NCBI GenBank assembly: GCA_021163445.1
Contig: JAGGWR010000183.1
Coordinates: 1-34,522 of the forward strand
Origin: Candidatus Tharpella aukensis
GTDB lineage: Bacteria > Desulfobacterota > Anaeroferrophillalia > Anaeroferrophillales > Tharpellaceae
Reading direction: 5' to 3'
Length of the DNA stretch: 34,522 nucleotides
A program made the position numbers and the translations under genes. The notes beneath the pieces are model-generated. The model was given only the letters and a program-made list of their open reading frames with translations, ran no database searches and was not told the origin of the DNA. Every line of letters begins with the position of its first letter. Positions within the stretch are counted from its first letter, which is position 1. Shown here in pieces: positions 1-34,522 of this stretch.

Positions 1-1
1 G

Positions 2-799
2 TTTAATGTTGTATACATGGGTACGGATGTAGCTAATTACAAGAAGGTGCCTTTATCAATTGCCTTGCAAAAACATAGCCTACCTCACAATTCTAAACCT
101 AGATTAGGATTAGCCCGTGGGCGGAATGGTCAAGTATGGGGTCTTGTAGACGTTGGCAGTGCTATAGCTTACACTGTTGCTAACCCATACTCAGCTAATA
201 GTTTTGTGGAAAAAGTAACCTACCTCAGTCCTTACGCACCAGTTCTGAGTGTTGATTCAAGTGACTGGTTATCTTCAAACCAAATTGCAAACATTTTATC
301 ATGTCACAACAGCAAAATTATTGAAGCTGATGAAAATTTTAAGTTGAAAAAAACAAAACAGAGTTACTCGCATTTTCCACGTAATACGCACGATGAAATC
401 AAAGAAATGTGCCAAGAAAAATGGGGAAACAACTATGAAATGGTTAATTATTGTATTAAAAACCAAAGGAATTCTAAAAAAGAGGTTTCTGGTTATTCTG
501 GAACAATACGAAATAATTGTGAAAGAAAATGGGGAAGTAATTATGAAATGGTTTTGTATTGCATAAAGAATCAACGTGCCGCAAAAAGATCAACTGATAA
601 TGAGCCAGAAGATGAAATAAGTCGATTTTGTAGAAAAAAATGGGGAAGTAACTATGAAATGGTTAATCATTGCACCAAAAACCAGAGAGCTGCCAAGGAA
701 AATATAGAGCGTAATTATAGCGGCTATGTACGGAAACAATGCGAAGAAAAATGGGGAAACAATTACGAGATGATTGAATATTGCATAAAAAATCAATGA
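2..799 (+). CDS. Cys/Trp-repeat hypothetical protein, 5' end probably cut by window
   Basis: The function is not recognised. The reading frame is open to the window edge, and no ribosome binding site precedes the first ATG at 17, so the true start is probably outside the window. From about residue 125 onward it carries four copies of a ~28-residue unit with the core C-x3-W-G-x-N-Y-E-M-x3-C-x-K-N-Q, for example CQEKWGNNYEMVNYC and CERKWGSNYEMVLYC. Each unit has two cysteines 14 residues apart, and the units are also alike at DNA level. Similar single motifs (C..KW..DY.M..YC...Q) occur in many small uncharacterised proteobacterial proteins. The first ~110 residues show no known domain and no clear membrane segment. 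The gene is AT-rich like the rest of the mobile element. Zinc binding or disulfide formation by the paired Cys is a guess. Confidence 0.7.
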   Translation, partial: FNVVYMGTDVANYKKVPLSIALQKHSLPHNSKPRLGLARGRNGQVWGLVDVGSAIAYTVANPYSANSFVEKVTYLSPYAPVLSVDSSDWLSSNQIANILSCHNSKIIEADENFKLKKTKQSYSHFPRNTHDEIKEMCQEKWGNNYEMVNYCIKNQRNSKKEVSGYSGTIRNNCERKWGSNYEMVLYCIKNQRAAKRSTDNEPEDEISRFCRKKWGSNYEMVNHCTKNQRAAKENIERNYSGYVRKQCEEKWGNNYEMIEYCIKNQ

Positions 800-1050
800 A
801 ACTAATCGTTGGCTTTTGCTGCTCCCGGAGAAAATCAGATTTTTATCCAAGCAAAAGATGGCAAGAATGGTAAAGCGCTTCTAGTTAACCTTATTAACAA
901 AAAAAGATAAAAACATGAGAATAAATTTCAACTTAATATGAGTATTGTCTTTTATTTAAATTATGTATATTACCGTATGGTAACAGTAAATTTTCAGCTT
1001 TTCAATTTACTAGATGTCGAGGGATGAAGGCAGAGAGAGGAGGTTGGCGT
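800..1050. other. Intergenic stretch with possible coding debris
   Basis: AT-rich spacer between the repeat protein and the MORN gene. A short + strand run around 811-910 translates as LAFAAPGENQIFIQ followed by about 20 more residues and a stop. It resembles the end of a secreted protein but has no start, so it is at most a remnant. A good ribosome binding site (gagagg-agg, about 1035-1043) serves the next gene. No terminator was seen. Confidence 0.3.
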
Positions 1051-1662
1051 ATGAAATTTAATTTTTTTCTTTTTATTATTGTTATAGCGATATTTTTAGT
1101 TTTGGTAACATCATCTATTTCCTTTGCAATAGTAAAATGCATAGGGCCGGATGGGGATGTTATATATGTAGATTCAGCTTGCCCCAAGGGTTATATGGAT
1201 GCAAAATCTTATTACGAGGGCAAGACTGCCGCTCTAGAAACAATTACGCCTCTTGTGCAGATGAATGATTTGCATGGAGATGATGACAATAAAAATGGTC
1301 AGGGCACTTTGTATCATGACAATGGTAAAATATTATACAAGGGACAACTCAGGGATGGAAAGATGCATGGTCAGGGCACTATGTATCATGAGAATGGTAA
1401 AATATTTTTTAAAGGACAGTTTGAAGATGGAAAGCCGCATGGTCAGTGTACTTGGTATCACGAGAATGGTAAAAAATTTTACAAAGGACAGTTTAAGGAT
1501 GGGAAGATGCATGGTCAAGGCACTATGTATGGTAAGAATGGCAAAGTAGCTTACAAAGGACAGTTCAAGGATGGAAAAATGCATGGTCAGGGCGCCATGT
1601 ATCTTAATAATGGTAAAAAATTTAATGAGGGACAGTACAGGTACGGTAAACACCTGCGTTAA
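1051..1662 (+). CDS. Secreted DUF4124-like / MORN-repeat protein
   Basis: I chose the ATG at 1051 over the one at 1024 because an AGGAGG-type site ends 7 bases before it, and because the protein then begins with a clean signal peptide (MKFNFFLFIIVIAIFLVLV, cut near SFA). The product has 203 residues. After the signal comes a stretch resembling DUF4124 (VKCIGPDGDVIYVDSACPKG), with Cys residues and a Y-V-D-S-x-C-P motif. Then come five 24-residue MORN-type repeats (GQGTMYHENGKIFFKGQFEDGKxH). These are of the variant also found in YwqK-type antitoxin-like proteins. The protein should be periplasmic or surface exposed. MORN repeats usually mediate protein or lipid contact, so its job cannot be named. 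It lies inside the mobile element and is probably cargo. Confidence 0.75.
   Translation: MKFNFFLFIIVIAIFLVLVTSSISFAIVKCIGPDGDVIYVDSACPKGYMDAKSYYEGKTAALETITPLVQMNDLHGDDDNKNGQGTLYHDNGKILYKGQLRDGKMHGQGTMYHENGKIFFKGQFEDGKPHGQCTWYHENGKKFYKGQFKDGKMHGQGTMYGKNGKVAYKGQFKDGKMHGQGAMYLNNGKKFNEGQYRYGKHLR
1297..1656 (+). repeat. Five tandem 72-bp repeats inside the MORN gene
   Basis: Units begin with ggtca(a/g)(g/t)g at 1297, 1369, 1441, 1513 and 1585, spaced exactly 72 bp (24 codons) apart. They are highly alike at DNA level, especially in the catggtcagggc and aatggtaaaa blocks. This suggests recent expansion by unequal recombination or slippage, so copy number may vary between strains. Confidence 0.85.
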
Positions 1663-1739
1663 TACGTTGAATAAGAGCAACTAGATTGTGCAGGTGTAAA
1701 AAAAACTATAGTAATGTTCAAGTTTTGACACACAGAAAT

Positions 1740-2348
1740 TTATATTTCATTCAAATAGATATCTCTGACTTCTTCCGGTTGAATGCATAAATAATCTAAA
1801 GTTTGTCTTTGATTTGAATGATTAAATGTTACCATAAGTTCAGGTAGGCCAACCCCGAAAGATACCCGCTGATGATAGCCAAAAGTCTTCCGTAAAGAGT
1901 GGCTTGCAAAATTCCCTTTCAGATTGATTTCAGCACACCAAGTTTTTACCAGCCTTGACAAAGAGGGTACGGTTAGAGGCCCACGCTGACCCGTAAACAG
2001 GTAATCATTTTGTTTATACCCTTTGGCCTGTTTTGACTCTAGCAGGCCGCCTACGGCCTTTACCACGGCCTTATTGAGCGTGATTCGTCTGCTCTTTCCT
2101 GTTTTGATCTCCTTTAGTACCAGCTCTTGACCAGCTTTCAATCCATCTACCTGCTCAATTTTGATGTTTAGAATATCACTGGCTCTCAGGTTTGTGTTGA
2201 TGCCAAGGGTAAAAAGACACAAATCTCTTGAATTATCAGAAAGAAGCTTTTTGATCTTCTTTATATCGCAAATCTGTTTGACAGGCTCTACAGAAATGAA
2301 ACTACCTTTTGTCGGATGATTCTTATTTTTACCTTTCGACATTGCCAT
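1740..2348 (-). CDS. Short tyrosine recombinase (FimB-size integrase)
   Basis: A 202-residue tyrosine recombinase consisting almost only of the catalytic domain. Visible catalytic elements are the first Arg in NLRASDILNIK (about residue 54), the HxxR box in SHSLRKTFG, the third-box His in NHSNQRQTLDYL, and the probable nucleophile Tyr in LDYLCI. There is no N-terminal core-binding domain of the kind found in phage integrases. The size matches the FimB/FimE inversion recombinases and small plasmid or transposon integrases. The start is preceded by AAGGGG with a 6-base gap. It reads opposite to its neighbours inside the mobile element and could act in inversion or dimer resolution, or be a passenger. 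No inverted target pair was identified by eye. Confidence 0.8.
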   Translation of the reverse strand: MAMSKGKNKNHPTKGSFISVEPVKQICDIKKIKKLLSDNSRDLCLFTLGINTNLRASDILNIKIEQVDGLKAGQELVLKEIKTGKSRRITLNKAVVKAVGGLLESKQAKGYKQNDYLFTGQRGPLTVPSLSRLVKTWCAEINLKGNFASHSLRKTFGYHQRVSFGVGLPELMVTFNHSNQRQTLDYLCIQPEEVRDIYLNEI

Positions 2349-2851
2349 AGCAGACCCCTTATACTGGCTAAGTTTTAGTATTAAATGATTATATAACTTA
2401 GCAAGATAAAAAGCAAGTAAAAAAGAGTGTTGCGCAATAACTTGAAATCATTGAACAAATATAAACTCGTTAACTATTGGGTAAACTTTAGCGAGTTAGC
2501 TTTATAAGATAAAATAAAGGCAAGGATAATACAATCAGATTAGATAAGAACAGGCGAGGTAGACACCAGACACGGCAGACGGGCAAGGCTTCTTCTGTTA
2601 CAGTTAGCTGACAGCCACCACAGAACTACAGAAGCCAGTAAGCGGGGCGTGTTTTACTCTGATACAGCACGGACTAAGCCCCCTGCCTTGATCTTCAATG
2701 TACCCGGCCTGTTTATGTGGGTAGGGTATCGACCACAATATATTCTTGAAAATCTGCTGAAAAAACTTTACATGATAGATGTTCTATGATAGCAGTACCC
2801 TTATGCTTTGTAATTGATAAGAATACCACTATACAAAGAGGTTGTAAGGTT
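2349..2851. other. Divergent intergenic region between the two recombinase genes
   Basis: About 500 bases without a convincing gene. The left part is AT-rich and has a short inverted repeat around 2466-2500 (ctcgttaa ... ttagcgag). The part from 2560 to 2700 is clearly richer in G+C and has no open frame of note. It probably holds divergent promoters for the tyrosine and serine recombinase genes, but no clear -35/-10 pair was found. An open frame runs upstream of the serine recombinase start from 2786, but its residues do not fit the family. Confidence 0.4.
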
Positions 2852-4492
2852 ATGAGTGAGAAATTAAAGTTTGCTCCATTGGTCAGGGTTAGCACAGAAA
2901 AACAAGCTGAAAAAGGCTCTTCTTTGGAAAAACAAAAAGAAATGATCATTGAGTCTGTCAAACGAATGGGTGGAATCATTCCTGAACATTGTTGGGAATA
3001 TTCGGGGCAAGAGCACGCCACACCTGACAATGAACGGAATAAGCTAGATAAATTACTTAGAGATTCCAAAAAAGGTTCATTTGATGCCGTTATTGTATGT
3101 GACATTTCAAGGTGGTCTAGGGACAACCGAAAAAGCAAAGATGGCTTAGACATCCTGAGGAAAAACGATATCAAATTCTTTGTTACCAGCTTGGAGTATG
3201 ACCTGCTCAACCCTGAACACTGTTTCATATTGGGAATGTCAGCAGAAATTGGTGAATTACAGTCAAAAACACAATCTTTGAAATCAATAAACTCAAGAAT
3301 TCTTAGGGCTGATAAAGGGCGTCCTGCTACTGGAAAGCTTCCTTACGGAAGAACTTTTGACAAAGATAGTAATGAGTGGGGAGTGGATGAATTTAAGAAA
3401 AAAGAAATAGAGGGTGCAGCTAAAGATTATTTGTCTGGACAAAAAATGTCAGATATTGCTGTTAAGCTAAATATGAATCACAGTAATCTTCATAAAATTC
3501 TTACCAAAAGGTCTGGAAATATTTGGGTGCAGCGATTCAGATCAATACCATTAAAAATTGACCGAGAGGTTTCAACGGTAGTTCCTTCTTTGCTTCCACA
3601 GAATACCATTGAAAAAATACTTGAAAGAGCCAAAGGGAACAAAACATATTGCAGGGGAATGCGTAAAAACGATTACTTACTATCCGGGATGATATTTTGC
3701 AAACATTGTAAAACTAGTCTTTTTGGACAAACCAACCCGAGTGGAAAATCATATTATCGGCACAAAACAAAAAAAGGAAATGTCTGCCCTGTCTCTGGCT
3801 ATTTACCAGCTGAAAGCATTGAACAAGCAATAATGGTTACAGTCTTTGCTACTATTGGTGATCCTGTTGGGCTCGAAAAGGCTATTAATGCAGCGTTGCC
3901 CGATGTTAATGAATACAATGAACTGATTGAAAAGAAAAAATCAATCCAGAAAAAACTTATTGAGGCCAGTAAAGCTAAGTATAGAATTCTTGATATGGTT
4001 GAAAGTGGGGCTTTGACAACTGATGACGTAAAAGAGCGTATGGATAAGAACCGGGAAAGGACTAATCTACTAACGATGGACTTGGAAAATATCAATATTC
4101 AGCTAGACAACAGACCATCTACGCAAGAAATAGAAAATGCTACTTCAAAAATTCGTAAGTTGTTTATCAAAAAAAGAGGTGATTTGACGAAAAGAATACT
4201 TGAATCAACTCACGAAGGTTATCAGAGGCTTTGTGAGATGGGCTTTGAAGAAAAAAGAGAACTTTTGGAAACTATTTTTACGGGGGTAAATAATGATGGA
4301 AGCAGAAGAGGCGTCTACGTAAAGAAGAATCAAGATAAGTGGGAATATGAAGTTGTCGGTTCCTTTGAAATCAATGATGACGTAGGCACTTTGCCTCTTA
4401 AGCCTCAACGTGCAAGGGAAATGTTTGATATACTGGATGATTCTATCAATCCATTTACTGGTGAAGTATCAAATATGCATTGCGTTGATTAG
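2852..4492 (+). CDS. Large serine recombinase (site-specific integrase)
   Basis: A 546-residue large serine recombinase. The start at 2852 ([18 protein letters not shown]) places the catalytic Ser of RVST about 14 residues in, as usual; agagg lies ten bases upstream. Domains in order are resolvase catalytic (about 5-150, with SLEKQ and [12 protein letters not shown]), recombinase domain (about 155-270, with GKLPYGR), a zinc ribbon (CKHC at about 285 and a later Cys in NVCPVSG, where one ligand position seems to be His), then a long coiled coil rich in Lys/Glu (about 370-480). It catalyses integration and excision of the element between attP and attB. The last codons overlap the yjbQ remnant on the other strand, so the final residues (NMHCVD) are probably encoded by target DNA. 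Confidence 0.93.
4469..4482. other. Probable attachment-site junction (right end of element)
   Basis: Homology to yjbQ stops between the NAMHI codons and the TGA, at the palindromic ATGCAT (4475-4480). Large serine recombinases recombine at short attachment cores close to their own gene, so this is the likely attR/attL crossover region. The exact core cannot be set without the other junction. Confidence 0.6.
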
Positions 4493-4609
4493 GCATAAGC
4501 CCTCTTTAATGCCGCTTTTATTAAGACATTGATCGATTTCAGGTGTGATATTTATGAAATCCCGGCGCTTATTGGTTTCAAACCAAAGTTCTTGACGGAA
4601 ACTTTTCAT
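4469..4609 (-). pseudogene. yjbQ: yjbQ (UPF0047) 5' fragment, cut by element integration
   Basis: On the - strand an ATG at 4609, with AAGGAG nine bases upstream, opens 46 codons. They match the N-terminus of the YjbQ/UPF0047 family (a family with thiamin-phosphate-synthase-like activity reported): [25 protein letters not shown], then [15 protein letters not shown]. Family members continue with TASVFIN after NAMHI, but here a TGA follows at once. The typical protein has about 135-140 residues, so roughly two thirds are missing. The break coincides with the 3' end of the serine recombinase gene, the expected geometry for an element integrated into yjbQ. The remaining part should lie at the element's other end, left of this window. 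The family match is from memory of its motifs. Confidence 0.8.
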
Positions 4610-4762
4610 CGTATGTTCTCCTTTTTTGCGGTTCGTTGAGCCAAAGTTTTTAATCGCATTATTTCGTTTTTGGTGCTTTTTAGTTGTGGAGTTGCATATC
4701 TGTTAATACCGTATTTTGACAGGGATGGAAACTGAAAATATTTCGATTTGGCAGGCATAGCT

Positions 4763-4781
4763 TGATGAACTCGTAAAAAGT
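4763..4781 (+). repeat. Solo terminal fragment of the 153-bp hairpin repeat
   Basis: TGATGAACTCGTAAAAAGT is identical to one 19-base end (reverse complement) of the repeat copies at 6321-6473 and 11915-12067. No other part of the repeat follows, so this is a deleted remnant. It lies in the spacer between the yjbQ promoter side and the DUF4139 gene. Confidence 0.7.
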
Positions 4782-4793
4782 CATGGCTTGACT

Positions 4794-4824
4794 TGTCCTA
4801 AATGATGTTGTAGGTCATTATAAT
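4794..4824 (+). promoter_or_regulatory. Candidate sigma-70 promoter for the DUF4139 gene
   Basis: A perfect TATAAT (4819-4824) stands 40 bases before the chosen start. The only -35-like hexamer at reasonable distance is TTGTCC (19-base spacer). A better TTGACT at 4788 is too far away (25 bases). The -10 is good and the -35 is weak. Confidence 0.35.
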
Positions 4825-4864
4825 ATAGTATGGCTGGTTGATATTTTTTGTGGAGGGAGACACG

Positions 4865-6319
4865 ATGTTGCGTAAATTGATTTGTATTTTAGGTGTGGTG
4901 CTTTTATTGGCAGTTCTGACAACGACCGGGGTTCCTGCTTTGGCGGCTCAATCTGCTGAAGTGGTGACGACGCTTAATGATCAGGTTGGTGTGGCGGTAA
5001 CTATTTATAATGAAAACTTGGCTCTGGTTAAGGATAAACGTCGTTTAAGTTTGGAAAAAGGTGAGGTTAAGTTGGCTTTTCGTGAAGTCAGTGCCCGGAT
5101 GCGGCCGGAGACTGCCCTTTTAACGGCTGCCGGTTTATCGGTCATTGAGCAGAATTTTGAGTTCGACCTTTTAACCCCTCAAGCTTTGTTGAAAAAATAT
5201 GTCGGTCGCCAGGTTGAGGTCATCACCCGGCATCCGACAACCGGGGTCGAGAGCCGTCGACCGGCAAAAGTTTTAAGTTCTAATAGCGGGGTTGTTCTCC
5301 AATTTGATGATCATATTGAGACCGGGGTTCCCGGGCGTCTCTCATTTTCCGAGCTTCCGGGAAACTTGCGTGATCGCCCGACTTTGACCATGCTTATGGG
5401 TAACAGCAAAGCCGGGGCTAAAGATATTGAGTTGAGTTATCTGACTGGTGGTTTACGTTGGCAGGCTGATTATGTGGCCGAGCTCAATGCGACCGACGAT
5501 GCCATCAATCTTAGTGGCTGGGTAACTCTGACTAATACCAGCGGCGCAAGTTATCAAAATGCCAAACTCCAATTGGTTGCCGGTGATGTTCATCAGGCCC
5601 CGCCGGAACAAGCATTTGATGGTGGGGTACGGCGAGAGATGATGATGAAGACGATGGCGGCTCCGGCTCAGAATATGGCCCAGGAAGAGATGTTTGAGTA
5701 TCATCTCTACACGCTGGCCCGACCAACGACGATTGCCGATAATCAGAGCAAGCAGGTCGCGCTTTTGCAAGCCGCCGCAGTACCTTGTAAAAAAGAGTTT
5801 TTGCTTAAAGGAAACTCTTATTATTATCGCCGGGTTTATGGTGAGATCGATAGAAAACTTAAAGTTGGTGTCTTTGTCGAGATTGAGAACCGCAAAAAAA
5901 ACCATCTTGGTCTGCCGCTGCCGAAAGGGGTAGTGCGGGTTTATAAAGAGGATTCGAAAGGAGCTTTGCAGTTTATTGGTGAAGATCGCATAGATCATAC
6001 CCCGGAAAACGAGACCATACGTCTTAAACTGGGTGATGCATTCGATTTGACGGCGGCAAAAAAACAGACTGATTTTAAAAAAATTGGTGGCGATGGCCGC
6101 TATAATTACATTTATGAAGCCTCATTTGAGGTGAAACTCAAAAATGCCAAATCGGAGGCGGTTGAGATCAAGCTGGTTGAACCAATTCCCGGTGACTGGG
6201 AGATTTTAACGGAATCTCACAGCCACCATAAAGATAACAGCAGTGCCGCTTCCTGGCGTATCCCGGTTCCGGCCAAAGGTGAGTCTACACTTGTCTATCG
6301 CGTCCGGGTTAAATATTGA
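4865..6319 (+). CDS. Secreted DUF4139 domain protein
   Basis: The start at 4865 is fixed by a strong GGAGGGAGA site ending four bases upstream and by the signal peptide it gives (MLRKLICILGVVLLLAVL, probable cleavage after ALA). The product has 484 residues. The mature start (VTIYNENLALVKDKRRLSL) and the C-terminus (VPAKGESTLVYRVRVKY) match the DUF4139 family, a beta-rich domain found in secreted proteins and in the MuiA-like mucoidy inhibitors. The body contains typical strand motifs such as LSYLTGGLRWQADYVAEL and LVAGDVHQAPP. There is no lipobox or C-terminal anchor, so a soluble periplasmic protein is expected. It is transcribed alone, followed directly by a hairpin repeat. The biochemical role of the family is not established. 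Confidence 0.85.
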   Translation: MLRKLICILGVVLLLAVLTTTGVPALAAQSAEVVTTLNDQVGVAVTIYNENLALVKDKRRLSLEKGEVKLAFREVSARMRPETALLTAAGLSVIEQNFEFDLLTPQALLKKYVGRQVEVITRHPTTGVESRRPAKVLSSNSGVVLQFDDHIETGVPGRLSFSELPGNLRDRPTLTMLMGNSKAGAKDIELSYLTGGLRWQADYVAELNATDDAINLSGWVTLTNTSGASYQNAKLQLVAGDVHQAPPEQAFDGGVRREMMMKTMAAPAQNMAQEEMFEYHLYTLARPTTIADNQSKQVALLQAAAVPCKKEFLLKGNSYYYRRVYGEIDRKLKVGVFVEIENRKKNHLGLPLPKGVVRVYKEDSKGALQFIGEDRIDHTPENETIRLKLGDAFDLTAAKKQTDFKKIGGDGRYNYIYEASFEVKLKNAKSEAVEIKLVEPIPGDWEILTESHSHHKDNSSAASWRIPVPAKGESTLVYRVRVKY

Positions 6320-6320
6320 T

Positions 6321-6473
6321 TGATGGCGTCGTAAAAAGTTCCGATATCCTGCGTTGTTGTGTTTTTCCCGACACTCGACATACTACATGTATGGTCTCGC
6401 GCCGGGAAAATCACAACATCTTGTCTATCGAAATTTTTACTTAGCCATCCCGTTACTTTTTACGAGTTCATCA
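6321..6473 (+). repeat. 153-bp hairpin repeat (MITE/REP-like), copy A
   Basis: The ends are TGATGGCGTCGTAAAAAGT and, inverted, TGATGAACTCGTAAAAAGT (16 of 19 bases alike). Inside, GTTGTGTTTTTCCCG pairs with CGGGAAAATCACAAC around a ~30-base loop. It starts two bases after the DUF4139 stop codon. A near-identical copy lies at 11915-12067, a degenerate inverted copy at 16418-16535, and a solo end at 4763. No transposase is present, so if mobile it depends on a helper elsewhere. It may also act as a transcript end. Confidence 0.85.
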
Positions 6474-6521
6474 GTATTGATTAACTAGTGCCTGACCGAA
6501 AACTTTGTTGGTAAGTGCCTA

Positions 6522-7673
6522 ATGCAAATTTTGATTATTGAACCTTTTAATGGGGGTTCACATGCGGCTTGGGCTGAGGGGTATCGTCAACACAGCTCTC
6601 ATGTGGTCGAGATTCTTGGCTTGCCGGGGAAAAACTGGAAGTGGCGTATGCAGGGGGCGGCGGTTACGTTGGCTCGGCGTTATCGGGAGTTGCTTGAGAG
6701 CGGTAAGCGGTATGATCTGATTTTGGCCTCGGATATGTTTGATTTGGCGGCTTTTTTGGGTTTAATTCGTAAGTTCTCCGGTTCCGGTTCTGATTCAGGT
6801 TTTGGGCCGCCTGTTGCTCTCTATTTTCACGAAAATCAACTAACTTATCCGCAGTCGCCCAATGAACAGGCTCAGCCTGCCGGACGTGATCGTCGCTACG
6901 GATTGATCAATTTTACCAGCGCGCTCGCCGCCGATGTCTGTTTATTTAATTCGGCCTTCCATCGTCGCAGTTTTATCGAAGCTCTACCTGACTTTCTGGG
7001 CCGTTTTCCAGATTATCAGGAACTTGATACGGTTGCCGAGATTGCAAAAAAATCAGAAGTTCTTCATCTCGGCCTCGATCTTGAGCGTTTGGCGGCGTTT
7101 AAGCCTGCGGATGACAGTCTCGAAAAGACGATGCGCCCGCCCCTCATTTTATGGAATCATCGATGGGAGTATGATAAAAATCCAGCCGACTTTTTTGCAA
7201 TATTGCGGGAGTTGGTGGTTTCAGGGTTTGATTTTGAAGTGGCTATCTTAGGCGAGCATTATCATCCTCAGCCTAAGCTTTTTCTTGAAAATCGTGATTT
7301 TCTTGGGCCACGCCTGCTTCAATTTGGTTATGCTGAAAGTTTTGCCGATTATGCTTCCTGGCTCTGGCGGGCCGATATTCTGCCGGTTACTTCATATCAC
7401 GATTTTTTCGGAGCCAGTGTTGTTGAGGCGGTTTACTGCAACTGTTATCCGCTTTTACCCCGCCGTCTGGCCTATCCTGAACATTTTTCCGGAAGCGAAA
7501 ATGATAGATTTTTTTATTTAGATCATAGTGATTTGTATGAAAAAATTAAATCTTTACTTGAACGGATAGAAGAGACCCGCTTAATTTGTCCCGGCTCCCT
7601 GATAGCCGATTACGATTGGTCCGTGATGGCTTCCCTGTATGATGATAAAATGATTTCTATAGCGGAGGCATGA
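6522..7673 (+). CDS. DUF3524 glycosyltransferase, tRNA-queuosine mannosyltransferase-like
   Basis: A 383-residue GT-B glycosyltransferase. The N-terminal ~170 residues are the DUF3524 domain, with the family signatures EPFNGGSHAAWAEGY, LPGKNWKWRMQGAA and YFHENQLTYP. The C-terminal half is a group-1 transferase domain with LWNHRWEYDKNP, ILGEHY, and the donor-site motif FFGASVVEAVYCNCYPLLP followed by RRLAYPE. The animal relative (QTMAN, formerly GTDC1) transfers mannose to queuosine in tRNA-Asp. A tRNA-modifying or related sugar transfer is therefore the best guess here, with acceptor unproven. The protein is cytosolic. The ribosome site (ggtaag) is weak. Next come a 58-residue gene and flhX, both + strand. 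The first residue MQILIIEP begins the Rossmann strand, so the start is well placed. Confidence 0.88.
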   Translation: MQILIIEPFNGGSHAAWAEGYRQHSSHVVEILGLPGKNWKWRMQGAAVTLARRYRELLESGKRYDLILASDMFDLAAFLGLIRKFSGSGSDSGFGPPVALYFHENQLTYPQSPNEQAQPAGRDRRYGLINFTSALAADVCLFNSAFHRRSFIEALPDFLGRFPDYQELDTVAEIAKKSEVLHLGLDLERLAAFKPADDSLEKTMRPPLILWNHRWEYDKNPADFFAILRELVVSGFDFEVAILGEHYHPQPKLFLENRDFLGPRLLQFGYAESFADYASWLWRADILPVTSYHDFFGASVVEAVYCNCYPLLPRRLAYPEHFSGSENDRFFYLDHSDLYEKIKSLLERIEETRLICPGSLIADYDWSVMASLYDDKMISIAEA

Positions 7674-7762
7674 AGTTCTCAATTGATTCTCAAGTTTTTC
7701 CCTTTTATGACGATGAGTAATATAAGCTCGTAAGAAAAATTCATGAAAGGAGGGCTTGAAAA

Positions 7763-7939
7763 ATGAGAGAAGAAAATTGTATTATGGAATTAAGAGTTCT
7801 GATCGACCGGTATGGTGAAAAAATTATCCTTAAACAACTGGCTGAGCTGGTTGGGCAGCAGAAGATTGAAAAAGCCAAGGTCGATTTTTTTCTCAAGCAG
7901 GCTCTTATTAATTTTGAAGCACCCAGACTGATAATGTAA
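7763..7939 (+). CDS. 58-residue unknown protein upstream of FlhB-like gene
   Basis: The product is not recognised. A perfect AAAGGAGG site (7746-7753) with a nine-base gap precedes the ATG, the strongest ribosome site nearby, so this is very likely translated. It encodes MREENCIMELRVLIDRYG, then a helical, charged stretch (KIILKQLAELVGQQKIEKAK) ending in FEAPRLIM. There is no signal peptide or membrane segment. It ends 19 bases before the FlhB-C homologue and is probably co-transcribed with it, which makes a partner or adaptor role plausible but untested. Confidence 0.7.
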   Translation: MREENCIMELRVLIDRYGEKIILKQLAELVGQQKIEKAKVDFFLKQALINFEAPRLIM

Positions 7940-7958
7940 AAAATGAGCGTGTTGGAAA

Positions 7959-8258
7959 ATGCCGTTTGAAAACCAAAATCCGAATCAATCAAGGCGTTTG
8001 CAGGCGGCGGCCCTGCAGTATGATCAGGAACGTCATGAGGCCCCGGTAATTGTTGCTAAAGGCTCCAGCGCTGTTGCCGAAAAAATTGTCGCCCTGGCTA
8101 AAAAACATGATATTCCGTTGCAGCGCGACCCTGAGCTCTTGCAGATTCTGATGAAACTTGAGATTAACCAGGAAATTCCGGAAAATGTCTTTCACGCGGT
8201 GGCCGAAGTTCTGGCTATGGTTTATAAGGCTAATCGGAACCACCGTGAAAATAGTTGA
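7959..8258 (+). CDS. Stand-alone FlhB C-terminal domain homologue (FlhX/YlqH type)
   Basis: A 99-residue protein matching the cytoplasmic C-terminal domain of FlhB/YscU, the substrate-specificity switch of the flagellar and type III export gate. Visible features are QAAALQYDQERHEAPVIVAKG (family A-L-x-Y-d...aP.v.AkG), KIVALAKKHDIPLQRDPEL and INQEIPENVFHAVAEVLA. The NPTH autocleavage motif and the four membrane helices of full FlhB are absent. Such small paralogues occur in many flagellated bacteria and can partly replace the FlhB C-domain in export. No other flagellar gene is in the window. The ribosome site (ttgga) is poor, so translation may be coupled to the upstream 58-residue gene. Confidence 0.88.
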   Translation: MPFENQNPNQSRRLQAAALQYDQERHEAPVIVAKGSSAVAEKIVALAKKHDIPLQRDPELLQILMKLEINQEIPENVFHAVAEVLAMVYKANRNHRENS

Positions 8259-8284
8259 GTAAATCAATTTTAAAAGAGTTGCGC

Positions 8285-8308
8285 GAAAAAAACTTCTAAA
8301 GTTTTTTC
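8285..8308 (+). terminator. Possible weak AT-only terminator
   Basis: GAAAAAAACTT and AAGTTTTTTC form a hairpin with a three-base loop, followed by few further T residues. It lies 27 bases after the flhX-like stop and before the TPR gene. The stem has only two G-C pairs, so efficiency is doubtful. Confidence 0.35.
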
Positions 8309-8391
8309 TAAATTTGTCGAGCTACAGAAAGAGTATCGTTGGGATTACCTTTTACAAGAGTTCTTAATCGTAGGTTTTTAATCAGGCTGTC

Positions 8392-9585
8392 ATGAATGAT
8401 CTTTTTAGTCCGGTAACTGCCGATTCAATGTTTGTCAGCGCTTGGCAACAGCAAGCCTCGCTCGAACAGATGGCGGGCAATGCCTTAAATACCGGAATTA
8501 CGGCCTATCAGAAAGGCGACTACAAAAATGCGATTATTGCCTTTCGCAACGCGATCGGTTTAGCTCCGCAGTCAGCTAATGCAGTTGATACCGCCAACTA
8601 TGTTGCCAGTTCTTACCTTAAGCTGGGCGACAGCCATAATGCCGTCAAGGCTTACGAACAGGCCATTGCCTTGGATCCTTCACGTGATGATTCCCATATT
8701 AAACTCGGCAATCTCTATTTCTCGGAAGAGCGTTATCAGGAAGCCGAGGAACATTATTTTAAGGCCGCCAAGATCAATCCGGATCCTGTCAATTTCTACT
8801 CTTTAGGTCAGGCCTATATCAAAACCGGGCGTTATAATGATGCCGAAGATCAATTTGCCAAGATTCAGCGGCTTGCCCCGCAAGCCGTGAACGGGCCCTA
8901 TGGTATGGGGTTGAATTATAATGCCCAGGGGCGTTATGAGGAAGCTGTAGCCATGTTTCAGGATGCGATTGATCTGGATGATAAGTTTTACGATGCCTAT
9001 GTCGATATGGGTTACGCTTATGCTGATATGGGTGAGATGGATTTGGCTCAGGAGGTTTTTGAATTCCTTGAGGAGCCCCGCCCTGAATTGGCTGATATTT
9101 TAAGTCGTTACATGTATAAGGTTGATACACCAAAAATTTCATTTGCTCGCGCTGATGGTGCATTTCCTTATCTGCGACCACCCGGAACCAATGTTGCCTC
9201 CTTTGATAGTTACCTGGAGACAGCCAACGCCTCAAAGAACTTCAAAATGACATTTCAGTTTGATAAAGAGATGGATCGGGAATCGGTTGAAGATCGTTTT
9301 AATTGGAATATCAGTCGTTCGACCTCAAGCGGGCCTGCGGAATTTTATAACTTTGGCATGTCCTTGCCGGATACGGAGATTAAACTTCCTTCAATTCCTG
9401 AGTATGTTTACTATGATGCCGATCAGCTGACTGCAACCGTCTATTTCAAAGTTACCCAGAATGCAACCGCTGATGGCACTCTCGACCCTTCACATATTGT
9501 CTTCAAATTTGCCGGCGAAGACAAATATGGTCTGAAGATGGATTCCGATGCCGATGAATTTTCCGGATTCTCCCGAGTTGGCTGA
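8392..9585 (+). CDS. TPR-repeat protein with C-terminal beta-rich domain
   Basis: A 397-residue protein with no signal peptide. Residues ~25-235 form about six tetratricopeptide repeats, for example AYQKGDYKNAIIAFRNAIGLAP, split here as GDYKNAIIAFRNAI, LGDSHNAVKAYEQAIALDP, QGRYEEAVAMFQDAIDLDD and MGEMDLAQEVFEFLEEP. Residues ~250-397 are a different, beta-rich region (FKMTFQFDKEMDRESVEDRFNW, DADQLTATVYFKVTQ, DPSHIVFKF) that resembles bacterial Ig-like folds. TPRs mediate protein contacts. The mix of TPR and Ig-like parts and the neighbouring FlhB-like gene may point to flagellar assembly or surface structure, but this is inference. The start at 8392 has no clear ribosome site. GC content is higher than in the left element. 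Confidence 0.8.
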   Translation: MNDLFSPVTADSMFVSAWQQQASLEQMAGNALNTGITAYQKGDYKNAIIAFRNAIGLAPQSANAVDTANYVASSYLKLGDSHNAVKAYEQAIALDPSRDDSHIKLGNLYFSEERYQEAEEHYFKAAKINPDPVNFYSLGQAYIKTGRYNDAEDQFAKIQRLAPQAVNGPYGMGLNYNAQGRYEEAVAMFQDAIDLDDKFYDAYVDMGYAYADMGEMDLAQEVFEFLEEPRPELADILSRYMYKVDTPKISFARADGAFPYLRPPGTNVASFDSYLETANASKNFKMTFQFDKEMDRESVEDRFNWNISRSTSSGPAEFYNFGMSLPDTEIKLPSIPEYVYYDADQLTATVYFKVTQNATADGTLDPSHIVFKFAGEDKYGLKMDSDADEFSGFSRVG

Positions 9586-9606
9586 AACCCGGCTTTTTCA
9601 AATGCC

Positions 9607-9640
9607 TTCTCTCTCTCTCTCTCTCTCCCTCCCTCCCTCT
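9607..9640 (+). repeat. CT / CCCT microsatellite
   Basis: A run of about ten CT units passes into three CCCT units, giving a pure pyrimidine tract on the + strand just after the TPR gene. Such tracts change length by slippage. Its place between a stop codon and a promoter makes an effect on coding unlikely. The rest of 9586-9800 holds no gene. Confidence 0.85.
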
Positions 9641-9806
9641 ACACAAAAAAACAAGTCTTTCACGTTTTGTCCTGGTTGTCACCGGAAAAGTTGCTTATTC
9701 ATTATGGGGCTGTAAGGGGCGCGGTGGATTTCTGCTTTAGTGGAGAATCTGGCTGAGGAATGGCCGGAAAGTTTATGTTGACAGTGGTAATATTAATCAA
9801 CCCTGC

Positions 9807-9835
9807 TTGACTTTATTCCATAAATCACATAATCT
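9807..9835 (+). promoter_or_regulatory. Candidate sigma-70 promoter upstream of the riboswitch
   Basis: TTGACT at 9807-9812 is followed after 17 bases by TAATCT (9830-9835), or after 15 bases by CATAAT (9828-9833). The -35 is good and the -10 is imperfect. Transcription would begin near 9842, about 20 bases before the aptamer, which is the expected geometry. Confidence 0.45.
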
Positions 9836-9860
9836 ATGTTTAGAGTTGATAGATATTTGC

Positions 9861-9942
9861 TGAAAAAGCCACTCCCGCCGGAAGACGGGGTCGGAAAGCC
9901 ACGGGTCTTGTCACTAACATCATAAAAGACAGCCGGGTTGCC
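9861..9942 (+). ncRNA. GEMM-I cyclic-dinucleotide riboswitch aptamer (c-di-GMP-I class)
   Basis: The sequence follows the GEMM-I core. It has GCCACTCCCG with a GGAA tetraloop hairpin (CCCGCC GGAA GACGGG), the junction GGAAAGCCACGGGTCT (consensus CGCAAAGCCACGGG), a variable stem loop, and the 3' strand AGACAGCCGGGTTGCC, which matches the Geobacter-type consensus. The usual C before AAAGCC is G here, and the base it would face on the 5' side appears changed from G to C, which keeps the pair. Ligands of this class are c-di-GMP or, in a subset, cGAMP; a G at the presumed specificity position favours c-di-GMP, at low confidence. The 3' strand is shared with the following terminator. Confidence 0.85.
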
Positions 9943-9976
9943 TTTTTTAAAAGGGTGAACCGGCTGTCTTTTTTTT
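9924..9976 (+). terminator. Riboswitch-controlled intrinsic terminator
   Basis: AGACAGCCGGGTT (9927-9939) pairs with GAACCGGCTGTCT (9957-9969), followed by an unbroken T run to 9976. The 5' arm is the 3' strand of the riboswitch aptamer, so ligand binding and terminator formation exclude each other. Ligand should turn transcription on. The loop is T/A-rich (cctttttt-aaaagg) and could form an inner stem. Confidence 0.85.
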
Positions 9977-10016
9977 GTGGTCGATAAGTTGCCCGCAAAC
10001 CAGCAGGAGGCAAATT

Positions 10017-11810
10017 ATGAGAAAGATATTATTAATTAATCTTTTCTTATTTCTAACACCCACCATTGCCTTTGCCATAAATATCAATATTCCTGACGAC
10101 CAACCAAATATCCAATCCGGAATAGATGCAGCAATTCACGGCGACACAATTCTAATTGCGGATGGTACTTATACGGGGAATGGCAACTACAATATTGACT
10201 TCAAGGGTAAAGCGATTACCGTAAAATCTGCAAATGGGCCGGAGAATTGCATTATCGACTGCCAACAACAGGGAAGAGGGTTTTGGTTTAAGAATGAAGA
10301 GACTGAAACTTCCGTTTTAGATGGGTTAACAATTAAGAATGGTTTTACGGGAGAAGACGGCGGCGGAGTGTATGCTGAAGGTTTCCTTTCCCCTTTAATA
10401 AAAAACTGTGTGTTCGAGAATAACAGTGCTGATAATGATGGTGGGGCTGTTTGTTATTATTCGTCGTCTTTTTCTTTTACCAATTGTACATTTACAGGCA
10501 ATAGTGCCTCTAATGAAGGAGGTGCTGTCTCTTCTCCTTCTTATCCTTCTTCTCCATCTTATTCTTCTTTTAGCGACTGCACCTTTATTGCCAATCATGC
10601 TTCTGCTGATGGTGGTGCTGTTTTTTCTGTTGATTCATCCTCTTCGTTTACTAATTGTACATTTACTGCCAATCAAACTTCTGATGATGGTGGTGCTGTT
10701 TTTTATTATGACTCACCTCCTTCTTTTAGCGACTGCACATTTACTGCTAATAGTGCAGTCGATGATGGTGGCGCTGTTTTTTCTTATTCTTCTACTTCAT
10801 TTACTAATTGCACATTTACAGGCAATCGTGCTTCTGGTGATGGTGGTGCGATTGATTCAGGTGCTCCTTCTTTAACCAATTGCAGGTTTACAGGCAATCA
10901 TGCTTCTGATGATGGTGGTGCTGTTTGTTTTGCACGTGACTCTTCTTCTTTTAGCAATTGTGTATTTACGAACAATAGTGCTTCTGATGTTGGCGGTGCC
11001 ATTTATTATCATACTTATTATGGTCATTATCATCCTTCTTATTCTTTTTCTAATTGCACGTTTACAGAAAATACTTCTAACCTTGGGGGGGCTATTTTTT
11101 CAAATGCTACTAATTCTTCTTCCTTTACTAACTGCACGTTTACAGGGAATACTTCTAATTTGGGGGGGGCTGTTTATTATCTTTATTCTTATGATTCCTC
11201 TTCTTCTACTTCTTCTTTCATCAATTGTTCTTTTACAATCAACGAAGCCACTGAGCAGGGTGGCACTATATGGTGTGACACCCCATTAGTTTCCAACGAT
11301 CCCATAATCCTCAAAAACTGCATTCTATGGAATAACACAGCCCCCGAAGGTTCTGAAATATACGAAAAAGAAAAACCTCTAGAAATCACCTATTCCAACA
11401 TACAAGGCGGCAACGTAGGGGATGGTAATATTGACGTTGATCCTGCATTTCTATCAAACAAAAACTTATATCTTAAACCATGGTCTCCATGCATTAACAC
11501 CGCAACCGACGACGGCGCCCCGGCTGACGACATCGACGGCTATTTGAGACCAATCGGAAATGGTTACGACATGGGAGCCTATGAATATCGTTACGACATT
11601 TTTGTGTGGGATGGTCTAACTTCAGACTGGGGTGATGCCAACAACTGGAACCTACACGAGATACCTCAAATATCAGATATAGTTGTACTCTCCTCACCAC
11701 AAGCCGTAGTTCCTGATTCTGTAATACAAGCTAACGATGCTGTAGCCGGAGAATTATATATCGAATCGGGGTGTTTGATGATTGCTCAAGGGAAATTGAC
11801 GATAGAATAG
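10017..11810 (+). CDS. Secreted beta-helix (PMP-like repeat) protein with choice-of-anchor Q region
   Basis: The start at 10017 is set by AGGAGG seven bases upstream. The 597-residue product begins with a signal peptide (MRKILLINLFLFLTPTIAFA). Residues ~25-110 open a right-handed parallel beta-helix (IQSGIDAAIHGDTILIADGTY). Then come about twelve repeats of the form (N/D)C-x-F-x-x-N...GGA(V/I), e.g. NCTFTGNSASNEGGAV, like the polymorphic outer-membrane protein repeats of Chlamydia. Low-complexity Ser/Tyr linkers separate them. Near residue 505 the motif DIDGYLRPIGNGYDMGAYEY marks a choice-of-anchor Q region. A final WDGLTSDWGDANNW segment follows, and the protein then ends without a recognisable sorting anchor. 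It is probably an adhesin or surface protein and is preceded by a second-messenger riboswitch. Confidence 0.87.
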   Translation: MRKILLINLFLFLTPTIAFAININIPDDQPNIQSGIDAAIHGDTILIADGTYTGNGNYNIDFKGKAITVKSANGPENCIIDCQQQGRGFWFKNEETETSVLDGLTIKNGFTGEDGGGVYAEGFLSPLIKNCVFENNSADNDGGAVCYYSSSFSFTNCTFTGNSASNEGGAVSSPSYPSSPSYSSFSDCTFIANHASADGGAVFSVDSSSSFTNCTFTANQTSDDGGAVFYYDSPPSFSDCTFTANSAVDDGGAVFSYSSTSFTNCTFTGNRASGDGGAIDSGAPSLTNCRFTGNHASDDGGAVCFARDSSSFSNCVFTNNSASDVGGAIYYHTYYGHYHPSYSFSNCTFTENTSNLGGAIFSNATNSSSFTNCTFTGNTSNLGGAVYYLYSYDSSSSTSSFINCSFTINEATEQGGTIWCDTPLVSNDPIILKNCILWNNTAPEGSEIYEKEKPLEITYSNIQGGNVGDGNIDVDPAFLSNKNLYLKPWSPCINTATDDGAPADDIDGYLRPIGNGYDMGAYEYRYDIFVWDGLTSDWGDANNWNLHEIPQISDIVVLSSPQAVVPDSVIQANDAVAGELYIESGCLMIAQGKLTIE

Positions 11811-11914
11811 GAGCGTTAGGGAGTTGATTGCTTTTACAATTGGTTTTGTCAAAAAAAACATAACTAAATATTCCCCTATTTCTTGAGCCTATCTTTGTGT
11901 AATGAACTTAACCT

Positions 11915-12067
11915 TGATGGCGTCGTAAAAAGTTCCGATATCCTGCGTTGTTGTGGTTCTCCCGACACTCGACATACTACATGTATGGTCTCGCGCCTGG
12001 AGAACCACAACATCTTGTCTATCGAAATTTTTACTTAGCCATCCTATTACTTTTTACGAGTTCATCA
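11915..12067 (+). repeat. 153-bp hairpin repeat (MITE/REP-like), copy B
   Basis: Nearly identical to copy A at 6321-6473, same orientation and length. The inner stem differs but still pairs: GTTGTGGTTCTCC with GGAGAACCACAAC. One position has changed from T-A to C-G on both arms. It lies about 100 bases after the beta-helix gene. Confidence 0.85.
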
Positions 12068-12271
12068 ACCTTGCTCATTGCAAGCCTCATAATCAGTGTC
12101 TTTATGACCCAGAGTCATCCGCACGGGCGTTTTTTTTGAGGGAAAATGAAAAATTCATCAACTTATCTTTTCCGATTTCAATCAGGCGGCTGAACATATC
12201 GATAAGATAAATAAGGAAGAGGTCTTGAGCCGGGTGGATGTAAGAAGAAGTTTTTCCCCAGGAGGGAGGGT
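12068..12271. other. Spacer with possible coding debris
   Basis: No complete gene. On the + strand a frame ending at a TAG near 12278 reads FSDFNQAAEHIDKINKEE, then VLSRVDVRRSF. It has coding-like composition but no start or recognised family. It may be a remnant, in keeping with the gene fragments on either side. Confidence 0.25.
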
Positions 12272-12427
12272 TCAATAGGCCCCGGAACTTACCAGCAGGG
12301 CACCGCTTAGGAGTGAGGTGGTACCGAAAGCCAGGATGACGGCGTTGATCGGCACAAAGTTGATGAAAAGTCCGGCTCGGGTGGCCCCGATAATACGGAT
12401 TACTTCATAGTACCAGATATCTTTCAT
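12272..12427 (-). pseudogene. Truncated copy of an EamA/DMT transporter gene
   Basis: The - strand encodes 51 residues: MKDIWYYEVIRIIGATRAG, LFINFVPINAVILAF, then GTTSLLSGALLVSSGAY and a stop. This matches the C-terminal part of the intact EamA transporter at 13570-14487 (WYYEAIRIIGATRAGLFINF, LLSGALLVSSGVY). About six residues between the last two helices (the FFLDEPLTI area) are replaced by GTT through an in-frame deletion, and the final ~13 residues are lost. The DNA is still very similar, so the duplication is fairly recent. It lacks most helices and is surely not a working transporter, although the reading frame has stayed open. Confidence 0.8.
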
Positions 12428-12433
12428 TTTTTT

Positions 12434-12463
12434 GCCCCCCGAGGGAAGTTCCCTTGGGGGGGC
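12434..12463 (-). terminator. Strong GC hairpin after the 73-residue membrane protein gene
   Basis: GCCCCCCGAGGGAA faces TTCCCTTGGGGGGGC, giving a stem of about 13 pairs with a tiny loop. It begins 17 bases after the stop of the small gene on the - strand. In that direction it is followed by A residues, not T, so it is more likely an RNA-protecting hairpin than a classical intrinsic terminator. Confidence 0.45.
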
Positions 12464-12479
12464 AGTCGTGTCAATTTGC

Positions 12480-12701
12480 TCAGTGTGTGGATTCAGTTGC
12501 AGGGGTCTTTGATGCTACTAATTCCTTAATGAATCCCATGATCAACATAAGAGCCGGAACCAGTTGGGAGACAACAACCAGCGCACAGACACCGACAAAG
12601 AGGCTGACGAGAATCCCGCTTTTGTAAACTACTGTACCTGCGGCAAATGCCGGATTGATAATTGCCAGAACCAAAAAGATTGTTGCGATAGCCGTTTTCA
12701 T
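12480..12701 (-). CDS. Small membrane protein, paralogue of the next gene
   Basis: A 73-residue protein of unrecognised family. AAGGAGA with an eight-base gap supports the start. It begins with a signal-like helix (MKTAIATIFLVLAIINPAFA, cut after AFA), then GTVVYKSGILVS, and a second long hydrophobic helix (LFVGVCALVVVSQLVPALML) ending in a charged tail (KELVASKTPATESTH). It shares layout and the (F/L)VPAL(I/M) motif with the 76-residue protein encoded just upstream, so the two arose by duplication and probably work as a pair. Mature size would be ~53 residues with one membrane helix. Roles such as a membrane-active peptide or complex subunit are open. Confidence 0.65.
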   Translation of the reverse strand: MKTAIATIFLVLAIINPAFAAGTVVYKSGILVSLFVGVCALVVVSQLVPALMLIMGFIKELVASKTPATESTH

Positions 12702-12778
12702 AATAAAGTCTCCTTTTTGTTTTTGCCCATTTAGGTAAATACCTTTGGTACTTCATCCCATCAGGCATAATTGTTTTT

Positions 12779-13009
12779 TTAGTTGTTTGTAACTTTCTCG
12801 TGGTTCCTTGCCTTTCCGAAAATACCCGCCATCATGGAGCCCAGCATTATCAGGGCGGGGACAAACTGTAAGGTAACGATAAGAGCCAAAAATCCAATAA
12901 ACAGCCAACCGATAAGGCCGAACTCACTACCCACGGCGCCGGTTGCGGCAAAAGCCGAATTTGCATACAGGACGGTCATCAGTGTGACGATACGTAATGT
13001 GTTCTTCAT
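12779..13009 (-). CDS. Small membrane protein, first of a paralogous pair
   Basis: A 76-residue protein of unrecognised family. The ATG at 13009 is preferred over a GTG at 13018 because GGAGG lies eight bases before the ATG and overlaps the GTG. It has an N-terminal signal-like segment (MKNTLRIVTLMTVLYANSAFA), then TGAVGSEFGLIG, a hydrophobic helix (WLFIGFLALIVTLQFVPALI) with Met/Gly-rich continuation, and a basic-acidic tail (KARNHEKVTNN). It is related to the 73-residue protein downstream (pattern F-x-G-x2-A-L-x-V-x2-Q-x-V-P-A-L). A promoter-like sequence lies 64 bases upstream, so the two probably form their own short operon. The gap between them is 77 bases. Confidence 0.65.
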   Translation of the reverse strand: MKNTLRIVTLMTVLYANSAFAATGAVGSEFGLIGWLFIGFLALIVTLQFVPALIMLGSMMAGIFGKARNHEKVTNN

Positions 13010-13072
13010 TTTTCTCACCTCCGTGCATCTCCAAAAGACTTTAATGCCTCTTGCATTACATATTCTTTATAC

Positions 13073-13101
13073 AGTCTACATGGTTGCATAGGACATGCCA
13101 A
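13073..13101 (-). promoter_or_regulatory. Candidate sigma-70 promoter for the small membrane protein pair
   Basis: On the - strand, TTGGCA (13101-13096) and TAGACT (13078-13073) are separated by exactly 17 bases. They match the sigma-70 consensus at 5 of 6 and 4 of 6 positions. The start codon at 13009 lies 64 bases downstream of the -10. Confidence 0.45.
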
Positions 13102-13401
13102 CGTGGTGTTAAATTCCATAATTATTGTGTAACATATTGAATTTACAGATTTTTATGTAATAATCGGGGGAAATATGATGCGTTTTATTTCACTTGGGTG
13201 TATAAATATATTATACATTATACCTGATAATCCGGGTCGCTGGAAGCTGTTGGATCTTCTAACCTCATGAAAATAAAGATTTATCCGCTATCTTTGGGGG
13301 GGTATGTGAAAAAAATACTTATCGTTTTCGCCATAAAATAACAGCGGACAGCGGCGGACTTTGCTTCCCTCATGGCGCAAATTTATATACATAAGTCTGT
13401 A
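13102..13401. other. AT-rich spacer, no gene seen
   Basis: About 300 bases with stops in all frames. There is an AT-rich block around 13200-13235 (tataaatatattatacattata). No terminator, RNA gene or recognisable remnant was found. Confidence 0.5.
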
Positions 13402-13554
13402 TCAATTTTCGACTTAAACCCACCTGAAAAACTTCAATAAGTTGAAGAACTGTGGGACGATTTAGCGGCTATTCCGCCAGCAGTTCCTGTAGCATAAGTG
13501 GCAAAAAAGTTGGCAAGACGAAAATTCAATCTGGTGAAGAATTTAGTATTATGA
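13402..13554 (+). pseudogene. Decayed addiction-module antitoxin gene
   Basis: One + strand frame reads SIFDLNPPEKLQ, stop, VEELWDDLAAIPPAVPVA, stop, VAKKLARRKFNLVKN. This matches the common small addiction-module antitoxin family (L-x-P-x-E-K-L-x-L-V-E-E-L-W-D-x-L/I-A). Two in-frame stops (13438 and 13495) and no clear start codon mark it as dead. No toxin partner (RelE/ParE type) is recognisable nearby. Confidence 0.7.
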
Positions 13555-13569
13555 GTCGGAAAAGTATTT

Positions 13570-14487
13570 TTACTTTGTCAGGGTCGGTTGTTTGGTAGGC
13601 AGGTTGGTTAAATAGACTCCAGAACTTACCAGTAGGGCTCCGCTTAGGAGTGATATGGTGAGCGGTTCGTCGAGGAAAAAGAAAGCCAGAATGACGGCGC
13701 TGATCGGTACAAAGTTGATGAAAAGTCCGGCCCGAGTGGCTCCGATAATACGGATCGCTTCATAATACCAGACGAAGCCGACAACGGTTCCGAAAATGCC
13801 TAGATAGAAAAGAGCGGCCCAGTCGAGCCCGGAAAAAGAGAGGATTTGATTGAATAAACCTTCGGAAAAAGCTGGAAGCAGGAGCAGCAGGGTGCCGATC
13901 AGGGTCGATCCGGTAACCGCAACCAAGGGTGAAAGTTCTTTCATTACCGCTTTGCCGATAACTGAATAGCTGGCCCAGCTCAAAACACAGCCGAAGATAT
14001 AGATCTCTCCCAGCCCCAAACCACCACTGACAATTCCGTTAAAATCACCCCGTGAAATAACCACCAAAGCACCGCTGACTGAAATCGTGATGCCGATAAT
14101 TTTTAAGATGGTCAAGCGCTCTTTAAAAAACCAGGCCGAGAGCAGGCAGATGCAGATCGGATTTAAGGCGATAATCAGTGCAGCCCGACCCGCATCGATA
14201 ATTTTCAGGCCTTTAAAAAAGAGGATGTTGTAAGCGAAGACCCCGGTTAGTCCGAGGAGCAGAATAAAAGCAAATTGTTTGAGATTAATTTGGGGAATCT
14301 TTTTCTCACTTCTGATGGTTAAGAAAAAGAGCACCGTAAAAGCCAGGGTAAAACGTAAAAAGGCGGCCGAGGCGGGGCCGACATCGCGAACCACGATTTT
14401 GCCGGCGATAAAGGTGCCGCCCCAAAGAAAAGCGGTCAGGATGAGTTTTATGTAGGATGTTGTAATGGACGCGGGGGGATTTTCCAT
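13570..14487 (-). CDS. EamA/DMT-family transporter coupled to the aap operon
   Basis: A 305-residue inner-membrane protein with about ten hydrophobic segments in two EamA halves. Visible signatures are LTAFLWGGTFIAGKIV, GPASAAFLRFTLAF, the loop KERLTILKIIGI closing half one, and LSWASYSVIGKAV plus the end DEPLTISLLSGALLV in half two. DMT exporters of this type often expel amino acids or metabolites. Its ATG overlaps the stop of aapP (TAATG), so it is translationally coupled to the amino-acid importer; export of excess imported amino acid is a plausible inference. A truncated copy of its 3' part lies at 12272-12427. The C-terminal tail (LPTKQPTLTK) is normal. Confidence 0.9.
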   Translation of the reverse strand: MENPPASITTSYIKLILTAFLWGGTFIAGKIVVRDVGPASAAFLRFTLAFTVLFFLTIRSEKKIPQINLKQFAFILLLGLTGVFAYNILFFKGLKIIDAGRAALIIALNPICICLLSAWFFKERLTILKIIGITISVSGALVVISRGDFNGIVSGGLGLGEIYIFGCVLSWASYSVIGKAVMKELSPLVAVTGSTLIGTLLLLLPAFSEGLFNQILSFSGLDWAALFYLGIFGTVVGFVWYYEAIRIIGATRAGLFINFVPISAVILAFFFLDEPLTISLLSGALLVSSGVYLTNLPTKQPTLTK

Positions 14488-15263
14488 TAGTGGAGGATTT
14501 GGCTGAGAAAGAGTTGGGTGCGTTCGTGTTCGGGATGGTCGAAAAAATTATCCGGGGTATTGGTTTCAACAATTCTGCCTTCGTCCATAAACATAACTCG
14601 GTGCGCCACACTTTTGGCAAATCCCATCTCATGGGTGACCACGATCATGGTCATGCCTTCGTGAGCCAGGCTGATCATAACGTCTAGAACCTCTTTAACC
14701 ATCTCCGGATCCAGAGCTGATGTCGGTTCATCAAAGAGCATGACTTTTGGTTTCATGCAGAGGCTTCTGGCGATAGCCACCCGTTGCTGTTGGCCGCCGG
14801 AAAGCTGACCGGGAAATTTTTTAGCCTGTTCCGCAATCTGTACTTTTTCGAGATAGTACATGGCCAGTTCCTCGGCTTCGTGTCGAGGAACTTTCTTGAC
14901 CCAGATAGGGCCCAAGGTCAAATTTTCGAGGATGGTCAGATGGGGAAAGAGGTTGAAATGCTGAAATACCATTCCCACCTCTTCCCGTATTTTTTCAATG
15001 TTTTTCAGATTATTACTTAGTTCAACCCCGTCAACAATAATTTGACCGCGCTGGTGTTCTTCCAAGCGGTTGATGCAGCGTATCATGGTCGACTTACCTG
15101 ATCCTGACGGTCCGCAAACGACAATGCGTTCCTGAGGTTTCACCTCAAGATTAATATCTTTCAAGACATGAAAATCACCAAACCATTTGTGCAGGTCAAT
15201 AATTTTGATGATCGCGTTGTCTGGTTTTGCTTCAATATCTTCTATTTTTGGGCTTTCGTTCAT
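14487..15263 (-). CDS. aapP: General L-amino acid ABC transporter, ATP-binding protein
   Basis: A 258-residue ATPase of the polar amino-acid ABC family (GlnQ/AapP). Walker A is GPSGSGKST (about residue 52), the Q-loop region is [21 protein letters not shown], the signature is LSGGQQQR, Walker B is [14 protein letters not shown] and the switch His is in VVTHEM. The N-terminal ~20 residues are an acidic extension typical of AapP. It powers uptake through the two membrane subunits encoded just upstream. AAGGAA lies eight bases before the start. Its stop overlaps the start of the EamA gene. The symbol rests on the full J-Q-M-P gene order and on the long permeases. Confidence 0.93.
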
Positions 15264-15302
15264 AGTTTTTTCCTTATGTCATAACTCTTAATGTCATAAC
15301 TT

Positions 15303-16397
15303 TTATCTACCGGTATGTAGCTCTATTTCCAGGCGTCGGCTCCAGGTCGACATAAAGTAACAGCAGACGAAATAGATCATGCCCACAAAAAGATAGGCTT
15401 CGGTTGAAAAACCCATCCATTGCGGGTTTGAGAGGGTCGACTGGGTGGTTTTCAAAACGTCATAGAGAGCAATAATAACGACCAGAGAAGTATCCTTGAA
15501 GGCGGAAATCAGGACGCTGACCGTGGGCGGGATAACTATTTTCAGAGCTTGGGGCAGAATGATCAGGCGCATTGTTTGAAAATAATTTAAACCTAAAGAG
15601 TCAGCGGCTTCGTACTGACCTTTGGGCATGGCCTGGAGTCCACCGCGAACCACTTCGGCGACATAGGCGGCGGTAAACATAATAATGGCCACTTGAGCGC
15701 GCAAAATCTTATTGATCGTAATCCCTTCCGGCAGGAAAAGAGGGAAAATGATTGCCGACATAAAAAGCAGGCTGATCAAGGGGACGCCGCGAATCATCTC
15801 GATGTAGATAACCGTCAGGCTTTTGATCACCGGTAATCGCGATTGCCGCCCCAATGCCAGAGCCACACCTAAAGGGTATGCCGCAGCGAGGCCGAAAACT
15901 GAAAGCATAAGAGTTAAGGGCAGGCCGCCCCATTGATCGCTCTCAATTGAAGTCAATCCGAAAAGACCTCCTTTCATCAGCAGTCCCATAATAATGAGCC
16001 CTGCAAGCCAGGTGTAAAGTAGATTTTTTGACCACCAGTTGCGGTTTCTGGAGGCTATGAGCAATGAAAAAAGGATGATCATGGCTGTTAATGGCCGCCA
16101 CTGTTCGGGTGGGGGGTAGAAACCAAAAAGGATAAAACGGATATTGGCATGTATAATGGACCAGCAGGCACCACCCGATTGGTGACATTCGGCTCCACTG
16201 GAGGTCCAATTGGCGTTAATCAGAGCCCAGTTGATAAAGGGTGCCATGACCTGCCAGAGAATATAGATTATTAACAGGCTGAATAGTGAATTATACCAGG
16301 TGTTGCAGAGGTTAGCTCTGACCCAGCCTATAATCCCGGTAGTCGAGGTTGGCGGTTTGAGATTTACATGTTCTTCTGTATGGATAATAACTGCCAT
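15303..16397 (-). CDS. aapM: General L-amino acid ABC transporter, permease M
   Basis: A 364-residue HisM/GlnP-type permease. It is longer than the common ~220-residue permeases because of an N-terminal half with several membrane segments (SLFSLLIIYILWQVM, AMIILFSLLIA, LLYTWLAGLIIMGLLM), which is typical of AapM. The C-terminal transport domain shows VALALGRQS, the coupling-helix region EVVRGGLQAMPKGQYEAA and SLGLNYFQTMRLIILPQALK. It forms a heterodimer with AapQ in the inner membrane. AGGAAGAG precedes the ATG. A degenerate hairpin repeat (16418-16535) lies between aapQ and aapM. Confidence 0.92.
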   Translation of the reverse strand: MAVIIHTEEHVNLKPPTSTTGIIGWVRANLCNTWYNSLFSLLIIYILWQVMAPFINWALINANWTSSGAECHQSGGACWSIIHANIRFILFGFYPPPEQWRPLTAMIILFSLLIASRNRNWWSKNLLYTWLAGLIIMGLLMKGGLFGLTSIESDQWGGLPLTLMLSVFGLAAAYPLGVALALGRQSRLPVIKSLTVIYIEMIRGVPLISLLFMSAIIFPLFLPEGITINKILRAQVAIIMFTAAYVAEVVRGGLQAMPKGQYEAADSLGLNYFQTMRLIILPQALKIVIPPTVSVLISAFKDTSLVVIIALYDVLKTTQSTLSNPQWMGFSTEAYLFVGMIYFVCCYFMSTWSRRLEIELHTGR

Positions 16398-16417
16398 TTT
16401 TTATCTCTCTTCCTTCT

Positions 16418-16535
16418 GGATGGCTAAGCTAAAATTTTGATATGTAAGGAGTCGTGATTTTTCAGGTGCGAGACCATACGTCGAGTGTCTGAAAAATCAC
16501 AGCGACGCAGCAGATCGTAATTTTTGCGACGCCAT
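16418..16535 (-). repeat. Hairpin repeat (MITE/REP-like), degenerate copy C
   Basis: Inverted and shortened relative to copies A and B, but aligned from GGATGGCTAAG to GCGACGCCAT. The stem is a perfect 12 bp (GTGATTTTTCAG with CTGAAAAATCAC), although its sequence differs from A and B at several paired positions. It fills the aapQ-aapM gap and touches the aapQ stop codon, so in the operon transcript it would form an intercistronic hairpin. Confidence 0.75.
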
Positions 16536-17716
16536 TATCTCTCAACCAATTTTGATTTTTGATTATACCAATTCATGTATACCGAGGTGCTGAGACTGAT
16601 GATGAGGTAGACGGCCATGATCATGGCGATACCCTCAATTGCCTGTCCGGTCTGATTGATTGTTGTGTTGGTCACTGCGACAAAATCGGGGAAACCGATG
16701 GCTACGGCCAGGGAACTGTTTTTGGTCAGGTTCAGGAGCTGGCTGGTCAGGGGTGGAATAATTACCCTTAAGGCTTGGGGGAGAATGACCAGGTTAAGAA
16801 TTTTCCCTTGTTTCAGTCCTATGGACATAGCTGCTTCAGTTTGACCATGATTTACCGACTGAATTCCGGCTCGCACAATCTCTGCGACAAAAGCGGCCGT
16901 ATAAAGGACTAAGCCCATGAGCAGCGCCGTGAATTCGGGCGAGACGTTTAAACCTCCGGTGAAATTAAACCCTCTCAATTCAGGTGTGTTCATCGCGGTT
17001 GGAGCCCCGCCTGCGAACCAGGCAGCTAGTGGGAGTAAAATAACTAAGAGCAAAGAAACGCTGAATAGAGGAAAAATTTTACCGGTTTCCGCTTGCCGTT
17101 TTCCGGCCCAGCGCCGCAGAAAAAAGATGCCGATGCCGGCAATCAGCAAAGCGATCAGCATGTAGGTGTGAGCTGGATGTGATTCCGGAATTCCAAAAAC
17201 CAATCCCCGGTTACAGATAAATACCCCGTCTACCGGATTGAGAGCCTGGTGCGGAGAGGGGAAAAACTGGTAGAATATGGCGTACCATAAAAAAAGCTGA
17301 AGCAGGATCGGAATATCCTGAAGCACTTCGATATAGATTGCAGCGGCCTTGGCAATCAGCCAGTTGCTGGAAAGCCGGGCAACGCCGATAACCGTGCCGA
17401 GAAAAACGGTCAAAATTATACCGATAAAGGAGACTTTAAGGGTGTTTAAAATTCCGACGAATAGAGCCTTGGTATAGGTGTCTGCGGCTGAATAGTTGAT
17501 CATCGACTCGCCGATTTCAAAAGCTGCTTCTTTATCTAAAAAACCGAAACCGGTGGCGATACTTTGACGTTCAAGATTTGCCTGGACATTGGAAAAGAGG
17601 TAATAACCGATCATCAACACGGTTCCCAAGGTGAAAACCTGATAGATGATAGAACGTTTGTCAGGATCCTGCCAGAAAGAGGTATTCTTTGACGCAGGTA
17701 GTTGTTTGAGAGCCAT
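16535..17716 (-). CDS. aapQ: General L-amino acid ABC transporter, permease Q
   Basis: A 393-residue permease of the AapQ type. It has an N-terminal membrane segment (IIYQVFTLGTVLMIGYYLF), a periplasmic region, transport-domain motifs split by an insert (VARLSSNWLIAKAAAIYIEV, DIPILLQLFLWYAIFY), and the C-terminal coupling region EIVRAGIQSVNHGQTEAAMS with LKQGKILNLVILPQALR. It partners AapM. No ribosome site is visible before its ATG (the preceding bases are A/T-rich), so initiation may be weak or depend on transcript structure. It follows aapJ after a 200-base gap that contains a strong hairpin. Confidence 0.92.
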   Translation of the reverse strand: MALKQLPASKNTSFWQDPDKRSIIYQVFTLGTVLMIGYYLFSNVQANLERQSIATGFGFLDKEAAFEIGESMINYSAADTYTKALFVGILNTLKVSFIGIILTVFLGTVIGVARLSSNWLIAKAAAIYIEVLQDIPILLQLFLWYAIFYQFFPSPHQALNPVDGVFICNRGLVFGIPESHPAHTYMLIALLIAGIGIFFLRRWAGKRQAETGKIFPLFSVSLLLVILLPLAAWFAGGAPTAMNTPELRGFNFTGGLNVSPEFTALLMGLVLYTAAFVAEIVRAGIQSVNHGQTEAAMSIGLKQGKILNLVILPQALRVIIPPLTSQLLNLTKNSSLAVAIGFPDFVAVTNTTINQTGQAIEGIAMIMAVYLIISLSTSVYMNWYNQKSKLVER

Positions 17717-17858
17717 GTTGTGTTTTATTTGTTGTTAGGTAATTAAGAAGAGTTCGCTTGAAATGTCATGTAAGTGAAAGCCGGAATCCAGTGATTCTAA
17801 CAGCGACCGACTATAAAGCCACTGCAATTAGCTCGAACTTTGCTTCGCTCTCATAAGC

Positions 17859-17905
17859 GGGGTCAAAGCTGGGGTGCTGACGCACCTTATACCAGCAATG
17901 ACCCC
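17859..17905 (-). promoter_or_regulatory. Intercistronic hairpin between aapJ and aapQ
   Basis: GGGGTCA pairs with TGACCCC, then GCTGG with CCAGC, then GGTGC with GCACC around a TGAC loop, with small internal loops. It starts 14 bases after the aapJ stop and has no T run. Such hairpins after binding-protein genes usually protect or partly terminate the transcript, giving more binding protein than permease. Confidence 0.6.
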
Positions 17906-17918
17906 AATCCCGGTAACC

Positions 17919-18944
17919 TTATTTGAACGGTGGTGAATACATCAAACCGCCGTCTGTCCACAAGGCGTTTAAGCCCCGCTCAATTCCCAGAGGCGTATTG
18001 ACGCCGACATTCCGTTCAAAAACTTCACCATAATTACCAACCTGTTTGATAATATTGTAGGCGAATTTTTCGTCTAATCCCAAGGATTTTCCGTTGCCTT
18101 CCGTAACTCCGAGAAACCGCTGAATTTTCGGGTTCTTGCTTTTCAGCATGTCATCTACATTTTGGGAAGTAATTTCCAGCTCTTCTGCATTAATCATGGC
18201 CAGCACGGCAAAGTCAACAATATCCCGCCACTGATCATCTCCATGACGAACTGCCGGAGCCAGAGGCTCTTTTGAGATGATGTCAGGAAGAATCATATAA
18301 TCGTCAGGATTGGGGGATACGGCCCGGGTACCGGCTAACTGAGATGCATCTGAAGTCAAACAGACACAGCGACCGGCAAAAAAAGCTTTGGCCAGCTCAG
18401 AGGTCTGCTCAATGACTACCGGTTTCCATTTCAAGCCATGCGAGCGGAAAAAATCTGCGGCATTTTGTTCGGTTGTGGTTCCCGGCAGAACACAGATGGT
18501 GGCACCATCAAGTTCTTTAGCACTTTTAATGCCGAGTTTTTTAGAAACCATGAATCCCTGACCGTCATAATAGTTGACTGTCGCAAAATTCAGGCCCATA
18601 GCCGTGTCGCGGCTCAAGGTTCTGGTAGCATTTCGGCATAAAACGTCAATTTCACCCGATTGCAGGGCTGTAAAACGTTGAACTGCGGTCAGCGGAATAA
18701 ATTTAACCTTACTCGCATCACCAAAAACAGCCGAGGCTATAGCCCGCCCCGTATCAACATCCAATCCTTTCCAGGCTCCTTTTTCATCCGGCTGACCAAA
18801 ACCAAAAAGACTGCCGTTAACTCCAACCGTAACAAATCCTTTTTTCTTTACGGAATCCAGAGTTTCACCCGCTATCAGCAGGTTTGGCAGAGCAAGCATA
18901 AGGACGATAATTGCAATAACAGAAATTTTACCCGATCTCTTCAT
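17919..18944 (-). CDS. aapJ: General L-amino acid ABC transporter, periplasmic binding protein
   Basis: A 341-residue solute-binding protein. I chose the ATG at 18944 because GAGGAGA lies eight bases upstream and it opens a signal peptide (MKRSGKISVIAIIVLMLALP, cut after LIA); longer frames upstream look non-coding. Mature motifs match AapJ: LDSVKKKGFVTVGVNGSLFGF, GLDVDTGRAIASAVFGD, TRTLSRDTAMGLNF and GFMVSKKLGIKSAKELDGATI, ending EKFAYNIIKQVGNYGEVFERN. It captures L-amino acids in the periplasm and delivers them to AapQM. It is the first gene of the operon (J-Q-M-P-EamA), so the promoter should lie in 18950-19100, though no convincing hexamer pair was found. Confidence 0.93.
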   Translation of the reverse strand: MKRSGKISVIAIIVLMLALPNLLIAGETLDSVKKKGFVTVGVNGSLFGFGQPDEKGAWKGLDVDTGRAIASAVFGDASKVKFIPLTAVQRFTALQSGEIDVLCRNATRTLSRDTAMGLNFATVNYYDGQGFMVSKKLGIKSAKELDGATICVLPGTTTEQNAADFFRSHGLKWKPVVIEQTSELAKAFFAGRCVCLTSDASQLAGTRAVSPNPDDYMILPDIISKEPLAPAVRHGDDQWRDIVDFAVLAMINAEELEITSQNVDDMLKSKNPKIQRFLGVTEGNGKSLGLDEKFAYNIIKQVGNYGEVFERNVGVNTPLGIERGLNALWTDGGLMYSPPFK

Positions 18945-19211
18945 TTTTTTTCTCCTCTTTCTCTTTAAGGGTTTATTGTTGGTTGAAATTAAATAACTTA
19001 TATCAAATGCTAACACAAAATGCTGTTTTAGTGCAAGAGATACTGTTCGAGCAAGGCTTATTTTCTCCATTTTTTTTACACTATACTCTCCAGACTGATG
19101 GAAGCGTGCTCCTCAAAAATGCCAAAGGCTATAGCTCTTGCAATGCCGAAGTCATTTCATCTGATTCGGATAAAATCATATTAGACAAACAGGGCGAAAG
19201 AGCTTGAAAGG

Positions 19212-19322
19212 ATGCCTGAAATCTACTATTATGATATTGGTTTACGAAATTATTTCGCCGATAATTTTTGTCAGTGTGTCGAAAAAAATAAGTGGATTTT
19301 TACGAGAAGATTTGGGGTTTGA
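19212..19322 (+). pseudogene. Fragment of a DUF4143 AAA+ ATPase gene
   Basis: A 36-codon frame reads MPEIYYYDIGLRNYFADNF and 17 more residues before TGA. The motif K/P-x-I/V-Y-x-Y-D-x-G-L-R-N is the hallmark of the C-terminal part of DUF4143 (COG1373) ATP-binding proteins, which are normally ~400 residues. Nothing else of such a protein is visible between here and aapJ, so it is a small remnant. The 74-codon frame at 18983-19207 just upstream shows no family match and overlaps the aapJ promoter area. Confidence 0.5.
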
Positions 19323-19336
19323 GAGTGGGAGAAAAA

Positions 19337-20461
19337 GTGGAAGATGTAAGACTTATACAAGGTAATGAAGCGATTGCGGCCGGAGCGATCTATGCCGGGG
19401 CTGATTTTTATGCCGGTTATCCGATTACGCCGTCATCTGAAATTATGACGGAAGCTGCTAAAATTATGCCTAAAGTTGGCGGTATGTTTATGCAGATGGA
19501 GGATGAAATAGCGAGTGTCGCGGCCGTGGTCGGGGCCTCACTGGCCGGTGCTAAGGCGTTTACGGCAACCAGCGGGCCCGGATTTTCTCTGATGCAGGAA
19601 AATCTTGGGGTCGCAGTGATGGGGGAGGTGCCTTGCGTTGTTATCACGGTGCAAAGAAATGGGCCGAGTACCGGATTAGCGACAAAGCCGGGGCAGGCGG
19701 ACATTATGCAGATCAGGTGGGGACGTCATGGTGATCAATCCGTGATTGCGCTCACACCTGGATCGGTGGCCGAATGTTTTTTAATGACCGTACAAGCCTT
19801 TAATTTTGCCGAAAAATTCCGGCTGCCGGTCATCTTGGCGGCCGATGAAGTTGTGGCCCATGCGCGAGAAAGTTTTGCTCTGCCAAAGCCGGGAATGATT
19901 CCTCTGGTTGAGCGAAAAAAGCCTACGGTTTCTCCTGAAAAATACTCTCCTTTTGCCGCCGATGCGGATGGCATTGCGCCGCTGGCAGCTTTTGGCAGCG
20001 AATATGTGTCACATATCTCAAGTTCTATGCATGGGCCGGATGGATACAGTAATAATGATCCTGAAAATGCGATTTGGCGAATTAATCAATTGCACCGTAA
20101 AATTGAGATGCATCGAGATGAAATTGTGCTGACCAAAAGCTATGATATTGATGATATGGATATTCTTGTAATTGGTTATGGAGCGACTACCGGGGCCTGT
20201 CGGGCGGCGGTAAAGGAGGCTCGTAAACGGGGACTTAAAGCGGGTGTTTTGCAACTAATTACGATCTGGCCTTTTCCCGATAAAGAGATCGAAGAGTTGG
20301 CAAAACTGGTTAAAACGGTTGTCGTTGTTGAGATGAATTACGCGGGTCAGGTGGCCGGAGAGGTGCGGAAAGTGATCGGTTCCGAAATTGAACTAAAAAG
20401 GGTTAATAAATACAACGGACAAATTATAACGCCGCAAGACATAATTGAGACGTTAAAGTAA
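19337..20461 (+). CDS. korA: 2-oxoacid:ferredoxin oxidoreductase, alpha subunit (KorA-type)
   Basis: Alpha subunit of the 2-oxoglutarate (or related 2-oxoacid):ferredoxin oxidoreductase, which oxidises the 2-oxoacid to acyl-CoA and CO2 with electrons to ferredoxin. The GTG at 19337 has GGGAG five bases upstream and gives the usual N-terminus (VEDVRLIQGNEAIAAGA); an in-frame GTG at 19292 has no ribosome site. Residues ~1-190 contain FYAGYPITPSSEI, MQMEDEIASVAAVVGAS and TSGPGFSLMQE, the pyrimidine-binding domain. The C-terminal domain has DILVIGYGATTGACR and VVVEMNYAGQV. Size (~374) fits. It is first of a korA-B-C-flavoprotein operon. Confidence 0.9.
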   Translation: MEDVRLIQGNEAIAAGAIYAGADFYAGYPITPSSEIMTEAAKIMPKVGGMFMQMEDEIASVAAVVGASLAGAKAFTATSGPGFSLMQENLGVAVMGEVPCVVITVQRNGPSTGLATKPGQADIMQIRWGRHGDQSVIALTPGSVAECFLMTVQAFNFAEKFRLPVILAADEVVAHARESFALPKPGMIPLVERKKPTVSPEKYSPFAADADGIAPLAAFGSEYVSHISSSMHGPDGYSNNDPENAIWRINQLHRKIEMHRDEIVLTKSYDIDDMDILVIGYGATTGACRAAVKEARKRGLKAGVLQLITIWPFPDKEIEELAKLVKTVVVVEMNYAGQVAGEVRKVIGSEIELKRVNKYNGQIITPQDIIETLK

Positions 20462-20477
20462 ATATTAGGAGATTGTT

Positions 20478-21299
20478 GTGTTAGAGGCTGGTGGAGAAGA
20501 ATATTTGCGGGCTGGGGCGTTGCCTCATATGTGGTGTCCGGGGTGTGGTATTGGGATTGTCTTGGGAGCCTTGCTGCGAACTTTTGCAGAGTTGGAGTAT
20601 GCAAAAAATGAGATTGTTGTGGTTACCGGAATTGGTTGTACTGGAAAAGCCGATGACTATCTGAGCACCAATGCGCTGCATGTAACCCATGGTCGTGCCT
20701 TGGCCTTTGCCACTGGTGTTAAAGCTTATAAGCCGGGCTTGAAAGTGGTGGTTATAATGGGCGACGGCGACAGTGTGACGATTGGGGGCAACCATTTTAT
20801 CCATGCCGCCCGGCGGAACATTGATTTAACCGCGATTGTTATCAATAATTTTAATTTCGGCATGACCGGAGGCCAAGCTTCGGCGACGACTCCTGGGGGA
20901 AAATTCAGCAGTACCACTTTATACGGTAATCCCGAGCGTGATTTTGATGTTTCAGCTTTAGCCTGCGTCGCCGGGGCCAACTATGTGGCCCGAAGTACGC
21001 CCTATCATGGCTGGGCTTTAAAGCAGCATATTAAGGAAGCGTTATGCAAAAAAGGATTTTCTCTGGTTGAGGTGTTCAGCCCTTGTCCGACCAATTACGG
21101 GAAATACAACGAGATGGGAGATCCGTTAAAAATGCTGAACTGGCTCAAGGAGAAAGGGGTCTCTCGCGAAAAATATGAGCAATTGGAAGAACCTGAAAAA
21201 GAGGACTATTTTGCCATCGGCACATTTTGCGACCGCAACAGTCCCGATTTCAATAGCCGGTATGAGGAAATCCGGGCAAGGGCAACGGGTAAAGGTTGA
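20478..21299 (+). CDS. korB: 2-oxoacid:ferredoxin oxidoreductase, beta subunit (KorB-type)
   Basis: The 273-residue beta subunit that binds thiamin diphosphate. Visible are the N-terminal HMWCPGCGIGIV, GIGCTGKADDYL, the ThDP/Mg motif GDGDSVTIGGNHFIHAARRN with the closing INNFNFGMTGGQ, and SPCPTNYGK near residue 200. The cysteines in WCPGCG and at CTG and CPT fit the ligands of the [4Fe-4S] cluster of KorB-type subunits. The GTG start has AGGAG seven bases before it and lies 16 bases after korA. KorB in other genomes is ~270-290 residues, so this is full length. Substrate preference (2-oxoglutarate versus branched-chain oxoacids) cannot be read with certainty. Confidence 0.9.
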   Translation: MLEAGGEEYLRAGALPHMWCPGCGIGIVLGALLRTFAELEYAKNEIVVVTGIGCTGKADDYLSTNALHVTHGRALAFATGVKAYKPGLKVVVIMGDGDSVTIGGNHFIHAARRNIDLTAIVINNFNFGMTGGQASATTPGGKFSSTTLYGNPERDFDVSALACVAGANYVARSTPYHGWALKQHIKEALCKKGFSLVEVFSPCPTNYGKYNEMGDPLKMLNWLKEKGVSREKYEQLEEPEKEDYFAIGTFCDRNSPDFNSRYEEIRARATGKG

Positions 21300-21340
21300 T
21301 GCAAAAAACTTTAAGTTAGTTACAGCAAAATATGTGTTTA

Positions 21341-21388
21341 TTTGTGTTCATTTGTGGTTAAAAAAGCGGAACCACAAATGGACACAAA
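21341..21388. repeat. Inverted repeat in the korB-korC gap
   Basis: TTTGTGTTCATTTGTGGTT pairs with AACCACAAATGGACACAAA (one G-T pair) around a ten-base loop, with further AACACAAATAAA similarity downstream. It resembles the dispersed tttgtg-type repeats common in deltaproteobacterial genomes. It fills the 150-base gap that splits korC from korAB. Confidence 0.7.
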
Positions 21389-21451
21389 TTAACACAAATA
21401 AAAGTAACCTGTTTGGTTTCGGCTTTGCCGGGTTAGGAGATTGTCGCAAAA

Positions 21452-22009
21452 ATGAAGGATAAAACTAACACTTATGAAATTATTTTAGCTGGCTCGGGTG
21501 GTCAGGGTTTGGTTTCGTCGGGTATTATGTTGGGTGAGGCGGCCATTCTGGAAGGAAAACAGGTTATGCAGGCTACCTCATACGGAATTGCTCAGCGGGG
21601 AGGGCTAGCTTCGGCCGAAGTAATGATTTCTTCGGCCGAGATTATTTTTCAACATGTGCAGAAGCCGAACCTTATTTTAGCGCTTACTGAGGAGAGTTTG
21701 AATTTGTACCTGCCGCAAGCCTCATCCGGGGCCGCAATCTTTTACGATACAACCCTTATTCAGACAACCTTTGTCCAAAAACATGAGAAAAACAATCTTT
21801 ATGGCTATCCTTTTACCGAAATAGCTAACGAATTGGGGCATTCGGGAGTTGCAAATATAATTGCCCTCGGAGTCATGATCGGCAAAAGTAAAATGATAAA
21901 ATATGCGAGTATGGAGATGGTGCTGCGAAAACATTTTTCGGGGAAAACAGCCGAAATGAACGTTAAAGCTTTATACCAGGGAAGAAGGTTAGGTGAGGGG
22001 CAAATATAG
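21452..22009 (+). CDS. korC: 2-oxoacid:acceptor oxidoreductase, gamma subunit (KorC-type)
   Basis: The 185-residue gamma domain of the oxoacid:ferredoxin oxidoreductases. Family motifs are ILAGSGGQGLVSSGIMLGEAA near the N-terminus, then QATSYGIAQRGGLASAEVMIS, and LILALTEESLNLYLPQ. This subunit forms part of the CoA-binding side of the complex. An AGGAG site about 13 bases upstream is somewhat far from the ATG. The separation from korB by a hairpin repeat is unusual for genes whose products must be made in equal amounts. Its stop is three bases before the flavoprotein start, so the two are tightly linked. Confidence 0.9.
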   Translation: MKDKTNTYEIILAGSGGQGLVSSGIMLGEAAILEGKQVMQATSYGIAQRGGLASAEVMISSAEIIFQHVQKPNLILALTEESLNLYLPQASSGAAIFYDTTLIQTTFVQKHEKNNLYGYPFTEIANELGHSGVANIIALGVMIGKSKMIKYASMEMVLRKHFSGKTAEMNVKALYQGRRLGEGQI

Positions 22010-22012
22010 ATA

Positions 22013-23707
22013 ATGAGTTGCGCAACTGGAAATGATAAGGCTTTTTCCCCATGTCGGGAAGCATGTCCGGCGGGCATTGATGTACCTCGCTATATCAGGC
22101 ATATCAGAGAGGGAAATTTCGCCGCAGCCTTAAACACAATTAGAGAAAAAATTCCCTTTCCTGCGGTCTGTGGTTACGCTTGTGTTGCTTACTGCGAGCT
22201 TAAATGTGCCCGGATTCAGTACGACGAGGCGATTGCCATAAAGTTGCTCAAGCGAGCGGCGGCGGAATACGGAGAGCCTGTGGTGCGAAAGAGTGCGGCT
22301 CCAACCGGTAAAAAAGTTGCGGTGGTCGGTTCGGGGCCGGGCGGTTTGACGGCAGCTTATTACCTTGCCCTTAAAGGTCATCAGATTACGGTTTTTGAAT
22401 CCTTGCCTGAGGCGGGTGGTCTGCTGCGCTATGGCATACCTGAATATCGTCTGCCGAATGAAGTCGTAAATCAAGAAATTGCCGCAATTTGCAATCAGGG
22501 TGTTAAAATTAAAACCGGTAGCCGGATTGTCGCCCCGGCGAAACTTTTGGAAAAGGATTTTGCCGCAGTTTTGGTTGCCAGTGGGGCGTGGCAATCCCGG
22601 AAGCTGGGAATCGAGGGTGAAAAATTCTCTCATGTTCTGGATGGTATATCATTTTTAAACCACGTTAATTCCGGGGAAAAGCCCGCAATCGGTAAACGTG
22701 TCGTGGTTGTCGGAGGAGGCAATACGGCGATTGACGCCGCCCGTTCAGCTTTGCGCTTAGGGGCTGCTGTCGATCTTCTTTATCGCCGGACAAGATCGGA
22801 GATGCCAGCTAGTACGCTGGAAATTGAAGAAGCTCTTGCGGAAGGCGTCAGCATAAAATTTTTAACGACCCTGGTTAAAATTTCAGAAGATAGCGTCGAC
22901 TGCATAAAAATGGAGCTTGCTCTAGTCGATGCTGATGCCGATGTCGATGTTAGTGTCAATTCTGATGCCGGAGACCGGGCGTCGTCGTCGTCGCCGCTAC
23001 CGCCGATACCGGTTACCGGAAGTGAATATCGCACCGCCTACGATACGGTTATCATCGCCACCGGTCAGTTTGCCGAGGCTGGCGCATTCGGGCTTGCGGC
23101 TAAATCTGATGGCACAATTCAAGTTGATGAAAACGCCTTGGCAACCTCTCTGCCAGGAATTTTTGCCGCTGGAGATGTGGTGACCGGGCCCTCTTCTATT
23201 ATTGAAGCTATTGCTCAAGGAAGAAGGGCTGGAGCCTCTATCGATATCTATTTGGGCGGCGATGGAATTATCGATGATGGGGTTATAGGCAAGAAAAAAG
23301 AACTTTTAAATAATAGTGTTGTCTTGGGTGTGAGCCCAAATCTTATCCCGGAGACCGAGCCTCGCGGAACAACTCGACCTGACCGCGAAAAAAGATCTTT
23401 AGAGCCACACTTTTGCGGATTTGATCTTACTGAGAGTGGCTATGATCGAAAAACTGCGATTAGTGAAGCTTGCCGCTGTTTATCATGTGATATACGTGAT
23501 TATAAAGTTGAGATAAATGCTCTATTGTGTAAAGCTTGCGGATACTGTAAAGAGGTCTGCTCGCTGAATGTTTTTCAATCATCTGATACCTTTAATCCCG
23601 GAGGTTATCATCCTATGGTTGCAATTAAAACAGATCGTTGTGTCGGTTGTCTCAATTGCCTCTATATTTGTCCGGATTTTGCGCTTCAGATAAAGGAAAA
23701 GGAATAA
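22013..23707 (+). CDS. GltD-like FAD/NAD(P) oxidoreductase fused to two 4Fe-4S ferredoxin domains
   Basis: A 564-residue iron-sulfur flavoprotein. Residues ~10-90 are the Fer4_20 domain (SPCREACPAGIDVP; CGYACVAYCELKCAR) that holds two clusters in GltD-like proteins. FAD is bound at VVGSGPGGLTAAYYLALKGH (~108) and NAD(P)H at VVGGGNTAIDAARSALRLGA (~232), with ATSLPGIFAAGDVVTGP closing the FAD site. The last ~70 residues add two 4Fe-4S motifs (CKACGYCKEVC and CVGCLNCLYICP). It directly follows korC. Since korABC here lack a separate ferredoxin subunit (KorD), this protein probably takes electrons from the complex and passes them to NAD(P)+. A low-complexity Asp/Ala/Val then Ser stretch (~302-325) interrupts the oxidoreductase domain. 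Confidence 0.88.
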   Translation: MSCATGNDKAFSPCREACPAGIDVPRYIRHIREGNFAAALNTIREKIPFPAVCGYACVAYCELKCARIQYDEAIAIKLLKRAAAEYGEPVVRKSAAPTGKKVAVVGSGPGGLTAAYYLALKGHQITVFESLPEAGGLLRYGIPEYRLPNEVVNQEIAAICNQGVKIKTGSRIVAPAKLLEKDFAAVLVASGAWQSRKLGIEGEKFSHVLDGISFLNHVNSGEKPAIGKRVVVVGGGNTAIDAARSALRLGAAVDLLYRRTRSEMPASTLEIEEALAEGVSIKFLTTLVKISEDSVDCIKMELALVDADADVDVSVNSDAGDRASSSSPLPPIPVTGSEYRTAYDTVIIATGQFAEAGAFGLAAKSDGTIQVDENALATSLPGIFAAGDVVTGPSSIIEAIAQGRRAGASIDIYLGGDGIIDDGVIGKKKELLNNSVVLGVSPNLIPETEPRGTTRPDREKRSLEPHFCGFDLTESGYDRKTAISEACRCLSCDIRDYKVEINALLCKACGYCKEVCSLNVFQSSDTFNPGGYHPMVAIKTDRCVGCLNCLYICPDFALQIKEKE

Positions 23708-23717
23708 AAGAGTAAAT

Positions 23718-25131
23718 ATGGGAATCTTTTTTGCTTCGTTGTTGGCTCTTATTCTGGGCTATGTTGTCTATGGAACCATTGTCGCCAAAATTTTTGGTGA
23801 AGATGAGAGCCGTAAGACCCCGGTTGAGGAGCTTGAAGACGGGGTCGATTTTGTCCGCATGCCGACCTGGAAAATCTTTCTGATTCAGCTTCTCAATATT
23901 GCCGGGGTCGGGCCTATCTTTGGCCCGATTCTTGGGGCTCTTTATGGCCCTGTCGCCTTGATCTGGATTGTCATCGGGTCGATTTTTGCCGGTGGTGTGC
24001 ATGACTATTTTTCCGGGATGCTTTCGGTTCGTCACCGGGGCGAATCAATTCCGGAGATTGTCGGTTATCATCTGGGTGACGCAGTCAAGCTCTTCATGCG
24101 GGGCTTTTCGGTTGTTTTATTATTGCTGGTCGGCATTGTTTTTGTCTCAAGTCCGGCCCAATTGCTGACAAATCTTATCAATGTTCCGATGCCGGTATTG
24201 GTGGCCATTATTTTTGCCTACTATTTTATCGCTACAATGCTGCCGGTTGACAAGGTCATTGGTCGTATCTATCCTTTTTTTGGTGCTGCCCTGATCTTTA
24301 TGGTTATCAGCCTGATGGTGATGTTGATAGTCAATGATTATGAATTTTTCCCTCAACGTACCTTGAGCAATTTAAATCCTAATGATCTGCCTTTATGGCC
24401 TTTGATGTTTATCACGATCGCTTGCGGAGCTTTAAGCGGTTTTCATGCGACCCAGTCACCGATGATGGCTCGTTGTCTGCCGAATGAGCGTGTCGGGCGA
24501 TCGATTTTTTACGGGGCGATGATTGTTGAGGGCGGCATCGCTCTGATTTGGGCGACATTGGCAATGTCCTTCTTTTCAAGCCCTGATGAACTCAACCAAG
24601 TCTTAAGTACCGGCGGCCCGGCTCTGGTTGTTAACGAGATTTCGCGTACCCTGCTTGGTGGCGGCGTCGGCGGATTGCTGGCGATTATCGGGGTTGTCAT
24701 TTTGCCGATCAGTTCCGGTGATACGGCTTTTCGCAGTGCCCGTCTGATTATTGCCGATTTCATGAAGCTTTCCCAAAAAAGCGTTATCAAGCGGTTGCTA
24801 ATCGCGATTCCACTTTTTGTCGTCGGCTTTATCGTTTCCAAAACCGATTTTAATATTCTCTGGCGCTACTTTGGCTGGGCTAACCAGGACGCTGGCTGTG
24901 ATTGTTCTCTGGACGGCGGCAGCTTACCTCAAACAGCAAGGGCGCTTGCACTGGATTGCAACCTTGCCGGCACTGTTTATGACAGTGGTGGTTACCTCAT
25001 TTCTCGGCTATGCAAAGATTGGTTTCTCGTTGCCAATGCCTGTGGCTACCGGCCTCGGTTTGGTTGTTGCACTTATCTGTGCGATTCTTTTTTTTCTCAA
25101 GATTAAACCGCAAGTAAGTCAAGGGTCGTGA
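23718..25131 (+). CDS. CstA-family (carbon starvation) transporter with single-base frameshift
   Basis: An inner-membrane protein of the CstA family (peptide/pyruvate uptake in known members), of the short ~470-residue kind. Visible are PTWKIFLIQLLNIAGVGPIF, GPILGALYGPVALIWIVIGS, GGVHDYFSGMLSVRHRG, SGFHATQSPMMARCLPNE and ILPISSGDTAFRSARLI. After FGWANQ the frame breaks: an extra G at 24887-24888 sends the reading frame into unrelated sequence ending at 25106. The correct continuation (TLAVIVLWTAAAYLKQQ, then two more helices to KPQVSQGS, stop at 25131) is intact one frame over. It is therefore a real recent frameshift or a sequence error. It follows the kor operon closely and may supply a 2-oxoacid or amino-acid-derived substrate. 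Confidence 0.85.
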
Positions 25132-25140
25132 TCAAATATT

Positions 25141-26040
25141 TTGCAGAATATTTTTCGACGTATATATAACGCTCCATATCTGCTCTTGACGATGGCAGTT
25201 TTTTTCTGGTCGGTTAACAGTATTGTCGGCCGTTTCATGCGTCTTGAGGTGCCGCCGATTGCTCTATCCTTCTGGCGTTGGGCTGGGGCCTCGATGTTGA
25301 TCTTCTATTTCGCCTGGCCGCAGTTGAAAGAGGATTGGCCGATTATTAGGCGCTATCTACCTCTGCTTTTGTTGCTCGCCTTGACCGGGGTTGCGATGTT
25401 CAATACATTGCTCTACAGCGGGTTGCAAACAACGGTTGCTCTGAACGGTTTCCTGATTCAATCGACGATGCCGATTCTGATCATGCTTTTCTCTTTTTTT
25501 CTTTTTCGCGATAAAATCAGCCATCTCCAGGGGGTGGGGGTTGCCTTGTCGCTTACAGGAGTGGTAATCGTGATTGCTCGGGGTGATCTTGAAGTACTCC
25601 GTTCTCTTTCGCTTAATCGCGGCGACGTCTTGATTTTTATTGCGGCGATCGGGTATTCGGTTTATTCGGCGCTGCTGCGTCAGCGACCAACGCTCCATCC
25701 TTTAAGTTTTATCGCTTTCACGTTTGTTACCGGAACTCTGATGTTGTTACCTCTCTATGTTTGGGAAACGGTTACGATTAAGGCGTTAAATTTGAATGGC
25801 CCGACCCTGTTGACGATTGCCTACGTCTCGATTTTTCCTTCAATCGTCTCCTATTTTTGTTATAATCGCGGCATCGAACTGATCGGTGCCAATCGGGCCG
25901 GGCTCTTTATTCATTTGAACCCAGTGTTTGGCACAATCATGGCGGTGCTTTTTCTTGGTGAAACCCTCTTTTGGTTTCATGGTGTCGGTATTGTCATGAT
26001 TTTTATTGGTATTGTTTTAACCCTGCGACATAGTAACTAA
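25141..26040 (+). CDS. EamA/DMT-family transporter
   Basis: A 299-residue, ten-helix DMT exporter with two EamA halves. Signatures are LTMAVFFWSVNSIVGRFM and PPIALSFWRWAGASMLIF at the start, FRDKISHLQGVGVALSLTGV ending half one, YSVYSALLRQRP opening half two, and GANRAGLFIHLNPVFGTIMA with LGETLFW near the end. It starts with TTG ten bases after the restored CstA stop and has no good ribosome site; no in-frame ATG fits before the first helix. It differs clearly from the EamA gene at 13570 in sequence but has the same GANRAGLF-type motif. As last gene of the kor-cstA group it may export a product or excess amino acid. Substrate unknown. Confidence 0.88.
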   Translation: MQNIFRRIYNAPYLLLTMAVFFWSVNSIVGRFMRLEVPPIALSFWRWAGASMLIFYFAWPQLKEDWPIIRRYLPLLLLLALTGVAMFNTLLYSGLQTTVALNGFLIQSTMPILIMLFSFFLFRDKISHLQGVGVALSLTGVVIVIARGDLEVLRSLSLNRGDVLIFIAAIGYSVYSALLRQRPTLHPLSFIAFTFVTGTLMLLPLYVWETVTIKALNLNGPTLLTIAYVSIFPSIVSYFCYNRGIELIGANRAGLFIHLNPVFGTIMAVLFLGETLFWFHGVGIVMIFIGIVLTLRHSN

Positions 26041-26068
26041 TGCTAGCATTTCCCGCAACTCAAGTTCT

Positions 26069-26134
26069 ATTTATCCGCAGATTGCGCAGATTACCGCTGA
26101 AAATCCGTGTAATCTGTGTAATCTGCGGATAAAT
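26069..26134. repeat. 66-bp imperfect inverted repeat
   Basis: ATTTATCCGCAGATT is matched by AATCTGCGGATAAAT, with the similarity running inward (CAGATTAC / GTAATCTG). This atccgcagatta type of repeat is common between genes in Desulfobacterota and relatives. It could act as a transcript end for the EamA gene, although no T run follows directly. Confidence 0.75.
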
Positions 26135-26196
26135 GATTTAAAAGTATTGTTTTTTATGACAAACTTTCAGGAATAAATAACTAAAAGGGTACAAAA

Positions 26197-27057
26197 ATGA
26201 GAACATATCTTGACTGTCTGCCCTGTTTTATGAACCAAATTGTTCGTGTCGGGCGTTTACTTGAACTCCCGGAAGCCGATTGTCTGGCGATGCTGCATGA
26301 ATTTGCCGGTCGTTTTACTGAAATTAAACTCGAAGACCCGCCGCCGAAAACGGCAATCATGCTCTACGAGATGATCAGTCGTTATTCAGGGCACAATGAT
26401 CCTTTTAAAAAGATTAAAAGAGAGAGTACCGAAAAAGCTCTGGCTCTCTATCCGGAGTTGAAAAAAAGGGTGGAGCTTGCAAACGCTCCTTTGAATCTTG
26501 CGGCGAAATTTGCGGTGGCCGGTAATGTTATAGATTTTGGCGTTGCTTCTCAATTTGATCTTGCTGCTGAAATTGATCGGGTCGTTGATGCCGGGGCTTT
26601 CGGGCACTGGCACGAGAAAAGTTTTTTTGCCGCCCTGGAAAAGGCCGATTGGCTTCTCTATCTTGGCGATAATACCGGAGAGACGGTCATGGATCGGTTA
26701 TTTATCGAAACTATTTCCAAAGAAACCGGCACCCCAGTAACCTACGTGGTTCGGGAAAATCCGATTATCAATGATGCGATTTTAGAAGATGCCCTGGCGG
26801 CCGGTCTTGATGGTTGCGCCGAAATTATTTCGTCCGGCTGTTCGGCTCCGGGAACCGTGCTTGATCTTTGCAGCCCTGAGTTTCTTAAGCTCTTTTATGA
26901 CGCTCCGTTAATCGTCAGCAAGGGACAGGGTAACTACGAGACTCTGTCGGGTGTTGATGCCTCAATCTTTTTCTTTCTTAAGGCAAAATGCAGTGTTATA
27001 GCCGATCATCTTGGTGTTCAGACTGGCGATCTGGTCTTAACAAAGGAGAACGAGTGA
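26197..27057 (+). CDS. DUF89 family protein (ARMT1-like damage-control phosphatase)
   Basis: A 286-residue protein of the DUF89 family. It starts with the prokaryotic signature MRTYLDCLPCFMNQIVR (two Cys) and has the metal/active-site motifs GDNTGETVMDRL (about residue 157, Asp and Asn ligands), VVRENPIINDA, and SKGQGNYETLS (about 247), followed by FFLKAKCSVIADHLGV. Characterised members are metal-dependent phosphatases acting on small sugar or cofactor phosphates, thought to clear damaged metabolites. The true substrate here is unknown. AAGGG lies nine bases before the start. It stands alone between a hairpin repeat and an orphan binding protein. Confidence 0.9.
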   Translation: MRTYLDCLPCFMNQIVRVGRLLELPEADCLAMLHEFAGRFTEIKLEDPPPKTAIMLYEMISRYSGHNDPFKKIKRESTEKALALYPELKKRVELANAPLNLAAKFAVAGNVIDFGVASQFDLAAEIDRVVDAGAFGHWHEKSFFAALEKADWLLYLGDNTGETVMDRLFIETISKETGTPVTYVVRENPIINDAILEDALAAGLDGCAEIISSGCSAPGTVLDLCSPEFLKLFYDAPLIVSKGQGNYETLSGVDASIFFFLKAKCSVIADHLGVQTGDLVLTKENE

Positions 27058-27197
27058 TTTAAGAGGTCTTTATAGTTGATTCCGAAATGAAGAAGTTATT
27101 TTCGGATAGCTTACAATAGTGGGCTTGTATTTAGATAAAAATAATGTTAGTTGTAATGTATCAATGTTAATTAAACTTCAAACAGGAGAAGAACACG

Positions 27198-28049
27198 ATG
27201 AGAGTTTTGCTGACAATCTTTTTAATGGTTGCTTTTTTTGCAAACCCACTATCAGCTCAGGAGTTATCCGGAACTTTAAAGCGGATTCAGGAGTCCGGAA
27301 AAATCAAGATTGGTTATCGCCAGTCCCTGCCGCCGTTCTCTTTTATAGACAAAGACAATCAGCCTGCAGGTTATTCAATTGATCTTGGAAAAAGTATTGT
27401 CGCAGCTGTAAAAGAGAAGGTTGGTAAAGATGTAAAAATTGAATATGTGGCGGTGACACCTGAAAGTCGATTTGAGGCGTTGTCAAAGAACCAGATCGAT
27501 ATTTTGTGTGGGGCGACGACTAAAACAATTTCTCGTGATGAAATTGTTGATTTTACCCAACTTACGTTTGTCACCGGGGGCTCATTTATGACTTTGAGGG
27601 GTAAAAATATCAGGAATAATTTTAGTGGAAAAAAAATTGGCGTTATTAAAAGTACAACCACTATTGCCAAATTGAGAAAATTATTCATAGAGACGCAAAC
27701 AGTCGCTGAACTTGTTACATTTAATTCATCTGAGGAAGGATTTGCGGCCTTAGAGCAAGAAAAAATTGATGCTTTTGCGGCCGACCAGGTTGTTCTTATC
27801 GGTTTGGCCATGGCAGCAGATAAACCCGCCAACTTTTCAATACTTCCAGAGCTGTTTTCATATGAACCATTTGCTTTGGCAGTGCGAAAAAATGATTCGG
27901 ATTTTCGCGCCATTGCAGATAGTGTGATATCCCGTCTCTATCGGTCGAAAGATATTTTGACAATTTATGATAAATGGTTTGGCGAGTTTTCGAGTAGAAG
28001 AACTGGAGCATTTGAGGCATTGATTATGATCAATGCAATACCGGAATAG
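27198..28049 (+). CDS. Orphan amino-acid-type periplasmic binding protein
   Basis: A 283-residue family-3 solute-binding protein. AGGAG nine bases upstream fixes the start. Signal peptide MRVLLTIFLMVAFFANPLSA, then LKRIQESGKIKIGYRQSLPPFSF, GYSIDLGKSIV, DILCGATTKTISRDEIVDFT and IGVIKSTTTIAKLR. The arrangement resembles GltI-type glutamate/aspartate binders. It has no permease or ATPase next to it, so it may feed the AapQMP system at 13.5-18 kb or act as a sensor. It is distinct from AapJ in length and sequence. A GC-rich terminator lies about 50 bases after the stop, so it is a single-gene unit. Confidence 0.88.
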   Translation: MRVLLTIFLMVAFFANPLSAQELSGTLKRIQESGKIKIGYRQSLPPFSFIDKDNQPAGYSIDLGKSIVAAVKEKVGKDVKIEYVAVTPESRFEALSKNQIDILCGATTKTISRDEIVDFTQLTFVTGGSFMTLRGKNIRNNFSGKKIGVIKSTTTIAKLRKLFIETQTVAELVTFNSSEEGFAALEQEKIDAFAADQVVLIGLAMAADKPANFSILPELFSYEPFALAVRKNDSDFRAIADSVISRLYRSKDILTIYDKWFGEFSSRRTGAFEALIMINAIPE

Positions 28050-28098
28050 TAGGCCCCCCCCTTCCGTTGTTGCCCATTGCCGTCGGTGGTATGACTTG

Positions 28099-28124
28099 TG
28101 CCGCTTGTGTGCGGCGGCTTTTTT
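28099..28124 (+). terminator. Intrinsic terminator after the orphan binding protein
   Basis: GCCGC (28100-28104) pairs with GCGGC (28111-28115) around TTGTGT, followed by GGC and six T residues. Good position, 50 bases after the stop. Confidence 0.65.
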
Positions 28125-28274
28125 CGCTCCGCTTTTGCCACCCTGCAATAGCGATCAGTGGATATGAGCAACCCTGGTGGTTTTGGGCTCAATGGCGCCC
28201 TATAGTTATTCTGTTCTGATCTTCCTGATCCCCGATTTTGTAACTTCCAACGTTTTTTATTAGTTTGAGTAAAT

Positions 28275-28308
28275 GCTCCGGTCGTCAATTGATGGCCGGA
28301 GCTTTTTT
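28275..28308 (+). terminator. Intrinsic terminator upstream of the Tat-peptide gene
   Basis: GCTCCGG pairs with CCGGAGC around a ~13-base loop and is followed by TTTTTT. It lies only 34 bases before the next start codon and after a 150-base stretch that has no gene, so it may be an attenuator rather than an end-of-gene signal. Confidence 0.75.
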
Positions 28309-28341
28309 ATGGATTAAAAATGGGGGAAGAGGATACGAACA

Positions 28342-28464
28342 ATGAAGGATGAGAAAAAATTACACAGAAGGGGTTTTATCAAGAGAGCTGCTATTATCTC
28401 CGGGGTTGCCATTTGTGGGGCCGTATCCGCAAAAAAAGCGAAAGCGGCAGGGTTGCTGTTGTGA
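28342..28464 (+). CDS. 40-residue Tat-signal peptide gene
   Basis: AGAGGA eight bases upstream and a clear twin-arginine motif support this tiny gene: MKDEKKLHRRGFIKRAAIIS, then GVAICGAVSAKKAKAAGLLL and stop. The R-R-G-F-I-K box, hydrophobic core and A-x-A sites form a complete Tat signal peptide with no mature protein behind it. It may be a truncated leftover of a Tat-exported (cofactor) protein, or a genuine short peptide. Its TGA overlaps the ATG of the following micro-ORF (TGATG), which argues for some functional linkage. No Tat substrate partner is nearby. Confidence 0.5.
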   Translation: MKDEKKLHRRGFIKRAAIISGVAICGAVSAKKAKAAGLLL

Positions 28465-28589
28465 TGGCCTCATCTATTCTTGACGGTGCTTCAGATTTGA
28501 CAAATTGTTTTGCTGGAAAATGCATTTTATCAGGAAATCTGACCATTGGTGCCAGTTTAACTATCGGAAATTATATTTTACCTTTTTAA
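28464..28589 (+). CDS. 41-residue micro-ORF overlapping the Tat peptide gene
   Basis: It starts within the stop codon of the Tat-peptide gene and reads MASSILDGASDLTNCFAGKC, ILSGNLTIGASLTIGNYILPF. No family is recognised. Repeated (L)TIG units and two Cys are visible. It ends inside the left arm of the 66-bp palindrome. Alternatively both pieces are one frameshifted gene in which the Tat signal was followed by this segment. Confidence 0.35.
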   Translation: MASSILDGASDLTNCFAGKCILSGNLTIGASLTIGNYILPF

Positions 28590-28647
28590 TTGGGGTCAGA
28601 GTAAAATTAAATATTTATTTAATTTTACTCTGACCCCAATTAAAAAG
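28582..28647. repeat. Perfect 66-bp palindrome (32-bp arms), likely bidirectional terminator
   Basis: CTTTTTAATTGGGGTCAGAG begins the left arm, which continues AGTAAAATTAAATA; the right arm is its exact reverse complement with a two-base TT centre. The outer T and A runs make it a terminator in both directions, between convergent genes. The GGGGTCAGAGTAAAATT core is familiar from REP-type sequences associated with RAYT transposases (from memory). No transposase is present here. Confidence 0.85.
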
Positions 28648-28701
28648 AACCAATTAAATTCGATGCTTCTCTACTTGCGCTGAATGGCTACATTGTTTCT
28701 T

Positions 28702-30642
28702 TTATTTTGTCGATGAAAAAATTATTCTTAAAGCTTCGGGCCGGTTTAAATTGCGAACGGTAGTGATGAAATTGTTGTAGTTCGGATTTTCTGTGCTGAT
28801 CATTCCTCGTTGCAGTTCAATTTGACGATTATAAGTCAGGCATTTTTTGCTCTTATCAAGTTCATAGTCGACGCGCCATTGTAGTTGCGGCAGATTTTTA
28901 TGGCCGGTTGTTGGTAAAATGGTGATTTGGTAGTTGTCGGTGAGGTTCAGTGTGGTTTTATCGATAATGGTCAGGTTGTTGCTGATGGCCAAAGGTTGTT
29001 GCCGGTTTTTTAATAATGATTGGTAGTGATCCGGGAAATCCGGTGTTTTTAGTGGCAAAAGTAAATTAGAGGTTTTGTCAGTCGAGAGCGCGAAAAGATT
29101 TTTTACTTTGAACTCACAGTTAAAGATCAGATCCTGTTGATCATCTTTGAGTCCTTTGATGGTTAGCGGGCTTAAAGATGAAGCTTGCGGGTTGATCTGG
29201 TGCAGGAGTTGGGAGGTGGCAATTTCTCTTTCTGGGGGTGAAAGATCGCGCCATTGCTCTCGCCACGAGGTGGCGGCACTGCCTTTAAGGGTGAGTTTGA
29301 GCTGACCCATGCTGTCAGGCAATTGATCGACGTTGAAGGTAAGTTCGGTTTTGATCAAGGCGGCTTCCCGATCTTTTATCTGAACCAATTTCCCTTTTTC
29401 AAGATCGAGAGCCCAGTTGCCGTCATATTCGGTGATGCCGGGAGCCGGTTTACTGGTTGAAAAGAGGAAGAATTCACCGGCGCTCTCGACTAGAGCCGTA
29501 TCCCACCAGCCGGGGTAGGGCAGATCAGCAAATTTTTCCAGGAAATCGTGTTGGCTGCTGACCATCATGATGCAGGCTTGTTTTTGCCAAAGACGTAATT
29601 GATTGGCAAAAGCTAAAGCCAAGTCACAATCCTGGCCATATCCCAGTTGTTTGGTTTCGGTTGGGCTTTGGATTTTTAAATCAGTCTCCAGAAAAGATAT
29701 CTCGTAGGTTGTCAGATCGCGCATTTTGCGAAACAGTTGATGACTGATTGGGTTTGTCGCCGAGGCGGACTCTTTCAATTGGGGCCAAAACAGTTCTTCA
29801 TTTTTATCTGTTGTCGCTTCTGTAAAAAAATTATTAAAAAAATCAGCGACTTGACGCCAGTTGTTAAAGCTGCTGACGAGCAGGCAAAACCCCTGTTCAG
29901 CTAACGGAGCGGCCCATCTCTCCGGGGTTAAGGCGGGGATATTCACTCCACGCCAGTGATAGCGGGTTTGTTTGCTTTCTGTTTTCTCCTGTTTGAATTC
30001 AATATTTAAATTGTTTGGGGTGCGGTATTGCAGGGTTAATGAAGTCGGACAATCGATGATAATCTCTTTGTCAACAATTGGATCGTAGAGGCGAAAATAC
30101 TCCTGACACCAGAAGCCGGTTTCAGCCTTCATCTCAAGCTCTATTTCAATCTCGCTGCCGGGTTCTACGGCGGGCAGGCTGACGACGAGTTGGCGGCTTT
30201 GTGAGTAGAGCGAGACCTCACTGTTCCAGGGGGATGGAATGTCATGAATCTCCTCAGGTTTGGCTTGGATAGTCACCTTTTCGGCGGTTGTTGTTTGGCC
30301 TTTAAGCAATTTGACACTCTGCCGGGCCTGGTTATAAGTAAATTTAAAATCGGCGTGCTCTTTTTTACCTTTATAAGTCAGAATCCGGCGTTTGACATAG
30401 AGGTGTAGTGTGTAAGAGCCATCAGCCGCAACCGTGTAGTGTTTACGGATTTTCAAATTGACGGCATCGGCCCCGGCCGAGAGAGATGATATTGTCGCCG
30501 GGCGATTATCAGTTGTGGGGCTATCGGTTGCGGCGGCGGTAGCCGGCCGCCCCCACAAGAGCAGGGCCGAACCTAAAATCAGAGCCCAAAGTAAAACCGG
30601 CAAAATAGTAATTTTTTTTAAATCTTTTCTTGTTTCGATCAT
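28702..30642 (-). CDS. DUF3857 protein with degenerate transglutaminase-like domain
   Basis: A 646-residue exported protein. It begins with a membrane/signal segment (ITILPVLLWALILGSALLLW) and AAAT-rich linker, then a DUF3857 domain (~60-250; LKIRKHYTVAADGSYTLHLY, RQLVVSLPAVEPGSEIEIEL, FRLYDPIVDKEIIIDCP). The middle region (~300-400) corresponds to a transglutaminase core, but where active members have GVCRDKA it has GYGQDCDLA, and the His and Asp positions (NHA, DPT in the neighbour) are also lost (WWDTALV). The C-terminal ~200 residues are beta-rich. It lies downstream of a related gene that keeps the catalytic triad. It is probably a periplasmic partner or scaffold without enzyme activity. 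Confidence 0.82.
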   Translation of the reverse strand: MIETRKDLKKITILPVLLWALILGSALLLWGRPATAAATDSPTTDNRPATISSLSAGADAVNLKIRKHYTVAADGSYTLHLYVKRRILTYKGKKEHADFKFTYNQARQSVKLLKGQTTTAEKVTIQAKPEEIHDIPSPWNSEVSLYSQSRQLVVSLPAVEPGSEIEIELEMKAETGFWCQEYFRLYDPIVDKEIIIDCPTSLTLQYRTPNNLNIEFKQEKTESKQTRYHWRGVNIPALTPERWAAPLAEQGFCLLVSSFNNWRQVADFFNNFFTEATTDKNEELFWPQLKESASATNPISHQLFRKMRDLTTYEISFLETDLKIQSPTETKQLGYGQDCDLALAFANQLRLWQKQACIMMVSSQHDFLEKFADLPYPGWWDTALVESAGEFFLFSTSKPAPGITEYDGNWALDLEKGKLVQIKDREAALIKTELTFNVDQLPDSMGQLKLTLKGSAATSWREQWRDLSPPEREIATSQLLHQINPQASSLSPLTIKGLKDDQQDLIFNCEFKVKNLFALSTDKTSNLLLPLKTPDFPDHYQSLLKNRQQPLAISNNLTIIDKTTLNLTDNYQITILPTTGHKNLPQLQWRVDYELDKSKKCLTYNRQIELQRGMISTENPNYNNFITTVRNLNRPEALRIIFSSTK

Positions 30643-30830
30643 TTTATTTTTTGTCCTTTGTAATTGTGCAGATGCCCACCATAAAAGTTATGGCAAATGA
30701 AGACGAACACCGCTTCGCTTCCCATAAGCGATGGTTACCCCAAGGGCACTTCCTCGCCATTGCTCAGGGCGCAAACTGAAGGTCTGCCTCCACATCGATA
30801 CAGTTTGAAGTTGACACCGAATATTTACCA

Positions 30831-30872
30831 AGGCACAAAGTTTTTTTGCTTTTTGCTTTTTACTTTGTGCCT
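30831..30872. repeat. Inverted repeat AGGCACAAAGT / ACTTTGTGCCT
   Basis: Eleven-base perfect arms flank a T-rich loop (tttttttgctttttgc). A tail of gcct-tgtgcct repeats runs to about 30895, just before the stop of the 691-residue gene. Another dispersed short repeat. The remainder of the 259-base gap holds no gene. Confidence 0.7.
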
Positions 30873-30901
30873 TCTGCCTCTGTGCCTTTGTGCCTAAACT
30901 T

Positions 30902-32977
30902 CTACCACTCAATTTCTATCGGGGTGAGTGATCTTTTTTGGTTGCGGTTTTGCAGGCCGGTCAATAATTGATAATATTGAGGCTCAACTTCGGTTTTTTT
31001 CAGGGTGAAGCGGCGTTCGATGAGCAGTTTGTCGGGCTTTTCTTGAGTAAACTTTATGGTTTGGGAGAAAACTTCATTGTCGATTGCAATTTTTTTCGGC
31101 GGCTTAAGTGTTTTCGGTGTTTTGCTGAAGCTTAGATGTTCACGCAAGATTGTCGTATAGGTGTAGCCGAGTTTGAGGGGGTAGCGGCGCTTGGTCATAT
31201 CGGCCCGTTGCAGAATCCAGCGGTCGAGTAAGCCCGGTTTTTCCATGTTTGCCAGAGGTTGTAAAAGACCGGCTGTGGGAGTTTTTTCCGAATGGAGTAA
31301 TGCCGTGACCAAAAAATTTCCTGAAAAAGTAAAGTTTACGCTGCGGTCGGCGGGATCAGACCAGTTTAGGTTAAAGAGTTCAAGGCCGCTGTATTGACTT
31401 AAAAAAAGTCGTTTGAGAAAGTTCTCCTGCTCTTTGCGGCTCTGGTTCATCATGATTGAGCGCATCATGGTATCGTTAAATCCGGTGCAGCTTATGGTTA
31501 TGGTTCCGCCAAGTTTTCCCGTCGGGGAGAGTTTATCAATAATTTCTAAAATAAAGCTATTCTCTTGTGGAGATACCGGCGGCGTTAGTGCCAGGCTGCC
31601 ATTTTTAGAGTCGGCAATCAGATAGGAGCACTCTCTTTCATAGTCAGGCAGAAACTGGCGGCTGGTTTCCGAGGTTGGATCAAGAAAATGCAGGGCATTA
31701 CCGTTATCATCAAGCACTGCGACAATCGCATGATTAAAATAGGGTAAAGGGATCTCTTTATCCAGTTTGTCGCCGACGCGAATAAGCACGGCGGCGGCGT
31801 TGAAGTCGGCCAGGCGCAGCATGCTGACGAGCAGGGCGGCTTTATCGCGGCAGACCCCGTGTCGCCGTTCAAACGTTAAATTAACGTCGTGAGGCTCAAA
31901 ACCGGGGCGCTCACTTTCTCCGCTGACGCCGAGATAGCGGATCTGGCGGGCGACATAGTAGAAGAGGCTGGCCATTTTTTCATCAGGGTTGGTTTTTCCT
32001 TCGGTTAGTTCATTAACCTTTTTTTTCAGCTCTTCTCCCGGAGTCAGTTTTTTTTCAACCAGAGTATCATACCAGGCCGCAATCGCGGGCCAGTCGGGCA
32101 GGGTAGAGTAGAGCAGCCGCATTGCTACCCGGCGAAATGAGGGCATTTGCGGTTCGGGAACGATCTGTGGAACCCGGTTGAAAGTCCACGAGCGGATGGT
32201 TTTCGGCCGTTTCCCCGGAAGCCGGCTTTCGCGAAAAGTGACGCATTCTTTAATTTCATCCTTGATCAACCATTTGAGTCGGGTTTCGGCTGGAGTCGTT
32301 ACTGTAAAAATGTAGGAGTGGATCGGGATATCGTATTGACCGAGAATTGAACCATAGATCTGGTTGGCAATAATCGCCTTAAATTGTCGTTGATTGAGGC
32401 GGTAGTGAATAGTGTCACCGATTTCGAGCCCAGGTAAAAACACTTTTACAACCTTTTGTAGGGGATTATAGATGTTGCTGCGGCTGTTGCCGGCGGACGC
32501 CTCTTCGTGGCTATGGGCTGCAATATCAACGTTTCGGCGCTTACTGGCTCGAATAATTTCGCAAAATTCAATTTTCAGTCGGCCGTAGGCTTTATTGACA
32601 TGAAAACTCAAAACTTCGTGATTGCGTTTACCCTCTTCATCAAGTATCGTAATGTAGACGTCATCCTGACTCTCTTTTGAGCCATCGGCGTGGTATTCAA
32701 GATGTTCGATCTCCTGGGCCAGTACCGCATGGGCATAAGGATAGGTTGAGCGATTGATCTCTTCTGTAAAATGCGGAATTTCGGTTTTGCTTGAGTCACT
32801 TGCAATCTGAGTTTGTTCTTTCAGCCCAGATTCAATCGCATCTTTGGCCCGGCTTCCGGTCGGAAAAAACAGGATGATGATTGCCGACAACAACAGAAAC
32901 AGTCGGCCGTTAAGGATTAAAAATAATCGAGTAGAATAGGTGGGTAAAACCTTTAAATAATTATTTTTTTTTGGCAT
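30902..32977 (-). CDS. DUF3857 and transglutaminase-like domain protein
   Basis: A 691-residue exported or membrane-anchored protein. Residues ~17-42 form a membrane/signal segment (LFLILNGRLFLLLSAIIILF). A DUF3857 domain follows (~80-290). The transglutaminase-like core (~320-450) keeps all three catalytic positions: Cys in ERRHGVCRDKAALLVSML, His in PYFNHAIVAVL and Asp in LHFLDPTSE. It also has the typical VARQIRYLGVSGE lead-in. The C-terminal ~200 residues are a beta-rich domain ending in LTPIEIEW. DUF3857/transglutaminase proteins are widespread in the envelope of Gram-negative anaerobes, with unknown substrates. It is transcribed towards a paralogue that has lost the active site, 259 bases downstream. 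Confidence 0.9.
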   Translation of the reverse strand: MPKKNNYLKVLPTYSTRLFLILNGRLFLLLSAIIILFFPTGSRAKDAIESGLKEQTQIASDSSKTEIPHFTEEINRSTYPYAHAVLAQEIEHLEYHADGSKESQDDVYITILDEEGKRNHEVLSFHVNKAYGRLKIEFCEIIRASKRRNVDIAAHSHEEASAGNSRSNIYNPLQKVVKVFLPGLEIGDTIHYRLNQRQFKAIIANQIYGSILGQYDIPIHSYIFTVTTPAETRLKWLIKDEIKECVTFRESRLPGKRPKTIRSWTFNRVPQIVPEPQMPSFRRVAMRLLYSTLPDWPAIAAWYDTLVEKKLTPGEELKKKVNELTEGKTNPDEKMASLFYYVARQIRYLGVSGESERPGFEPHDVNLTFERRHGVCRDKAALLVSMLRLADFNAAAVLIRVGDKLDKEIPLPYFNHAIVAVLDDNGNALHFLDPTSETSRQFLPDYERECSYLIADSKNGSLALTPPVSPQENSFILEIIDKLSPTGKLGGTITISCTGFNDTMMRSIMMNQSRKEQENFLKRLFLSQYSGLELFNLNWSDPADRSVNFTFSGNFLVTALLHSEKTPTAGLLQPLANMEKPGLLDRWILQRADMTKRRYPLKLGYTYTTILREHLSFSKTPKTLKPPKKIAIDNEVFSQTIKFTQEKPDKLLIERRFTLKKTEVEPQYYQLLTGLQNRNQKRSLTPIEIEW

Positions 32978-33320
32978 GGTTTCCTTGTTAAAGGCAGGTT
33001 AATTTTGCCGGTCACTGTATGGGTTAATGTATACCCTTTTTATCATTGCCTTTTTAGGCTTATCCAGAAGTTTGTTAACAGCTTATTCACAGCTCTTGTG
33101 GATAGATTGAAAATCTCTTTACATTCTTAATAGATAGAACACACTGTTCGGCTAAGTTGTTGATATGATTGATGGTTACTTCTTGGCTTCAACCATTATT
33201 TTTTAATTGACTTTATAATTTCTTAATAATTACAAACAATTAGAGCGCAAATGCGATGAGTTGTACACAGCTTGAAGCCTCTTGTTGCTATATATTGTAA
33301 CGGTGTTTTGCATGATCTTC
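32978..33320. other. AT-rich spacer with four DnaA-box-like 9-mers
   Basis: No gene in 343 bases. Four sequences differ by one base from known DnaA boxes: TTATCCAGA (33060), TTATTCACA (33083), CTATCCACA on the - strand (33105-33097) and TTGTACACA (33261). AT-rich DNA surrounds them (33180-33240). It also holds the promoter of the DUF3857 gene. No dnaA, dnaN or gidA is nearby, so an origin role is speculative. Confidence 0.4.
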
Positions 33321-34522
33321 TTAAGCTCCATATTTTCGCAAAGCTTTAATTCTTGCGAGCAGGGGCGGATGGCTGTAGTGAAGAAAGACATATAGCGGGT
33401 GTGGGGTCAAGTTGGCAAGGTTGTCATGGCCCAATTTTTTAAGCGCGTTGATCATGGTTTCCGGTTGCCCGGTTGTTTGGGCGGCAAAGGCGTCGGCTTG
33501 AAATTCATGATGTCGAGAGAGGGCTTGAAAAAGAGGGTTTAAGATCATCTCTATCGGGGTAAAGAGGAGGCTGACAAAGATGAGGCCTGCGGCAATTGAA
33601 GCATGTTCCATGAAAAATGCCTGGTAGAGTGCGGGCTGTTTGATAAACCAGCCCAACAAGAAAAAGATAATAGCTTGGTGGATGATAGCAATCGTAGTCA
33701 TGGTCAGAATATGTCTTTTTTTGTAGTGGCCGATTTCATGAGCCAGCACCGCCAGGAGCTCCTCGATTGAATGTTGTTTGATCAGAGTGTCGTAGAGGGC
33801 GACGCGGCGCCGGCGGCCGAAACCGGTAAAAAAGGCATTGCCTTTGCCGGAGCGTTTGGAGCCGTCGACCACAAAGACATTTTCCAGGGGAAAATCAACC
33901 TCGTGACCGTAAGCCAGCAGCGCCTCTTTCAGTTCACCTTCCGGCAACGGTGTAAATTTGTTAAAGAGCGGCATGATCCAGGTTGGGGCGATAAGTTGGA
34001 TACCCAGGGTGAAGATGGAGGTCACCAACCAGGCATAGAACCAGGCCAGATTACCGGCACTTTGAAAAAACCAGAGGATTCCGGCCAGCAGCGGAGTGCC
34101 CAGAGCCAAGGCGAGAAAGATCCCTTTGATGCGATCCATAACGAAGGTTTTCCAGTTGGTGCGATTAAATCCGAAACGCTCTTCAATCACAAAAGTGCTG
34201 TAGATCGAAAAGGGCAGGGACAAGAGCGTGTTGACGAGTAAGAGCAGGGCGATAAAAATAAGCCCGGAAAAGAGAATGTTGTCGGTCTGGGAACGGCACC
34301 ACAGATCAAGAAAGTTAAAACCGCCGAAAAACCAGAAACCTAAGGTTGCCGCCAGAGAAACCGCACTGCTGTAGTGTCCCAGAACGGTGTTGACGCGAAG
34401 ATAGTCACGGTTTTTGCGATAGCTTTTTTCATCAACCAGATCTGAAAACTCAGCGGGTGGAGTTGCCGATTGGTTTTTCAGGTTGAGATGGTCGGCAATT
34501 AAGCCTAAAAGATAATCGCCAA
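33321..34522 (-). CDS. M48 family (Ste24-type) membrane metalloprotease, 5' end outside window
   Basis: The frame stays open to the window edge, so the N-terminus is missing; about 400 residues are present. The visible start includes SDLVDEKSYRKNRDYLRVNT, typical of the Peptidase_M48_N domain. Membrane helices follow, then SIYSTFVIEERFGFNRT, the cytosolic/periplasmic GNAFFTGFGRRRRVALYDTL, the zinc site VLAHEIGHYKKRH, and the third ligand region HHEFQADAFAAQTTG. It is a zinc endopeptidase of the CAAX-protease/HtpX-like group, probably working in membrane protein quality control. It ends normally with RIKALRKYGA. An internal TTG at 34223 is not the real start because homology continues upstream of it. 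Confidence 0.92.
   Translation of the reverse strand, partial: GDYLLGLIADHLNLKNQSATPPAEFSDLVDEKSYRKNRDYLRVNTVLGHYSSAVSLAATLGFWFFGGFNFLDLWCRSQTDNILFSGLIFIALLLLVNTLLSLPFSIYSTFVIEERFGFNRTNWKTFVMDRIKGIFLALALGTPLLAGILWFFQSAGNLAWFYAWLVTSIFTLGIQLIAPTWIMPLFNKFTPLPEGELKEALLAYGHEVDFPLENVFVVDGSKRSGKGNAFFTGFGRRRRVALYDTLIKQHSIEELLAVLAHEIGHYKKRHILTMTTIAIIHQAIIFFLLGWFIKQPALYQAFFMEHASIAAGLIFVSLLFTPIEMILNPLFQALSRHHEFQADAFAAQTTGQPETMINALKKLGHDNLANLTPHPLYVFLHYSHPPLLARIKALRKYGA

Follow-up and report, generated by a model that had tools for sequence, protein, structure and literature searches.

In metal-reducing bacteria, Cbc complexes connect the quinone pool with extracellular electron transfer, yet little is known of how they are controlled or of all the parts they comprise. 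Among the described systems closest to the genes considered here is Cbc5 (cbcEDCBA), a menaquinol:ferricytochrome c oxidoreductase of Geobacter, which the available portions of the published accounts (PMC11434368, PMC7726332, PMC7894505) present as a complex of five subunits, with no small protein pair or receiver described. The window, by which we mean the whole 34,522-nucleotide stretch of the Candidatus Tharpella aukensis assembly analysed here, carries a pair of small genes, B and A, whose homologues stand at the head of operons resembling Cbc5. In G045, G082 and similar genomes, A is followed by genes for a 7-haem cytochrome, a cytochrome b561, a 12-haem cytochrome and a HAMP protein with two haem motifs, in agreement with the published parts, and the membrane protein is also present in G045. 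The lineage of the window differs in that a pentahaem cytochrome, an FeS protein and an NrfD-type protein take the place of the 7-haem plus cytochrome b module. The full Cbc5 gene set is present in G045 (L057), partial or NrfD-swapped in other relatives, and absent beside the window pair; the source genome has an NrfD-type Cbc5 variant on another contig, C147. The window pair is probably an orphan member of a paired small inner-membrane family that heads Cbc5-type operons in Geobacter-like and related Desulfobacterota, subject to the same control as that operon.

Several other described systems share parts with these loci. In the window's lineage, the FeS and NrfD-type proteins best match HmcB and HmcC of the Hmc complex of Desulfovibrio (HmcA-F), although at 395.1 of 420 bits and 334.1 of 550 bits, respectively, both fall below the curated cut-offs. 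The Hmc locus includes HmcD, which is described as a small hydrophobic peptide, and the regulators rrf1/rrf2 (PMC10924467, in the portions available); those portions describe neither a pair nor a sigma-54 promoter of the kind found here. The c-type haem Cache sensors (sCache_heme; GSU0582-like chemotaxis sensors) have in common with the present loci a CXXCH motif in a periplasmic Cache-like domain, found here in a kinase and in a stand-alone protein, but here an additional CX4CH follows and the Pfam matches are weak. According to PMC12889525, haem-Cache proteins that stand alone are frequent in Desulfobacterota. In Geobacter sulfurreducens, electron-transfer genes are known to be controlled by sigma-54 (the RpoN regulon; PMC2725144); the main text of that paper does not name GSU0592-0596 or GSU0598, and its available portions do not describe the palindrome reported below. 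In two transcriptomes covered by the available text of PMC10599522, GSU0596 ("response receiver") and GSU0597 ("hypothetical") move together. The hypothetical genes GSU3409/3410 and GSU3489 change in the same direction there. GSU0596 and GSU0597 lie next in number to CbcA (GSU0594), and we infer from annotation and numbering that in G. sulfurreducens they are the receiver and B. Neither the pair nor its promoter or palindrome was described in the portions available of the largely open-access literature that we searched.

A conserved pair of small, constrained genes

Both genes lie on the minus strand, B at 12,779–13,009 (76 residues) and A at 12,480–12,701 (73 residues), 77 bases apart, and both are identified by open reading frame, homology and constraint. 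A preceding sequence-only reading had described two proteins of these lengths with a common layout and strong ribosome sites, and had assigned them to no known family, all of which is borne out here. In B, a lysine is followed by a hydrophobic signal-like N-terminal helix ending in AFA, a short linker, a hydrophobic helix containing QFVPAL and a charged tail; inspection of A shows the same arrangement, including the AFA end, with QLVPAL instead, the two sharing the motif Q-x-V-P-A-L in a single hydrophobic helix. They are 44% identical over 53 residues (E 3e-5). The ribosome-binding site of B (13,010–13,022, minus strand) reads GGAGGTGAGAAAA and is followed by ATG, while that of A (12,702–12,716, minus strand) has AGGAG upstream of its ATG, the reading there being AGGAGACTTTATT-ATG. 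Comparison of the window copies with homologues gave dN/dS values of 0.17–0.49 for A (eight homologues) and 0.14–0.34 for B (nine homologues); because of this range (0.14–0.49), A and B look translated and constrained, that is, like real genes under purifying selection.

AlphaFold models of the two proteins consist of helices only, one signal-like and one long in each, with pTM below 0.4: helices 2–21 and 32–74 in B (mean pLDDT 74.7, pTM 0.36) and helices 2–14, 16–20 and 29–64 in A (mean pLDDT 71.1, pTM 0.37). Neither protein matched a Pfam family even at E≤10, the best matches in NCBIfam and PHROG had E≥0.04, with those in NCBIfam far below cut-off, and a profile search of the PDB returned no known structure (best E 0.14, noise).

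A profile search with the family recovered it from 29 of 297 genomes across the phylum, A alone as query from 15 of 59 relatives, and it is present in 41 of the 48 genomes belonging to the family of G297; named carriers are Geobacteraceae and other Desulfuromonadales, among them the cultured Geomobilimonas luticola, Pelotalea chapellei, Oryzomonas japonica and Geobacter argillaceus. Our first set comprised 65 loci from 30 genomes, with 123 members in 71 groups (neighbourhoods exclude G065 and G250). Among these groups, 49 are tandem and 22 solo, some of the solos lying near contig ends. The sequence-only reading had proposed a search for paired homologues and would have been contradicted by homologues that were always single and unrelated in context, or by untranslated genes; instead, the pairing is conserved in 49 of 71 groups and the genes are constrained. 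The best 80 of 153 confirmed stretches from named genomes gave 24 pairs, 46 singles and 14 groups near ends, a pair-to-solo ratio that is biased by a query led by solo-type A.

In the family tree, A and B form largely separate lineages. Apart from lineage f9, one supported set (98/92) takes in almost every second gene and half of the solos; its 50 rows are 35 second genes, 11 solos, 3 third genes and a single "first" gene, the last a mislabel at L046. Since second genes form one supported set outside f9, the split between A and B is old. The window copies of both genes cluster with the orphans and distal pairs found in the same genus. In two loci (L071 9,654–9,938; L073 7,764–8,015) a third small family member, in which the Q-x-x-P region reads HGIRA, follows A and precedes the 7-haem gene.

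After A lies a stable GC-rich hairpin (12,433–12,464, minus strand; -24.7 kcal/mol, z -4.1). The strong hairpin reported earlier after the pair is therefore real, but on the coding strand it is followed by an A run and not a T run, and it was not among the results of a terminator scan of the window; an intrinsic terminator after A is accordingly not supported.

Sigma-54 promoter and upstream palindrome

A sigma-54 (-24/-12) promoter, TTGGCATGTCCTATGCA, lies upstream of B at 13,085–13,101 (minus strand), with GG at -24, GC at -12 and 10 bases between them, and is kept in relatives. It scores 21 of 23.5, a value equalled by none of 200 first-order shuffles, and is the one exact match to TTGGCAYN5ATGCA in the whole window. 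The 17-base-spaced promoter claimed earlier (TTGGCA-17-TAGACT) did not hold up: it is one of four sigma-70-like matches where shuffles give 4.1, and its TTGGCA, read as a -35 box, coincides with the -24 box of TTGGCATGTCCTATGCA. A sigma-70 promoter before B was thus rejected, the match count being at shuffle level and the sigma-54 fit being conserved instead.

To score this site across the family, the best fit to YTGGCACGN4TTGCW was taken from the 220 bp upstream of each family gene, with a threshold of at least 18 of 23.5. Sites reaching this threshold precede 68 of 70 first genes and 1 of 52 second genes in the 65 loci of the first set, where one of the 123 family genes had too little upstream sequence to be included. 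An overlapping reading frame had swapped the order at L046, and after correction by hand the counts become 69 of 70 and 0 of 52, with L077 as the sole miss. Sites were also found in 75 of 77 groups from the 80 named-genome loci (L189 had no family match, and 7 of 84 groups with less than 100 bp upstream were dropped), and in all 22 groups of 18 loci fetched afterwards from complete genomes, a few of which score just 18–18.5. These promoter counts, like the operon counts below, come from related genomes and are non-independent; control of the family by a sigma-54 promoter nevertheless appears well supported by the conservation of these sites.

Further upstream of the window pair is an inverted repeat, TGTATAATATATTTATACA (13,199–13,217, no strand assigned), of the form TGTATA-N7-TATACA, which is presumably the enhancer site of an activator. 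It starts about 115–116 bp upstream of the -24 box, and the motif would be expected 0.16 times in the window even allowing one mismatch. Among the 133 upstream regions with a site scoring at least 18 and 245 bp above it, 76 carry the palindrome at 11 or more of 12 positions, as against a mean of 0.5 after base shuffling. Its distances are discrete, clustering near 100–104, 113–117, 123–127, 204–205 and 210–217; strict 10.5-bp phasing is not supported, as phasing is weak and other periods fit equally. The palindrome followed after 82–112 bp by a -24/-12 element occurs at 16 places in 59 near genomes, 15 of them directly before a family gene and the other, in G020, 44 bp from a contig end. A stricter form of this combined signature has nine matches in 297 genomes, every one directly before a family member, and reversed control patterns gave no matches.

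The palindrome is not common to all operons headed by the family. In seven held-out genomes that each have two clusters, the 7-haem/cytochrome b clusters carry the sigma-54 site without it (inverted-repeat scores of 7–9 of 12), and in a further held-out genome, G343, the only cluster found is of this type and scores 10. A single regulator for all family operons was therefore rejected; because those 7-haem/cytochrome b clusters of the two-cluster genomes have a sigma-54 site and lack the palindrome, more than one activator must exist.

Main operons and their regulators

In 25 of the 71 groups a cytochrome, FeS, NrfD or cytochrome b gene lies just downstream on the same strand, and 25 of the 30 genomes have exactly one such group; the remainder comprise 44 orphans and two groups that end at sequence ends. 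The usual operon head is B-receiver-A, which is followed by one of three gene sets. The first (G045, G082 and others) consists of genes for a 7-haem cytochrome and cytochrome b561, in many cases a 12-haem cytochrome, and both a haem-Cache and a membrane protein. The second, found in the genus and order of the window and in G113 and G167, encodes a pentahaem cytochrome, an FeS protein, NrfD, a haem-Cache protein and the membrane protein c2, with an additional 12-haem gene in G216; from its gene content it looks like Cbc5 with an Hmc/NrfD-like quinol module. The third, in lineage f9, combines a 9–11-haem cytochrome with cytochrome b, and here the receiver follows the pair. In seven of eight held-out genomes, clusters of both the first and the second type are present, side by side or apart and each with its own B-receiver-A, while in the eighth (G343) only the first type was found, with further pairs elsewhere. 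On sequence grounds, the association of the family with Cbc5-like respiration appears well supported. Four loci (L240, L245, L247 and L249, from G318, G325, G333 and G327, respectively) have two adjoining Cbc5-like clusters with B-receiver-A heads and activator genes between them; the NrfD-type cluster has the palindrome and the cytochrome b-type cluster does not.

Gly or Ser occupies the phospho-acceptor position of 22 of the 24 receivers outside f9, and the protein is therefore a pseudo-receiver in most lineages; in f9 the Asp is kept in all 13. At L051, L056, L075 and L090 the receiver reading frame enters A without a stop, which could be a natural fusion or an in-frame spacer; as A retains its own start codon, we treated these cases as read-through and not as receiver-A fusions.

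Beside many main loci are genes for a response regulator (Response_reg plus Sigma54_activat) and a HAMP histidine kinase (HisKA/HATPase/HAMP). Both the kinase and the haem-Cache protein of the operon have CXXCH followed by CX4CH within 25–60 residues, the spacing limits of our search; 55 proteins have this combination, 29 of them with a kinase motif, some genomes being counted twice under two locus names. The operon at L041 (8,984–9,811 and 5,194–6,747) includes a gene for a protein that matches the haem sensor of the kinase but has no kinase part, with CXXCH, CX4CH, a transmembrane segment and a HAMP-like region, which is possibly CbcD.

An activator gene, identified with a regular expression that misses truncated genes, lies within 5 kb of 27 of the 89 groups with enough flank, where about 7% would be expected from 196 activators in about 29 Mb. 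Gene A and the kinase also co-occur across 23 near genomes (11 with both, 2 with A only, 1 with the kinase only, 9 with neither; Fisher p 6e-4). The three discordant genomes are 68–81% complete, and the kinase-only genome, G020, is the one with palindrome and promoter at a contig end. At the window pair the predicted activator site is present, with the activator gene beside main loci and on contig C147 of the source genome (G000), while near the pair itself there is no cytochrome, receiver or regulator gene.

Possible roles of the pair and its extra copies

If the window pair is an orphan copy under the control of a Cbc5-type operon, a kinase with periplasmic CXXCH and CX4CH motifs would, judging from its domains, sense redox state or a haem ligand. 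It would phosphorylate the adjacent NtrC-type sigma-54 activator; the domains of both are evident and their partnership is suggested by adjacency. The activator would then bind TGTATA-N7-TATACA and open the -24/-12 promoter, so that the orphan pairs, which have these sites in common with the main operon (B-receiver-A-cytochromes), would be co-induced with it. A and B would presumably be exported, lose the signal peptide and reside in the inner membrane as single kinked helices, N-out and C-in. There, produced in excess from several gene copies, they may act as accessory, assembly or scaffold proteins of the quinol-oxidising complex. We put this role forward tentatively, with somewhat less than even confidence; it fits best because the pair is constant over three quinol modules, has a single helix with Q-x-x-P and occurs in extra co-controlled copies. 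A fixed-stoichiometry subunit is a poor fit given that 44 of 71 groups are orphans. It is conceivable, if doubtful, that A and B are paired, exchangeable and so far overlooked membrane subunits of Cbc-type quinol-oxidising complexes, with one redox-sensing sigma-54 system firing the operon and several orphan copies. Were this true, the quinol module (cytochrome b with 7–11 haems, or pentahaem, FeS and NrfD) would be exchanged beside an unchanging A and B, and the cell would set adapter levels separately from those of the enzyme.

Connector peptides are known to bind and tune sensor kinases in the membrane, and A, B and the receiver could form a feedback device of this kind, in which A and B would attach to the haem sensor kinase and tune its activity while the orphans raise the gain. 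We regard this as unlikely: the kinases differ among pair-headed operons (GAF-type kinases lie nearby in f9), and a position as first genes of a cytochrome operon suits a component equally, even though a receiver-like protein stands between B and A (Gly or Ser at the phospho-acceptor in 22 of 24 Geobacter-type proteins, Asp in 13 of 13 from f9), the operon carries a kinase-less haem-Cache twin of the kinase sensor, and orphan copies share the promoter of the regulon. Alternatively, the proteins might act on the membrane itself as pores, holin-like proteins or stress peptides, and be linked to respiration through control only. The sequence-only reading had leaned in this direction with its suggestion of a two-component membrane peptide system, of which the related, conserved pair stands and the free-standing system does not, given the sigma-54 respiratory operon in relatives and the solos (22 of 71). 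Small size, a single helix with a conserved Q-x-x-P, and orphans and solos away from cytochromes are consistent with membrane action, but dN/dS of 0.14–0.49 and long-term conservation, one operon-linked group in each of 25 of 30 genomes, and the lack of any lysis, immunity or phage context make it quite improbable.

Filamentous phage coat proteins, with a signal peptide and one helix, have a layout resembling that of A and B, and five B loci in one genome have homologous flanks of roughly 0.3–1 kb, as might be expected of coat-like or mobile-element proteins whose pair moves as a unit and whose copies are parasitic. We consider this highly improbable, as the copies have no transposase or replication gene in common and the gene keeps its promoter and palindrome from copy to copy. 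A phage coat, plasmid or viral origin was rejected: A had no matches among phage records and viral contigs, B had none among plasmid records, and PHROG searches with both remained at noise level (E≥0.39). The preferred reading, an orphan of a family heading Cbc5-type operons, names a testable part that was missing, namely two small membrane proteins and a receiver encoded where the operon begins, and extra copies scattered over the genome have the same kind of promoter. Activation of Cbc5 and its accessory proteins thereby become directly testable in cultured relatives of Geobacter.

The source genome has four loci with A and five with B. Contig C147 (6.6 kb) carries FeS, NrfD, haem-Cache, c2, kinase and a cut-off activator gene; because it starts at FeS, the main pair is absent from the assembly and the promoter of the main operon is unreadable. 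The genome gave only weak matches for a pentahaem gene. On C147 the kinase directly follows c2, a place occupied by a second pair in G007, G010 and G004, so that in the source genome the distal pair has apparently moved out of the operon. Orphans, including the window copy, group in the tree with distal pairs of the type seen in those three genomes, and the orphan on C89 still has a receiver between B and A.

Around the window pair, direct repeats (12,260–12,417 and 13,597–13,772; 81–90% identical) flank both genes, the former repeating, in decayed form, the 3′ end of an EamA-like gene (13,570–14,487) that lies across the pair from it, as if the pair sat inside a local duplication. A hairpin element with nested inverted repeats (11,914–12,068), part of which matches C214 (93% over 44 bp), could be a dispersed repeat. 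Directly before a gene (9,975–11,810) for a 611-residue, repeat-rich secreted protein with the look of a right-handed beta-helix lies a c-di-GMP-I riboswitch (Rfam RF03167, 63.5 bits; 9,859–9,946). A link of the pair with adjoining secreted repeat proteins was rejected because the neighbours of orphan copies vary among loci. Elsewhere in the genome, the A proteins of C56 (L017 7,689–7,910) and C89 (L018 10,668–10,889) are identical and their DNA is 96% identical over 390 bp at A, while B and the upstream region differ (75%), which suggests recent gene conversion.
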